DNA from: Corallococcus macrosporus
Lineage (GTDB): Bacteria; Myxococcota; Myxococcia; Myxococcales; Myxococcaceae
Reading direction: 5' to 3'
Assembly: GCF_017302985.1 (NCBI RefSeq)
Contig: NZ_JAFIMU010000009.1
Span: 248,001-312,000, forward strand
Length of the DNA: 64,000 nt
The notes under the pieces are model-generated. The model was not told the origin of the DNA. It saw nothing but the letters and a program-made list of their open reading frames with translations, and did not search any database. This document shows positions 1 through 64,000 of this stretch, in pieces. Numbering within the stretch: the stretch's first letter is position 1; every line of letters begins with the position of its first letter. The translations under genes were made by a program, and so were the position numbers.

Positions 1-328
1 CGCGGCCATCACCTACGGGCCGGCGCCCCGGGTGAAGGGTCCGCGCAAGAGCATCAAGATGGGCTCGTACTCGGCGGACTCGAAGGTCATCCGCATCCAC
101 CCGGCGTTGGACCAGCCGCTGGTGCCCCGGTACTTCGTGGAGTGGATCGTCTTCCACGAGATGCTGCACCACGTCTACCGCGCCCGCCGGGGCGAGGACG
201 GCCGGCGCTGCATCCACCCGCCGGAGCTGATGGAGCACGAGAAGCGCTTCCACGACTACCAGCGGGCGCTCGCCTGGGAGCGGGAGAACCTGGACCTGCT
301 CCTGTGCGCGCGCACGGAGCAGGCCTGA
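1..328 (+). CDS. SprT-like zinc metalloprotease domain protein (5' end outside window)
   Basis: The reading frame is open from base 2 with no credible start in the window, so this is the C-terminal part (about 108 codons) of a longer gene; the internal GTG at 32 is not likely to be its start. The fragment carries the zinc-binding HExxH motif as HEMLHH within FHEMLHHVY, and a later histidine in the stretch MEHEKRFHDY could be the third zinc ligand, as in SprT/Spartan-like domains. Members of this fold hydrolyse proteins or are degenerate relatives; the substrate cannot be told here. The gene ends 21 bp before the convergent gene that ends at 350. I see the motif directly; the SprT assignment is by motif context and the protease activity is inferred. 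Confidence 0.75.
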   Translation, partial: AAITYGPAPRVKGPRKSIKMGSYSADSKVIRIHPALDQPLVPRYFVEWIVFHEMLHHVYRARRGEDGRRCIHPPELMEHEKRFHDYQRALAWERENLDLLLCARTEQA

Positions 329-349
329 GGGAAAACGGTCCCGGTGGCC

Positions 350-1537
350 TCAGGGCAGGATGAGGCCGCCGGGGCTGCGCCGCTCGTGTGAGGGCGCGGC
401 CGGGGGCTCTCCGGGCGCCGTGGGGGCCTGCGCCGCCTGGGCCTGCGCGCCCGCCGCGGCCAGGACCACCACCTTGGCGAAGAGGGTCTCCGCGAAGCGG
501 GAGAAGGGCTCGTCGAGCCCATGGAAGAGGCGCCGCGCCTCGCCCCTCGCGATGTCCGCCTGGAGCGCCCGCTGGGTCGCTTCGAAGAAGGCCGCCATGC
601 GCCACAGGCGGCGCGCGTAGCGCTGGCGCACCTCCGGGGTGAAGAAGGCCCGCGCCGCGTCCAGCACCCGCTGCCGGACCTGCTCCTGCCGCTGGGCGCC
701 ACTCAACGCCAGGGGGCTCGCCGCCAGCGCCTGCACCTGCTCCATCAACGCCCGCACCTGCTCATCGGGCGGCATCCACTCCGCGATCTCCGGCGTCGCA
801 TGGAGCTGGTCGCCCTCCAGCACGCGGCGCACGTCGTCGGGCTCGGGGGAGGGGAGGGGCTCCGGCTCGTGGACGGGCTGCACGCCGTGGTGGCGCAGCG
901 CGGCCTCCAGGTCCGGCGGGAAGGGCGTGCGGGTGCGCAGGTTCAGGGCCGCGGCCTCGGCGAGCAGCCGGGCTCCCTCCTCGCGGGAGATCTCCATGCC
1001 CAGGCCATTCTGCAGGCCGTGCTTCAGGATGCGGCGGAGGTCTCCCCGGCTCTGCTCGGTGCGGGTGAGCTCCAGCACGCCCTGCTCGTCCGACGCGATG
1101 ACCTGGAGCAGCTCCACGCCGCCGCGCACCACGCGCGTGAGCAGCAGGCCATACTGCCCCGTCGAGGACACCAGCGTCACCAGCGTGGGCAGCGTCTCCA
1201 CGGCCACGGGGGCGGGCGCCGCCTTGGGGGCCTCCGGCGGGGTGACGCCGCGCGAGCGCAGCCGGTACAGCGCCTTCTTCGCGGCCTTGGCCAGCGGCTT
1301 CACCGAGGAGGCGGACAGGGCCTCCGGCAGCGCCACCTGGCCCGCCAGCACGGCGGCCTCCAGCACCGCGCCCGCCAGGGCCTCCGGCAGCGCCTCCACG
1401 TCGGCCTGCGACGCGGCGCCCACGTCGTCCACCAGCCTCCGGGCCCGCGCGACGTCCGCCTCCGGGAAGGCGGGCAGGGGCGTGCCGGCGCGCAGCGCAT
1501 CCAGCAGGGGACGGGGCTCGGTGGAGGCAGGGCTCAT
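350..1537 (-). CDS. Hypothetical protein, 395 aa, no recognised domain
   Basis: I do not recognise this family. The start is the ATG at 1537 (MSPASTEPRPLL); the frame stays open far upstream, but that part lies opposite the neighbouring membrane-protein gene and is a shadow. No strong Shine-Dalgarno sequence precedes the ATG. The protein is rich in Ala, Arg, Glu and Leu, predicted to be soluble and largely helical, with a Pro-rich linker near residues 105-115, a central segment with beta character (residues about 115-150), and an Ala/Pro/Gln-rich tail. There is no signal peptide and no membrane segment. It lies 23 bp downstream of the membrane-protein gene on the same strand, so the two are probably co-transcribed. 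A myxobacterial lineage-specific function is plausible but unproven. Confidence 0.6.
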   Translation of the reverse strand: MSPASTEPRPLLDALRAGTPLPAFPEADVARARRLVDDVGAASQADVEALPEALAGAVLEAAVLAGQVALPEALSASSVKPLAKAAKKALYRLRSRGVTPPEAPKAAPAPVAVETLPTLVTLVSSTGQYGLLLTRVVRGGVELLQVIASDEQGVLELTRTEQSRGDLRRILKHGLQNGLGMEISREEGARLLAEAAALNLRTRTPFPPDLEAALRHHGVQPVHEPEPLPSPEPDDVRRVLEGDQLHATPEIAEWMPPDEQVRALMEQVQALAASPLALSGAQRQEQVRQRVLDAARAFFTPEVRQRYARRLWRMAAFFEATQRALQADIARGEARRLFHGLDEPFSRFAETLFAKVVVLAAAGAQAQAAQAPTAPGEPPAAPSHERRSPGGLILP

Positions 1538-1560
1538 GCGACGCGGTTCTACTTCACGCC

Positions 1561-3123
1561 CTACCGCCGCCGCACCAGCCAGCTCCCTCCGGCCTGTCCC
1601 ACGATGACCAGTTCCGACTGCAACCGTCCGCCAAAGACGCGGGAGGGATGCACCCCGCGCACCAGGAAGTGGTCGTACCAGGTGCCCTGCGTCTCGTAGT
1701 CCATCTCCTGGGGCCGCCACTCGGAAGGGAAGGTGGGCGGCACCTCCCCCCGGTAGCGCAGCGGCGAGTGCGGCGTCGTGGCGAAGGTGAAGTTGGGCAC
1801 CCCGCCGCGCTCGCGCGCCACCACCGCCGCGGCGTGGATGAAGACGGGGAAGCGCACCACGCTGGAGCGCGGGTCGAACACCAGCCCCATCACCCGGGGC
1901 CGGTTCGCCGCGACGTCGGACAGCGCCTCCAGCTCGCGGGCCTCCACGGAGAAGCGCTGGAAGCCGCGCCCCATCACGAAGGCCAGCAGCAACGCGCTCG
2001 CCGCCGCCGCCAGCGCCAACGGCCGCCGCCACTCCGGCCGCGCCGCCGGCATGCTCGCCACCAGCAGCGCCGCGGCCAGGTGCGCGTAGCGCGTGTTGAG
2101 GTAGTAGACGTACCCCCGGATGTCGAAGGGCAGCAGGAAGTAGAGCGCCAGCGCCAGCACGCCCAGCCCCAACAGCCGCCAGCGCGCCACCGGGCCCTCG
2201 CGCCGCGTCCCCGGACCCACGACGCCCAGCACCCAGCCCGCCACCGCCACCGCGCCCACGGCATACAGCGGCCACCGGTCCGACCCGTCGTGGAACGTGT
2301 TGGCGAGCACCTGGAAGAGCTCCGCGCGGTTCTGCTCGAAGCCCTTCCACGCCAGGTTCTGCGGCGAGAACGTGGGCCCCCACGCCTTCCACGGCACGCC
2401 CGGCTGGATGTCCGGCGGGTTGCCGAACCGCAGCACCACCCACGACAGGAACAGCGCCACGCCGGGCACCACGCCCAGCAGCGCCGGCACGCGCGGCCGC
2501 AGCCGGGCCATGACGCCACGCCCCGCCGCGTCCTCCGGCACCGGCGTGGTGATGAGCAGCCACGGCAGCCCGAACGCCAGGAACCCGAAGGCCTGCACGT
2601 GGAAGAGCAGCACCGCCACCAGGCACGCCGCCAGCCCCACGCCCCAGCGCGCGCGGCGCGGCGCGTCCGTCAGCGTCCGCACGAAGAGGCCGCAGCACAG
2701 CAGCGTCAGCGGCAGGGCCGCCAGGTAGTTGATGAAGCCCCAGCCGAAGCTGTCCCCGTACACGAGCGGCAGCGTGAGCAGCGCGGGCCACGACGGCCGG
2801 CCCAGGCTCCGCAGCAGGAAGGCCATGCCCAGCGGCATCCCCACCACGTACGCGGTGAGGAAGACGCGGTTGGCCATGTCCAGCGGCAGCAGCCAGTTGA
2901 GCGCGCTGACGAGGTAGTAGTACCCCAGGTACGGCGTCAGTTCGTGCCGCGCCGCGAACAGCGTGGGGTACAGCGTCGTCGGGTCGTCCAGCCGGTGCAG
3001 CACCGAGATGAGGTACAGGTGCTGCGGCAGGTCCACCATGGGCACGAGGCGCGACACCCAGAGCGGGAGCGCCCCCAGGACGAGCGCGGCGGCGAAGGCG
3101 ATGCGGGCGGTTCGGTTCGTCAC
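1561..3123 (-). CDS. Polytopic membrane protein, GT-C glycosyltransferase-like
   Basis: About 520 residues with ten or more hydrophobic segments, beginning with a membrane helix directly after the proposed GTG start at 3123 (VTNRTARIAFAAALVLG). The first extracytoplasmic loop holds an Asp in the motif VDLPQHLYL, which is how GT-C lipid-linked-sugar glycosyltransferases usually present their catalytic acid; the C-terminal 120 residues form a soluble domain. GT-C membership is my inference from topology and that loop, not from a firm match, and a permease-like or uncharacterised membrane family is possible. The frame remains open to 3201, where another start would add 26 Arg-rich residues that look unlike a coding N-terminus; neither start has a good Shine-Dalgarno sequence. 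It is the probable first gene of a pair with the downstream unknown gene. Confidence 0.6.
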   Translation of the reverse strand: MTNRTARIAFAAALVLGALPLWVSRLVPMVDLPQHLYLISVLHRLDDPTTLYPTLFAARHELTPYLGYYYLVSALNWLLPLDMANRVFLTAYVVGMPLGMAFLLRSLGRPSWPALLTLPLVYGDSFGWGFINYLAALPLTLLCCGLFVRTLTDAPRRARWGVGLAACLVAVLLFHVQAFGFLAFGLPWLLITTPVPEDAAGRGVMARLRPRVPALLGVVPGVALFLSWVVLRFGNPPDIQPGVPWKAWGPTFSPQNLAWKGFEQNRAELFQVLANTFHDGSDRWPLYAVGAVAVAGWVLGVVGPGTRREGPVARWRLLGLGVLALALYFLLPFDIRGYVYYLNTRYAHLAAALLVASMPAARPEWRRPLALAAAASALLLAFVMGRGFQRFSVEARELEALSDVAANRPRVMGLVFDPRSSVVRFPVFIHAAAVVARERGGVPNFTFATTPHSPLRYRGEVPPTFPSEWRPQEMDYETQGTWYDHFLVRGVHPSRVFGGRLQSELVIVGQAGGSWLVRRR

Positions 3124-3303
3124 GGGCAGGAGGGCGCGGACTGTATGCGCGCGCCCCCGCGCCGGGCGAGCGCACCGTGTGCCCTGTTGGCGGGTAGGCA
3201 AAGGTGCGTGCGAATGCCTTGGCAGGGGGAATGCCCTGCGCTATAGGCCGGAGCGGCGGGCGCTTCCCCCAGCCTTCACGGCGCCTCGCCAAGGAGAGCG
3301 GAC

Positions 3304-3681
3304 ATGGCACGCAGCGCGACGTTGATGACCGCGGGATTGCTGCTGGGCGGCCTCTGGCTGATGCCCGCCAGCGCCCACGCCTGCGAGGCCCACGCGAAGG
3401 CGGCCGCCTCCAAGGGCTCCGCGCAGGGGGCCCCGACGCCGTCCCCGGAGGCGAAGCAGGACGAGGCGCCGCGCCCCCTGGAGGAGCTGGACCGGGTGCT
3501 CACTGCGAAGTGCTCCTGCGGCAGCAAGGCGGACTGCACCTGCAAGCGCGGCAAGTGCGAGTGCTCCAAGTGCTCGGGCCGTCATGCCCCGCGGCAGGTG
3601 ATGGACGCGCTGCGCGGCCGTCCCGCGACGCAGGAGCTCCAGGAGGCGCGCAACGACGCCTCCGCCGGCATCTTCATCTGA
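3304..3681 (+). CDS. Small secreted Cys-rich protein, metallothionein-like cluster
   Basis: A 125-residue protein whose ATG at 3304 follows an AAGGAGAG Shine-Dalgarno sequence. Residues 1-26 form a signal peptide ending ASAHA, giving export and cleavage before Cys27; the residues before Cys27 do not make a proper lipobox. After a Pro/Ala/Lys-rich linker comes a compact cluster at residues 70-90 with the spacing CxC-x5-CxC-x4-CxC-x2-C, seven cysteines in 21 residues, surrounded by Lys. That density and the CxC pairs resemble metallothioneins, which bind Cu, Zn or Cd, but those are normally cytoplasmic. It could be a periplasmic or outer-surface metal chelator or a disulfide-rich structural peptide. 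No homologue is recognised. It stands alone between two genes on the other strand. Confidence 0.7.
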   Translation: MARSATLMTAGLLLGGLWLMPASAHACEAHAKAAASKGSAQGAPTPSPEAKQDEAPRPLEELDRVLTAKCSCGSKADCTCKRGKCECSKCSGRHAPRQVMDALRGRPATQELQEARNDASAGIFI

Positions 3682-3735
3682 AGCGGGAAGGGGGCCTTCG
3701 CACGCCGGCCCCCGTTGGGAATCCGCTCGGCGGCT

Positions 3736-4347
3736 TCAGGCCGTCGGGCTGGACGAACGCCCGCGCGGGGCCGGGGCGCTGCCCTCGGACACGAGCACGG
3801 GCCAGCCGCGCGCCATCGCCTCGCGGAAGAAGGCCGCCAGCTCATGCCGGCTGGTGTTCACCGCGCCCTGGAACGGGTCGATGAGGGCCTCCTCGCCCAG
3901 GCTCTGCTGCGAGGACAGCTGCACCGGGTGGCCGCAGCGCTCGCAGCGGATGGACACCTGGCGCACCAGGGCCACCGGCACCGCGTAGCGGGCGCTGCAC
4001 TCGCCGCACTTCCACACCAGCGCGCGCTCTCCCGCCTCACGGCGCGCCAGCTGCTCCAGCTCGTCCGCCATGCGCAGGAGCGCCGGCAGGTCCTGGGGCG
4101 GCTGGGCGAAGATGGCGCTGGGGCCAAAGCCCTTGCCCGGCGAGCCCAGGGCCGGGGGACGGTCCCCCTGCAGCAGGGCGCGCATGCGGTCGCGGGCTTT
4201 CAGGTCGCGGAACTCGGCGCCGGCGAGGGCGCGCTCCACGGCCTCCATCACCGGCGGCAGGTCCGGCTCGAGGCGCTCGTCGTCCGGCAGGGTCTTGGGG
4301 AAGTCCACCAGCCGGTGGGCGGGAAGTGCGAGAAATCGGAAGGCCAC
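3736..4347 (-). CDS. Zinc-ribbon (MJ0042-like) domain protein
   Basis: The start is GTG at 4347, preceded at good spacing by GGAAGAG. The frame continues upstream but overlaps nadA and is a shadow there. The 203-residue product has a soluble, charged N-terminal half and then a zinc ribbon with cysteines at about 114, 117, 135 and 138 (KCGECSARY and IRCERCGHP), the arrangement of MJ0042-type fingers that often precede adventurous-gliding and regulatory proteins in myxobacteria. After the finger comes a helical region (residues 140-190). It has no membrane anchor. The finger suggests nucleic-acid or protein binding; the actual role is unknown. The gene lies 86 bp downstream of nadA on the same strand and may be transcribed with it. 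Confidence 0.65.
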   Translation of the reverse strand: MAFRFLALPAHRLVDFPKTLPDDERLEPDLPPVMEAVERALAGAEFRDLKARDRMRALLQGDRPPALGSPGKGFGPSAIFAQPPQDLPALLRMADELEQLARREAGERALVWKCGECSARYAVPVALVRQVSIRCERCGHPVQLSSQQSLGEEALIDPFQGAVNTSRHELAAFFREAMARGWPVLVSEGSAPAPRGRSSSPTA

Positions 4348-4433
4348 GTCTCTTCCATGGCACTTGGGCCCGCCGTCCGCAAGACGCGAGTTGCTGAAGG
4401 TGGGACGCGGGCGACAGTCCGCGTCCTCCTTTT

Positions 4434-5366
4434 TCAGGCGGACCACTCCAGCATCCGCTGCAGGGGCGCCAGCGCCGCGTGCTGCAGGTCCGCCGGCAGC
4501 ACCAGCTCCGGGGTCCGGTCCTTCATGCACCGGTAGAGCTTCTCCAACGTGTTGAGGCGCATGTACGGGCACTCGTTGCACGCGCACCCGTTGTCCGGCG
4601 GCGCCGGGATGTACGTCTTCTGCGGCGCGGACTTCTTCATCTGGTGGAGGATGCCGGCCTCCGTCACCACGATGAACTTCTGCTTCGGGCTCTTCACCAC
4701 GTAGTCCAGGATGGCCTTGGTGGAGCCGATGAAGTCCGCGTGCCGCAGCACCTGCTGCTCGCACTCCGGGTGGGCCACCACCTCCGCGTCCGGGTGCTCC
4801 ACCTTCAGCCCCACGAGCTTCTTCTCGCTGAAGATTTCATGGACGATGCAGCTGCCCGGCCACAGCACCATGTCGCGGCCCGTCTCCTTCATCACGTGCC
4901 GGCCCAGGTGCTGATCCGGCGCGAAGAGGATGGGGCGGTCCTTCGGGATCTGGTTCACGATGCGTACGGCGTTGGAGGACGTGCAGATGACGTCGCTCAT
5001 CGCCTTCACCGCGGCGGAGCTGTTCACGTACGACACCACGAACGCGTCCGGGTGCTTGTCCTTGAAGGCCTTGAAGGCCGCGGGGGGGCAGCGGTCCGAC
5101 AGCGAGCAGCCGGCCTTGAGGTCCGGGAGCAACACCTGTCGGGTGGGATTCAGAATCTTGGCGGTTTCCGCCATGAAGTGCACACCGCAGAAAACGATGA
5201 CGTCGGCTTCGGTCCGCGCCGCGGCCTGCGCCAGCGCCAGGCTGTCACCGACGAAGTCGGCCACGTCCTGCACCTCGCTCTCCTGGTAGTAGTGCGCCAG
5301 GATGACCGCGTTCATGGAGCGCTTCAGCTCCCGGATGCCCGCCTCGTAATCGACCGTCTCGCCCAT
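4434..5366 (-). CDS. nadA: Quinolinate synthase NadA
   Basis: NadA condenses iminoaspartate (made by NadB) with dihydroxyacetone phosphate to quinolinate, the precursor of NAD, using an oxygen-sensitive [4Fe-4S] cluster with one non-cysteine coordination site. The 310-residue protein starts at ATG 5366 ([14 protein letters not shown]), eight bases after a GAGGAGG Shine-Dalgarno sequence; upstream codons in frame are not coding. The three expected cluster cysteines are visible at about residues 87 (KAGCSLSD), 173 (PGSCIVHE) and 266 (NECPYM). The substrate-binding HYYQ motif is present near the N-terminus (LAHYYQESE). Length fits the family. nadB and nadC are not in the window, so the NAD pathway is dispersed in this genome. 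Confidence 0.97.
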
Positions 5367-5743
5367 GGGGGGCCTCCTCGTCGCCCGCGCATTCTGTAAC
5401 GGCGTCCGGGCCCGGGAGCCAGCGCGCGCGCCCGCATCCAATCCGCGCGTCCTACCCACCAAGGGGTCCCGGATGACCGCGCGTCTTTAACCTATTCCGA
5501 AAAGTCTCTTACCCCCGCGTACATCACCTAATCCGTGGGAGCAGGTAAAGTACGCGCTGGTTGTTCGTCGGCGGCTCACCGGGAAGGCGTCTCAGCGCGG
5601 AACCCGCTGGCAACAGAGAGAGCACCAGGCTCGGACACTCAAGACATGTGGATGGCGGGAACGGGGCGCGTGCGAGCCCCGCGTCGACGGGAATGGCGCC
5701 ATGCACGGGCGCCGGTGTGGCTCTTGCGCGTCGGGAAAAATCC
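5367..5743. other. Divergent intergenic region between nadA and the PilZ operon
   Basis: A 377-bp stretch that must hold promoters for nadA (leftward) and the three-gene signalling operon (rightward). It is relatively AT-rich around 5486-5525 for this genome. The frame of the rightward gene is open from 5561, so a longer N-terminus is possible, but the Arg/Gly-rich translation there looks noncoding. I found no convincing riboswitch, tRNA or terminator in it; the structured-looking 5570-5650 segment does not match the c-di-GMP (GEMM) motif I looked for because of the PilZ gene. Confidence 0.5.
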
Positions 5744-8188
5744 ATGAGCGTGCCGACTCACGAAGTCCTCATCGTCCACCCCAACGAGCTGCGCCGCAAC
5801 GCGCTGAAGTCCGCGTTGGGAGCGCACCGGGTCTCGGTGGTGGGCTCACAGCTGGAAGCCACGCGGCGCATGGAGGCATCCGTGCCCACGCTGATCATCG
5901 CGCCCGCGGACAACGCGCGACGCTTCCTGCGCCACGTGGACCGCGCCGCGCCGGAGGCCGTCTGCGTGTTCGTCTGCGCGCGGTCGGATCAGCACGGCCT
6001 GGAGGAGCTGGTGGAGACGGCCGCGGAGGGGCACGTCTTCAGCACGGTGGATGACGCGCTCAGCGAAGGCGAACTGAGCACGCGGCTGCGCGACATCCTC
6101 CAGCTGCGCGCCTCCACGCGCGTGGTGCTGGACGCCGGCATGCGCGTGGACTTCCTCTTGCGCGACCGGCCCTTCAGCGCGGAGTGCCAGGACCTGGGCC
6201 ACTTCGGCGCGGCGCTCCTGGTGCCCATGGACGCGTTGATGGCGGCCTTCCTTCCGGGCACGCCCCTGGACTCGCTGTCCATGGTGCGCGACGGCCGGCC
6301 GGTGCTGCACGTGGCCCGCGCCTACGTGCGCCACGCCACCCCCGTGCAGCAGGGGGCGCACGCGTTCCTGCGCGTGGGCATCTCCTGGCGGCCCGCCCCG
6401 GAGGAGACCACGGCCGCCCCGCCGCGCACGCTGAGGGACGCGGTGGCGGTGCAGGCCGCGCTGCGCAAGGCGCTGCGGCGCGAGCTGCCCGTGTGGCTGC
6501 ACCCGCCGGACAGCCAGACGGCGCACTTCCGGTTGGAGTCCGCCACGGTGGAGTCGTGCGACGAGCGCGGCCTGCTGCGCGGGCGGGTGTCCCAGGCGCT
6601 GCCCGCGAGCGTGGGAGAGGTGGTCCACCTGTCCTTCGAGATGGGCGGCCAGCGCTACCGGGGCGTCACCAGCATGCTCCACGTCGGGCATGACGGCGTG
6701 GCCCTGGGGATGCCCCGCGCGCTGGCGGTGGAGAACCGGCGCGGGCAGCAGCGCTTCCGCCCCAGCGCGCACCACCGCTTCCTCGTGCGCTTCACCTCGC
6801 CGTTCAGCGGCCAGCGCATCACCCGCGCGGTGCTGGACCTGGGCGCGCGCGGGTTCGCCTTCCCCATCGACGCGTCGTGCGAGGTGCTGCCCGTGGGCTC
6901 GCACCTGGACACCACGCTGCTGCTCCCGGATGGCTCGGAGGTGGCGTGCCGCGTGGAGGTGCGCTCGGTGGACGTGGTCCCCTTCGAGTCGCGGCATGAT
7001 CAGCGCCTGCGCCCCTACCGCTGCGGCGTGCGCATCCTGGACATGCCGCGCGCGGTGCGCGACGCCATCGTGGACGCGTTCGTGTCCGCGCGGGCGCCGC
7101 AGGTGCGCGACGGCGCGGTGTTCCGCTTCCCGGACCTGTGGCGGATGATGGAGGACGCCCACTACACGTTCCACCCGGACCACCCCTTCGGCGAGGAGTC
7201 CCGCGTGCTGCCCGTGCTGGAGGCCACGCACGAGCGGCTGAGCCGCGCGCGGGAGCTGGGGCGCTCGCTCGTCTTCACGGATTCACACCGGCTGCTGGGG
7301 CACGTCAACGGCCTGCGCATGTACTCCGGCACATGGCTGGTGCAGCACCTGGCCGTGATGCCCGGCTTCCGCCGCAGCGAGCAGGTCTCCAACGACCTCA
7401 CGTCGCTCGCGGTGGAGGTCGGCGAGGCGATGGAGGACGTGGAGTTCATCCGCTACATGTGGCGCACCGACAACCGCTGGCCGCACCGGCTGGGCACGTG
7501 GCTGGCGCGCGTGCTGGAGGGCCAGGGGCTGTGCCACCTGCGCCAGTTCCACTACCTGCGCGCGGACCTGGCCCAGAAGTCCGCCGGGGACCTGACGGCG
7601 CTGCCCTCCGTGCGCGAGGCGGGCCCGGAGGACCGCCAGTGGCTGGAGTCGTACCTGCGCCGCCGGGGGGAGATGGTGCGCCTGCTCAGCGAGGACCTGC
7701 GCGCGGACCCTGGCGCGGAGGCCGTCCTGGGTGAGCGCTTCCGGGCGGCGGGACTGCACCGGGAGCGGCGGATGTTCGTGGTGGAAGGCGAATCGGGGCC
7801 GCTCGCGCTCGCGCTCCAGGACGAGGCCACGCCGGGCCTGAGCCTCATCGAGGTCACCAACGGCTTCAACCTCGTGGTGCCGGACCGGGAGCACCCTCGA
7901 GCGCAGGCCGCGGTGACGGCGCTGGCGCTCCGGTGCATGGCGCACGCGCGCGAGCGGGGCCGGCGCTCGGCGCTGGGGCTGGTGGACGCGCTGGACGTGC
8001 CGGTGCTGCGCGAGCTGGGCTTCGTGGACCAGGGCCGCTTCTCCGAGTGGACCTTCCACCGCTCCATGGTGCGCCGCTGGTGCGAGGCGTGGCGCTCGCT
8101 GTTCGAGCGGCAGATGCCCATGCGCAAGACGAAGCACCGGGCCGCCGTGCCGGCCGCGGCGCAGGTTCCGAACCAGGAGGCGCGGTGA
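5744..8188 (+). CDS. Pseudo-receiver / PilZ / acyltransferase-like multidomain protein
   Basis: The chosen start at 5744 (MSVPTHEVLIVHPNE) puts a response-regulator-like fold at residues 1-110. That receiver is degenerate: the acidic pair is replaced (IVHPNE), and the phospho-Asp position reads IIAPAD, so it is unlikely to be phosphorylated in the usual way. A YcgR-N-like beta region follows, then a PilZ domain from about residue 328 with the c-di-GMP signature RRGQQR and DLGARGF (the DxSxxG Ser is Gly here). The last roughly 380 residues contain segments that look like GNAT-type acyltransferase folds, the second at about 625-785, but I see no clear acyl-CoA loop. The stop overlaps the next gene's ATG by one base, so it heads an operon with a methyltransferase and a kinase. 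The likely role is a c-di-GMP-responsive signalling or motility protein. Confidence 0.7.
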   Translation: MSVPTHEVLIVHPNELRRNALKSALGAHRVSVVGSQLEATRRMEASVPTLIIAPADNARRFLRHVDRAAPEAVCVFVCARSDQHGLEELVETAAEGHVFSTVDDALSEGELSTRLRDILQLRASTRVVLDAGMRVDFLLRDRPFSAECQDLGHFGAALLVPMDALMAAFLPGTPLDSLSMVRDGRPVLHVARAYVRHATPVQQGAHAFLRVGISWRPAPEETTAAPPRTLRDAVAVQAALRKALRRELPVWLHPPDSQTAHFRLESATVESCDERGLLRGRVSQALPASVGEVVHLSFEMGGQRYRGVTSMLHVGHDGVALGMPRALAVENRRGQQRFRPSAHHRFLVRFTSPFSGQRITRAVLDLGARGFAFPIDASCEVLPVGSHLDTTLLLPDGSEVACRVEVRSVDVVPFESRHDQRLRPYRCGVRILDMPRAVRDAIVDAFVSARAPQVRDGAVFRFPDLWRMMEDAHYTFHPDHPFGEESRVLPVLEATHERLSRARELGRSLVFTDSHRLLGHVNGLRMYSGTWLVQHLAVMPGFRRSEQVSNDLTSLAVEVGEAMEDVEFIRYMWRTDNRWPHRLGTWLARVLEGQGLCHLRQFHYLRADLAQKSAGDLTALPSVREAGPEDRQWLESYLRRRGEMVRLLSEDLRADPGAEAVLGERFRAAGLHRERRMFVVEGESGPLALALQDEATPGLSLIEVTNGFNLVVPDREHPRAQAAVTALALRCMAHARERGRRSALGLVDALDVPVLRELGFVDQGRFSEWTFHRSMVRRWCEAWRSLFERQMPMRKTKHRAAVPAAAQVPNQEAR

Positions 8189-8969
8189 TGTACCTGATGG
8201 AATCCGCGGACGAGTCCCGCCGCCTGCTGGAACAGGAGCAGTCCCAGGACACGCGCGCCGTGCTCCGCCGCACGGGCCTCAAGCCGGGGGACCGGGTGCT
8301 CGACGCCGGCTGTGGCCCCGGCGGCATCGCGGAGCTGATGGCGGAGCTGGTGGGGGAGGGCGGCCACGTCACCGGCGTGGACCTGCACGAGGGCCGCGTC
8401 GCGGAGGCCCGGGCGCGCAACGCCCACCGGCCGCACCTGACGTTCCTCCGGGCGGACGTGCGCACCACGGGCCTGCCGCCGGACGCGTTCGACTACGCGT
8501 GGAGCCAGTACGTCTTCGAGTACCTGCCGGACCGGCACGTCGCGCTCGCGGAGCTCATCCGCGTGACGCGGCCCGGGGGGCGCGTGGTGGTGTCCGACAT
8601 CGACGGGCTGGGCTTCCAGAACTGGCCCTTCCCGGAGCACCTGCGCGCGGGCACCCAGCGCATCGTGGAGGCCCTGGCGACGCGCGGCTTCGACCTGTAC
8701 GTGGGCCGCAAGCTCTTCTCCGAGTTCCGCCGCGCGGGCCTCGCCGACGTGCGCGTGCACCTGATGCCCTTCTACCTCTCTTCCGGCGCGGCGGAGGCGC
8801 GGCTTGTGCGCGACTGGAAGACGCGCTTCGAGGCCCTGGCGCCGGTGGGCGCGGCGGCCTTCGGCAGCCAGGCGGCCTACCAGTCGCACTGCGACGACTT
8901 CCTGGCCATGCTCGAGGACCCGGAGGGATTGAAGTACGCGGTGACGCTGGTCACCGAAGGAACGAAACC

Positions 8970-8973
<4 letters not shown>
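8188..8973 (+). CDS. SAM-dependent methyltransferase (class I, UbiE-like)
   Basis: A 261-residue protein with the class I Rossmann signature: motif I VLDAGCGPGG at about residues 38-47, the acidic end of strand 2 in VTGVDLHEG, a DVRTTGLP-type motif III region, and the post-motif VTRPGGRVVVSD. Such enzymes transfer a methyl group from S-adenosylmethionine to small molecules, lipids or proteins; the substrate is unknown. The start is fixed by an AGGAGG sequence at 8174-8179 and by the TGATG overlap with the upstream stop. The stop overlaps the GTG of the following kinase gene (GTGA), so translation of the three genes is probably coupled. Being locked between a PilZ protein and a kinase, it may modify a signalling partner, but that is inference. 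Confidence 0.85.
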
Positions 8974-11897
<2,924 letters not shown>

Positions 11898-12069
11898 CGC
11901 GCCCGGCCACGAAATGGGAGGGCGCGGGGGGCTGACGGGCCGCTCGCGCAGGGGACGGGAATTCCCAAGGACGCGGGGTGTCCTCTGTCCTCGCCCAAGG
12001 CGTGACTCCTGTTACAGTCGCGCGACTTTTCGTTTCCCCTCCCAGAAATCCGTTCGAGGAACTCACGGC

Positions 12070-13458
12070 ATGCAAAGCACCGTCGCCGCGGGCGAGGCCC
12101 GCAAGGGGCATCCCCCGGGCCTGTATTTGTTGTTCGCCACCGAGATGTGGGAGCGCATGTCGTACTACGGCATGCGCGGCCTGCTGGTGCTCTTCCTCAC
12201 CGACAAGGTGCGGGGCGGCTTTGGCTGGTCCACCGCGGATGCCCTGGGCCTCTACGGCACGTACACCGGCCTCGTGTACCTGACGCCGATTCTTGGCGGC
12301 TACATCGCGGACCGCTTCATCGGCCAGCGCAAGGCGGTGATGCTGGGCGGCGCGCTGATGGTGATTGGCCACCTGCTCTTGGCCCTACCCGGCATCTCCA
12401 TCTTCTACGCGGGCCTGGGCTTCCTCATCATCGGCAACGGCTTCTTCAAGCCGAACATCTCCACCATGGTGGGCGGGCTGTACCCCGCGGGTGACGGCCG
12501 GCGCGACGGTGCCTTCACCATCTTCTACATGGGCATCAACCTGGGCGCGGTGCTGGGCAACTTCATCTGCGGCACGCTGGGTGAGCGCGTGGGCTGGCAC
12601 TGGGGCTTCGGCTCCGCCGGCGTGGGCATGACGCTGGGCCTGATCATCTTCGTGGCGCTGGCGCACAAGTTCCTGGGCAACGTGGGCCTGGCGCCCGCGC
12701 CGCGCCCCACCGAGGCGCAGACGACGACGCCGGACGGCAAGCACCACGCCTTCTCCCGCGAGGAGTGGGACCGCATCATCGTCATCTTCATCATCGCGCT
12801 GTTCGTGGTCGCGTTCTGGACGGGCTTCGAGCAGGCCGGCGGCCTGATGAACCTCTACACGGACCAGAAGGTGGACCGCTCCATGTTCGGCTGGGAGGTC
12901 CCCACCACCTGGTTCCAGAACTTCAACTCCGTCTTCATCGTGACGCTGGCGCCGGTGTTCGCCGCGGTGTGGAGCTCGCTGGCGGCGAAGGGCAAGGACC
13001 TGAGCATCCCGGTGAAGATGTCCCTGGGGCTCATCTTCCTGTCCGTGGGCTTCGCGTTCATGCTGGGCGCCTCCAAGGAGAGCGCGGCGGACGGCAAGGC
13101 GGCGGCGTGGTGGGTCATCATGGCGTACCTCTTCCACACCATGGGCGAGCTGTGCCTGTCGCCGGTGGGCCTCTCCATGGTCAGCAAGGTGGCGCCCCAG
13201 CGCGTCACCTCCGCGATGATGGGCGTGTGGTTCCTGGCGAACGCGGTGGCCAACAAGCTGTCCGGCGTGCTGGGCGGCTACTCGGAGAAGATGGGTGAGT
13301 TCAGCGTGTTCCTCACCATCGTCATCGGCGCGGGCCTGGCGGGCGTCATCCTGCTGTTCCTCGCCCCCATGCTGAAGCGGATGATGCACGGCACGGACGA
13401 AGTGACGCCCGCGGCGACGCCCGCCCACCAGGAAGGCACCGTCCACCCGGCCACCTGA
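12070..13458 (+). CDS. POT-family proton-coupled oligopeptide transporter
   Basis: A major-facilitator-superfamily peptide permease of 462 residues that imports di- and tripeptides with protons. The start is ATG 12070 (MQSTVAAGEARKG), shortly after a GAGGA sequence; the longer in-frame extension upstream is noncoding. Family hallmarks are visible: the ExxER proton-coupling motif in TM1 as TEMWERMSYYG, a lysine in the TM4 motif GNGFFKPNISTM, and the PTR2 signature IFYMGINLGA. Around fourteen hydrophobic segments are present. A strong rho-independent terminator follows at 13491-13524, so the gene ends its own transcript. A second POT gene lies 3.4 kb away on the other strand; the two are diverged and are not a recent duplication. 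Confidence 0.95.
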   Translation: MQSTVAAGEARKGHPPGLYLLFATEMWERMSYYGMRGLLVLFLTDKVRGGFGWSTADALGLYGTYTGLVYLTPILGGYIADRFIGQRKAVMLGGALMVIGHLLLALPGISIFYAGLGFLIIGNGFFKPNISTMVGGLYPAGDGRRDGAFTIFYMGINLGAVLGNFICGTLGERVGWHWGFGSAGVGMTLGLIIFVALAHKFLGNVGLAPAPRPTEAQTTTPDGKHHAFSREEWDRIIVIFIIALFVVAFWTGFEQAGGLMNLYTDQKVDRSMFGWEVPTTWFQNFNSVFIVTLAPVFAAVWSSLAAKGKDLSIPVKMSLGLIFLSVGFAFMLGASKESAADGKAAAWWVIMAYLFHTMGELCLSPVGLSMVSKVAPQRVTSAMMGVWFLANAVANKLSGVLGGYSEKMGEFSVFLTIVIGAGLAGVILLFLAPMLKRMMHGTDEVTPAATPAHQEGTVHPAT

Positions 13459-13490
13459 GCCGGAGGGGGCAGCCCCTTTCGAAGTCCGTA

Positions 13491-13524
13491 CGCCGGAGCG
13501 CCCGCTGGGTGCTCCGGCGTTTTT
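13491..13524 (+). terminator. Rho-independent terminator after the POT gene
   Basis: A perfect 9-bp GC-rich stem, CGCCGGAGC at 13491-13499 pairing with GCTCCGGCG at 13511-13519, encloses an 11-base loop and runs straight into five T residues. This is the clearest intrinsic terminator in the window and separates the peptide transporter from the FIST gene. Confidence 0.9.
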
Positions 13525-13584
13525 CGTGGCGGCCATGCGGGCCCTGCACGCCCGCTTCCGCGTGAGTATCGATTCTGGAGCCCC

Positions 13585-14751
13585 ATGCGGATCCAGATTG
13601 GAAAGAGCCACTCACCGGATTGCGCCACCGCCGCGCGGGAGGCGGGCCAGGAGGCGCTGCGGGGCGCGGTTGCCCCCACCTTCGCCCTCGTCCTGTGCAC
13701 GGACCAGTACGACGCGGTGGCGCTGGCGTCCGCGGTCCGCGAGGAGCTGGGGGACATCCCCTGGGCCGGGTGCTGCGCGGCGGGCGTCTTCGCGGGAACC
13801 GAGCTGCTGCTCCAGGGGCTGGTCATCGCGCTCTTCATTGGCGACGACTTCCGCGTTGGCGTGGGGATGGGCGGGCCCGTCAGCGAGCGCCCGCGGGAGG
13901 CCGGGCGCGCGGCGGTGGCCGAGGCCGTGAGCAAGCTGCCTCCCAAGCCGTCCGGACACCGGCGTGCGCTCATCGTCCTGCCGGACGCGCTGAGCGGCAA
14001 CTCGACGGAGGTCGTGCGCGGGGCCCAGCAGGAGGCGGGCGCGGGCATCCGCTGGGCGGGGGGCGGCGCGGGCAACAACCTCCGGTTCGTGAAGACGGCC
14101 CAGTTCGCGCAAGGCCACGCCTACCAGGACCGGGTGGTGGTGATTGCCTTCGACACCCGGGAGCCCCTGGGCGTGGGCATCCAGCACGGCTGGTATCCGT
14201 ATGGGCCCCCCTCGCAGGTCACGAAGGCCCGGGGCGCGGTCGCCATCGAGCTCGACTACGAGAACGCCTTCGAGGTCTACCGGCGCACGGCCGCGAGCCG
14301 GGGCGACGCCCTGGACGTGCGCAGCTTCGTCCGCTTCGCGATGACCCACCCGCTGGGGATTCCCCAGGCCAATGGCGAGTTCGTGATCCGCGACCCCCTG
14401 TCCGTCGACTCCGACGGCTCGGTCCGCTTCATCGCCGAGATTCCGGACGGCTCCCTGGTCCGCGTCATGGAGGGCAAGCGCACGGATTTGCTCGGCGCCG
14501 CGGCCAGCGCCGCCACCCTGGCCCGGGAGGCCACCTCCGGCGCGCTGGGCGGCGCGATGGTGTTCGATTGTGTCTCCCGCTACCTGCTGCTGGAGGACGG
14601 CGTCCGAGACGAACTCTCCCGGTTCCAGGACGCGCTCGGCGCGGGCGTGCCGGTCGTGGGCTGTCTGACGCTGGGCGAGGTGGGGGCCATGGGGGGCGGG
14701 GTTCCCCAGTTCCACAACAAGACAGCGGTGGTGGTCGCGCTGCCGGGGTAA
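13585..14751 (+). CDS. FIST domain sensory protein
   Basis: A 388-residue soluble protein with the FIST N-terminal domain (roughly residues 30-210) followed by the FIST_C domain (about 215-370). Recognisable elements are the early WAGCCAAGVF segment, the central GGGAGNN turn and the C-terminal GCLTLGEVG and FHNKTAVVVAL strands. FIST domains are thought to bind small molecules, often amino acids, and usually work with kinases, methyl-accepting proteins or diguanylate cyclases. That fits here: the gene ends 16 bp before a histidine kinase gene, so the two are very likely co-transcribed and the FIST protein may be the input module. The start ATG 13585 gives a normal domain N-terminus, although its Shine-Dalgarno sequence is weak. 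Confidence 0.88.
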   Translation: MRIQIGKSHSPDCATAAREAGQEALRGAVAPTFALVLCTDQYDAVALASAVREELGDIPWAGCCAAGVFAGTELLLQGLVIALFIGDDFRVGVGMGGPVSERPREAGRAAVAEAVSKLPPKPSGHRRALIVLPDALSGNSTEVVRGAQQEAGAGIRWAGGGAGNNLRFVKTAQFAQGHAYQDRVVVIAFDTREPLGVGIQHGWYPYGPPSQVTKARGAVAIELDYENAFEVYRRTAASRGDALDVRSFVRFAMTHPLGIPQANGEFVIRDPLSVDSDGSVRFIAEIPDGSLVRVMEGKRTDLLGAAASAATLAREATSGALGGAMVFDCVSRYLLLEDGVRDELSRFQDALGAGVPVVGCLTLGEVGAMGGGVPQFHNKTAVVVALPG

Positions 14752-14767
14752 GGGGACGAGGTGGCGC

Positions 14768-16897
14768 ATGGAGGACCACGGCGCGGACGCGGAGCACAAG
14801 CTCACCGAGGAGCGCCTCGCGCTGCTGAGCGTGCTCCAGGAGCTCACCGTCGCGGCGCTTGACCTCCTGGATCCGGACAAGCCCGCGGACGACTTCCTGG
14901 ACCGCGTCGCGGAGCGGCTGGGCTGCGCGGTCGCGCTCTGGTTCCAGTCGGATCCGGGAGGGCAGGTGGGCCTGCTGGGCGCGAGCGGACTGTCCCCGGC
15001 CTCCCGCCAGCTCCCGATTCCACGGCTGCTGCCAAGGTACCCGCGCGAGCCCGGCCCCCTGCGCGTGGAGCTGCCCTATCCGGAGCTGGCTTCACCGGGG
15101 CTCGTGCGCTGGTCGGTGCCCATCGACGACGCCGGGCATGGCGCGGTGCCCCCCGTCAGCGTGCTGCTGCTGTACTTCGACCGCGAGCCGCGTCTGCCGC
15201 GCCAGTACCAGGGCATGGTGGAGCGGCTGGGCGGCGTGCTCCGCACCGCGCTCATCCACCGGCAGCTCTTCGCGCGGACCCTGGAGAGCGAGCGCGCGCT
15301 CCAGCACGAGCGGGACTTCAGCTCCACGGTCCTGGACACGGCCCGCGCCCTGGTCGTCGTCCTGGATCCGGAAGGCCGCATCGTCCGCTTCAACCGGGCG
15401 TGCCAGGAGGTGACGGGCTACTCCTTCGAGGAGCTGCGCGGTGACCGCTTCTGGACGCGGCTGCTGCCACCCGAGGAGGCGGGGATCGTGGAGCTGCACT
15501 TCGCCGTGCTCGCGGCGGGGCTGGGGCACGAGCAGTACGAGAACCACTGGCTGACCCGGAAGGGAGAGCGCCGCCTCATCTCCTGGTCCAGCAACGTCCT
15601 GCGGAACGTGTCGGGGACCATCGAGTACGTCATCGGCACCGGCATCGACATCACCGAGCACCGCCGGACCGAACAGGAGCGCGACCAGACCTTCCAGCGC
15701 GAGCAGCAGGCGCGCGCCCGGGCCGAGGAGCAGGAGGGGCGGTCCGCGCTCCTGGCGGAGGCCTCCGGGTTGCTCGACGGCTCGCTCGCACCCGAGGACG
15801 CGCTGCGCAGCGTGGCTGCGCTGACCGTCCGGCGGTTCGCGGACTGGTGCGCGGTGGAGGTCCTGGACGGGAGCCACTCCGCCCAGCGGCTCACCGAGGC
15901 CCGCTCCGAAGCGCTGCGCGCCAGTTCGTCCGCGCGGAGCGTCCGGGAGGGTCAGGACCTGGCCGAGTTCATCGACTTCCCGTCGCGCATCTCCGTGCCG
16001 CTGCTCGCGCGGGAGCATGCGCTCGGCACGCTCACCCTCGCGCGCCTGGAGGGCAGCGGACGGTATGTCCCGGCGGATGTCGCGCTCGCGCAGGAGCTGG
16101 CCCGCCGCGCGGCGATGGCCATGGACAACGCCCGGCTCTATCAGCAGGCCCAGCTGGCCATCGGCCTGCGGGACGAGTTCCTCTCCATCGCCTCGCACGA
16201 GCTGAAGACGCCGGTCACGTCCCTCCAGTTGTCGGTGCAGGGGCTGATGCGCCTGGCCCGGACGGGCGCGCTGCGGACCTCACCGGTGGAGACGGTGACC
16301 CACGCGCTGGAGGTCATCGAGCGGCAGGCGAAGCGGATGGCGAAGCTCGTCAACACGCTGCTGGACGTCTCGCGCATCCACGCCGGGCGGCTGGAGCTGG
16401 AGTTCGAGGAGGTGGACCTCGCCGCGCTGGTCCGGGACGTCGCGGCGCGCTTCGCCCCGGAGCTGGCCACGTCGGGGACCCGGCTCCAGGTCCACGCCGA
16501 CACGGCGGTGCCGGGCATGTGGGACCGGTCGCGGTTGGATCAGATCGTCACCAACCTGCTCTCGAACGCCATCAAGTACGGGGAGGGAAGGCCCATCGCG
16601 CTCCGCGTGGAGGGGGACGCGGAGATGGCGCGGCTGGAGGTGCGGGACCAGGGCATCGGCATCCCGGCGGAGCGGCAGGTGCGCATCTTCCGGGCCTTCG
16701 AGCGCGCCGTGTCCTCGCGCCACTACGGAGGCCTGGGCCTGGGCCTCCACATCGTGAACCAGCTCGTGGAGCGGCTGGGGGGCTCGGTCCGCGTCGAAAG
16801 CGAGGCGGGGCAGGGAGCCACCTTCACGGTGGAGCTCCCCCGCTACGGTCCCCACGCGGCCCCCGCCGCGGACCCGACCCTGCACGACGGGCTCTAG
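14768..16897 (+). CDS. PAS/GAF sensor histidine kinase
   Basis: A 709-residue, apparently cytoplasmic kinase, start ATG 14768 after GAGGTGG. Order of domains: a GAF-like domain (about 20-165), a short helix, a PAS domain (about 185-300, containing VVVLDPEGRIVRFNRACQ and the PAC-like ITEHRRTEQER), a second GAF (about 320-455), HisKA with the phospho-His in ASHELKTPV near residue 477, and an HATPase with DQIVTNLLSNAIKY (N box) and GGLGLGLHIV (G2 box). No receiver is attached and no response regulator is adjacent, so it is an orphan that probably signals to a partner elsewhere. The upstream FIST gene is its likely sensory partner. Its TAG stop overlaps the stop of the convergent POT gene in the shared tetranucleotide CTAG at 16894-16897. 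Confidence 0.92.
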   Translation: MEDHGADAEHKLTEERLALLSVLQELTVAALDLLDPDKPADDFLDRVAERLGCAVALWFQSDPGGQVGLLGASGLSPASRQLPIPRLLPRYPREPGPLRVELPYPELASPGLVRWSVPIDDAGHGAVPPVSVLLLYFDREPRLPRQYQGMVERLGGVLRTALIHRQLFARTLESERALQHERDFSSTVLDTARALVVVLDPEGRIVRFNRACQEVTGYSFEELRGDRFWTRLLPPEEAGIVELHFAVLAAGLGHEQYENHWLTRKGERRLISWSSNVLRNVSGTIEYVIGTGIDITEHRRTEQERDQTFQREQQARARAEEQEGRSALLAEASGLLDGSLAPEDALRSVAALTVRRFADWCAVEVLDGSHSAQRLTEARSEALRASSSARSVREGQDLAEFIDFPSRISVPLLAREHALGTLTLARLEGSGRYVPADVALAQELARRAAMAMDNARLYQQAQLAIGLRDEFLSIASHELKTPVTSLQLSVQGLMRLARTGALRTSPVETVTHALEVIERQAKRMAKLVNTLLDVSRIHAGRLELEFEEVDLAALVRDVAARFAPELATSGTRLQVHADTAVPGMWDRSRLDQIVTNLLSNAIKYGEGRPIALRVEGDAEMARLEVRDQGIGIPAERQVRIFRAFERAVSSRHYGGLGLGLHIVNQLVERLGGSVRVESEAGQGATFTVELPRYGPHAAPAADPTLHDGL

Positions 16898-18342
16898 GCC
16901 GGCTTCGGCTCCACCGCGGGGTTGCGGCCGTCCATGGGGGCCTGTGCGTCCGTCTGGTAGTAGTCCCGCACGACGTACTTGCGGGCCACCAGCGCCATGC
17001 CCACGCCGGCCACGGCGGCCAGGGCCGCGTAGAAGAAGAACTGCGCGGAGCCCGTGAAGACGTTGAGCGCCGCGGCGATGGCCACCGCCACGTTCGCCAG
17101 CGTGTTCGTCACCAGCCACACGCTCTGGATGGTGCCCTTCATCTCCCGGGGCGCCTGCGTGTACGCGAACTCCAGGCCCGTGGTGGACACGAGAATCTCC
17201 GCTACCGTCAGCACGATGTACGGCAACAGCTGCCACGCGATGTTCAGCGTCGTCCCGCCCTCCATCGCCACCTGGAAGAAGCCCGCGATGACGAACGACG
17301 CGGCGCCGATGATGAGCCCCATGGGCATGCGCCGCAGCGGCGTCAGCTCCCAGCCCGCGCGCTGGAAGGCCGGGTACACCACGGCCGTCAGGAAGGGGAT
17401 GAGCAGCATCACCAGCATGGGGTTGATGAACTGCATCTGGCTGGGCTGGAACACGATGCCGCCCACGTTCGGGTCCATGGACCGCGCCTGCACCACCCAG
17501 GTGGACGCCTTCTGATCGAACAGCATCCAGAAGAAGGGCACGAAGGGCAGCAGCAGCGCGGACACCCGGAACACCGCCTTCACGCCCTCCACCGCCTCCG
17601 TCGGGTGCTCCGCCCTGGCCTTGTCCAGCCAGGTGCCGCCCGCCACGTCCTTGCCCCGGAACGCGCTGCCCAGCACCTTGAAGAACGAGTGCGGGTTCGG
17701 GCCCGTGGGAGGCACCAGCACGTAGTGCTTGCGGCCCGCCCAGAAGATGACCGTCGCCAGGAACATCAGGATGCCCGGCACACCGAAGGCCACCGCGGGC
17801 CCGTAGTTCTTCATCAGCAGCGGGACGAACAGCGACGCGAAGAACGAACCGAAGTTGATGGTCCAGTAGAAGATGGCGAAGACCTTCTTCACCAGGTGCT
17901 TGTTCTTCTCCGTGAACTGGTCGCCCACCATCGCGGACACGCACGGCTTGATGCCGCCGCTGCCAATCGCGATGAGCGTCAGGCCCGTGTAGAAGCCCTT
18001 CGCGCTGTCCTCGAAGAGCGCCAGGCACGCGTGCCCCGCGCAGTACACGAGGCTCAGCACGAAGATGGTGTGGAACTTCCCGAAGAAGCGGTCCGCCAGG
18101 TAGCCGCCAATGAGCGGGAAGAAGTACACCCCCGCCATGAACAGGTGCATCAGGCTCTTGGCCTGCGCCTCCCGCAGCCCTGTCTCCGGCACCTGCGTGC
18201 GCAAGAGGTAGTCGATGAAGAACACCGTGAGGATGTTCCGCATCCCGTAGAAGCTGAAGCGCTCACAGGCCTCGTTCCCGATGATGTAGGGAATCTGGGG
18301 CGGGAAGCGCTGGGTGGTGGGGGCGGTCGAGGTCTCGGCCAT
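16894..18342 (-). CDS. POT-family oligopeptide transporter (second copy)
   Basis: A 482-residue proton-dependent peptide transporter. The TM1 ExxER motif appears as NEACERFSFYG, the TM4 region has the textbook GSGGIKPCVSAM, and the PTR2 signature is IFYWTINFGS. Compared with the POT gene at 12070 it has a longer central loop (about residues 205-250) and C-terminus, closer to the eukaryotic-type and myxobacterial POT branch. The start is ATG 18342 behind a GGGTGGGGG purine run. The gene follows the deacetylase gene by 40 bp on the same strand, so they likely form an operon: peptide or acetylated-amine uptake plus deacetylation is a reasonable pairing, but not proven. Its stop interlocks with that of the convergent kinase gene. 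Confidence 0.94.
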   Translation of the reverse strand: MAETSTAPTTQRFPPQIPYIIGNEACERFSFYGMRNILTVFFIDYLLRTQVPETGLREAQAKSLMHLFMAGVYFFPLIGGYLADRFFGKFHTIFVLSLVYCAGHACLALFEDSAKGFYTGLTLIAIGSGGIKPCVSAMVGDQFTEKNKHLVKKVFAIFYWTINFGSFFASLFVPLLMKNYGPAVAFGVPGILMFLATVIFWAGRKHYVLVPPTGPNPHSFFKVLGSAFRGKDVAGGTWLDKARAEHPTEAVEGVKAVFRVSALLLPFVPFFWMLFDQKASTWVVQARSMDPNVGGIVFQPSQMQFINPMLVMLLIPFLTAVVYPAFQRAGWELTPLRRMPMGLIIGAASFVIAGFFQVAMEGGTTLNIAWQLLPYIVLTVAEILVSTTGLEFAYTQAPREMKGTIQSVWLVTNTLANVAVAIAAALNVFTGSAQFFFYAALAAVAGVGMALVARKYVVRDYYQTDAQAPMDGRNPAVEPKPA

Positions 18343-18382
18343 GCCCCCACCCTACCGCAGGAGTGCGTATGGGTCGCGCGAC

Positions 18383-19417
18383 TCAGCCCGCGGCGTCGAA
18401 CGCGCCCAGCACGGCCGCCACGTTGTGGCCGATGTCCTCCACCGCGTAGCCGCCCTCCTGGACCAGCACCGTGGGGAGCCCCAGCCCGGCCAACTGCCCT
18501 CCCAGCAGCGGGAAGTGCTCCTTGCGCAGCTTGAACGCGCTGATGGGGTCGCCTTCGTAGGTGTCCACGCCCAGCGACACCACCAGTGCGTCCGCCCCGA
18601 AGGCCAGGATGGCCTCCCGCGCCGTGGCCAGCGCGGCGGAGTACCCCGCCCAGTCCGTGCCGCGCTGCAGCGGAAGGTTCAGCGTGTAGCCCTCGCCCCG
18701 GCCCGCGCCGCGCTCGTCGGCATACCCGAGGAAGTAGGGGTACTCGGTGTCCGGCGTGCCGTGGATGGAGATGAACAGCACGTCGTCGCGCTCCCAGAAG
18801 ATCTCCTGGGTGCCGTTGCCATGGTGGTAGTCCACGTCCAGCAGCGCGACCCGCGCCTTGCCCGCGTCGCGAAGGCCCTGGGCCGCCAGCGCCGCGTTGT
18901 TGAGGAAGCAGTAGCCGCCATAGGTCCCGCGCGCGGCATGGTGCCCTGGCGGCCGGCACAGCGCGTAGGCCGCCCGCGAGCCCTCGGTCACGAGCGCCGC
19001 GGCGGTCATCGCGCAGTGCGCCGAGGCCAGCGCCGCCTCCCAGGTGCCCGGCACGATGGGCGTCCCGGCGTCGAACGCGTAATAGCCCATCGCGCCGTGG
19101 ATGCCGGAAGGCACGCGGTCCCGCCGCAGGCCCCGCGCCGGGAAGCCGCTCGGCAGCATGGAGCCGTCGCGCCCCTCCGCCCGCCAGCGCGGATAGGCCG
19201 TGCGCAGGAACTCGATGAAGTCCGCGTCGTGGATTTTTAGAAGGCGCTCCATCGGGAAGTCGCGCGGCGGCAGCCAGGTGTGACTGCCCGCCGCCCGCAG
19301 TGCCTGTTCGATGAAGTCCACCCGCGCGGGGCACTCGTAGCAGGGCACCAGCTGCCCGCGATGAAGCTCCACCCCGCCGTCATGTCCTGCGTGCAGGGCA
19401 CTGTGCACCACGTCCAT
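18383..19417 (-). CDS. Histone-deacetylase-family amidohydrolase (acetylpolyamine amidohydrolase-like)
   Basis: A 344-residue zinc-dependent deacetylase of the arginase/HDAC fold, start ATG 19417 after GGGAGGAAGG. All catalytic landmarks are there: the double histidine in RPPGHHA, the zinc ligands in DVDYHHGNGTQ, the later Asp in SLGVDTYEGDP, and the C-terminal EGGYAVEDIG. The LGVDTYEGDPI segment is typical of bacterial class II/acetylpolyamine amidohydrolases, which remove acetyl groups from polyamines or protein lysines. In-frame sequence beyond the chosen ATG overlaps the palindrome region and is not coding. It heads a probable operon with the POT transporter, so an imported acetylated compound could be the substrate; this is inference. 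A FadR-like regulator is divergent. Confidence 0.92.
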   Translation of the reverse strand: MDVVHSALHAGHDGGVELHRGQLVPCYECPARVDFIEQALRAAGSHTWLPPRDFPMERLLKIHDADFIEFLRTAYPRWRAEGRDGSMLPSGFPARGLRRDRVPSGIHGAMGYYAFDAGTPIVPGTWEAALASAHCAMTAAALVTEGSRAAYALCRPPGHHAARGTYGGYCFLNNAALAAQGLRDAGKARVALLDVDYHHGNGTQEIFWERDDVLFISIHGTPDTEYPYFLGYADERGAGRGEGYTLNLPLQRGTDWAGYSAALATAREAILAFGADALVVSLGVDTYEGDPISAFKLRKEHFPLLGGQLAGLGLPTVLVQEGGYAVEDIGHNVAAVLGAFDAAG

Positions 19418-19598
19418 CGAGCCTTCCTCCCGTTCGCGAACTGGGGGACAGCGTAGGCAGGACACCAGGAGTTCGGGGGCCTGGAAGTCCTCCGCACGCG
19501 GGCCCCACGGAGCGCGAAGGCCAGCCGCGACGGTGCGCCCGAGCGGAGACCCAGGTGGATCCACGGGCAGGGCGCGCCCGCCGGGACCGACGTCGCCC

Positions 19599-19623
19599 AA
19601 CTGGTCCGACAGTCGGACCAGTT
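19599..19623. repeat. Isolated 25-bp perfect palindrome in front of the FadR-like gene
   Basis: Twelve-bp arms, AACTGGTCCGAC and its exact reverse complement, surround a central A. It is the same core found in the 37-kb array and at 54253. It lies 47 bp before the proposed start of the GntR/FadR-like gene and 182 bp before the divergent deacetylase start, a position expected of an operator. The left arm matches the first 12 bases of the E. coli FadR operator consensus (AGCTGGTCCGAYNTGTT as I recall it) except one base. Confidence 0.9.
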
Positions 19624-19669
19624 CGCATCGCCCGGCGCCGGAGGGTGGGTCCCCCAGTTCGTCCCGTCC

Positions 19670-20692
19670 ATGTCAGACCCGTCTGGTTGGATGGGCGAAG
19701 CATCGGCGAGAAGGGCGGCGGAGATGGTGAGGGTGGGGCTGGTGGCGTATGTGGAGCATCAGATTGAGCAGGACATCGCGCTGGGACGGCTGCCGAGGAA
19801 CGGGCGGCTGGCCTCGGAGCGGGTGATGGCGCACTGGTATGGCGTGTGCCGGGGCACGGTGCGCGAGGCCCTGCGGCGGCTGGCGGCACGGGGCCTGGTG
19901 GTGCAGCACCCCGGGCGCCAGGCGCGAGCGGTAGCCCTGGATGAATCGCTGACGCTGGAGAACCTGGGTCTGGCGCTGCATGCCGCGCGCTCCGAGGAGG
20001 GCCGACGGCTGCTGGAGGGCTTCTTCAGCCTCAAGCGGCAGGTGCTGGTGGAGCTCCTGGCCGACTGCTGCGCGAATGCCTCCGAGTCGGAGGTGAGCCG
20101 GTTGGAGTCCGTCTGCTACGCGCTCTGGGACGCGGCGCGCTGGCACCCCGGAGAGCGCTGCGCCCAGTTGGAGTTCGAGTTGCTGCGGCTGGCGGCCCAG
20201 GTGGCTGCGCGTCCCGGGCACCTGCTCCTCATCCAATCGCTGCAACGGGCCTTCAGGGGCATTGGGGCCCGGCTGCTGCCCTTCATGGGCGGCGAAGCCC
20301 TGGCCCAGTGGGCCCGGGGCGCGATGCATGCCCTGGACGAGCGCGACATGCAGGCGCTCCAGCACCAGCTGCCGACGCTGATGAAGGCGTGCGATGACGG
20401 CGTGCTCAACCGGTTTGCGCCAGTCCCCCACCAGGCGGGGCCTCTTGAGGCACCCCCCCTTGTCGAGGAGCGTGACCTCGGAACCCTCGCACCCGCCGCC
20501 GAGCCCACCGAAGCTCAGCTGCTTTCATCCGTTCCGGAGAGTCATCCCCGCGAACCCGGTGATGACTGCGTGCGGGCGGCGGGCCTCAACACGCCCGAAT
20601 CCCAGGACCCGCCTCCAGCCACGACCGGGCTGGAGGGTTACTCGCTTCTGGCGCCTTCCTTGCCTTCGACCCGGGAGCCACCTGATTCGTGA
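19670..20692 (+). CDS. GntR-family transcriptional regulator, FadR-like
   Basis: A 340-residue regulator. The winged helix-turn-helix spans about residues 20-90 and aligns well with E. coli FadR: the segments LASERVMAHWYGVCRGTVRE and LAARGLVVQH parallel FadR's AERELSELIGVTRTTLRE and LARDGWLTIQH. Arg51, Arg61, Arg65 and His80 fall on the FadR DNA contacts Arg35, Arg45, Arg49 and His65. The C-terminal all-helical domain (about 95-250) also resembles the FadR acyl-CoA-binding domain. Beyond it is a roughly 90-residue Pro-rich, low-complexity tail FadR lacks. The start at 19670 has no good Shine-Dalgarno sequence; ATG 19724 (MVRVGLVAYVEHQ) is an alternative. A palindrome just upstream suggests autoregulation. 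Effector and regulon are unknown. The stop is three bases from the convergent uvrA stop. Confidence 0.85.
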   Translation: MSDPSGWMGEASARRAAEMVRVGLVAYVEHQIEQDIALGRLPRNGRLASERVMAHWYGVCRGTVREALRRLAARGLVVQHPGRQARAVALDESLTLENLGLALHAARSEEGRRLLEGFFSLKRQVLVELLADCCANASESEVSRLESVCYALWDAARWHPGERCAQLEFELLRLAAQVAARPGHLLLIQSLQRAFRGIGARLLPFMGGEALAQWARGAMHALDERDMQALQHQLPTLMKACDDGVLNRFAPVPHQAGPLEAPPLVEERDLGTLAPAAEPTEAQLLSSVPESHPREPGDDCVRAAGLNTPESQDPPPATTGLEGYSLLAPSLPSTREPPDS

Positions 20693-20695
20693 GGC

Positions 20696-23569
20696 TCAGG
20701 CCGCGTCCACGCGCTTGCCGATGCGGGCCCGGCGCGCCTTGCCCAGCACGTGCTTGAGGTAGCGGCCGGTGTGGCTGGCCTCCACCTTCGCCACGTCCTC
20801 CGGCGTGCCGGTGGCCAGGATGTTGCCGCCCCCCGAGCCACCTTCCGGCCCCAGGTCGATGAGCCAGTCCGCGCTCTTGATGACGTCCAGGTTGTGCTCG
20901 ATGACGAGCACGCTGTTGCCCGCCTCCACCAGCCGGTTGAGCACGGACAACAGCTTGCGGATGTCCTCGAAGTGCAGGCCCGTGGTGGGCTCGTCCAGGA
21001 TGTAGAGCGTGCGGCCGGTGGCCACGCGCGCCAGCTCGCGCGCCAGCTTGATGCGCTGTGCTTCACCGCCGGACAGGGTGGGGGAGGGCTGGCCCAGCCG
21101 CAGGTAGCCCAGGCCCACGTCGGTGAGCGTCGTCAGCACGCGCATGATGTCCTTGTGCGCGCCGAAGTGGTCCACCGCCTCGCGCACGCTCAGGTCCAGC
21201 GTCTCCGCGATGTTCTTGCCCTTGTAGCGCACGCGCAGTGTCGCTTCGTTGAAGCGCTTGCCGTTGCACACCTCGCAGGGGACGTAGACGTCCGCCAGGA
21301 AGTGCATCTCCACCAGCTTCACGCCGTCGCCCTCGCACGCCTCGCAGCGGCCGCCCTTGATGTTGAAGCTGAAGCGCCCCGGGCCGTAGCCGAACGTGCG
21401 CGCCTCCGGCGTCATCGCGAAGACTTCACGGATGGCGTCGAACACCTTGGTGTACGTGGCCGGGTTGCTGCGCGGCGTGCGGCCAATGGGCCGCTGGTCG
21501 ATGTCGATGACCTTGTCCAGGTGCTCCAGGCCCTTGATGGACTTGTGCTTGCCCATGGGCTCGCGGCTCTCGTAGAGCGCTCGCGCCAGGGCCGGGTACA
21601 GAATCTCGTTGATGAGCGTGGACTTGCCCGCGCCGGACACGCCCGTGACGGCCGTGAAGATGCCCAGCGGGATGTCCGCGTCCACGTTCTTCAGGTTGTT
21701 CTCCGTCGCGCCCAGGATGGAGATCTGGTGCTTGGGATTCACCGGGCGGCGCGTCTCCGGAATCTCGATCTCCTGGCGTCCGGACAGGTACGCGCCGGTG
21801 AGGCTCTTCTCATCCGCCATCACCTGCTTGGGCGTGCCCTGGGACACCACCTGCCCGCCCAGCTCGCCCGCGCCGGGGCCGAAGTCCACCAGGTAGTCCG
21901 CCTCCTCCATCGTCTCCTCGTCGTGCTCCACGACGATAACGGAGTTGCCCAGGTCGCGCAGGCGCTTGAGCGTGGTCAGCAGCTTGCCGTTGTCGCGCTG
22001 GTGCAGGCCGATGGAGGGCTCATCCAGGATGTAGATGACGCCCGTCAGCTCGCTGCCCATCTGCGACGCCAGCCGGATGCGCTGGCTCTCACCGCCGGAC
22101 AGCGTGGACGCGGTGCGGTCCAGGGTGAGGTAGCCCAGGCCCACGTCCACCAGGAAGGACAGGCGGCTGCGGATCTCCTTGAGCAGCTCCTGGGCGATCT
22201 TCTCCTCCTGCGCGCTCAGCCCCAGCTGCGTCAGGAAGGTGCGCGCCTCCGTGATGGTCATGCGGCTGAGGTCCACCAGCGTGCGCTGGTGCACCTTCAC
22301 CGCGCGGCTCTCCGGGCGCAGGCGCTCGCCCTTGCAGGACGGGCAGGGCTTGTCGCTGAAGTACTTCTGGAGCTCCGCCTTGCGCGCCTCCGACGTGGTC
22401 GTCTTGAAGTTGCGCATGGTGCGGGCGAGCAGGCCCTCCCACTCCATGTTGTACTGGCCGTTGTCGCCCCACTGGACGGTGAAGGACTTGCCCTTCACGC
22501 CGTTCATCAGGACGTCCTTCTCCCGCTTGGACAGCTTCGCGTACGGGACGTCCAGGTCGATCTTGAACGCGCCCGCCAGGCTCTCCACGAAGTCCGCCGT
22601 CCAGCCCTCGCCGCGGTTCATGCCGCTGGCCCACGGCTCAATCGCGCCGTCGCGGATGCTGCGGCTCTGGTCCGGCACCAGCAGGTCCGCGTCCATCTCC
22701 GGCCGGGTACCCAGGCCGTTGCAGTCCGTGCACATGCCCAGCGGGTTGTTGAAGGAGAACGACGCGGGCGTGAGGTCGCCGAAGGACAGGCCGCACGCGG
22801 GGCATGCGTTCAGCTCGCTCATCACGCGGTCGGACGCGAGCGTGCCCTTCTCATCCGTGATGATGAGCGTGCCCTTGCCCTCGCGCAGCGCGGTCTCCAC
22901 GGAGTCCGTCAGGCGCGTGCGCAGGTCCGGCTTCAACACCAGACGGTCGATGACGAGCGCGATGTCGTGCTTGGACTTCTTGTCCAGCTCGATGCGCTCC
23001 TCCAATTCGCGCACCTTGCCGTCCACGCGCGCGCGGGAGAAGCCTCGCTTCTGCGCCTCCGCCAGCAGGTCCTTGTGCTCACCCTTGCGGTTCGTGACGA
23101 TGGGCGCCAGCACCTGGAGCTTGGTGCCCGCGGGCAGCTTCATGATCTCATCGACAATCTGCTGCGCGCTCTGCTTGCCCACCTTGCGGCCGCAGTTGGG
23201 GCAGTGCTGCACGCCGATGGAGGCGTAGAGCACGCGCAGGTAGTCGTGCACCTCCGTGACGGTGCCCACCGTGGAGCGGGGGTTGTTGCTGGCCGCCTTC
23301 TGCTCGATGGAGATGGTGGGCGACAGGCCGCGCAGCGTGTCGTAGCGGGGCTTCTCCATCTGCCCCAGGAACTGGCGCGCGTAGGAGGACAGGCTCTCCA
23401 CGTAGCGGCGCTGGCCCTCGGCGTAGAGCGTGTCGAACGCGAGCGAGCTCTTGCCGGAGCCCGACACGCCGGTGAACACCACGAGCTTCTTCTTCGGGAT
23501 GTCCAGGGAGACGGTCTTGAGGTTGTGCTCCCTGGCACCACGGATGGAAATGACGTCGGGCTCGGACAT
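20696..23569 (-). CDS. uvrA: Excinuclease ABC subunit A
   Basis: UvrA is the damage-sensing ATPase of nucleotide excision repair and loads UvrB at lesions. The 957-residue protein starts at ATG 23569 ([16 protein letters not shown]). Two ABC ATPase modules are complete: first Walker [10 protein letters not shown] and signature [13 protein letters not shown], second GVSGAGKST and [13 protein letters not shown]. The zinc modules are visible as CPACG with CTDCNG, CPSC, and CEACEGDG with CEVCNGKRF. The frame extends upstream to 23758 but that part is not UvrA-like. Length is normal for the family. A near-consensus myxobacterial LexA box lies 18-34 bp upstream (23587-23603), suggesting DNA-damage control. 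uvrB and uvrC are 36 kb away. Confidence 0.98.
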
Positions 23570-23586
23570 GGGGGCGCGCTTTATCA

Positions 23587-23603
23587 CTGAAAGGGTGTTC
23601 CGG
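23587..23603. promoter_or_regulatory. Candidate LexA (SOS) box of uvrA
   Basis: The plus-strand sequence CTGAAAGGGTGTTCCGG matches 15 of 17 positions of the Myxococcus xanthus LexA motif CTRHAMRYBYGTTCAGS as I remember it. It ends 18 bp before the uvrA start codon, where LexA binding would block the promoter. The consensus is recalled from the literature, not computed here. Confidence 0.55.
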
Positions 23604-23786
23604 TGCACGCAAAGGCGCACGCCCGGAGCGGTTCTGGAGGAACACCCGGCACGCCCGCCCGCATCCCCCGGCCGGACGGGCACGCGGCCGTCCTGCGCGC
23701 TCCACTCATACCCCCTGGAAGTCGCACGGCCCCCGAGGGTGAGAGGTCGGTGTGGCATCCACCGTTTTAGAAGCTTTTGCAGTCGC

Positions 23787-23803
23787 TTCCACGAAACGTG
23801 GAA
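23787..23803. repeat. Short inverted repeat in the uvrA/lipoprotein promoter region
   Basis: TTCCACG and CGTGGAA separated by AAA form a perfect 7-3-7 dyad about 185 bp before the lipoprotein start. It could be an operator or the stem of a leader hairpin; no T-run follows, so it is not an intrinsic terminator. Confidence 0.45.
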
Positions 23804-23987
23804 TCTCCTGATTTACCAGTTAAAGCCCGTGCCCCAGCGTGGGCGCCCGTTTGCCGTGTTGGCGGCGTGACGGCGCCTTGTTGGGACGTCCAGGCACCAG
23901 GGTTGCACCATTCCACGCCGACCGGATCCACGTGCAGGGCTGTGTGGGGGGACACCGGTGCCGTGTGTAGGAAGGACGGGACTCTGT

Positions 23988-26930
23988 ATGCGTGGACTCC
24001 GATGGCTGGTGTTGGCGGTGGTGGTGGCGGCGGGGACGGCGTGTGAGCGGCCCACTTCACAGCAGGCACGCACGGGCTTCGCCGCGCGGCCGGAGCTCCT
24101 GGAGTTCGGCCCTGCCGCCGTGGGCCGCACCAAGGCGATGAAGCTGCGCCTGGCGAACCAGGGGCGCGCGTCGTACCGCGTGGAGGGGGCGCGCTCGTCG
24201 CTGCCCAACGTGAGCATCCCCGCCTTCGAGCCCTTCACGCTGACGGCCGGCGCCGAGCACGAGATTGAAGTGCGCTTCACGCCCGACGTGGAGGGCGCGG
24301 TGCAGGGGCAGCTGGAGGTCATCACGGATGCCTCCGGCGGCGCGGCGGCGCAGGTGCCCGTCAGCGGGCGCGGCGTGAAGGCGCTGGTGGAGGTGCCGGA
24401 GACGGCGCTCGACTTCGGCAACGTGAACCTGGGGCTGGTGGAGATGCGCGAGGTGACGGTGCGCAACCCCTCCGACGTGGAGAGCCCGCTGGTGCTGTCG
24501 GTGGAGGGGGCGGACGCGGATCAGTTCTCCGCGGGGGCGGGGCTGCCGTCCTCGCTGGCGCCGCATGAGACGCGCAAGGTGCCGGTGGCCTTCAGCCCGG
24601 TGCGGCTGGGCAACGCGGACGCGGCGCTGCACGTGGCCGTCTGTGACGGCTGCGAGCCCGCGGTGGTGACGCTGACGGGGATGGGCGTGGCCAGCGCGCT
24701 GGAGGTGACGCCGCTGCGCGTGGACTTCGGCCGCGTCGCGGTGGGCGCCACCGCCGAGGAGCGCATCACCGTGCGCAACCAGGGCAACGAACCGCTCAGC
24801 TACAAGGGCGCGTCGCTCTTGGAGGACCCCTCCGGCGTGTTCAAGGTGGTGAGCGCGCCCGCGCTGCCCAATGACATGCTGCCGCCGGGCGCGGTGGTGG
24901 AGCTGCGCGTGGCCTTCACACCGGTGGCGTCCGGGCGGGTGCGCGACGGCCGCGTGGAGGTGTCCGTGCGCAAGCCGAAGACGACGTCGCCCGGCCCCAA
25001 GGTGACGCTGTCGGGCGAGGGCGGCGCGTCCTGCGTGGAGGTGCGGCCCGAGCACCTGGCCTTCGGGCCGGTGGCCTTCGGGATGACGGCCACGCGCGAC
25101 GTCACCCTCTACAACCACTGCCGCGAGGAGACGTCCGTCACGGGCCTGCACCTCACCACGCAGGCGGGCGGCTACTTCACGCTCGCGCAGCCACCGTCGA
25201 GCCAGCCGGTGGCGCCCGGGGGCACGCTGAAGGTGGGCGTCACCTTCAGTCCCCGGGCGGGCGTGGGCAGCGTGAGCAGTGGGCAGCTGGCCGTCACCTC
25301 CACCCAGCGCACCTCCAGCGCCACGGACGCCGTGAAGCTGTCGGGCGAGGGCCGCGCCTTCGCGCCTTGCGAGTACTCGCTGCCCTCGGTGCTGGACTTC
25401 GGCCAGGTGCCGGTGGGCTCGGAGGTGGCGCTGGGCGTCACGCTGCGCAACACCGGCAACGAGGCGTGCTTCCTGTCGGCGCTCCAGCTGGCGTCGGGGT
25501 CGGATCCGGCCTTCCGCGCGGCGACGCTGGCCAACAGCGTGCTGGAGCCCGGCAAGAAGGTGACGCTCGTCGTGCGCTTCCAGCCGTCCTCGGAAGGGGA
25601 GTTCCAGGGGCTCGCGGAGGGCTGGGTGAGCCACCCCACGCGCGGCCACCCGCTGGTGAACCTGGTGGGGCGGGGCGTGCAGGGGTGCTTCTCCGTGCAG
25701 CCCACCACGGTGGACTTCGGCGTCAACCGGCTGGCGTGCGGTCCGCGCACCCGCGAGTTCATGGCCTACAACGACTGTCCGGGGGACGTGAAGGTGGCGG
25801 GCATGACGCTCCAGCAGCCGGGCCAGGAGTTCGCGGTATCCGGCGCGCTGCCGGCCACGATTCCGGCGGGCGGGCGCGTGAAGCTCACCGCGAAGTACTC
25901 GCCGGTGGAGGAGGGCGAGGACGCGGCGACGGTGCGCTTCACGCTGAAGGATGGCGGCGTCTACAACGCGGGGCTCGTGGGGCGGGGGCTGGACAAGACG
26001 GACCAGACGGACCGCTTCGTCCAGGAGGCGGAGGCGCGCGTGGACGTGCTCTTCGTCATCGACAACTCGGGCTCCATGATGGAGGAGCAGCAGAGCCTGG
26101 GGGAGAACTTCGCGGCGTTCCTCTCCGCCGCCACGGCCGCGCAGGTGGACTACCGCATCGGCGTCACCACCACCGGCCTGGACCCGTCTCCCGGCGGCTG
26201 GTCCGAGTGCCCCGGCGGCGCGCTGGGCGGTGAGAACGGGCGCCTGTTCCCCGTGGACGGCTCCAGCCCGCGCATCATCACGCCGGAGACGCCCAACGCG
26301 GCCGGCGTCTTCGCCATCAACACGCACGTGGGCGTGTGCCACTGGAACGAGCAGGGCCTGGACGCCGCGTACCGCGCGCTGTCGGATCCGCTGCTCTACA
26401 ACCTGGACGACCCTCGCACGCCGGACGCCAACGACGGCAACGGCGGCTTCCTGCGCGAGGACGCGAAGCTGGCCATCATCGTGCTGTCGGACGAGGAGGA
26501 CTTCAGCGCGCAGCCGGTGCCCTGGTACGAAACCTACCTGCTGGCCCTGAAGGGGAACGACCCCACGAAGGTGAGCTTCAACGCGGTGGTGGGCCCGGAG
26601 GACCTGTCCACCTGCACCACGTCCAGCAGCTCCGGCAGCCGCTACATGGAGCTGGCCCACAAGCTCAACGGCGTGGTGGACAGCATCTGCACGCCCAACT
26701 GGGCCGCGTCGCTGGAGAAGCTGTCGGAGAGCGCCTTCGGCCCCAATCGCGCCTTCCCCCTGTCGGAGCTGCCCGTGGACCCGGGCGCCATCACCGTCCG
26801 GGTGGACGGGGTGCCCGTGACGGACGGCTGGGACTATGACGCGCGGGCCAACGCCGTCGTCTTCGAGCGCGCCCGCGCCCCGGCTCCCGGCGCCGTCGTG
26901 GAAGTCACCTATCCGCTGGGCTGCCCGTAG
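23988..26930 (+). CDS. Surface lipoprotein with six ASH-type (choice-anchor D) repeats and a VWA domain
   Basis: A 980-residue lipoprotein. The start at 23988 (MRGLRWLVLAVVVAAG) gives a signal peptide ending at a lipobox cysteine (AAGTAC). Six repeats of about 105 residues follow, each opening with an FG-x-V-x-x-G type turn: LLEFGPAAVG, ALDFGNVNLG, RVDFGRVAVG, HLAFGPVAFG, VLDFGQVPVG and the divergent TVDFGVNRLACG. These are immunoglobulin-like ASH/choice-anchor D modules. From about residue 680 comes a von Willebrand factor A domain with an intact MIDAS motif, VIDNSGSM, and LSDEEDF downstream. A short beta domain closes the protein. Such proteins are typically outer-surface adhesion or structural proteins in myxobacteria. 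The ligand is unknown. Several Cys pairs suggest disulfides outside the cytoplasm. Confidence 0.9.
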   Translation: MRGLRWLVLAVVVAAGTACERPTSQQARTGFAARPELLEFGPAAVGRTKAMKLRLANQGRASYRVEGARSSLPNVSIPAFEPFTLTAGAEHEIEVRFTPDVEGAVQGQLEVITDASGGAAAQVPVSGRGVKALVEVPETALDFGNVNLGLVEMREVTVRNPSDVESPLVLSVEGADADQFSAGAGLPSSLAPHETRKVPVAFSPVRLGNADAALHVAVCDGCEPAVVTLTGMGVASALEVTPLRVDFGRVAVGATAEERITVRNQGNEPLSYKGASLLEDPSGVFKVVSAPALPNDMLPPGAVVELRVAFTPVASGRVRDGRVEVSVRKPKTTSPGPKVTLSGEGGASCVEVRPEHLAFGPVAFGMTATRDVTLYNHCREETSVTGLHLTTQAGGYFTLAQPPSSQPVAPGGTLKVGVTFSPRAGVGSVSSGQLAVTSTQRTSSATDAVKLSGEGRAFAPCEYSLPSVLDFGQVPVGSEVALGVTLRNTGNEACFLSALQLASGSDPAFRAATLANSVLEPGKKVTLVVRFQPSSEGEFQGLAEGWVSHPTRGHPLVNLVGRGVQGCFSVQPTTVDFGVNRLACGPRTREFMAYNDCPGDVKVAGMTLQQPGQEFAVSGALPATIPAGGRVKLTAKYSPVEEGEDAATVRFTLKDGGVYNAGLVGRGLDKTDQTDRFVQEAEARVDVLFVIDNSGSMMEEQQSLGENFAAFLSAATAAQVDYRIGVTTTGLDPSPGGWSECPGGALGGENGRLFPVDGSSPRIITPETPNAAGVFAINTHVGVCHWNEQGLDAAYRALSDPLLYNLDDPRTPDANDGNGGFLREDAKLAIIVLSDEEDFSAQPVPWYETYLLALKGNDPTKVSFNAVVGPEDLSTCTTSSSSGSRYMELAHKLNGVVDSICTPNWAASLEKLSESAFGPNRAFPLSELPVDPGAITVRVDGVPVTDGWDYDARANAVVFERARAPAPGAVVEVTYPLGCP

Positions 26931-27005
26931 CCAGGGGGGCCATTCGTCCGTCACCGGAAAGTGCCGGGGGCGGATGACTCGACAGCGCGCGGCGGGAGGC
27001 TTTGA

Positions 27006-27935
27006 GTGAGGGCCATGCCGCAGGACTCCCTCCTCGTCGCCGCGCTGGGTGACATCCATGGACGCTTCCACCGGGTGGAGGCGTGGCTGGACGCGCTGGA
27101 AGCGGCGCGCGGCCGGCGCGTGGACCTGGTGCTGGCGGTGGGGGACGTGGAGGCCTTCCGCCGCGCGGACGACCACCGGCGCAAGGCCGCCAAGCGCGCC
27201 ATGCCCGCGGAGTTCGCCGAGTACGCGGACGGCGTGCGCCGCGTGAAGCGGCCGCTGTATTTCATTGGCGGCAACAACGAGGACTTCGAGGCGCTGCACG
27301 ACTTGCCCCAGGGCGGGGAGCTGGCGCCGGACGTCCACTACCTGGGCCGCGCGGGCCTGCGCACCCTGGGCCCCCTGCGCGTGGCGTACCTGTCCGGCAT
27401 CCACGCTCCGCGCTTCATCGACCAGCCGCTGAAGCGGCCCACGTCGCTGGATACCGCGAAGCAGGCGGGCTACTTCCGCACACCGGAGGTGGAGCAGGTG
27501 GCCTCGGCGCGCGACGTGGACCTGCTGCTGGTGCACGAGTGGCCCCGGGGCATCGTGCAGAAGGCCCGCGACGAGCGCCTGGCCCCCGCGCGCCCCCTGC
27601 CGTCACCGTGGATTGGCAACCCGGTGACGCGCAAGCTGGTGGACACGGTGCACCCGAAGTGGGTGCTCTGCGGCCACTCGCACAAGCCCTTCGCGGTGGC
27701 GCTGGAGACGCACGGGCGCACGACGTCGCGCGTGGCGTGCCTGGACCAGGCGGCCCGGCCGGACACCGCCGTCTTCTGGCTGGAGTTCGAGGGCCGCGAG
27801 GCCCAGCGCGCTGGCTGGGGCGTGTCCGGCGTCGCCACCTGGCAGGCCGGGCAGCGCTGGGGGATGCACACGCTGCCGCCCACGGAGCCGGACGGGCCGG
27901 GCAGCGTCCCCGCGGACAACGGCGCTACAGCTTGA
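27006..27935 (+). CDS. Metallophosphoesterase resembling RNA lariat debranching enzyme Dbr1
   Basis: A 309-residue calcineurin-like phosphoesterase, start GTG 27006 placed six bases after GGGAGG. Motifs: GDIHG (residues 15-19), GDVEAF (46-51), GGNNE (88-92), VHEWP (176-180) and GHSHKP (223-228). The likeness to Dbr1 goes beyond the metal site. After motif II comes a Dbr1-style insertion, then FIGGNNEDFEALHDLPQGG (Dbr1: FIGGNHE...LPHGG), the APDVHYLG segment, and NPVTRKLVDTVHPKWVL before the last motif (yeast Dbr1: SPVTWQLLRDLRPQWWL). Two Dbr1 hallmarks differ: the motif I Cys is Asp16 and the catalytic His of GGNHE is Asn91. It may therefore be a two-metal phosphodiesterase on another nucleic acid. 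No signal peptide; cytoplasmic. It overlaps the end of the convergent kinase gene by 11 bp. Confidence 0.85.
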   Translation: MRAMPQDSLLVAALGDIHGRFHRVEAWLDALEAARGRRVDLVLAVGDVEAFRRADDHRRKAAKRAMPAEFAEYADGVRRVKRPLYFIGGNNEDFEALHDLPQGGELAPDVHYLGRAGLRTLGPLRVAYLSGIHAPRFIDQPLKRPTSLDTAKQAGYFRTPEVEQVASARDVDLLLVHEWPRGIVQKARDERLAPARPLPSPWIGNPVTRKLVDTVHPKWVLCGHSHKPFAVALETHGRTTSRVACLDQAARPDTAVFWLEFEGREAQRAGWGVSGVATWQAGQRWGMHTLPPTEPDGPGSVPADNGATA

Positions 27936-29088
27936 TGATGTCCACGCCCTTGCGCGGCAGCTCCACGCGGAACTCCGTGTAGGGCCCGGTGCCGGACAGC
28001 ACCTCCACGCCGCCCTGATGCGCGTGGATGATCTGCTGGACGATGTAGAGCCCCAGCCCCAGGCCCTCGCCCCGGCCCCGGCGCTGGTTGCCGCCCCGGA
28101 ACGGGTCGAAGAGGAAGGGCAGCTGGTGGGGCGGGATGACGCCCACGTTGGTGATGGTGAAGCGCAGGGCGTCGTCGCGCGTGCCGTCCACGCGGATGCG
28201 CACGGGCTCCGCGGCGTCGCCGTGCTGGAGCGCGTTGCCGATGAGGTTGGAGGCCACCTGCGCCAGCCGGTCCGCGTCCCAGTCCCCCACGAGGTCGCCG
28301 TCCTGCTGGACCTCGATGCGGTGGCGGGGCCACGCCGTCTGGTGCTCCTGCACCATGCGCTGCACCAGTTGCCCGAAGTCCGTCTCCCCCCGGCGCAGCG
28401 GGATGCCGCCCGCCAGCCGCGCGCGCGCCAGGTCCAGCACGTCTTCAATCATCCGGCCCATGCGCTTGCCCGCGGTCATCATCCGCGTGGCCGTCTTCTT
28501 CACGGCCTCGTCGTCCGAGCGGCGCTGGAGCAGGTCCGCCGCGGTGAGGATGGCGGAGAGGGGGTTGCGCAGGTCGTGGCCCAGCACGGCGGTGAACATC
28601 TCGTTGAGGCGCAGCGTCTCCGCGAGCGTGTCCAACTGCTGCGCCAGTTGCTGCTTCTGGCGGTGCACCTGGAAGAAGACCTCCGCCTTGCTGCGCAGCG
28701 CGCGCGCCTCCAGCGGCTTGTAGAGGAAGTCCACCGCGCCCGCCTCGTAGCCCTTGAAGCTGCGGCCGGGGTCGCCCGTGCCCGCGGTGACGAAGATGAT
28801 GGGCACGTCGCGCGTGCGCTCGGAGCCGCGCATCAGCTCCGCCAGCTCGAAGCCGTCCATCTCCGGCATCTGCACGTCCACGAGCGCGAGCGCGAACTCG
28901 TGTTGCAACAGCAGCTCCAGTGCCTCCGCGCCGGAGCGGGCGCAGTGCACCTCCACGTCGTCACGCCGCAGCACGGCGGAGAGCGCCAGGAGGTTCTCCT
29001 CCAGGTCATCGACGAGCAGGCACTTCACCCGGGAGGCCACGGCCAGGGGCTCCTTGCTGAGGACGGACAACTCAGATAGCACCGCCAT
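27925..29088 (-). CDS. Receiver-histidine kinase fusion (REC-HisKA-HATPase)
   Basis: A 387-residue cytoplasmic protein starting at ATG 29088 after a GGGGAG sequence. An N-terminal receiver has the acidic pair in CLLVDDLEENL, phospho-Asp in LVDVQMPEMDG near residue 70 and the conserved Lys in FLYKPLE. A short coiled coil leads to HisKA with LGHDLRNPLSA (His near residue 169) and an HATPase with NLIGNALQHG and GLGLGLYIV. With the receiver in front, it can accept phosphate from the CHASE3 hybrid kinase encoded in the same operon and then act as a kinase itself. It is the last of four genes and its start overlaps the end of cheB by 17 bp, arguing for translational coupling. Confidence 0.92.
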   Translation of the reverse strand: MAVLSELSVLSKEPLAVASRVKCLLVDDLEENLLALSAVLRRDDVEVHCARSGAEALELLLQHEFALALVDVQMPEMDGFELAELMRGSERTRDVPIIFVTAGTGDPGRSFKGYEAGAVDFLYKPLEARALRSKAEVFFQVHRQKQQLAQQLDTLAETLRLNEMFTAVLGHDLRNPLSAILTAADLLQRRSDDEAVKKTATRMMTAGKRMGRMIEDVLDLARARLAGGIPLRRGETDFGQLVQRMVQEHQTAWPRHRIEVQQDGDLVGDWDADRLAQVASNLIGNALQHGDAAEPVRIRVDGTRDDALRFTITNVGVIPPHQLPFLFDPFRGGNQRRGRGEGLGLGLYIVQQIIHAHQGGVEVLSGTGPYTEFRVELPRKGVDIIKL

Positions 29089-29695
29089 CTCCCCATGCCC
29101 GGAAGACGGCGGGCATCTGTTCAAGAGGAAGCACGAAATCCACCGGCCCGGCCGCGAGCGCCGCCGCGGGCATGGTGGCCACACGCGCGGTGTCAGGCTT
29201 TTGCACCAGCGTGACGCCGCCCGCGCGGTGCACGGCCTGGAGGCCCAGGGCTCCGTCCGTGTTGGCGCCCGTCAGCAGGACGCCGCCCAGGCGCGCGCCG
29301 TAGACGTCCGCCGCGGACTCGAAGAGCACGTCGATGGCGGGGCGGGAGAAGTGCACCGGGGCGTCCTGGGACAGCGCGAGCGTGGGGCCGTGCGCGTCCC
29401 GGTCCACGAGCAGGTGGTAGTCCGGCGGCGCGAAGTAGACGGTCCCCGGCTCGATGGGCTGCTTGTCGCCGGCCTCGTGCACCGGCAGCGCGCAGTGGGG
29501 GGTGAACACGTTCACCAGCAGGCTGGGGTGGCCGCGGGGGATGTGGATGACGATGAGCAGCGCGGGCCGGAAGTCGCGGGGCAGCGTGGGCAGCAGCCGT
29601 GACAGCGCCTCCACCCCGCCGGCGGACGCACCCAGCACGATGGCGTCGACGCGCGTCGCGGGCGGCGGGGCGGAAGGATGGCGCGGACGGGACAT
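29072..29695 (-). CDS. cheB: CheB-type protein-glutamate methylesterase (catalytic domain only)
   Basis: A 207-residue protein starting at ATG 29695. It has the CheB catalytic triad elements: Ser in LGASAGGVEAL, His in IVIHIPRGHPS, and Asp in LTGANTDGALG. There is no N-terminal receiver, so it is a stand-alone esterase rather than a phospho-activated CheB. Such enzymes remove methyl groups from glutamates on chemoreceptors; since no methyl-accepting protein is in this cluster, the target may be the hybrid kinase's own sensory region or a receptor elsewhere. It sits 7 bp after cheR and overlaps the following receiver-kinase gene by 17 bp. The upstream open frame beyond the chosen ATG overlaps cheR and is not real. 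Confidence 0.92.
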   Translation of the reverse strand: MSRPRHPSAPPPATRVDAIVLGASAGGVEALSRLLPTLPRDFRPALLIVIHIPRGHPSLLVNVFTPHCALPVHEAGDKQPIEPGTVYFAPPDYHLLVDRDAHGPTLALSQDAPVHFSRPAIDVLFESAADVYGARLGGVLLTGANTDGALGLQAVHRAGGVTLVQKPDTARVATMPAAALAAGPVDFVLPLEQMPAVFRAWGDGGAI

Positions 29696-29702
29696 GGGGC
29701 CT

Positions 29703-30538
29703 CTAGCGTTTCTGGTAGAGCCGGTCCTCGGGGACGACGGGGGTGAACGTGGCCTCGTGCGAGGAGAAGCGCAGCGACTCGCGCGCCCCCAGCCCCAGGA
29801 ACCCCTTGTGACAGAGCGACTCCGCGAAAAGTCCCAGCGCGCGCTCCTGCAGCTCGCGGTTGAAGTAGATGAGCACGTTGCGGCACGACAGGAGCTGCAC
29901 CTCCGCGAACACGCTGTCGGTGGCCAGGCTGTGGTCGGAGAAGACGATGTGCCCCTTGAGTGAACGGTCGAACACCGCGCCGCCGTACGCGGCCGTGTAG
30001 TAGTCCGACAGCGACGTGCGCGCGCCGGACAGCCGGTGGTTCTGGGTGAAGGCCGCGATGCGCTCCACCGCGTACACGCCGGCCTCCGCGCGCTGCAGCG
30101 CACTGGGGTTGATGTCCGTGGCGTAGATGAGCGTGCGCTCCAGCAGCCCCTCCTCGCGCAGCAGGATGGCGAGCGACCACGCCTCCTCGCCCGTGCTGCA
30201 CCCGGCGATCCACACCTTGAGGGACGGGTAGGTGCGCAGCACCGGGACCACGTGCTCGCGCAGGGCGCGGTAGTAGGACGGGTCGCGGAACAGCTCGCTC
30301 ACCTGCACGGTGAGGTAGTCCAGCAGCGCGGGGAACAGCGCGGGCTCATGCAGCACGCGGTCCTGGAGCTGGGACAGGGTGGCGCAGTCGAAGTGGTCCG
30401 CGGCCTGCGCCAGCCGGCGCTTGAGCGACGACGCGGCGTAGCCCCGGAAGTCGTAGTGGTACTTCAAGTACAGCGCCTCGAGCAGCAGCCGCAGCTCGAT
30501 GTCGAAGTCCTTCGACGCCACGTCGAGCATTCGCGGCC

Positions 30539-30542
<4 letters not shown>
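29703..30542 (-). CDS. cheR: CheR-type protein-glutamate O-methyltransferase
   Basis: A 279-residue SAM-dependent methyltransferase that methylates receptor glutamates. The N-terminal helical CheR domain (residues 10-75, with FRGYAASSLKRRL) is followed by the catalytic domain with the signature VWIAGCSTGEEAWSLAI, ATDINPSALQRA and LLSCRNVLIYFN. The start ATG 30542 overlaps the stop of the upstream kinase gene as ATGA, so the two are translated together; an alternative ATG at 30530 would drop four residues. Paired with cheB and two kinases, it forms a chemosensory-like adaptation module without CheA, CheW or a receptor in the window. Confidence 0.94.
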
Positions 30543-33991
<3,449 letters not shown>

Positions 33992-34152
33992 GGGCACCGC
34001 CCCGGGGAGCGCGGGGGAAGGTCAGTCAGGATGAAGCGCACGGAAGGACCCGTCCGACGAAGGTGAACGGGTTCCGTACCATGGCGGCCGGGTGCGTCTG
34101 GGAACCGTGACCGCCCGAGTGTCGGCTTGTGCGCGGCCGGAAGCGCGAGTGG

Positions 34153-35052
34153 CTAGAAGGCCCCGGACAGGCCCACCATCTGGCTGCCCACCATCGGGTT
34201 GAGCGACACGGAAGACGCCCGGGTGGCGGCCGGATGAACGTCGTCGTCCACGCGCCCGTGCAGGAGCAGGGGCACGGCGAGGCCGAACGCGGTGCCCAGC
34301 ACGGCGCCGGTGAGCACGTCGGAGAGGTAGTGCTTGTCCGCGCCCATGCGCAGCAGGCCTACGCCAGCGGCGAGCGGCAGGCCCACCCCCCAGATGAGCC
34401 CCTGGTGCTTGTAGCCGCGCAGGGAGGCCACGGTGCCGGCGGACACGGCCAGGGAGAAGGCCAGGTTGGTGTGGCCGCTGTAGAAGGACAGGTTGTTGTC
34501 GGTGGGGTGCGCGGTGAGGCCCTTGGCTTCGTCCGAGAGGACGTGGACGAAGGGGCGCTCGCGGCCCACGGCGAACTTCACCGCCTGGTTGGCGACGGAC
34601 GCGAAGACGGCGCTCTGCACCATGATGGTGGCGTCCTGGGCGAAGTACTCGCGGGACGCGCCGCTGCTGTGACCCACGGCGTACTGGGTACCCAGCAGGG
34701 CCAGCGGCAGGCCCGCGAACCCCAGGACGTTGCTCCAGGTGTCCGCGCGCCTGCGGGACGCTTCCGTTTCGCCCGCGATGCCTCGGCCCCAGCGGTCCAG
34801 GCGGTTGAGCCGGTCGGTGCCGTCCGGAGCGCGGTCGCACCAGCGGCACTGCGCCGGGGCCAGGTTGTCCTTGAACACCGACTCGCTGGAGATCCACAGC
34901 ACGCCCGCGGTGCCGGTGAGGATGCCGTCGCGGGTCCAGTTGAAGCGCAGCGCGCGCGGAGCATCCGAGGAGGTGTCCTGCGCGGCGGCGGGGGACAGCG
35001 GCGCCAGCAGGAGCAGGCAGAAGGTGACGAGGGTCCGGTAGGAGGCAAGCAT
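34153..35052 (-). CDS. PAP2-superfamily phosphatase
   Basis: A 299-residue exported or membrane protein with a signal peptide (residues 1-24, ending SPAAAQ) and several hydrophobic helices. The three PAP2 phosphatase motifs are present: KFAVGRERPF (KX6RP), SFYSGHTN (PSGH-type with Tyr for Pro), and RMGADKHYLSDV (SRX5HX3D with Arg, His and Asp kept). These enzymes dephosphorylate phosphatidic acid, undecaprenyl pyrophosphate or other lipid phosphates at the membrane. The exact substrate is open. The start could also be ATG 35067, which would add MLRRP; neither has a clear Shine-Dalgarno sequence. It lies 58 bp downstream of the LysR gene on the same strand. Confidence 0.85.
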   Translation of the reverse strand: MLASYRTLVTFCLLLLAPLSPAAAQDTSSDAPRALRFNWTRDGILTGTAGVLWISSESVFKDNLAPAQCRWCDRAPDGTDRLNRLDRWGRGIAGETEASRRRADTWSNVLGFAGLPLALLGTQYAVGHSSGASREYFAQDATIMVQSAVFASVANQAVKFAVGRERPFVHVLSDEAKGLTAHPTDNNLSFYSGHTNLAFSLAVSAGTVASLRGYKHQGLIWGVGLPLAAGVGLLRMGADKHYLSDVLTGAVLGTAFGLAVPLLLHGRVDDDVHPAATRASSVSLNPMVGSQMVGLSGAF

Positions 35053-35110
35053 GGGGCGGCGGAGCATAAGGGCGCTCCGCCCCTTCACGGCAATCCAGGC
35101 CGCGTGGGGT

Positions 35111-36019
35111 TCAGCGAGCCCCGGCCTCGTCCTCCTCGACGAGCCGCGCCAGGAAGTCGCCCAGGGCCTTGACCTTGGGTGGGGTGCGCCGGGCCTGGGG
35201 CCACACCAGCCACAGCGCGCCGCGCTCCAGGGAGTGTTCACGGAGGAAGGGGCGCAGAGTGCCGGCCTCCAGCTCCGGGCGGATCATCAGCTCCACGAAC
35301 TGGGCGATGCCGAAGCCCGCCCGGGCCGCGTGGGTGACGGCCTCGCTGTTGTTGAAGACGAAGGTCTCCGGGATGCGAGGCGCGGGGGCGCCCGCGGGCT
35401 GGCGCAGGGCCCACGACTCCACGCGGCCGGTGGACACGAAGCGGTAGCGGATGCAGTCGTGTTCCTGGAGCGCGTCGAGCGAGCGCGGCGTGCCGTGCGC
35501 CTGGAGGTAGGCGGGGGAGGCGCAGAGGATGAAGCGCTTGGGGCCCAGGCGGCGGCGCATGAGGCGCGAGTCGGTGAGCTCGCCGCAGCGCACGGCCGCG
35601 TCCAGTCCGTCTCCGACGATGTCGGCCAGGTGGTCGTTGACGTCCAGGTCCAGCTCCAGGTGCGGGTACTCGCGGCGGAAGCGCTGGAGGTTGGGGATGA
35701 TGAGCCGCAGGGCGAGCATCTCCGGGACGGAGACGCGCACACGGCCGCGAGGCGTGCGCACGGCATGCGCGAGCTCCGACTCGGCGTCGCGCAGTTCGGT
35801 GAGGGCGCGCACGCAGCGCTCGTGGAAGCGGGCGCCCTGTTCGGTGAGGTGCATGCGCCGCGTGGTGCGCTGGACGAGGCGGGTGCCCAGGCGTTCCTCC
35901 AGGCGGGCCACGCTCTTGCTGGCGGCGGAAGGCGTGATGCCCAGCGCGCGGGCCGCGGAGGCGAAGCTGCCGGTCTCCGCGACGCGAGCGAAGACGCCGA
36001 TGGCGGACAGGCTCTCCAT
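35111..36019 (-). CDS. LysR-family transcriptional regulator
   Basis: A 302-residue regulator, start ATG 36019 right after CCTGGAGGAACG. The N-terminal winged helix-turn-helix covers residues 1-60 (FARVAETGSFASAARALGIT, then SKSVARLEERLGTRLVQRTT), and the rest is the periplasmic-binding-protein-like effector domain typical of the CrgA/AaeR-like branch. It is divergent from the alpha/beta hydrolase gene 117 bp away, the classical LysR arrangement in which the regulator controls the neighbouring gene and itself from the shared region. Two dyads there, at 36046-36059 and 36065-36087, are candidate binding sites. The effector is unknown. Confidence 0.93.
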   Translation of the reverse strand: MESLSAIGVFARVAETGSFASAARALGITPSAASKSVARLEERLGTRLVQRTTRRMHLTEQGARFHERCVRALTELRDAESELAHAVRTPRGRVRVSVPEMLALRLIIPNLQRFRREYPHLELDLDVNDHLADIVGDGLDAAVRCGELTDSRLMRRRLGPKRFILCASPAYLQAHGTPRSLDALQEHDCIRYRFVSTGRVESWALRQPAGAPAPRIPETFVFNNSEAVTHAARAGFGIAQFVELMIRPELEAGTLRPFLREHSLERGALWLVWPQARRTPPKVKALGDFLARLVEEDEAGAR

Positions 36020-36045
36020 GCGTTCCTCCAGGGCTCCATGATTCA

Positions 36046-36087
36046 GGACACGGGTGTCCCGGGTGAAATGGCAGGCAGCGTCATTTC
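36046..36087. promoter_or_regulatory. Candidate LysR operator dyads
   Basis: Between the divergent LysR and hydrolase starts lie two inverted repeats: a perfect 6-2-6 palindrome GGACAC-GG-GTGTCC at 36046-36059, and GAAATG-N11-CATTTC at 36065-36087. Their position, 27-68 bp before the regulator start and 50-91 bp before the hydrolase, suits LysR binding at a shared promoter. Confidence 0.5.
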
Positions 36088-36136
36088 GCGCACGTCTTTT
36101 CCACCGCATGAATGCTGGCGAAAGGAAGCACACGCC

Positions 36137-37105
36137 ATGTCCAAGCCCTGTAATGCACAATCATCCGCCGGAGACACGGGAAGCCCGTCCGCGGTTTCGC
36201 GTCGAGGAGTCCTGACCGCGGGCGCCGCGCTGATGCTCACGGGATGCACGCCCCCGTCCGCTACTGGCTCACGCGCGTCTTCGGACGAAGTGAACAAGCT
36301 GGGGCCAGCGGCCTTCACGCAGCACCGGTTCACCTCCGCGGACGGGACCTCGTTGTCCTACTTCCGGCAGGGCCAGGGACCCGCGCTCGTCTGGGTCCAC
36401 GGCACGCTGAGCACCTGGGACGACTGGAGGGACGTCGCATCGCGGCTGTCCCCACGCTTCACGAACTTCGTGCTGGAGCGGCGTGGGCGAGGCGCCAGCG
36501 CGGACGGGACGGCGTATGCATTGGAGCGCGAAGTGGAGGACGTGCTCGCGCTGATGCAGGAGGCCGGGCCGGGAGCCTCGCTGTTCGGCCACTCGCTGGG
36601 CGCAATCCTCGCGCTGGAGGCGGCGACACGAAGGCCTCCGGCGAGGCTGGTGCTCTATGAGCCCCCGTTCCCCGTCTCCCAGCGCATCGCGCGCGAATCC
36701 GTGGACCTCGTCCGGACGACCTGGAAGCGCGAGGGACCGGACGCGGCGCTCGTGGCCGCGCAGCACCACATCTTCCGGATGCTCAAGCCGGAGCAACTCG
36801 AAGCCTTCCGTCAGACGCCCCAGTGGGCGAAGCAGCTCGGCATGATGGAGACCTTCCTGCGGGAAGTCAGCGCGGTGGCGGACCTCCCATTGGGCGTGGA
36901 TCGTTTCAGCGCGGTGGACACCAAGACCCTCGTGCTCCTGGGAAGCCAGAGCCCCCACGTGCTCCTCGTGGAGCCAGCCCACGCACTCGCGAAGACGCTC
37001 CCGCAAGTCTCCCTGCGCGTGCTGCCGGGCCAGGGACACGTGGCCCACGTCACCGCCCCCGCGCTGCTCGCAAGCGAGGTGGAGACCTTCCTCACCGCGC
37101 GCTGA
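36137..37105 (+). CDS. Exported alpha/beta hydrolase
   Basis: A 322-residue alpha/beta-fold hydrolase. The start ATG 36137 (MSKPCNAQ) follows AAAGGAAG. The N-terminus has a twin-arginine motif, SRRGVLTAGAALML, ending in TGC, so it looks like a Tat-exported lipoprotein. The hydrolase core shows the oxyanion HGTLSTWDDW segment, the nucleophile elbow FGHSLGA (Ser), an Asp position around LLGSQSPHV, and the C-terminal catalytic His in GQGHVAHVT. It probably cleaves an ester or similar small molecule outside the cytoplasm. It is divergent from a LysR gene and likely under its control. No terminator is seen after it; the palindrome array begins about 40 bp beyond the stop. Confidence 0.88.
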   Translation: MSKPCNAQSSAGDTGSPSAVSRRGVLTAGAALMLTGCTPPSATGSRASSDEVNKLGPAAFTQHRFTSADGTSLSYFRQGQGPALVWVHGTLSTWDDWRDVASRLSPRFTNFVLERRGRGASADGTAYALEREVEDVLALMQEAGPGASLFGHSLGAILALEAATRRPPARLVLYEPPFPVSQRIARESVDLVRTTWKREGPDAALVAAQHHIFRMLKPEQLEAFRQTPQWAKQLGMMETFLREVSAVADLPLGVDRFSAVDTKTLVLLGSQSPHVLLVEPAHALAKTLPQVSLRVLPGQGHVAHVTAPALLASEVETFLTAR

Positions 37106-37215
37106 TCCGACCGCAAAGCGGTCCACCGCCCCTTCAGGTGCTGATCGGACAGGTTCTCGCGACGCCGCCGTCGCCGAAGCTCACGGCCGCCGCGGATGCC
37201 TGCCTCAATGGTCCC

Positions 37216-37242
37216 AAACCTGTCCGACAGTCGGACAGGTTT
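37216..37242. repeat. Array unit 2: perfect palindrome, CCTG-type arms
   Basis: A 27-bp perfect palindrome with 13-bp arms AAACCTGTCCGAC around a central A. Confidence 0.9.
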
Positions 37243-37300
37243 CCTCGGCTCACCATCGCGGAGGCACCTGGCCCAGGCGGGTACCGGCTTCGGTTCTTCC

Positions 37301-37327
37301 AAACTGGTCCGACAGTCGGACCAGTTT
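37301..37327. repeat. Array unit 3: perfect palindrome, CTGG-type arms
   Basis: A 27-bp perfect palindrome with 13-bp arms AAACTGGTCCGAC around a central A; the inner 25 bp are identical to the isolated copies at 19599 and 54253. Confidence 0.9.
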
Positions 37328-37467
37328 CCTTGGCTCGCCGCCGCGGAGGCACCTGGCCAAGCGGGGACCAGCCCAGGTCGTTCAGTCAGTCGGGCTCTCG
37401 GACCGGTCTGACGGCTTCGCTGTCGCGGAGGATCTCAGCCACGACGGGTAAACCTCTCCGGTGGTCC

Positions 37468-37494
37468 AAACCTGTCCGACGGTCAGACTGGTTT
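37468..37494. repeat. Array unit 5: imperfect palindrome with mixed arms
   Basis: Left arm AAACCTGTCCGAC (CCTG type), central G, right arm GTCAGACTGGTTT, so the two arms no longer pair fully. It looks like a decayed or recombined unit. Confidence 0.8.
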
Positions 37495-37558
37495 TCGGGC
37501 GTCCGCCGTTGCCGAAGCTCCCGGCCCCGGTGGGCACTGGCCTGGGGGTTCCACGCCC

Positions 37559-37580
37559 GGTCCGACTGTCGGACAGGTTT
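37559..37580. repeat. Array unit 6: palindrome with truncated left arm
   Basis: GGTCCGAC, a central T, then the full right arm GTCGGACAGGTTT of the CCTG type. The outer left arm has diverged. Confidence 0.8.
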
Positions 37581-37638
37581 CCTCGGCTCACCATTGCGGC
37601 GGCTCCTGGCTCATGTGGGTGCCGGCCTCGGTCCTTCC

Positions 37639-37665
37639 AAACTGGTCCGACAGTCGGACCAGTTT
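37639..37665. repeat. Array unit 7: perfect palindrome, CTGG-type arms
   Basis: A 27-bp perfect palindrome, arms AAACTGGTCCGAC around A, identical to unit 3. Confidence 0.9.
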
Positions 37666-37713
37666 CCTTGGCTCGCCTCCGACGAGGCTGCATGTGCCTG
37701 CCCCCGTCCTTCC

Positions 37714-37739
37714 AAACTGGTCCGACAGTCGGACCAGTT
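37714..37739. repeat. Array unit 8: palindrome, CTGG-type arms, shorter spacer
   Basis: Same core as unit 7; the pairing ends one base earlier on the right. Its centre is only 75 bp from unit 7, ten less than the normal step. Confidence 0.9.
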
Positions 37740-37985
37740 CGTGGGGTGCGCCGCCCATGAGGGCTCACAGGGGCAGTCCTCTTTTCCCAGCCGGCAGCAC
37801 GCAGGTCCCAAGACTCGGGAGTCCTCGGGCTGAACAGCGCTGTCCAGGTCGGGAGGAAGGCCTGTGTCCTCGGACTTCCCGGGTTCCGAGGGCAGCAGGC
37901 GGGCGGACTACGGGCCAGGGTGTGGGAATGCCCTCAAAGGAGCATGAAAACGGCGCCCCTGGCCGTTCTAGAGTCCTCGCCCCGC

Positions 37986-40900
37986 ATGTCCCGCCCTGGC
38001 CGCACACTCCACGTCTTCCCCGATGCCGCGCGCCGCCAGGCTGCCCTGCGGGCGGAGCGGCGTGCGCGGGGCATCGCCGTGGGGACCCACCTGCTCACGT
38101 GGGACGACTTCGTCCACGCCCTGGGTGGGGCTCGCGAGCTCAACCGGCGGCCCTGTCCCGCGATGACGGCCCGGGCCGTGGTGGCGGGCCTGGGCACCAC
38201 GCTGGGCCCCACGCCGTTCGGCGACTACGTGCGCGAGCCCGCCTTCGCCCGCGCCGCCGCGGACGTGCTGCTGGACCTCAAGGCCGGGCGCCTCTCCCCG
38301 CGCGAACTCCAGGACGCCGCCGAGGTCCTGCCGCCAGAGCGCCGCACCCGCGCACGCGTCCTCGCGCGGCTCTATCACCTGTACGAACAGCGCCTCGCGG
38401 AGCTGGGGCTCGCGGACCGCGAGGACGTGCTCCGGGGCGCGCGTGAGGCGCTCGACCGGGGTGCGTGGCCCACGGGCTGGGACGGCGTCACGGGGCTCGT
38501 GCTCCATGGCGTCTACGACGTGCGCCCGTCGAAGCTGGAGCTGCTGATGGGCCTCGCCGCGGCGTGCGAGGCGCGCCGTGTGTCGCTGCGCGTGGAGACG
38601 CCCGTGGGCGGCTCTCCCGTGGCGGACGCGGCGCTCGCGGCGCTGTTCCGCGCGTTCGAGAACCGGGGCGAGACGATGCCCCACGTCGACCTCTTCAAGG
38701 CGGACGTCACCTTCGAGGGCCGGCCCTTCACGGACCTGGGACGGCACCTGTTCTCACCCCGCGCCGCGCGAGACGTGCTCAAGGGCGCGGTGGACGGGCT
38801 GTCCGTGTGGAACGCGACGTCCGCTCGCGAGGAGGCCCGCGTGGTGGCCCGCGACGTGCGGCGGCTCATCGACTCGGGCAGCGCGCCGGGCGACATCGCC
38901 ATCGCGTACCGCGACCTGGGGCCGGAATCGGGCTGGCTCGCGGAGGCCCTGGGCGACCTGGGCGTGCCGGTGCGCCTGCCCTGGGGAGAGCCGCTCGCGC
39001 TCGCGGGGCCGGTGCGGCTGGCGCTGGAGCTGCCGGTGCTGACGGAGGACGGCTTCCCGGCGGAGCGCGTGGCGGAGCTCGTCTCCAGCCGCTACGTGCC
39101 GTCACTGTCGCGCGGAGGCCCGGATGCGCCCGCGACCCTCTTCGCGCTCGCCGCCGCGCGGGACGACCGCCTGGGCGCCACGCGAGGGAAGGGCGCCTAC
39201 GACGTGCGTCTGGACGGGCTCGCGCGCCGGATGGCCGCGCAGGGCGGCAAGCGCAAGGAGGACGCGGTCAAGGTGATGGCCGTGCGCGCGCTGCGCGACC
39301 GCGTGATGCGGCTCATCGACGAGTGCCGCCACATCCCCCAGGAGGCCCCCGCCGCGGAGTCGGTCTCCGCGTGGTGGAAGGTGGTGGAGCGGCTGGGCCT
39401 GCTCGACTCCGCGGGGCCCATGGAGGCGAAGGAGGCCGGCGCACTGGGCGCGCGCATCGAGGACGCGCGGGCCCGGGACGACGCGGCGCTCGCGGCCTTC
39501 CGCCAGCGGATGGAAGCGCTGCTGCGCTCGCTGCGAGCCGTGGGTGGAGGCCCGCGCATCACCCGGCGCGTGCTGGGCCGGTGGCTCGCGGACGCGCTGC
39601 GCGACGTGCACCTGCCCGCGCGAGGCCCCTCCACGGGCGCGGTGGAGGTGCTGGACCTGGCCGAGGTTCCGGGCCGCACCTTCCGCCACCTCTTCGTCGC
39701 CGGGCTCACCGAAGGCCGGCTCCCCGGACGGGATCCGCCGTCGCCGCTGCTGGGGGACGCGGAGCGCGTGGCGCTCAACCAGCACCTGACCCGCGACGTC
39801 TTCCGCCTCACCGGCGGCGAGTTCGACGACCGTGCACCCTGGCGCCTCACCGAGGACCGGCTGCTCTTCGCCAGCGCGCTCGCGGCGGCGGAGGGCACGT
39901 TGAGCCTGTCGTTCGCGGTGAAGGCCTCGGGTGGACAGGAGCAGGTGCCGTCCGCGTTCCTCGAGGAGGTGCGCAGGCTCACCGGCCACAAGTGGGCCAC
40001 GCGCACGCTGCCCCCCGTGCTGCCGCTGGACGAGGTGCTCACGCCGTCGGAGCTGCGGCGCACCGTGGCGCTGGAGGCGCTGGCGGGCCTGTCGTTCCCC
40101 ACCTTGCGCGTCACGGAGCCCGACCCCGCGGGAGCGCTGCTCAAGGACCGCTTCGGCACGGACGACTGGTTCCGCACCGCGCGCGAGCTGGCCCACATGG
40201 AGGCCGCGCGCCTGCGCTTCTTCGGCCGCGAGGACGAACTGCCCGGCGAGTTCACCGGCGGCGTGCAGGGTCCCCTGTTGGAGCAGAAGCTGCGCGAGAC
40301 GTTCCACTTCGGCCTGGAGCGCCCGCTGTCCGCGAGCGCCCTGTCGAAGTTCGGCAACTGCGGCTTCCAGGGCTTCATCGCGTACGGCCTCAAGGTGGCC
40401 GAGCCCGTGGTGGCCAGCGAGGAGTTCGACGCCCGCGGACGCGGCACCTTCTGGCACCGCGTGATGGAGGAGGTCTTCCAGACGCTCAAGGAGAAGAAGC
40501 TCCTGGGGCAGGCGCCGGAGGACATCCCCGACGACGTGTTGGAGAAGGCGGTCAAGAAGGCCAGCCGCCACTTCGCGGAGCTCAACCACGTGGGCCACCA
40601 CGAGCTGTGGAAGCTCGCGGGCGAGAAGGCCCACGCGATGGTCCGGCGCATCCTCACGGATCAGCGGCGCGGCCTGCCCTTCGACCCGCTGGTGCCCGAG
40701 GGCTTCGAGCTGCGCTTCGGCCCGGCCGCGGAGGACAAGCGCTGGGCCGACGTGAAGCTGATGGTGGCGGATGACGCCATCGTCTTCGAGGGGCAGATCG
40801 ACCGGCTGGACACGGCCGGCACGGAAGTGGGCGTCATCGACTACAAGACGGGCCGCCTGGACAAGCGCACGCTGAAGGAGAACCTGCTGCGCTCGGACTT

Positions 40901-41231
40901 CCAGCTCCCGCTGTACCTCTACGCCGCGCGCGTGGCCGGCCACGTGGGCGCGAAGAACGCGGCGTGGTTCTCGCTGCGCACGGGCGACGCCATCCACCTG
41001 TCCTCCGTGCTGCCGGCCGCGGAGCTGGAGGACCTGCTGTCCACCGACCCGGAGGTGCGCCAGCGCGTGGCGGAGTCCGCCGGGCTCAACCTGCCCAACG
41101 CGGTGGAGGACCTGGTGCGGCGCCTGCGCAAGGGCGACTTCCCGGCCCGGCCCAATGACTGCGGCAAGTGCGGCTACCGCGCGGTGTGCCGCATCACCGA
41201 GCGCCGCATCTCGGATGAGGGGAGCGGATGA
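37986..41231 (+). CDS. addB: AddB-like PD-(D/E)XK exonuclease with Fe-S cysteines
   Basis: About 1081 residues. It resembles AddB, the partner of the AddA helicase-nuclease in double-strand-break end resection: an inactive helicase-like region, then a C-terminal PD-(D/E)XK nuclease. Nuclease motifs visible are GRGTFWHRVMEE (His near 822), GQIDRLD, and VIDYKTGR near 951. Four cysteines that would staple a [4Fe-4S] cluster are FGNC (about 792) and CGKCGYRAVC (about 1059, 1062, 1068). No Walker A motif is seen at the N-terminus, unlike B. subtilis AddB. The start is uncertain: ATG 37986 (MSRPGRTLHVFPD) was chosen over ATG 37944, whose AAAGGAG lies too close. It overlaps the helicase gene by ATGA, so the pair is one operon. 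Confidence 0.85.
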   Translation: MSRPGRTLHVFPDAARRQAALRAERRARGIAVGTHLLTWDDFVHALGGARELNRRPCPAMTARAVVAGLGTTLGPTPFGDYVREPAFARAAADVLLDLKAGRLSPRELQDAAEVLPPERRTRARVLARLYHLYEQRLAELGLADREDVLRGAREALDRGAWPTGWDGVTGLVLHGVYDVRPSKLELLMGLAAACEARRVSLRVETPVGGSPVADAALAALFRAFENRGETMPHVDLFKADVTFEGRPFTDLGRHLFSPRAARDVLKGAVDGLSVWNATSAREEARVVARDVRRLIDSGSAPGDIAIAYRDLGPESGWLAEALGDLGVPVRLPWGEPLALAGPVRLALELPVLTEDGFPAERVAELVSSRYVPSLSRGGPDAPATLFALAAARDDRLGATRGKGAYDVRLDGLARRMAAQGGKRKEDAVKVMAVRALRDRVMRLIDECRHIPQEAPAAESVSAWWKVVERLGLLDSAGPMEAKEAGALGARIEDARARDDAALAAFRQRMEALLRSLRAVGGGPRITRRVLGRWLADALRDVHLPARGPSTGAVEVLDLAEVPGRTFRHLFVAGLTEGRLPGRDPPSPLLGDAERVALNQHLTRDVFRLTGGEFDDRAPWRLTEDRLLFASALAAAEGTLSLSFAVKASGGQEQVPSAFLEEVRRLTGHKWATRTLPPVLPLDEVLTPSELRRTVALEALAGLSFPTLRVTEPDPAGALLKDRFGTDDWFRTARELAHMEAARLRFFGREDELPGEFTGGVQGPLLEQKLRETFHFGLERPLSASALSKFGNCGFQGFIAYGLKVAEPVVASEEFDARGRGTFWHRVMEEVFQTLKEKKLLGQAPEDIPDDVLEKAVKKASRHFAELNHVGHHELWKLAGEKAHAMVRRILTDQRRGLPFDPLVPEGFELRFGPAAEDKRWADVKLMVADDAIVFEGQIDRLDTAGTEVGVIDYKTGRLDKRTLKENLLRSDFQLPLYLYAARVAGHVGAKNAAWFSLRTGDAIHLSSVLPAAELEDLLSTDPEVRQRVAESAGLNLPNAVEDLVRRLRKGDFPARPNDCGKCGYRAVCRITERRISDEGSG

Positions 41232-44200
41232 GCGACACCGCGCCCCACATGCTCGCGCTGGAGAAGAACCTGGCCCTGATGGCGGGTGCGGGCGCGGGCA
41301 AGACGTACAGCCTGGTGACGATGACGCTGCACCTGTTCGCGGGAGCGCGGCAGGCGGAGCCGCTGCGTCCCTCACGGCTGTGCATGCTCACGTTCACGGA
41401 CAAGGCCGCCGCGGAGATGCGCAAGCGCGTCCGCGAGCGCCTGGACGCGCTGGCCCAGGGAGACGTCCCGCACGACGCGGAGAAGGACCTGCGCGCGTCG
41501 CTCGCGAGGCTGGAGCGCCCGTTCCCCACGCAGGATGCCTGGCGCAAGGTGCGCGAGGAGCTGGGCGCCGCGACGGTGGGCACGTTCCACTCGCTCTGCG
41601 GTCAGCTCCTGCGCCGCGCGCCGCCCGCGGTGGGCATCGATCCCGCCTTCGAGGTGCTGGACGAACTGGAGGCCGCGGGCCTGCTGGAGGACGTCACCGA
41701 ACGCGTCGTCCTCGACGCGCTGGAGGGCGGCGACGCGCGCGTGCGCGAGCTGTGCGCGGAGCTGGGCTTCTCCGGCTCCGGGTTCTCCGACGGCCTCGTG
41801 GCCGCGCTGATGGACGTCTACGGCAAGATGCGCGAGGAGGGCCTCAAGGCCGCCACGGCGCGCGTGGGCGACGGCGTGGCGGACAAGGCGCAGCTCGAAG
41901 CGCTCATCGAGGACTGCCGCCGCCTGTGCCTGGACGCCCGCGCCCAGGACACCAAGGGCGAGTGGAGCAACCTGCTGAACGCGTGCGAGCCCCCGCTGAA
42001 GGGGATGACGCCGGACACGTTCATGCAGCCGGCCCACTTCCCGACGCTGCGCAACGTGCTGCTGTCGGAGCCGCGCAACCTGGTCAACCTGCGCAAGGGC
42101 GCGGGCGCGTGCCTCAAGGAGCTGCTCTGGAAGGTGAAGGGCAAGAGCGACGGCTCCGTGCGGCGGCTGGAGGATGCCTACGCCGCGTGGCGCACGGCGC
42201 CCTTCGAGGAGACCTTCCGGAACCTCCTGACCCAGGTGGAGGAGCGGCACGACGCGGAGCTGATCCGGCGCAACGTGTTCGACTTCACCTCGCTGCTGGT
42301 GAAGGCGCGCGACCTCCTGCGCGACCATCCGGAGTTCCGTCAACAAACACAGGAGCGGCTGGGCGCGCTGCTGGTGGACGAGTTCCAGGACACCAACCGG
42401 CTCCAACTGGAGCTGGTGCTGCTCCTGTCGGAGAAGCGCGAGGGCGGTCCGCGTGAGCTGGCGCCGGACGCGGACCTCGTTGCCTCGCTGCCCCTGGAGC
42501 CCGCGTTCCTGTGCGCGGTGGGTGACCGCAAGCAGTCCATCTACGAGTTCCGTGGCGCGGACGTGTCCGTGTTCAAGGTCCTCGCGGACAAGATCGAAGC
42601 CGAGGGCGGCATGCGCGGCTTCCTCCAGAACAACTACCGCTCGCTGCCGGGCGTCCTGTCGTTCTTCAACCGCGCCTTCGCGGGCCTGCTCGTGGCGAAG
42701 GAGGCGACGCCCCGTCCCTTCGAGGTCGTCTACGAACCCGAGACGGACGACCTGTCCCCCACGCGCCCGGAGCTGGCCGACGGGCCCGTGGTGGAGCGGA
42801 TCACCTTGCCGGAGGCCGACACGGCCCCGGAGCTGCGCGAGTACGAAGCGGACGCGGTGGCCCGCAGGCTGCGGGTGATGCTCGCGCCGGGTGCTCCGCC
42901 GACCGTCATGGCGGAGGACAAGAAGGGCCTGCGCCCCGCGCGCGGCGGTGACGTGGCCATGCTCTTCCGGACCTTCACGCACCTGGAGGAGTACCGGCAG
43001 GCGCTGATCCGCCACGGCGTGCCGCACCGGGTGCTGCGCGGCCGGGGCTTCTACGGGGCCCAGGAGGTGCGCGACCTCGCCTCGTTGCTGGCGCTGCTCG
43101 CGGACGCGGACGACGCGCTGGCGTTCGCCGCGGTGCTGCGCTCGCCGCTGGTGGGCCTGTCGGACGCATCGCTGTTCCGGCTGGCGGGGGACCTGCCGCT
43201 GTCGCTCGGCTCGCCCCGGCTGGTGGATCCGGAGGTCCGCGCCGCCATGTCCGCGCGCGAGCAGTCGCGGCTCGCGCGCTTCCTGGAGCTCATCCCCGTG
43301 CTGCGGCGGGAGCGCGACCGGCTGGGGGTGCATGCCCTGCTGCAGGCCGCGCTGGAGGCGACGGGGTATCGCGAGGCGCTGGCGGGCTCACCGTACGCGG
43401 AGCAGGCGAGCGCCAACGTGGAGAAGCTGCTGTCGCTGGCGGCGCGCAGGGACGAGCGTGGCACGGGAGGCTGCGTGGCCTTCGCGCGCGAGCTGCGCCA
43501 GCTGGCGGACTCCGACCCCAACGAAGCGCAGGCGGACCTGCTGGATGAAGGGGACCCTCGCGCCGTGCAGTTGCTCACCATCCACCGCGCCAAGGGCCTG
43601 GAGTGGCCCGTGGTCGTGGTGCCCGGCATGGGCGGCCGCCGGCGCACCACCTCCGCGCGGGCGTACTTCGAGCGTTCCTTCGGCCTGGCCCTGAAGCCCT
43701 GGATGCCGGACTCGCTGGACACCTTCACCTCCGAGCGCTTCGAGGCCGTGCGCGCCGAGCTGAAGGCCCGCGAGGACGCCGAATACCTGCGCCTGCTCTA
43801 CGTGGCCCTCACTCGCGCCAAGGACCTGCTCGTGCTGTCGGGCGGCGAGGAGAAGCGCGCGGGCACCGATACGTGGTGGCATCGCGTGGACCGGCGGCTG
43901 GACGCGGATCCGGACCTGCGGGCGCTCGCCATCGACGTGGACGTGGAGCAGTTGCCGCCACCCGCGGATCCGGAGCCGCCCACGGAGGAACAGCTCGAAC
44001 AGGCGCGGATCCGCATCGAGTCCGCAGTAGAGCGCATGTCCGATGAGGCGCTCGGTGCCGCGCTGTTCAACGACGCACCGGTGGTCGCCACCGCGCGCGC
44101 GGTCCAGGACTTCCTCACGTGCCCGCGCCGCTACCACCACCTCCACCGGCTGGGGCTCGCCGTCGGATCCGAACCCTGGGAGGCCCCGGCGCGCGCCGAG

Positions 44201-44890
44201 CCCCTCTTTGTCGAATCCGACGGCTGGCTGCCCGTGGAGCGTCCGGACCAGCTCGTGACGCGATTGTTGCGTGAAGTGGACCTGTCGCTCGCGGGGCCGG
44301 ACGTGGAGGCCTCCGAGCGGCGCGCGCACCTGGAGAACCTGCTGCGGAGCGCGGGCCGGGATCCGGAGGAGGACGACCTGGGCGACGTGCTCTCCACCGT
44401 GGAGCGCTTCCTGGGCACCCCCTTCGCGCGCCAGCTCGCCGCGGCGCCCGCGTCCTCCATCCACCGGGGCCTGGACTTCGTGCTGGACCTGGACGACGGC
44501 GCCAGGGTGGAAGGGGCGGTGGACCTGCTCTGGGAGTCGCCGGACGGTGAGGCCGTGGCGGTGCTCCTGCGCCCGGGCGCCCGCCACCCCCTGGGCCCGG
44601 CCTCGTGCGCCCATGAGCTGACGGCCCTGAGCCTGGCGGCGGCCCGGATGGTGCGGGACGGGGTGCCGGTGCGGGTGGGCGTGGCCTTCCTGGGGGACGC
44701 GTCCCCGGAACCGGAATTCCTCCCGGCCGGATCCGCCGACGCCGGGGCGGTGCGCCGCCTGGCCGAGGGCGTCCGGGCCCTGGCCCAGGCGGAATCCACG
44801 GGGACGTGGCCGGGGTGGGACAAGGCAGCCTGCCAGGCCCTTCACTGCGGCTTCGCGGAACACTGTCACCCGGCCCCTCCCGCGTGCTAA
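41228..44890 (+). CDS. addA: AddA-like UvrD/Rep-family helicase with degenerate nuclease domain
   Basis: A 1220-residue superfamily 1A helicase. Walker A is AGAGAGKT (Lys25), with TFTDKAAAEMRKRV, the Walker B LLVDEFQDTN near 383, GDRKQSIYEFRGAD, motif V TIHRAKGLEWPVV near 784 and motif VI LLYVALTRAKDLL near 857, all intact. The C-terminal nuclease-like domain begins at VQDFLTCPRRYHHL (Cys near 964) and ends CQALHCGFAEHC. However, where AddA has E-x-PF, G-x-(I/V)DLL and DYKT, this protein reads HRGLDF, EGAVDLLWE and VAVLLRPGA, so the catalytic Glu and Lys are missing. Helicase activity should remain while the nuclease is probably dead. The start overlaps the addB stop. purA follows 12 bp later. 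Confidence 0.88.
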   Translation: MSDTAPHMLALEKNLALMAGAGAGKTYSLVTMTLHLFAGARQAEPLRPSRLCMLTFTDKAAAEMRKRVRERLDALAQGDVPHDAEKDLRASLARLERPFPTQDAWRKVREELGAATVGTFHSLCGQLLRRAPPAVGIDPAFEVLDELEAAGLLEDVTERVVLDALEGGDARVRELCAELGFSGSGFSDGLVAALMDVYGKMREEGLKAATARVGDGVADKAQLEALIEDCRRLCLDARAQDTKGEWSNLLNACEPPLKGMTPDTFMQPAHFPTLRNVLLSEPRNLVNLRKGAGACLKELLWKVKGKSDGSVRRLEDAYAAWRTAPFEETFRNLLTQVEERHDAELIRRNVFDFTSLLVKARDLLRDHPEFRQQTQERLGALLVDEFQDTNRLQLELVLLLSEKREGGPRELAPDADLVASLPLEPAFLCAVGDRKQSIYEFRGADVSVFKVLADKIEAEGGMRGFLQNNYRSLPGVLSFFNRAFAGLLVAKEATPRPFEVVYEPETDDLSPTRPELADGPVVERITLPEADTAPELREYEADAVARRLRVMLAPGAPPTVMAEDKKGLRPARGGDVAMLFRTFTHLEEYRQALIRHGVPHRVLRGRGFYGAQEVRDLASLLALLADADDALAFAAVLRSPLVGLSDASLFRLAGDLPLSLGSPRLVDPEVRAAMSAREQSRLARFLELIPVLRRERDRLGVHALLQAALEATGYREALAGSPYAEQASANVEKLLSLAARRDERGTGGCVAFARELRQLADSDPNEAQADLLDEGDPRAVQLLTIHRAKGLEWPVVVVPGMGGRRRTTSARAYFERSFGLALKPWMPDSLDTFTSERFEAVRAELKAREDAEYLRLLYVALTRAKDLLVLSGGEEKRAGTDTWWHRVDRRLDADPDLRALAIDVDVEQLPPPADPEPPTEEQLEQARIRIESAVERMSDEALGAALFNDAPVVATARAVQDFLTCPRRYHHLHRLGLAVGSEPWEAPARAEPLFVESDGWLPVERPDQLVTRLLREVDLSLAGPDVEASERRAHLENLLRSAGRDPEEDDLGDVLSTVERFLGTPFARQLAAAPASSIHRGLDFVLDLDDGARVEGAVDLLWESPDGEAVAVLLRPGARHPLGPASCAHELTALSLAAARMVRDGVPVRVGVAFLGDASPEPEFLPAGSADAGAVRRLAEGVRALAQAESTGTWPGWDKAACQALHCGFAEHCHPAPPAC

Positions 44891-46213
<1,323 letters not shown>

Positions 46214-46233
46214 GAAGGACGCAGGCCGAAGTG

Positions 46234-46258
46234 GTCCTGGCCCGCCGGGGGCCAGGAC
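46234..46258 (+). repeat. Hairpin between purA and the TPR gene
   Basis: GTCCTGGCCC at 46234-46243 pairs with GGGCCAGGAC at 46249-46258, a perfect 10-bp stem with a five-base loop. No T-run follows; instead the GGGAGAGG Shine-Dalgarno of the next gene starts directly after the stem, so it more likely modulates translation or mRNA stability than terminates. Confidence 0.7.
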
Positions 46259-46269
46259 GGGAGAGGGAC

Positions 46270-47175
46270 ATGGTTCGCACGCGCAGGTTCCAGCTCGGGG
46301 TCTCGGCGGTGGTGTGGCTCGGCACGATGGCGGTGCCGGCCTGGGCGCAGGCCCCGAATGCCCAGCCCCCGGCCTCCGAGGCGAAGCCCGCTGCTCCGGC
46401 CGCGCGCGCGCCGGGCCCGGCCACCGACACGAAGCCCGGCCCCGCGGAGGCCCTGCCCCAGCGCACGTCGCAGGCCGTTCTGGCGGCCACGCGGATCCGC
46501 GACGGGGACGCGCTGATGCGCGAGCGGCGCTACCGCGAGGCGGCCTTCGCCTTCCTCGACGCGGAGCACGCGGCCCCGGATCACGTGGAGGCCCGCTTCA
46601 AGCTGGGCAACGCGCTGGCGGTGCTCGGCTACTACGCGCGCGCCATCGAAGAGTGGGAGGCCGCGTCGCGCCTCACCCAGGACGCCGCCATCCGCCAGAG
46701 CGCGCAGGACAACATCACCCGCGCGCGCGTGAAGCAGGGAGAGCTGGGCGCCTCGCCGCAGGCCGTGGGACAGCCGCCGGGCTCCGGCCCCGTGGCGGAC
46801 ACGACGCGGGCCCAGGCACGCCGCGCCTACGAGCAGGGCGTCCAGCACATCAGCCAGCGCGCCTACGCGCCCGCGCTCCAGACGCTGACGCAGGCCCTGC
46901 AGCAGGAGCCGCTGCTGACCGTGGCGTACATCGCGCGGGGCAGCGCCAACATCGGGCTGCGGCGCTACGCGGAGGCCGCGGCGGACTACCAGTTCGCGCT
47001 GAAGCTGGAGCCGGAGTCGGCCTCGCCGCTGTACGGGCTCGCGGAGGCGTACCGCGCGCTGGGCCGCAACCTGGAGGCCCGCGACCTCTACGCGCGCTAT
47101 GCCCGCTCCACCGCCGCGGACGCTCGCCCCGAGCTGAAAGAGGAGTCCCGCCAGAAGGCGGAGCGCCTGCGCTGA
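46270..47175 (+). CDS. Secreted TPR-repeat protein
   Basis: A 301-residue protein starting at ATG 46270 after GGGAGAGGG. A signal peptide (residues 1-27, ending VPAWAQ) sends it across the inner membrane; then comes a Pro/Ala-rich linker. Two blocks of tetratricopeptide repeats are visible: about residues 75-155 (RDGDALMRERRYREAAFAFL and NALAVLGYYARAIEEWEAA) and about 180-285 (RRAYEQGVQHISQRAYAPAL, RGSANIGLRRYAEAAADYQFA, AEAYRALGRNLEARDLYARY). Periplasmic TPR proteins scaffold envelope complexes. The partner is unknown. It is 56 bp downstream of purA with a strong hairpin in between. Confidence 0.85.
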   Translation: MVRTRRFQLGVSAVVWLGTMAVPAWAQAPNAQPPASEAKPAAPAARAPGPATDTKPGPAEALPQRTSQAVLAATRIRDGDALMRERRYREAAFAFLDAEHAAPDHVEARFKLGNALAVLGYYARAIEEWEAASRLTQDAAIRQSAQDNITRARVKQGELGASPQAVGQPPGSGPVADTTRAQARRAYEQGVQHISQRAYAPALQTLTQALQQEPLLTVAYIARGSANIGLRRYAEAAADYQFALKLEPESASPLYGLAEAYRALGRNLEARDLYARYARSTAADARPELKEESRQKAERLR

Positions 47176-47239
47176 CCGCCTGGCTGGTGGGCAGACGGGC
47201 ATGTCCGGAGGGGCTGTCCGGCCCACTATTTTGAAGGGC

Positions 47240-47680
47240 ATGGACCGACGCGATCGGACGGTGGAGGGGAAGCAGCAGCAACAGGTCTTTCGCCCCCGCA
47301 GGGTGCTCGCCGCGTTGATGGCGGCGGCAGGCCTGCTGTGGCTGGGCGTCTTCGCCTGGTTGTTCCATTTCGACGGCGTGCCGTTACAGACGTTCCTGTC
47401 CGCGGCCTTCTTCGTCGTCTTCTTCGCGGTGGCCGTCGCCTACTACGGCCGCACCCGCATCGAGGTGGACGCCCGGGGCATCACCTGCCGGGGCATGGTG
47501 CGCACCCGGCGCTTCTCCTTCGCGGACATCCGCAAGGTGGACATCCTCCCCGGGCCCGTGACGGTCTACGCCATCCGGGGCAGCAAGGGCTTCGTGCACT
47601 TCACCAGCTTCTTCCGGCACCACCAGTACCTGGCGCGGCTCCTGGTGGAGCGCGCGGGCCTCTCGCCCCTGCCGGCGTAG
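47240..47680 (+). CDS. Small membrane protein with a bacterial PH-like domain
   Basis: A 146-residue protein with two membrane helices (about residues 22-40 and 48-68) and then a C-terminal beta-rich domain (70-130) that reads like a bacterial PH domain: IEVDARGITCRGMVRTRRFSFADIRKVDI. Such proteins associate with the inner membrane; function is generally unknown. ATG 47240 was chosen, though the GAAGGG Shine-Dalgarno sequence sits unusually close; an in-frame start at 47201 would add 13 residues. It ends nine bases before the stop of the convergent FHA gene. No partner is obvious. Confidence 0.65.
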   Translation: MDRRDRTVEGKQQQQVFRPRRVLAALMAAAGLLWLGVFAWLFHFDGVPLQTFLSAAFFVVFFAVAVAYYGRTRIEVDARGITCRGMVRTRRFSFADIRKVDILPGPVTVYAIRGSKGFVHFTSFFRHHQYLARLLVERAGLSPLPA

Positions 47681-47689
47681 GGCGCCGGT

Positions 47690-48538
47690 TCAACCCGCGG
47701 CTGCCATCGCGGCGGTGACGAGCAGGGCACCCAGGGCCAGCGCGACGGCCCCCGAGATGATCCACGCTTCCAGGCGCCGTGGCTTCCCCTCGGGAGGCCG
47801 CGGCGCTGCTGTTTCCGCCAGCGGCTCCACGGCGGCCACGGGCGGGGGCGCGGGCAGGGCCCCCGCCGAACCCTCTGGCGAAGCCTCATCGAACGCCGCC
47901 TGGAAGCGGAGCAGCGAGCGCCCCAGCTCCACGACGTCCCCGTCCTTCAGCGGCCCGGGGGCCTCCAGGCGCACGCCGTTGAGGAACACGCCGTTGGGCG
48001 TCCCCAGGTCCTCCAGCACGAAGCCCGAGTCCTCCCGGCGGATCCGCGCGTGCATCCGGGACACGGCCCGGTCGCGCAGCCGCAGGGCCACGCCATCACC
48101 CCGGCCGATGTCCGTGCACGCCTCCGCGAGCGCATGACTGCGGCCCACGTCCAGTCCGGTGAGGCAGGTGAGGGTGGCGGCGCGTGACGGCGGGGCCTCC
48201 GCATCCGTCAGCAGGCCCTTGAGCACCGCGACCGTGCCCACGCCACGCTCGGGGGCGCTCGGCTCGGCGAGCACGCGCAGGCACATGCCGTCCGGCAGGC
48301 CCAGCACCTCACCGGCCACCACCAGGCGCGACACGCCGGGCAGCACGCGCACCGCGTTCACGGTGAAGCTGCGCACCGCCTCCACCATGAGCCGGCCGGA
48401 GTCGATGCGCAGGGTCAACAGGCCTGGAGGAAGGCCCTCCAGGTGGACATGGTCCTCGGGGCCGCCGCCCAGCAGGTGGTGGCCCTCCGTCAGCTCGAAC
48501 GGGGTGGGGGTGCCCAGGTGCTCGAATTCGAAGCGCAT
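47690..48538 (-). CDS. FHA-domain protein with C-terminal membrane anchor
   Basis: A 282-residue protein. The FHA phosphothreonine-binding domain lies at about 130-215 with the hallmark residues in DIGRGDGVALRL, VSRMHARIRRE and LGTPNGVFLNGVRL (Gly-Arg, Ser-x-x-His and Asn-Gly). The first 100 residues look like a second, degenerate FHA fold (LLGGGPEDHVHLEGLPPG) lacking the Ser and His. The C-terminal 25 residues form a single membrane helix (AWIISGAVALALGALL), so it is tail-anchored with FHA facing the cytoplasm. FHA proteins read out Ser/Thr-kinase signalling, which is extensive in myxobacteria. ATG 48538 was chosen over a TTG six codons earlier; neither has a clear Shine-Dalgarno sequence. 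Confidence 0.8.
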   Translation of the reverse strand: MRFEFEHLGTPTPFELTEGHHLLGGGPEDHVHLEGLPPGLLTLRIDSGRLMVEAVRSFTVNAVRVLPGVSRLVVAGEVLGLPDGMCLRVLAEPSAPERGVGTVAVLKGLLTDAEAPPSRAATLTCLTGLDVGRSHALAEACTDIGRGDGVALRLRDRAVSRMHARIRREDSGFVLEDLGTPNGVFLNGVRLEAPGPLKDGDVVELGRSLLRFQAAFDEASPEGSAGALPAPPPVAAVEPLAETAAPRPPEGKPRRLEAWIISGAVALALGALLVTAAMAAAG

Positions 48539-48667
48539 GCGGACGTCCGGCAGCAAGCGTCACGCCTGCCACCGGACGTCGCGTTTTCGCGAGGTTGTCC
48601 CCAGGCCCCATCCATCCCCGGCCTCCCATGTCCGGAGGCCGGGACGGCGGTGGCCACCTCTCTCCGT

Positions 48668-49303
48668 CTAGAAGGTGGCGCCCACGTTGATGGTGCCCAT
48701 GTAGCGGCCGCCGCTGCTGAACGTCTCATCGCCGCCCACGTCCAGGTCGGACGGCGGCACGGTGAGGGCGAACTCCTGGTCGAACAGGAAGTTGTAGTTC
48801 ACGCGCGCGTCCGCGGTGAAGTTGCCCAGGTGCAGGCGCAGGCCCGCGCCCACCGGCACGTTGCCCACCGTGTCGTCCTGGAAGCCCGGAGCGAGCGCGC
48901 GCACGTTGTAGCGGCTCAGGCCCACGCCGCCCATGATGTACGGCTGGATGGGCGTCGCCGACAGGCCCAGCGTCACCGCGGCCTGCGCGCCGTTGCGCAC
49001 GATGTCCGGCCCGTTGGCGTTCGTCGCCAGCACGCTGCCGGTGTTGAACTCGCTCATGGCGCCCGTGTAGCCCAGCTCCAGGCCCAGCACGTTGGTGGGC
49101 TTGATGGCCACCGTCACGCCGTAGGCGAGGCCTGGATCAATCTGGTCGCGGAGTCCGTTGGTGTAGCCTTCCACACCGCCGCCGACGAGGAATGTCAGGC
49201 CGCGCATGTCCGCGGACCTGCGCAGCTCCGTCGAAGCCGCCTGCGCGGAGCCCGCCGCCAGAACCGCCACCGCCGCCGCACCAGCCAACAGTCCCTTGCT
49301 CAT
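48668..49303 (-). CDS. Outer-membrane beta-barrel protein
   Basis: A 211-residue protein starting at ATG 49303 after a GGGAGGGG Shine-Dalgarno sequence. It has a clean signal peptide (residues 1-22, ending GSAQA), then alternating amphipathic strands rich in Gly, Asn, Tyr and Thr (for example LELGYTGAMSEFN, YIMGGVGLSRYNV and ADARVNYNFLF), and it ends in a C-terminal Phe within MGTINVGATF, the classic recognition signal for BAM insertion. This is a small eight-stranded barrel of the OmpA/OmpW-like type. It may be a structural porin-like protein; transport specificity cannot be read from sequence. It is divergent from the CBM9-like lipoprotein gene. Confidence 0.85.
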   Translation of the reverse strand: MSKGLLAGAAAVAVLAAGSAQAASTELRRSADMRGLTFLVGGGVEGYTNGLRDQIDPGLAYGVTVAIKPTNVLGLELGYTGAMSEFNTGSVLATNANGPDIVRNGAQAAVTLGLSATPIQPYIMGGVGLSRYNVRALAPGFQDDTVGNVPVGAGLRLHLGNFTADARVNYNFLFDQEFALTVPPSDLDVGGDETFSSGGRYMGTINVGATF

Positions 49304-49489
49304 GTGTACCCCTCCCTGTGATGGACCGAAAAGTGGGGTGTACTTTGGTCCATGCCAACCGGGCCCCGGGGGCCCGCTGGCTCGGCCGCCCTCCCTTGCG
49401 GACGGGTTGCCCATGCACAGGAAAGGCGTTGTCCCGGGCGTGGAAGAGCGCTTCCTGGAAGACGGGGAAGGGTAGACTCCGCGCCTTCG

Positions 49490-50695
49490 ATGCGCCTCCG
49501 CTCCCTTGTCCTCGTCCCGCTGCTGTCCTCCGTCCTGTGCGTCGCCGGTGCGTGCCGCGATGAACAGGCGGGCCCCGCCCACCGCGCGCCCAAGCTGCCC
49601 GCGCCCACGACGCTGAGGACGCTCGACGCGGCTCCGGAGGGGCTGACCTTCAAGAGCGGCGCCACCTTCGCGGGCGGCGCCATCGTCTACCTGGGCTCGC
49701 GTGTGACGCCGGAGCGGCCCACGCCGGGGCAGCCCGTGCGCATCGCGCACTACTTCCAGGCCGTGCGCCCGCCGCCGCGGGGCTTCCACTTCTTCGTGCA
49801 CGTGGTGGATCCGGAGAGCGGCCAGATGCTGGCCAACGCGGATCACGAGTTCCAGGACGGCGCCGCGCCGCTGGAGACCTGGCCCGTGGGCAAGGTGGTG
49901 GAGGACGTGCACACCGTCGCGATGCCGGCCGCTCCCGCCCGGCTGGTGATGGGCTTCTGGCGCGGCGACGAACGGCTCTCCGTGGATGATCCGCGCATGC
50001 ACCAGGGCGACGACCGCGTGCGCGGCCCGCTCCTGGGCGGCGAGCCTCCCTCGCTGCCGGAGTACATCGTCACGCGTGTGAAGAAGGCGCCCGTGGTCGA
50101 CGGCGCGCTGGACGACGAGGCCTGGAAGGGCGCGAAGCCGGTGACGCTCGTGGGCAGCTTCGACGGCTGGCCCGCGCGGCTGCGCACCCAGGCGCGGCTC
50201 GTCTACGACGACGCGAACCTGTACGTGGCCTTCGACGTGGAGGACCCGGACCTCTGGGGCACGATGCGCAACCGCGACGACTCCATCTACGAGCAGGAGG
50301 TCGTGGAGGTGTTCCTCGACGCCAACGCGGACGGGCGCACGTACAACGAGCTGCAGGTGTCCCCGCACAACGTCATCTTCGACGCGTACTTCCCCGCGCG
50401 GCGCCAGGGCATGGACCTGTCGTGGGACTCAGGGATGAAGACGGCGGTGAAGGTGCGCGGCACGCTGGACGACGCGTCCGACCGCGACGAGGGCTGGACG
50501 GTGGAGATGGCCATCCCGTTCAACCGGCTCGCGGAGGTGCCACACGTCCCGCCCCAGCCGGGCGAGCGCTGGCGCTTCAACCTCTACCGGTTGGAGCACC
50601 ACGACCGCCGGCAGGTGGAAGGCCAGGCCTTCTCCCCCCTCTTCATCGGCGACTTCCACGCCCTGCCGCGCTTCGCGTGGCTCGTCTTCCAGTAG
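49490..50695 (+). CDS. Lipoprotein with CBM9-like domain
   Basis: A 401-residue protein. The ATG 49490 gives a signal peptide with lipobox cysteine near residue 22 (CVAGAC). Residues about 40-180 form a beta-rich domain containing HYFQAVRPPPRGFHFFVH, like modules seen with glycosyltransferase or sugar-related exported proteins. From about 195 to the end is a carbohydrate-binding module 9-like (CBM9/DOMON) fold beginning APVVDGALDDEAWKGAKPV and including ARLVYDDANLYVAFDVEDPD and VEVFLDANADGRTYNELQ. CBM9-like domains bind sugars or haem; here the ligand is unknown. It is anchored in a membrane on the cell surface or in the periplasm. No enzyme domain is attached. The upstream open frame is noncoding. 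Confidence 0.82.
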   Translation: MRLRSLVLVPLLSSVLCVAGACRDEQAGPAHRAPKLPAPTTLRTLDAAPEGLTFKSGATFAGGAIVYLGSRVTPERPTPGQPVRIAHYFQAVRPPPRGFHFFVHVVDPESGQMLANADHEFQDGAAPLETWPVGKVVEDVHTVAMPAAPARLVMGFWRGDERLSVDDPRMHQGDDRVRGPLLGGEPPSLPEYIVTRVKKAPVVDGALDDEAWKGAKPVTLVGSFDGWPARLRTQARLVYDDANLYVAFDVEDPDLWGTMRNRDDSIYEQEVVEVFLDANADGRTYNELQVSPHNVIFDAYFPARRQGMDLSWDSGMKTAVKVRGTLDDASDRDEGWTVEMAIPFNRLAEVPHVPPQPGERWRFNLYRLEHHDRRQVEGQAFSPLFIGDFHALPRFAWLVFQ

Positions 50696-50708
50696 GCGGG
50701 AGCGAGTG

Positions 50709-50969
50709 TCAGGCGTGGGGTGAGATGTCCCACGGCGCGTCCGCGACGGAGCGCTCCGCGGGGTCCCCCAGGAAGCGCACGAAGCCCCGCGACTCCAGCG
50801 TGTCGACGAGCTCCTCGGCTTCCAGTTCGGAGAACCGGTTCTCCCTCATGTCGAGCAGCAGGTCGCGCATGAGGGACTTGCCGCGCAGGTAGCCCACGGG
50901 CTCGCCCGGTCCAAGTCGGGCCTTCAGGTCGGCGGTGAGTTTCCGCAGATCAAGGTCATCGGAGATCAT
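50709..50969 (-). CDS. Small hypothetical protein downstream of comEC
   Basis: An 86-residue acidic and basic, probably helical, soluble protein of unknown function (MISDDLDLRKLTADLK). Its ATG at 50969 shares one base with the comEC stop and follows GAGAGGTG; GTG 50972 is another possible start (GTGA overlap). Translation is therefore coupled to comEC. It contains no Cys and no recognisable motif. The tight coupling makes a role with ComEC or its regulation conceivable, but nothing in the sequence shows it. It ends 13 bp from the convergent lipoprotein stop. Confidence 0.65.
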   Translation of the reverse strand: MISDDLDLRKLTADLKARLGPGEPVGYLRGKSLMRDLLLDMRENRFSELEAEELVDTLESRGFVRFLGDPAERSVADAPWDISPHA

Positions 50970-53431
50970 CACCTCTCAAGGTGTGCCCGACCCCCACTCC
51001 CGGCAACGGGGACGGCCGTGGAATCCCCACGCGGCAGGAAGGACACCAGCCGGACGTCCTGACCGTCGCTCTCCAGGGTGATGGCGCCGTCCTGGTCCGT
51101 GCGCCAGCACTCGGTGCCCAGGGCGCGGTAGCGCGCCTCCACCTCCGGATGGGGGAAGCCGAAGCGGTTGCGGCGGCCCACGCAGAACACTGCGTGACGT
51201 GGCCGCGTGCGCTCCAGGAGCGACGCGGTGGAGGACGTGCGCGAACCATGGTGCGGCACCTTCAACACCGTCACCGGCCCCAAGGCCTCCTCGAGCGCGG
51301 CCTCGCCGTCCGCCTCCACGTCACCGGCCAGCAGCACGGTGACGTCACCATGGCGCACGCGCAGCACCACGCTGCGGTCATTCGCTCCCTCCATCAACTC
51401 CCGGTCCACCGGAGGCCCCAGCACCTCCAGCGTCGCTTCGCCCAGGACGAACGCGGGCTGCCCCACCTGCACCTCCTCTACGAGAGCGCCCTTCGCGGCC
51501 GAGACGATGCGCCGTGACAGCGGCCCCTCCGTGCTCCCCGCGGAGAGCCACAGCCGTTCGGTGGGCACCTGCGCCAGCGTCGACACGAGCCCCAGCGCAT
51601 GATCCGGGTGCGGATGGGAGAGCACCGCGAGGTCCAGCCGCGACACGCCCTCGGCCTTGAGGAAGGGCAGGACGAAGCGCTCCCCGGTGTCCGCGCCCTC
51701 GGGGACGCCGCCCGCATCCACCAGCGCATGGTGCCCCCGGGAGCGCAGCACCACCGCGTCCCCCTGGCCCACGGAGAGGAAGGTGATCCGCAGTGCGGGC
51801 TCCGGAGTGAGCACAGGCAGCATCACGGCGCCCAGCACCGCCGCCGGAACGAACAGGCCCAGCCACCGCCACCGTCCCGAACCGAGCGCCCAACACCCGA
51901 GGCCCACCGCGTACACCCCGCCCAGCCAAGCCCCCAGCTCCGGCACCTCCACCGCGGCGAAGGGCACGGCCGCGAAGCCCCGCGTCAGCATGAGCAGGAA
52001 TTCCGAAGCCCAGGCGCCCGCCCACAGCACCGGCGTCGCCACGACTGGCGCCACGACGAACAGCGCAGCGCCACCCGCCGCGAGTCCGGTGAGCACGCCG
52101 CACAGGGGCAGGGCGACGATGTTGGACACGAGCCCCGCCAGGCTCACCCGCCCGAACGCCGCCACCACCACGGGCAGCCCCACGAGCGTCGTCGCCGCGC
52201 TGGCGCACAGGGTTTGCGCCACCGTCTCGCGAGCCTGGCCCGCCCATCGCTTCAGCCGCCGGGGCTCGGACGGATCCGGCAGGGCGAGAGGCAAAGCCTC
52301 GCGCAGCGCGGGCGACAGCAGCACCAGTCCCAGCACGGCGAGGAATGACAGACGGAGCGACAGGTCCACGACGCTCGAAGGCGTCCAGGCCACCAGCACC
52401 AGCGCCGCCAGTGACAACCCATTGAGCCCATCCGCGCGGCGCCACAAGGCCAACCCCAGCAGCACCGCCGTGGCCATCACCGCCGAGCGCACCGCGGGCG
52501 CCTGGTTGCCCGTGAAGACCACGTACGCCCAGACGAAGGGCACCGCCGCCGGGGCAGCCCACCGGCGCGCCTCCAGCGTCCGCCACCGCCCGCCAAGCCG
52601 AACCAATGCCCGCCGCAGCAAGGCCAGCGTCATCAGCGCGAGCGCCGCCACATGCAGCCCGCTGACGCTGAGCACGTGCGCGAGCCCCGCCCGCGAGAAG
52701 GCGTCCTCCCAGGCCGCGTCCAGGTCCGCGCGCTGTCCGGCGGCCAGCGTGAGGAACAACGCAGCCGCGTCCGGGGACGGCGCCACGTCGTGGACCGCCG
52801 TGGTCAGCCGTCCGCGCACGTCCTCCAGCGCGAGCCGCCACGAGGGAGCAGGGGAGAGCACCAGCACACGCCCGGGCGCGAATCCGCCCGTGAAGGCCAC
52901 GCCCTGCCGCCGCCGCGAAGACGCGAAGTCCCGCTCACCCGGGTTGGACGGAGGCGCATCAGGGACGAGCCGGGCCTCCACCCGCACGCGCTGCCCGGGC
53001 TGCAATGACAGACCCTCACCGCGCCCGGAAAGGCTGGCACGGAATCGGGCCTCGGCCGGAGGCTCCTGCGCGCGGCCAGCCCGGGACACCGCGAGCCGCA
53101 GGCGAAGGGCGCCATCGAAGCGCTCCACGCGCTCCAGTTCCCCTTCAAGGACCGCGCTGCCCCCGGACGTCAGCGAAGCAGGCACGTCGACGCGCGCCTC
53201 AAAACCGGAAAGTCCCGCGCCCGCGAGGACCAGCGCGCCCAGCACCGCCAGATGCGCTCCAGGCAGCGGGCCGAGCGCCAATCCAGACAGTCCCAGGCAA
53301 AGCGCGCAGAGGAGAAATACCCCGGCGGAGCTCTCTGTTCCGGTTGCCCAGAGGGCGCCGAGCAAGAGGCTCAGCGCTGGAAAGAACAACGGACGCGTAC
53401 CCAGGTCGCGCCACACATAACGAACCAACAC
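50969..53431 (-). CDS. comEC: ComEC/Rec2 DNA-uptake channel
   Basis: An 820-residue inner-membrane protein that passes single-stranded DNA into the cytoplasm during natural transformation. The N-terminal helices are followed by an OB-fold-like DUF4131 region (about 70-200), then the competence domain from about 215 with LAAGQRADLDAAWEDAFSRAG and LAHVLSVSGLHVAAL and about ten helices, then a metallo-beta-lactamase-like domain from about 560: FLSVGQGDAVVL, HALVDAGG, LSHPHPDHALGL and KVPHHGSRTSS. The Zn-ligand pattern HPHPDH is kept, so the nuclease may be active. The start is GTG 53431; no strong Shine-Dalgarno sequence is seen. It is divergent from cdnL with 188 bp between. Confidence 0.94.
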   Translation of the reverse strand: MLVRYVWRDLGTRPLFFPALSLLLGALWATGTESSAGVFLLCALCLGLSGLALGPLPGAHLAVLGALVLAGAGLSGFEARVDVPASLTSGGSAVLEGELERVERFDGALRLRLAVSRAGRAQEPPAEARFRASLSGRGEGLSLQPGQRVRVEARLVPDAPPSNPGERDFASSRRRQGVAFTGGFAPGRVLVLSPAPSWRLALEDVRGRLTTAVHDVAPSPDAAALFLTLAAGQRADLDAAWEDAFSRAGLAHVLSVSGLHVAALALMTLALLRRALVRLGGRWRTLEARRWAAPAAVPFVWAYVVFTGNQAPAVRSAVMATAVLLGLALWRRADGLNGLSLAALVLVAWTPSSVVDLSLRLSFLAVLGLVLLSPALREALPLALPDPSEPRRLKRWAGQARETVAQTLCASAATTLVGLPVVVAAFGRVSLAGLVSNIVALPLCGVLTGLAAGGAALFVVAPVVATPVLWAGAWASEFLLMLTRGFAAVPFAAVEVPELGAWLGGVYAVGLGCWALGSGRWRWLGLFVPAAVLGAVMLPVLTPEPALRITFLSVGQGDAVVLRSRGHHALVDAGGVPEGADTGERFVLPFLKAEGVSRLDLAVLSHPHPDHALGLVSTLAQVPTERLWLSAGSTEGPLSRRIVSAAKGALVEEVQVGQPAFVLGEATLEVLGPPVDRELMEGANDRSVVLRVRHGDVTVLLAGDVEADGEAALEEALGPVTVLKVPHHGSRTSSTASLLERTRPRHAVFCVGRRNRFGFPHPEVEARYRALGTECWRTDQDGAITLESDGQDVRLVSFLPRGDSTAVPVAGSGGRAHLER

Positions 53432-53542
53432 CCACCCCCACCCACCGCCCCGTCCGTCACGCGGCGCTCACACACCGAGCGACACCGCACACAAAACCGG
53501 ACACCGTAGTGCGGCTGTCATCGGGTGGTCAAGGCGATTTCG

Positions 53543-53571
53543 TTGTCCTTGGATGTGGTTTGTGGTAGTAG
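53543..53571 (+). promoter_or_regulatory. Candidate housekeeping promoter of cdnL
   Basis: TTGTCC and TAGTAG at exactly 17 bp spacing, about 50 bp before the cdnL start. Each hexamer is only a moderate match to the sigma-70 consensus, so this is a positional guess supported by spacing. Confidence 0.35.
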
Positions 53572-53619
53572 TGGCGGGCGCGAAGGCCGGGGTCGAAGCT
53601 TTCTCCAAGGAGGCAGTTA

Positions 53620-54114
53620 GTGCAGACCAGCTTCAAGACTGGTGACAAGGCGGTTTATCCGGGCCAGGGCGTCGGTGAGGTGATGGGCATCGAGCACACC
53701 GAGGTCGCTGGGCAGCGCCAGTCCTTCTACGTCCTGCGCATCCTGGAGAACGGGATGCGGATCATGATCCCCATCAACAAGGTCGGTTCGGTCGGCCTGC
53801 GGGAGATCATCAGCGAGGAGGACGTCAAGCAGGTCTATTCCATCCTCCGCGAGAAGGACATCTCCGTCGACTCCACCACGTGGAACCGCCGGTATCGCGA
53901 GTACATGGAGAAGATCAAGACGGGCTCCGTCTTCGAGATCGCCGAGGTGCTCCGCGACCTGTACCTGCTCAAGGGCGACAAGGACCTGTCGTTCGGCGAG
54001 CGCAAGATGCTCGACACGGCCCGCTCCCTGCTGATCAAGGAGCTGTCGCTGGCCAAGGATTGCTCCGAGGAAGAGGTCGAGTCCGACCTGAAGAAGATCT
54101 TCAACCTCGCCTGA
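53620..54114 (+). CDS. cdnL: CdnL/CarD-type RNA-polymerase-binding regulator
   Basis: A 164-residue protein, start GTG 53620 after AAGGAGGC. CdnL binds the RNA polymerase beta subunit and stabilises open complexes at rRNA and other sigma-A promoters; it is essential in Myxococcus xanthus. The N-terminal Tudor-like domain (residues 1-65) contains GDKAVYPGQGVGEV and the short motif FYVLRILENGMRIMIP, and the C-terminal all-helical DNA-contacting domain includes STTWNRRYREYMEKI with the conserved Trp. Length and sequence are what is expected for the Myxococcaceae protein, distinct from the longer CarD with AT-hooks. It stands alone, divergent from comEC and convergent with an FHA gene. Confidence 0.97.
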   Translation: MQTSFKTGDKAVYPGQGVGEVMGIEHTEVAGQRQSFYVLRILENGMRIMIPINKVGSVGLREIISEEDVKQVYSILREKDISVDSTTWNRRYREYMEKIKTGSVFEIAEVLRDLYLLKGDKDLSFGERKMLDTARSLLIKELSLAKDCSEEEVESDLKKIFNLA

Positions 54115-54252
54115 GTCCCCGCGTGACGCGCGGCCCAAGGCCGCCGCGTTCGCACCGCGCCCCGGGTTCCCCCGATGGAATCCGGGGCGTCGTGTTTCCA
54201 GCGTCTGGAGCCCGGGCCCCAAGGGCCGCCCCCCGAGGCGCTGCCCCGTTTG

Positions 54253-54277
54253 AACTGGTCCGACAGTCGGACCAGTT
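54253..54277. repeat. Isolated 25-bp perfect palindrome between convergent genes
   Basis: Same core as at 19599: arms AACTGGTCCGAC around a central A. It lies 139 bp after the cdnL stop and 38 bp after the FHA gene's stop on the other strand, so it is downstream of both genes. No T-run follows on either strand. The flanks do not resemble the array spacers, so only the core has been shared. Confidence 0.9.
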
Positions 54278-54314
54278 GGGCTGCCAGGCTCGGGGGCGGC
54301 GCGTCAGGCCTTGA

Positions 54315-55865
54315 TCAAGGCGCCTGCACAGCGAGCGCCGCGAGCTGTTCTCGGGCCTCGGCGTTGTCCGCGTCGTGCTGGAGGGCCGCGGCGAAGGCCT
54401 CACGGGCGTCGGCGAAGCGCTGGGCCCGGACGGCGTCCTGCCCCGTGCGCACGTAGAGCCCGGCGAGCTGGCGGCGAAGCGAGACGCCCTGGCGGCTCCA
54501 GCCGTGGGCCAGCTCCTGGTCCAACCGCACGGCGGCGCCGAGCGCATCCAGCGCCCGGGGACGGTCCTGCTGAGACAGGGCGGTCTTGGCGGAGGCCTCG
54601 GCGGCCTGGAAGCGGTGGAGCTGCTGGGCCAGCGTCGTCAGGTTCGCGCGCCGTGCCTGGGCCAGCGCCCCGGAGACATCCCCGGACTCGTAGCGAGAGA
54701 GGATGTCCGCGCGCTGGCGCTCATCCGGAGGCCCCGACGGTTCAGCCGAGGAGGCCTCCTTCCGCGCGGATGCGGCGACGACCTGGCCCGCCTGCGGTTC
54801 GCCCGTCTTCGCAGGCATGCCGCGAGCAGCCTCCAAGGTGCCGGGAGCCGCCTGTCCGGAGTGCATCCCCCGCGCGATCTCCGAAGCGCTGAGGACCTTC
54901 GCGGGCCCCGTGCTCGTAGGCATGCCGCGAGCGACGTCCGCTGCGCTGGGAGTCGTCCCTTCACTCGCGCCTGAACCGGTGGGCTCGCGCGTCTCATGAG
55001 CGACGTCCACCGCACTCACAACGTCCGCGGCCTTCGCGGGGGCTTCCGCCTCCACGGCGCGGGCCTCCTTCGAGGGAGCCTCCCGACCGGTGTCGCGAGC
55101 GTCGTTCGCAGGCGGCTTGCTCGGAGCGCCTTCCGCCGGGGTCCGCGCGGGAGCCCGGTCCGCCATCCGCATGGCCACCACGCTGATCAGCGCCGCCACC
55201 GCGGAGCCCACCACGGCCGCCGCCACCGCCACGGCCACGCCGTTCAACGGCCGCTTCCTATTGCGAGGCAGCGGATCCAACGACGTCCGGCTCACCGTCG
55301 GCCCGGCTCCCGAACCGCGAAGCCGCAACGTCGCGTTGCCCAGGCTCAGCTCGTCTCCGGGCCGGATCTCCACCTCGCCCTTGATGCGCAGGCGGTTGAC
55401 GAACGTGCCGTTCTGGCTGCCCAGGTCGCGCACGGTGAAGACATTCCCCCGCCGGGTCAGCTGCGCATGGCGCCGGCTGATGGACGCGTGCTGGAGCCGC
55501 AGGTCCGACGTCGATGACCGTCCCAGCGTGATGGAGCCCTGGTGCAGGGGCACGAGTTGGCCCGCACCAGGCCCCCGCTCCACGTAGACGAACGCGGGCG
55601 TCACGCCTGGATCCGAGTACTCCTTCGCCCAGTCGTACCGGGGCGACAGCTCCCGGTCGGACTTCGACCGCTCGCCCGGCCCCCGCCGCTTCAGCTTGCG
55701 CGGTCCCGCCGGGTACTGGGGCACGCGCTGCGGGCGCGGATCATCCGCCTGCAGGGGTGACACCTCGTCGTCGTCGAAGGGCAGCTCTTCCGGGTCGTCC
55801 GAAGACGCCTGCTGCCCGGGAGGGCGGGGAGGGCGCGGCGGACGCTTCGGATTCGGCGGAGCCAT
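54315..55865 (-). CDS. FHA-domain protein with repeat linker and C-terminal TPR-like region
   Basis: A 516-residue protein, start ATG 55865 (MAPPNPKRPP). A Pro/Arg-rich N-terminus is followed by an FHA domain at about 105-185 with ITLGRSSTSDLRL, ISRRHAQLTRRG and LGSQNGTFVNRLRI. One membrane helix lies near 215-235 (VAVAVAAAVVGSAVAALI). Then an Ala/Pro/Ser-rich linker carries a degenerate repeat, the ADVARGMP-type motif appearing three or four times (SAADVARGMPTSTG, SASEIARGMHSGQ, LEAARGMPAKTG). The C-terminal 120 residues form a helical TPR-like repeat (ALAQARRANLTTLAQQL and AQRFADAREAFAAALQ). It likely senses Ser/Thr phosphorylation at the membrane; partner unknown. A longer start at 55901 (TTG) exists but is unlikely. 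Confidence 0.8.
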   Translation of the reverse strand: MAPPNPKRPPRPPRPPGQQASSDDPEELPFDDDEVSPLQADDPRPQRVPQYPAGPRKLKRRGPGERSKSDRELSPRYDWAKEYSDPGVTPAFVYVERGPGAGQLVPLHQGSITLGRSSTSDLRLQHASISRRHAQLTRRGNVFTVRDLGSQNGTFVNRLRIKGEVEIRPGDELSLGNATLRLRGSGAGPTVSRTSLDPLPRNRKRPLNGVAVAVAAAVVGSAVAALISVVAMRMADRAPARTPAEGAPSKPPANDARDTGREAPSKEARAVEAEAPAKAADVVSAVDVAHETREPTGSGASEGTTPSAADVARGMPTSTGPAKVLSASEIARGMHSGQAAPGTLEAARGMPAKTGEPQAGQVVAASARKEASSAEPSGPPDERQRADILSRYESGDVSGALAQARRANLTTLAQQLHRFQAAEASAKTALSQQDRPRALDALGAAVRLDQELAHGWSRQGVSLRRQLAGLYVRTGQDAVRAQRFADAREAFAAALQHDADNAEAREQLAALAVQAP

Positions 55866-55993
55866 GCGGCGATTCTCCCTATCCGACGCTTCCAACGCCA
55901 AGTGCTGGCCTGTGTGGGACCCGGGATCCTAGAGTGTGTATCGCGTTGCGCAAGTGCCGCGCCCACCCTGTTCCCAAAGGAGGACCCTCCACC

Positions 55994-57463
55994 GTGGCCC
56001 CCCCATCCATCCGGCTCTTCAACACGATGTCCATGCAGAAGGAGCCGCTGGAGCCGCTCGTGCCCGGCGAGGTGAAGGTCTACGTCTGTGGGCCTACGGT
56101 CTACAGCTACATCCATATCGGGAACGCGCGCACCTTCACGTCGTTCGATGTGGTGGTCCGTTACCTGCGCTACCGGGGCTTCAAGGTGACGTACGTGCGC
56201 AACTTCACGGACGTCGACGACAAGATCATCAAGGCCGCGCACGAGACGGGCGAGGCGCCCGTGGCGCTGGCCTCACGCTTCGTGGAGGCCTTCCGCGAGG
56301 ACGTCCACGCGCTGCACCTGCGCGAGCCGGACGTGTCCCCGCGCGTCAGTGAGACCATCCCGGAGATCGTCGCCCTCATCCAGACGCTCGTGGACAAGGG
56401 CTACGCCTATGAGGCGAAGGGCGACGTGTACTTCGAGGTCGACAAGGACGAGGACTACGCGAAGCTGTCCAAGCGCAACCTGGACGACCTGTGCCAGGGC
56501 GAGCGCGTGCAGCCCGGCGAACTCAAGCGCCAGCCCCTGGACTTCGCGCTGTGGAAGGCGGCGAAGCCCGGCGAGCCTTCGTGGGACAGCCCCTGGGGCA
56601 AGGGCCGGCCGGGCTGGCACATCGAGTGCTCCGCGATGAGCGAGAAGTTCCTGGGCCGCACGTTCGACATCCACGGCGGGGCGTTGGACCTCATCTTCCC
56701 CCACCACGAGAACGAGATCGCCCAGAGCGAGTCCGCCACCGGCCAGACGATGGCGAAGTACTGGATGCACTGCGGCTTCCTGGACCTCGAAGGCGCGAAG
56801 ATGTCCAAGTCGCTGGGCAACGTGGTGCGCCTGCGCGACGCGCTCGGCAAGGTGGACGCGGAGGCCCTGCGCTTCTTCTTCCTCTCCACGCACTACCGCC
56901 ACCCGCTCACCTTCGGAGAGAAGTCGCTCCAGGACGCCGAGGGGCGCATGGAGTACTTCTACGAAACGCTGCGCAAGGTGGACGAGCGCGTGACGGGCAA
57001 GGACTTCGCCAAGGGCCCGCTGCACGGCGACCCCTCCCGCTTCCTCACGGAGTTCGAGTCCGCCATGGACGACGACTTCAACACCGCGGGCGCCCTGGGC
57101 GCGCTGTCGGGCCTCTTCGGCCTGATGAACGAGCTCACCGACAAGCCGCCCGTGAAGGACAAGGCGCTGGTGGGCCGCACGCTCCAGGCCCTGCGCGAGC
57201 AGGTGCGCGAGATGTCCCGCGTCCTGGGCGTCTTCGAGGACGACCCGGGCGCGTGGCTGTTGCGCCGCCGGGACCGGGCCGTGCGCGAGCGCGGCATCGA
57301 CGTGGCGGAGGTGGAGCGGCTGCTCGCCGAGCGGACCGCCGCGCGCGCCGCCAAGGACTTCGCGAAGGCGGACGAGGTGCGCGGGGCCCTCAAGGCCCTG
57401 GGCGTGGACATCATGGACACGCCTGCTGGCACCTCCTGGAAGGTGGCGGCGCCCGTCGCCTGA
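55994..57463 (+). CDS. cysS: Cysteinyl-tRNA synthetase
   Basis: CysRS charges tRNA-Cys. The start is GTG 55994 after AAGGAGGA; 489 residues, normal for the family. The class I HIGH motif is YIHIGNART, and the KMSKS motif is AKMSKSLGN. The zinc ligands are in VYVCGPT, WHIECSAMS and FPHHENE. The C-terminal helical domain with anticodon recognition follows. A frame extending upstream to 55757 overlaps the divergent FHA gene's N-terminus and is a shadow. The stop is 46 bp from the M28 peptidase start, with a long hairpin between. Confidence 0.98.
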   Translation: MAPPSIRLFNTMSMQKEPLEPLVPGEVKVYVCGPTVYSYIHIGNARTFTSFDVVVRYLRYRGFKVTYVRNFTDVDDKIIKAAHETGEAPVALASRFVEAFREDVHALHLREPDVSPRVSETIPEIVALIQTLVDKGYAYEAKGDVYFEVDKDEDYAKLSKRNLDDLCQGERVQPGELKRQPLDFALWKAAKPGEPSWDSPWGKGRPGWHIECSAMSEKFLGRTFDIHGGALDLIFPHHENEIAQSESATGQTMAKYWMHCGFLDLEGAKMSKSLGNVVRLRDALGKVDAEALRFFFLSTHYRHPLTFGEKSLQDAEGRMEYFYETLRKVDERVTGKDFAKGPLHGDPSRFLTEFESAMDDDFNTAGALGALSGLFGLMNELTDKPPVKDKALVGRTLQALREQVREMSRVLGVFEDDPGAWLLRRRDRAVRERGIDVAEVERLLAERTAARAAKDFAKADEVRGALKALGVDIMDTPAGTSWKVAAPVA

Positions 57464-57476
57464 AAACCCGCTGGGG

Positions 57477-57509
57477 GGCTCCCGTGCGGCCATGCTACGC
57501 ACGGGAGCC
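57477..57509 (+). promoter_or_regulatory. Hairpin covering the translation start of the M28 peptidase
   Basis: GGCTCCCGTGCG at 57477-57488 pairs perfectly with CGCACGGGAGCC at 57498-57509 (12 bp, nine-base loop), ending directly at the ATG 57510. The GGGAG Shine-Dalgarno is inside the stem, and a second in-frame ATG (57492) sits in the loop. There is no T-run. It should restrict ribosome access. Confidence 0.75.
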
Positions 57510-59186
57510 ATGAGGCTCCTCCCCGCGCTGTTCGCTGCCCTGTGCTCGGTGTCCGCCGTCGCGGCGGGCACGCCCACCGTCACGCCGCAGGAGAAGACGG
57601 CCGAACAGGCCATCACCGCGGACCTCCTGCGCGCGCACGTGCGCTTCCTGGCGAGCGACCTGCTGGAAGGCCGCGGTCCCGGCACGCGCGGTGACGCGCT
57701 GGCGCAGGAGTACATCGCCACGCAGTTCGAGGGCCTGGGCCTCAAGCCGGGCGCGGAGGGCGGCGGCTACCTCCAGCGCTTCGACCTCATGGGCATCAAC
57801 AGCCACCCGGGCACCATGACCTTCCAGGCGAAGGCGGGCCGCGTGGAGCTCCAGCCGCGCGAGGACTTCATCGCCGTCTCCGGCGTGCAGGCCCCGGAGG
57901 CGAAGCTGGATGCGTCCGAGCTGGTCTTCGTGGGCTACGGCATCGTCGCGCCGGAGTACCAGTGGGACGACTTCAAGGGCGCGGACCTGAAGGGCAAGAC
58001 GCTGGTCATCCTCAACAATGATCCGGAGGACGACCCGCGCCTCTTCGCCGGCAAGGCGCGCCTCTGGTACGGCCGCTGGGACTACAAATACGAGCAGGCG
58101 GCGAAGACGGGCGCGGCGGGCGCCATCATCATCCACACCACGCCCAGCGCGGGCTACCCGTGGCAGGTGGTGCGCACGTCGTGGACCGGCGAGCAGTTCG
58201 AGCTGCCCGCGGGCGACGCGCCCCGCCTCCAGGTGAAGGCGTGGACCACCGAGGACGCCACGAAGCAGGTGATGAAGCTGGCCGGGCAGGACCTGGAGGC
58301 GCTGCGCACCGCCGCGCAGAAGCGCGACTTCCGCCCGGTGCCGCTGGGCGTGACGCTGTCCCTGAGCCTCACCAACGAGGTGCGCCGCCGGCCCACCGCG
58401 AACGTGCTGGGCCTGCTGCCCGGCAGCGACCCCACGCTGTCCAAGGAAGTGGTGCTCTACAGCGCACACCATGATCACCTGGGCAAGAAGGACGACGGCA
58501 AGCCCGGCGAGGACGTCATCTACAACGGCGCGCTGGACAACGCGGCCGGCGTGGCCGCGATGCTGTCCGTGGCCCGCGCCTTCACCGCGCTGCCCACGCC
58601 CCCGCGCCGCTCCATCCTCTTCGCCGCGGTGGCGGCGGAGGAGTACGGCCTGCTGGGTTCTTCGTACCTCGCGAGCCATCCGCCGGTGCCCCCGGGCCGC
58701 ATCGCCGCGAACATCAACGTGGACGGCGGCAACGTGCTGGGCCGCACGCGGGACATCACCGTCATCGGCCTGGGCAAGTCCTCCCTGGACACCTTCGTCA
58801 CCGCGATGGCGAAGACGCAGGGGCGCACGGTGAAGGCGGATCAGCTCTCCGACCGCGGCTTCTTCTACCGGTCGGATCAATTCAACTTCGCGCGCCAGGG
58901 CATCCCGGCCGCCTACTTCGGCAGCGGCATGGACTTCATCGGCCGGCCGGAGGGCTGGGGCAAGGCCCAGCGCGGCCAATGGGAGGCGAAGCACTACCAC
59001 CAGCCCTCCGACGAGGTCCGCCCGGAGTGGGACCTGTCCGGCGCCGTGGAGGACACCCGCCTGTTCTTCCTGGTGGGCGCCCAGGTGGCCAAGGCCCCGG
59101 AGATGCCCGTCTGGAACAAGGGGGACGAGTTCGAGGCCGCCCGCCTGAAGTCCCTGGAGGCACTGAAGGCCCCGCCCGCGAAGTAG
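57510..59186 (+). CDS. Secreted M28-family zinc aminopeptidase
   Basis: A 558-residue exported peptidase. Residues 1-19 form a signal peptide ([14 protein letters not shown]). A protease-associated (PA)-like domain insertion (about 130-270, with [19 protein letters not shown]) precedes the di-zinc M28 domain. Metal and catalytic residues are seen in [34 protein letters not shown] (Glu pair), NINVDGG and HYHQPSDE. It probably trims peptides in the periplasm or outside. The start ATG 57510 was chosen; ATG 57492 would add six residues and lies inside the hairpin loop. It follows cysS by 46 bp and precedes uvrB by 61 bp. Confidence 0.93.
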
Positions 59187-59215
59187 GGGGGCGCCCCGTC
59201 CTTTGCCGGACGGAC

Positions 59216-59232
59216 GTGCACGAAGGTTCAGT
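59216..59232. promoter_or_regulatory. Weak candidate LexA box of uvrB
   Basis: The sequence GTGCACGAAGGTTCAGT fits 12 of 17 positions of the recalled M. xanthus LexA motif, including GTTCAG, and ends 15 bp before the uvrB ATG, nearly the same distance as the stronger uvrA box. Taken alone it would not be convincing. Confidence 0.3.
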
Positions 59233-59247
59233 ACACAGGCAGCGGGG

Positions 59248-61434
59248 ATGTTAGATCTGTCCTCTATGCCGGAGTTCGAACTCGTCAGTGAGCACAAGCC
59301 GCAGGGCGACCAGCCAAGGGCCATCGGGGAGTTGACCGAGGGCCTGCTTCGCGGCGACCGCTACCAGACCCTCCTGGGCGTCACCGGCTCGGGGAAGACC
59401 TTCACGATGGCGAACCTCATCGCCAACGTGAAACGGCCCGCGCTGGTCATCGCGCACAACAAGACGCTGGCCGCCCAGCTCTACGGCGAGTTCAAGGCGC
59501 TCTTCCCGAACAACGCCGTCGAGTACTTCGTCTCGTACTACGACTACTACCAGCCCGAGGCCTACGTCCCGTCGACGGACACCTTCATCGAGAAGGACTC
59601 GTCCATCAACGACAACATCGAACGGATGCGCCACTCGGCGACGCACAGCCTGCGCACCCGCAACGACGTCATCATCGTGGCCAGCGTGTCCTGCATCTAC
59701 GGCCTGGGCGCGGCGCGCAGCTACGTGGACCTGGCCATCCGCGCCGCCGTGGGCGAGGAGATGGGCCGCGACGGCTTCATGCGCAAGCTGGTGGAGGCCC
59801 AGTACGAGCGCAATGACCTGGACTTCCACCGCGGCACCTTCCGCGCCCGAGGCGACACCGTGGAGGTGTTCCCCGCGTACGAAGAGGAGCGCGCCGTGCG
59901 CGTCAGCTTCTTCGGCGACGAGGTGGAGCGCATCACCGAGTTCGACCCGCTGCGCGGCCAGACGCTGAACGCGTTGGAGAAGATCGTCATCTTCCCCGCC
60001 AGCCACTACGTCGCCGGCGCGGACGCGCGCCAGAACGCCATGCGCACCATCCGCGAGGAGCTGGCCGAACAGCTCCAGAAGTTCAAGGCGGAGGGCAAGC
60101 TGCTGGAGGCGCAGCGCCTGGAGCAGCGCACCATGTTCGACCTGGAGATGATTGAGCAGGTGGGCTACTGCAACGGCATCGAGAACTACTCGCGCCACTT
60201 CACCGGGCGCGCGCCGGGCGAAGCGGCCCCGTGCCTCATCGACTACTTCCCGCGCGACCTGCTGGTCCTCATCGACGAGAGCCACCAGACCGTCTCCCAG
60301 ATTGGCGCCATGTACCGCGGCGACCGCGCCCGCAAGGAGACGCTGGTCAACTTCGGCTTCCGCATGCCCAGCGCGCTGGACAACCGGCCGCTGAAGTTCG
60401 GCGAGTTCGAGGAGATGGTCCCCCAGGCCGTCTTCGTCTCCGCGACCCCCGCCGAGTACGAGCTCCAGAAGTCCAAGGGCGTGGTGGTGGAGCAGATCAT
60501 CCGCCCCACCGGCCTCACCGACCCGGAGGTGGAGACGCGCCCCGCGGGCAATCAGGTGGACGACCTGCTGGAAGAGGTCCGCGTGCGCGTGTCGCGCAAC
60601 GAGCGCGTGCTGGTGACGACGCTCACCAAGCGCATGGCGGAGGACCTCACCGAGTACTACAGCGACGTGGGCGTGAAGGTCCGCTACCTGCACTCGGACA
60701 TCGACGCGATCCAGCGCATGGCCATCATCCGCGACCTGCGCCGGGGCGAGTTCGACGTGCTCGTGGGCATCAACCTCCTGCGCGAGGGCCTGGACATCCC
60801 GGAGGTGTCGCTGGTGGCCATCCTGGACGCCGACAAGGAGGGTTTCCTGCGCAGCCACGTGTCGCTCATCCAGACCATTGGCCGCGCGGCGCGCAACGTG
60901 AACGGGCGCGTCATCATGTACTCGGATCAGATGACCGACTCCATGAAGCGCGCCATGGATGAAACGGCGCGCCGCCGTGAGATCCAGCAGGCGTACAACA
61001 AGGAGCACGGCATCACGCCGCGGTCCGTGAAGAGCAACATCACCGACTTCACGGAGAACATCCCGGACTACGACGCGGGCGCGGGCGCGCTGCCCATGGC
61101 GGCGGAAGGGGAGAACGACCTCCTGGAGCCCAAGGAGATCAAGCGCCTCATCGAGGAGTTCAACGCGGAGATGCTCAAGGCCGCGGACGAGATGCAGTTC
61201 GAGAAGGCCGCCGAGTTCCGCGACCGCGTCCAGCTGCTCAAGGACATGGACCTGGGGCTCAAGCCCGCGTCGCGCTCACTGCTCCGCGCGCCGGCCAAGG
61301 CGGTGGATCAGCCCGGCACCACCCCGAAGAAGGGCAGGGGACGCGGACGGCCTTCCGCGTCCGGTGGCGGTTCGTCTGGCGGTTCTTCTGGGGCCGCGAA
61401 GCCCGCGGCCCGTTCGCGTTCGCGCAAGAACTAG
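59248..61434 (+). CDS. uvrB: Excinuclease ABC subunit B
   Basis: UvrB verifies damage handed over by UvrA and recruits UvrC. The protein has about 728 residues from ATG 59248 (59266 is another in-frame ATG). Motifs: Walker [11 protein letters not shown], the beta-hairpin [21 protein letters not shown] (written here only as its YYDYYQ core), DEXH as [21 protein letters not shown], motif [15 protein letters not shown], and the C-terminal UVR domain ([20 protein letters not shown]). After the UVR domain is an extra roughly 60-residue tail, Arg/Lys/Gly/Ser-rich ([17 protein letters not shown]), that standard UvrB lacks. It lies 8 bp upstream of uvrC. Confidence 0.98.
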
Positions 61435-61442
61435 GACCCATC

Positions 61443-63383
61443 ATGGACATCCGGCTGCAGGAGAAGCTGGACGCGCTGCCCACCGAGCCCGGCGTGTACC
61501 TGATGAAGGACAAGCGCGGGACCATCATCTACGTGGGCAAGGCGGTGAACCTGCGCAGCCGCGTGCGCAGCTACTTCAACCGCTCCGGGGACACCCGCGT
61601 CTTCGTGTCCCTGCTGGACACGATGCTGGGCGACCTGGAGACGGTGCTCGTCCACAACGAGAAGGAGGCCCTGCTCCTTGAGAACGAGCTGATCAAGAAG
61701 CACAAGCCGCGCTTCAACGTCCTGCTCAAGGACGACAAGCAGTTCATCTCCCTGCGCCTGGACCGCACCCAGCCGTTCCCCCGGCTGGAGGTGGTGCGCA
61801 AGTACGAGAAGGACGGCGCGCGCTACTTCGGCCCGTACTCCAGCGCGGGCGCCATCCGCGAAACGCTGCGCCTCATCAACCGCTTCTTCCGCCTGCGCAC
61901 CTGCACGGACCACGTGCTCGCCAACCGCAAGCGGCCGTGCCTGCTGTATCAAATCGGACGGTGCCCCGCGCCCTGCGTCCATCCGGTGTCCCCGGAGGAC
62001 TACCGCAAGAGCGTGGACGAAGTGGCCATGTTCCTGGAGGGCAAGGCGGGGCAGCTCATCGAGGGCCTGCGCCTGCGCATGAAGCGCGCGGCGGTGGAGC
62101 TGAAGTTCGAGGAGGCCGCCCGCGTGCGCGACCAGTTGCTCGCCATCGAGCGCAGCCTGGAGCGCCAGAAGGTGGCCACCACCGACTTCAAGGACCAGGA
62201 CGTCTTCGCCCTGTACCGCGAGGGCGACCGCATCCTGTTCTACGTGCTGCACGTGCGGCAGGGCCGGCTCAACGGCGGCCAGGCCTTCCCCTTCGGCAGC
62301 CAGGAGTTCCCGGACGACGAGCTGCTCGCCTCGTTCGTGAACCTCTACTACGACCAGGGCGGCTTCGTGCCGGAGGAGGTCCTCCTGCCCCTGGAGCCCG
62401 GCGACGGCACCGACGGCCTGGAGGCCCTGCTCACGGAGCGCAAGGGCGAGCGCGTGCGCGTCTTCGTCCCCAAGCGCGGGGAGAAGCATGAGCTGGTGAA
62501 CATGGCGGTGAAGAACGCGGAGCAGGCGTTCATCGAGCGCAAGCGCACCAAGGACGAGACGGACACCGTCCTGTCACGGCTCCAGTCCAAGCTGGGCCTG
62601 CGCAACTTCCCGCGCCGCATGGAGTGCTACGACATCTCCCACTTCCAGAGCTCCTCCATCGTGGCGTCGCAGGTGGCCGTCACGGACGGGGAGACGGACA
62701 AGTCGCGCTACCGCAAATACAAGATCAAGTCCGTGGAGAAGCAGGACGACTTCGCCAGCATGTACGAGGTCATCACCCGCCGGCTCAAGCGCGGGCTGGA
62801 GGACAACGACCTGCCGGACCTGCTCGTCATCGACGGTGGCAAGGGCCAGCTCGCCAGCGCCCACGCGGCCATGAAGGACCTGGGCGTGGAGGGCGTGGAC
62901 GTGGTGGGCCTGGCCAAGAGCCGCGATCAGGAGGTCTTCGACCGCGACGCGGAGAGCGCGAAGAGCCCCGAGCGCGTGTTCGTGCTGGGCCGCAAGGACC
63001 CCATCGTCCTGCCCCAGAACTCGGCGGAAATGTTCATGCTCACTCGCATGCGGGATGAGGCCCACCGCTTCGCCATCACCTTCCAGGGCAAGTCCATGCG
63101 CAAGAGCGCCATGCGTTCAGCGCTGGAGGACATTCCCGGCGTGGGTGAAGGAAGGCGGAAGATGTTGCTGCGCCACTTCGGTTCTCTCAAGCGGGTGGGT
63201 GACGCCAGCATCGAGGAGCTGACCGAGGTCGTGGGCCCGGCGATGGCCGAGCGCGTCCACGCGGGCCTGCACGGCGACCCCGAGGACGACTCCGAGGACC
63301 CCGTGCGCGAAGCCTCCCTGGATGACGCTTCCGAACCCGTGCACGAAAAAGCGGATGGAGGGTCGCCACCCGGTGCGGCATGA
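61443..63383 (+). CDS. uvrC: Excinuclease ABC subunit C
   Basis: UvrC makes the 3' and 5' incisions at damaged DNA. 646 residues, start ATG 61443. The N-terminal GIY-YIG nuclease is visible ([20 protein letters not shown], with Arg and Glu positions downstream), followed by a Cys-rich segment and the UVR domain ([18 protein letters not shown]), the RNase H-like endonuclease ([12 protein letters not shown] and [14 protein letters not shown]), and a tandem helix-hairpin-helix near 560-605 ([20 protein letters not shown]). An acidic tail of about 30 residues ends the protein. It is translationally close to uvrB, an arrangement that keeps the pair stoichiometric. Confidence 0.98.
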
Positions 63384-63420
63384 TTAAGTTCCGCTTCGGA
63401 CGCCGGGGGGACTGGCCGCT

Positions 63421-63447
63421 GGAACCCGCGACGTTCCTAGGGTTTTT
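63421..63447 (+). terminator. Weak candidate terminator after uvrC
   Basis: GGAAC and GTTCC form a short five-base stem with a seven-base loop, then TAGGG and five T residues. The stem is short, so termination would be partial at best. Confidence 0.35.
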
Positions 63448-63449
63448 CA

Positions 63450-63479
63450 TTGCGACCATGCTCGGCGCTGATTTATAGC
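63450..63479 (+). promoter_or_regulatory. Candidate promoter of the DUF507 gene
   Basis: TTGCGA (63450-63455) and TATAGC (63474-63479) at 18 bp spacing lie about 45 bp before the ATG, in an AT-richer patch. Each hexamer matches sigma-70 consensus at four positions. Confidence 0.4.
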
Positions 63480-63521
63480 GGTTGAAGATCCGAGCACGTT
63501 TGAAGAGGACGAGGGACCGAC

Positions 63522-64000
63522 ATGAGGCTGTATCCGAAGGTGATCCCGATCATCTCGCGCGAGGCCATTCAGCAGCTCATGCAGGACGGGGACATCGAGG
63601 TGGAGCCGATGCGCGTGGCCGACGCCGAGATGGATCTCTCCGCCATCATGCGCGAGTACCTCGCCAACGAAGAGCGTGTGAACCAGGCGACGCGCGAGGC
63701 CCTGGAGCGTCGGGGATATGACTACTCCAAGTTCAACCAGGTGAAGCGCGAGATGGCGGACGTGCGCGGCTTCAAGATGGGGGACGAGGGCATCGAGTAC
63801 GTCATCAACCAGATGATTGAGTTCCTCCTCATCAGCCGGAACGTCGAGGAGGTCTACTCGCCCGACAACGTGCTGCGTCAGAAGATGTTCCAGGGGATGA
63901 AGAAGCACCTGGACGTCGACGATGAGATCGACAAGGAGGCCCGCTCGCGGCTGAAGCACCTGCAGGAGGGCACGAGCGCCTTCGACATCGAGTACAACAA
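63522..64000 (+). CDS. DUF507-family protein (3' end outside window)
   Basis: The first 159 codons of a gene starting at ATG 63522 (MRLYPKVIPIISREAIQ) behind GAGGGA. The sequence is helical and charged, with YSKFNQVKREMADVRGFKMG and EYVINQMIEFLLISRNVEEV, the pattern of DUF507 proteins found mainly in deltaproteobacteria/Myxococcota and Aquificae. Their function is not known. The frame is open to the window edge. It has its own candidate promoter and is probably not part of the uvrBC transcript. Confidence 0.8.
   Translation, partial: MRLYPKVIPIISREAIQQLMQDGDIEVEPMRVADAEMDLSAIMREYLANEERVNQATREALERRGYDYSKFNQVKREMADVRGFKMGDEGIEYVINQMIEFLLISRNVEEVYSPDNVLRQKMFQGMKKHLDVDDEIDKEARSRLKHLQEGTSAFDIEYN

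Follow-up and report, generated by a model that had tools for sequence, protein, structure and literature searches.

A tandem array of palindromes upstream of addB

The window, that is, the whole stretch of 64,000 nucleotides of DNA analysed here from Corallococcus macrosporus, a predatory bacterium, carries between a hydrolase gene and addB a tandem array (37145-37739) that was delimited by Tandem Repeats Finder (TRF) and by sequence comparison, and that consists of a half-palindrome followed by seven palindromes with a period of about 85 bp. The array begins about 40 bp past the hydrolase stop codon and precedes addB, on the same strand, with 246 bp between its end and the ATG of that gene (37986); the stretch between the array and this start codon (37740-37985, + strand) is outside the array and may hold an addB promoter or leader. 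The initial annotation had described eight units at this place, and both the array and the steps between its centres are as claimed, but the sequence of the first unit (37145-37155) corresponds to the right half of a palindrome only, TCGGACAGGTT. It is followed by a perfect palindrome with class B arms (AACCTG/CAGGTT; 37217-37241), a perfect palindrome with class A arms (AACTGG/CCAGTT; 37302-37326), a decayed one with three core mismatches (37384-37408), an imperfect one with one core mismatch (37469-37493), another imperfect one with an exact core and unequal arms (37555-37579), and two perfect class A palindromes (37640-37664 and 37715-37739), the last of which is the terminal unit, has the canonical flank of the element and is likely the founder copy. 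No strand is assigned to the array or to any of its units. Four of the seven palindromes are thus perfect over at least 25 bp and three are imperfect or decayed, with centres (1-based) at 37229, 37314, 37396, 37481, 37567, 37652 and 37727 and steps of 85, 82, 85, 86, 85 and 75 bp.

TRF returned a period of 85 with 5.5 copies and 66% matches, which agrees with the period first reported. The description of the array as a true tandem repeat with related spacers is likewise borne out, by TRF, by a neighbour flank identity of 57% and by a higher-order duplication within the array, in which 37145-37350 and 37483-37688 (206 bp) are 81% identical at an offset of 338 bp, equal to four units. Because the spacers are mutually related, a CRISPR array was rejected. 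Phasing at about eight helical turns had also been proposed; as a rule it does not hold, since spacings within clusters of the same genome are 42, 51-77, 82-86, 99-118 and 126-142 bp, with a few larger (most commonly 65-75 bp, and also 42, 85, 108, 114 and 136 bp), and a general helical phasing of arrays was rejected on this variation from array to array. When the whole window was scanned for the 17-mer core with up to three mismatches, 14 strand-matches were found, against a mean of 0.55 and a largest value of 3 in shuffled sequence. Two further copies in the window, at 19599-19623 and 54253-54277, had not been part of the first list drawn up for the array; the latter is a single dispersed class A palindrome (no strand assigned) in a convergent gap, according to gene calls made by script.

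A dispersed palindrome family of Corallococcus

The palindrome is 25 bp long with the core GTCCGAC-W-GTCGGAC, and GTCCGAC and GTCGGAC abut in every exact core. The exact core GTCCGACNGTCGGAC occurs at 158 places in the 9.8-Mb genome, against none for the reversed pattern, and the element is a dispersed short extragenic palindrome in high copy, above chance. A site set made of 68 stretches around known sites plus the window (630 kb in total, 153 exact cores) resolves into 45 singles, with at most one core mismatch, and 31 clusters of 2-18 sites, with at most two.

Within a 117-genome sample of the phylum, all 11 same-genus genomes contained the core, with 4 to 158 copies each; none of the 35 genomes from other genera of the family did, and among the 71 remaining genomes it occurred once, in a single one. 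A scan of named genomes gave, among the matches listed, many Corallococcus records, about one occurrence each in scattered other taxa, and clusters of the core in Hyalangium versicolor with other outer arms. These last clusters occupy positions 77-342 and 323-589 of two 8-kb loci (L081 and L090), with outer arms of a GATTC/GAA type and a spacing of 35-141 bp, and add a third arm type, from a different genus. Neither of these two loci contained a homolog of the regulator described below.

FadR-like regulators and their putative operators

When the surroundings of all sites were compared with one another, 13 clusters proved to adjoin a repeated gene, whose copy in the window lies at 19670-20692 (+ strand). 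Its product contains a GntR winged helix domain (PF00392, E 5.8e-12, 45.5 bits against a cut-off of 27), together with a match to the C-terminal FCD domain that falls below the cut-off (E 0.024). The structure model is of low confidence (pLDDT 55), and its best PDB matches, to NanR, FadR and other GntR proteins, have low TM-scores, below 0.4. The window protein belongs to a FadR-like GntR family with 15 paralogs in this genome, whose identity to it over 244 residues is 72-100%. Each of the 15 genes is preceded by the palindrome, at 59-80 bp from its start codon, 13 with an exact core and two with one mismatch, and in all 15 the arm class, A (AACTGG) or B (AACCTG), agrees with the protein clade. 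For the window gene this is the class A palindrome at 19599-19623 (no strand assigned), centred 59 bp before the ATG, a presumed autoregulatory operator.

The same arrangement extends to the genus. A profile search of 16 Corallococcus genomes gave 115 regulator matches, of which 102 were examined; the 13 left out are mostly fragments or contig-edge copies (G073 5, G119 4, G058 2, G056 1 and G071 1), and six of those examined lie at contig edges, leaving 96 genes with upstream sequence. In 96 of 96, a palindrome with at most two core mismatches lies 47-85 bp before the start (the site nearest 75 bp was used where several occurred within 300 bp upstream), a count that is not one of independent genes, as paralogs carry their upstream region along when duplicated. 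For the same reason the periodicity of operator-to-start distances in the 96 genes (resultant 0.49 at 10 bp) was not used as evidence of helical phasing. Binding of the palindrome by these regulators appears well supported by sequence comparison, and the protein-binding or decoy role suggested at the outset is supported.

What is copied around the genome seems to be longer than the palindrome. The flanks of dispersed class A singles (14-45 bp from the centre, on both sides) are shared with the class A operators of regulator genes: six of the eight class A operators of this genome were scored, and all six exceeded the GC-matched 95th percentile. The sharing is less clear for class B, for which 2 of 5 regulator operators passed the same cut. 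The copied unit, at least for class A, therefore seems to be about 80-90 bp.

In another genus of the family, one genome (G153) has a single close homolog (L349, E 3.8e-112) with an apparent decayed class B palindrome upstream, for which horizontal transfer is possible. Relatives of the regulator are amplified outside Corallococcus, in another genus, with 28 copies in G084 and 16 in G136. Another shared palindrome was predicted upstream of these genes, and this was not borne out: no common palindrome was found in 20 upstream regions (L352, L354-L365 and L366-L373), which hold unrelated 8-bp inverted repeats in 3 of 20. Amplification without a shared palindrome counts against a simple obligate pairing of regulator and palindrome. 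Groups of these G084 and G136 copies do have common upstream sequence, which extends about 45 or 200 bp back from the start, and by eye a lone half-palindrome, AACCTGTCCGAC, is seen upstream of one G136 gene (L373). The C-terminal tails of the regulators are highly variable; those of L254, L256, L257, L260 and L286 end in a GRWAxRLWRF-like segment that the window copy lacks, and a conserved tail across the family was rejected, as this segment is present in only a few paralogs.

An arginine that accompanies one operator class

The window protein aligns with the FadR of Vibrio alginolyticus without gaps over the helix-turn-helix, and its residue 51 aligns with the Arg of the AER motif of that protein, an Arg which we take to correspond to Arg35 of E. 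coli FadR. Operators of the FadR subfamily, such as that of E. coli FadR, have a GT-N3-AC core and TKGT/ACMA boxes according to PMC4494728, in which Glu34 of E. coli FadR is given as position 27 of the helix-turn-helix (Table 1), and therefore Arg35 is position 28 by counting. The same paper reports that Arg at position 28 goes with a strong preference for G/C at one base of the TKGT/ACMA box, which we read as the variable K/M base. In the palindromes described here the variable base is position -8, which is G in class A (TGGT) and T in class B (CTGT). Arg occupies the position aligned with FadR Arg35 in 20 of 20 genes with class A (TGGT) operators and in 0 of 76 others; the latter have Ala, Glu, Gln, Lys, Val, His or Tyr there, and their operators are CT-like in 73 cases and odd in three. 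The match between residue and arm is in line with the FadR-type specificity set out in PMC4494728. On the regulator tree the Arg label needs two changes (2-3 in bootstrap trees) and the strongly supported branches force only one, and therefore its history may involve two switches or one.

Co-variation of regulators and sites

The two classes also differ in their distribution over the 16 genomes. The five genomes found to have Arg-type regulators contain 45, 39, 15, 9 and 1 exact class A 25-mers; among the other eleven, ten have none and one (G119, 93% complete) has a single site, and of its six regulator matches the two examined are both of non-Arg type. G077 has a single class A site, which is the operator of the one Arg-type gene in that genome. 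Exact class B 25-mers occur in 15 of the 16 genomes, the exception being G046, a genome without a regulator match that nevertheless has 12 sites at up to two mismatches. Over the 16 genomes, and with phylogeny ignored and the 13 unexamined matches counted as non-Arg, the Spearman correlation is 0.93 between Arg-type regulators and class A sites and 0.92 between other types and class B sites, against 0.48 and 0.30 for the cross terms. Total regulators and total sites correlate with a rho of 0.83 over the 16 genomes, and weakly in the ten genomes with at least six regulators (rho 0.44, p 0.20), in which the correlation of other types with class B remains at 0.74 (p 0.014).

Genomic placement and the hairpin question

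Removal of the 13 regulator-linked clusters from the total of 76 leaves 63 dispersed clusters, which are found in convergent gaps (19), tandem gaps (37), divergent gaps (3) and inside predicted genes (4); 30 of the 37 in tandem gaps are nearer the 3' end of the upstream gene. Of 37 convergent gaps 17 contain a palindrome, compared with 3 of the 83 divergent ones (Fisher p 5e-8); genes were called by a crude codon-usage script for this, and the gaps compared are those of loci picked for carrying a site. Dispersed sites thus avoid divergent promoters and sit near gene 3' ends, which is the pattern that PMC3733652 describes for REPs, unlike that of a classical regulon. Palindromes within script-predicted genes were noted in L226 (4008), L230 (7929), L216 (4043-4385) and L220 (3952-4012), and could be in-frame insertions or errors of gene calling.

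This placement raises an alternative, namely that the elements are REP-like extragenic palindromes acting as hairpins at mRNA 3' ends or spreading as selfish DNA, and that the regulator genes happen to carry one on their 5' side. In its favour are the location at gene 3' ends and in convergent gaps, shared with the REPs of PMC3733652, the local tandem growth of the sites and a strong predicted RNA hairpin, whose z-scores are between -3.8 and -4.4 in three units on the + strand and -3.4 in one on the - strand. A hairpin role, however, predicts neither the match between arm class and the residue at the Arg35 position nor a class-specific co-variation of numbers. Moreover, 12 of the 153 exact cores are hybrid sites with a class A arm on one side and a class B arm on the other, which break hairpin pairs and keep the protein half-sites, an observation that recombination between repeats could also produce. 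No match to the RAYT/Y1 transposase (PF01797) was found in this genome, against 5 of 14 control genomes positive. A scan of 37000-38100 for terminators and promoters gave nothing, with 0 terminator-like sites and no hairpin followed by a T run, and an intrinsic terminator was rejected on this ground; Rfam gave no match in the window at gathering thresholds. A covarying outer stem was also rejected: in class A, flanks of one site pair with -35.7 kcal/mol and flanks combined from different sites with -36.1 kcal/mol, which is no gain, in class B the gain is slight (-29.2 versus -26.8 kcal/mol, sd 6.9), and therefore the long imperfect hairpin reflects a shared consensus and not covariation. On balance the REP-like explanation is considered unlikely.

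Growth of the array at the addB locus

The hydrolase gene has a near full-length match in 8 of the 16 genomes searched, and these define the set in which the hydrolase-addB gap was compared. The gap has no palindrome in G118 and G093 (154 and 187 bp), one full palindrome in G073, G082 and G056 (289-344 bp, preceded by a half-palindrome in two of the three), the array of 85-bp period in the C. macrosporus genome (880 bp), and arrays with a period of about 60 bp in G077 (993 bp) and G071 (1265 bp). Arrays at this site grew independently in relatives. The test that the initial annotation set for its own refutation had a divided outcome, in which array length and period are not conserved and the palindrome itself is kept at the site in six of the eight; it follows that the array looks like a local expansion of a dispersed site under selection. 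By eye, the right flank of the last unit of the C. macrosporus array matches the flank of the single palindrome in G073, and therefore this unit is probably the founder, from which the array would have grown towards the hydrolase gene.

An operator array or structured leader RNA controlling addAB had been put forward, and the position of the array upstream of addB on the same strand speaks for it. The array nevertheless follows the hydrolase stop codon closely and stops 246 bp short of the addB ATG, the element is general and genome-wide, and the palindrome is absent from two of the eight species and single in three, while the segment just before addB looks similar by eye in all eight Corallococcus loci, with or without palindromes. 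A role of the array in addAB is accordingly unlikely, and control of addAB by an operator or leader is given hardly any weight. Another possibility is that the array serves nucleoid organisation, replication or a roadblock, with the regulators bridging or condensing arrays or halting convergent transcription. The many sites, the multi-copy arrays and the location in convergent gaps are compatible with such a function, and two FadR-type boxes per palindrome could permit higher-order assembly; as neither number nor period is conserved even at one orthologous site, this explanation is judged distinctly improbable.

The remaining alternative, a passive tandem expansion that is functionless at this place, is compatible with a palindrome bound by regulators. 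It accounts for arrays that arose independently in different species, with periods of 85 and about 60 bp, and for their absence from others, and for the terminal position of the most canonically flanked unit in 18 of 20 arrays of at least three units (7.8 expected), a count that is inflated because end units keep an outside flank anyway. Against it, the palindrome is kept while the spacers drift, with a neighbour identity in arrays of 0.88 inside the palindrome versus 0.57 in the flanks, a difference partly ascertained because the core served to locate the sites. The outer AAC/GTT positions, which played no part in locating them, show 96-98% conservation among 153 exact cores. Passive expansion is rather unlikely, and is the most serious of the alternatives.

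Proposed role of the arrays

The palindromes before regulator genes, the residue match, the co-varying numbers and the avoidance of promoters lead us to infer regulator-binding arrays that titrate their regulators, and this sponge role is the one preferred. We regard it as probable that the array arose by tandem expansion, at this place, of an operator which recurs throughout the genus and belongs to FadR-like regulators, and that promoter-distal arrays titrate the regulators and drive co-amplification. Under this proposal, AAC(TG/CT)GTCCGAC-W-GTCGGAC(CA/AG)GTT would be the binding site of a FadR-like GntR family with 15 paralogs in this genome, and, having two abutting FadR-type GT-N3-AC boxes, may take two dimers. 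The copy before each regulator start codon would most likely mediate autorepression, whereas most other copies, alone or arrayed, lie at gene 3' ends and off divergent promoters. From there, promoter-distal arrays may act as sponges for the autoregulated paralogs, holding the numbers of sites and regulators in balance, and such a balance could in turn drive the co-amplification of both. Binding itself, autorepression, titration and the way in which units reach new places are the conjectural steps of this scheme.

Dispersed palindromes are usually credited to transposases or RNA hairpins; here the evidence from sequence links a palindrome in high copy to DNA-binding regulators of a lineage-specific family, and a residue-to-base switch goes with the palindrome class found in each species. 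In a broader sense, these elements may be a REP-like palindrome family partnered, in place of a transposase, with a transcription-factor family with which it co-amplifies, in which a change of specificity residue spread a second operator class, giving a self-sustaining and possibly selfish regulator-operator economy, a view on which our judgement is evenly divided. The genus would offer a natural system in which to see how bacteria, and perhaps selfish regulators, cope with hundreds of operator copies.

Relation to known systems

Repetitive DNA has reportedly been described in a related genus by Fujitani et al., as the RMX repeat of Myxococcus xanthus; the exact core of the present element is absent from 35 of 35 genomes sampled from other genera of the family. 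A literature search gave, among the matches listed and with subscription journals mostly outside its reach, no report of the repeat or of the regulator family.

The FadR subfamily, as presented in PMC4494728, shares with the present regulators the GntR helix-turn-helix, the GT-N3-AC boxes, a palindrome before the regulator's own gene and the occurrence of G in the TKGT box together with Arg at the residue equivalent to position 28. The Corallococcus system differs in the two abutting boxes within a 25-bp palindrome, in the up to 15 close paralogs per genome, and in that most sites are promoter-distal and many are arrayed. With REP/BIME elements and their RAYTs (PMC3733652) it has in common palindromes of 20-40 bp that occur more than 100 times, alone or clustered, at the 3' ends of genes and between convergent ones; in contrast, no Y1 transposase was found in this genome, the numbers co-vary with a transcription-factor family and the spacers are array-specific. 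A functional parallel may be with DNA sponges or decoy sites (PMC7686491), with which the arrays would share a surplus of promoter-distal binding sites, and from which they differ in being natural and chromosomal, in comprising two arm classes and in co-varying with the protein whose titration is putative.
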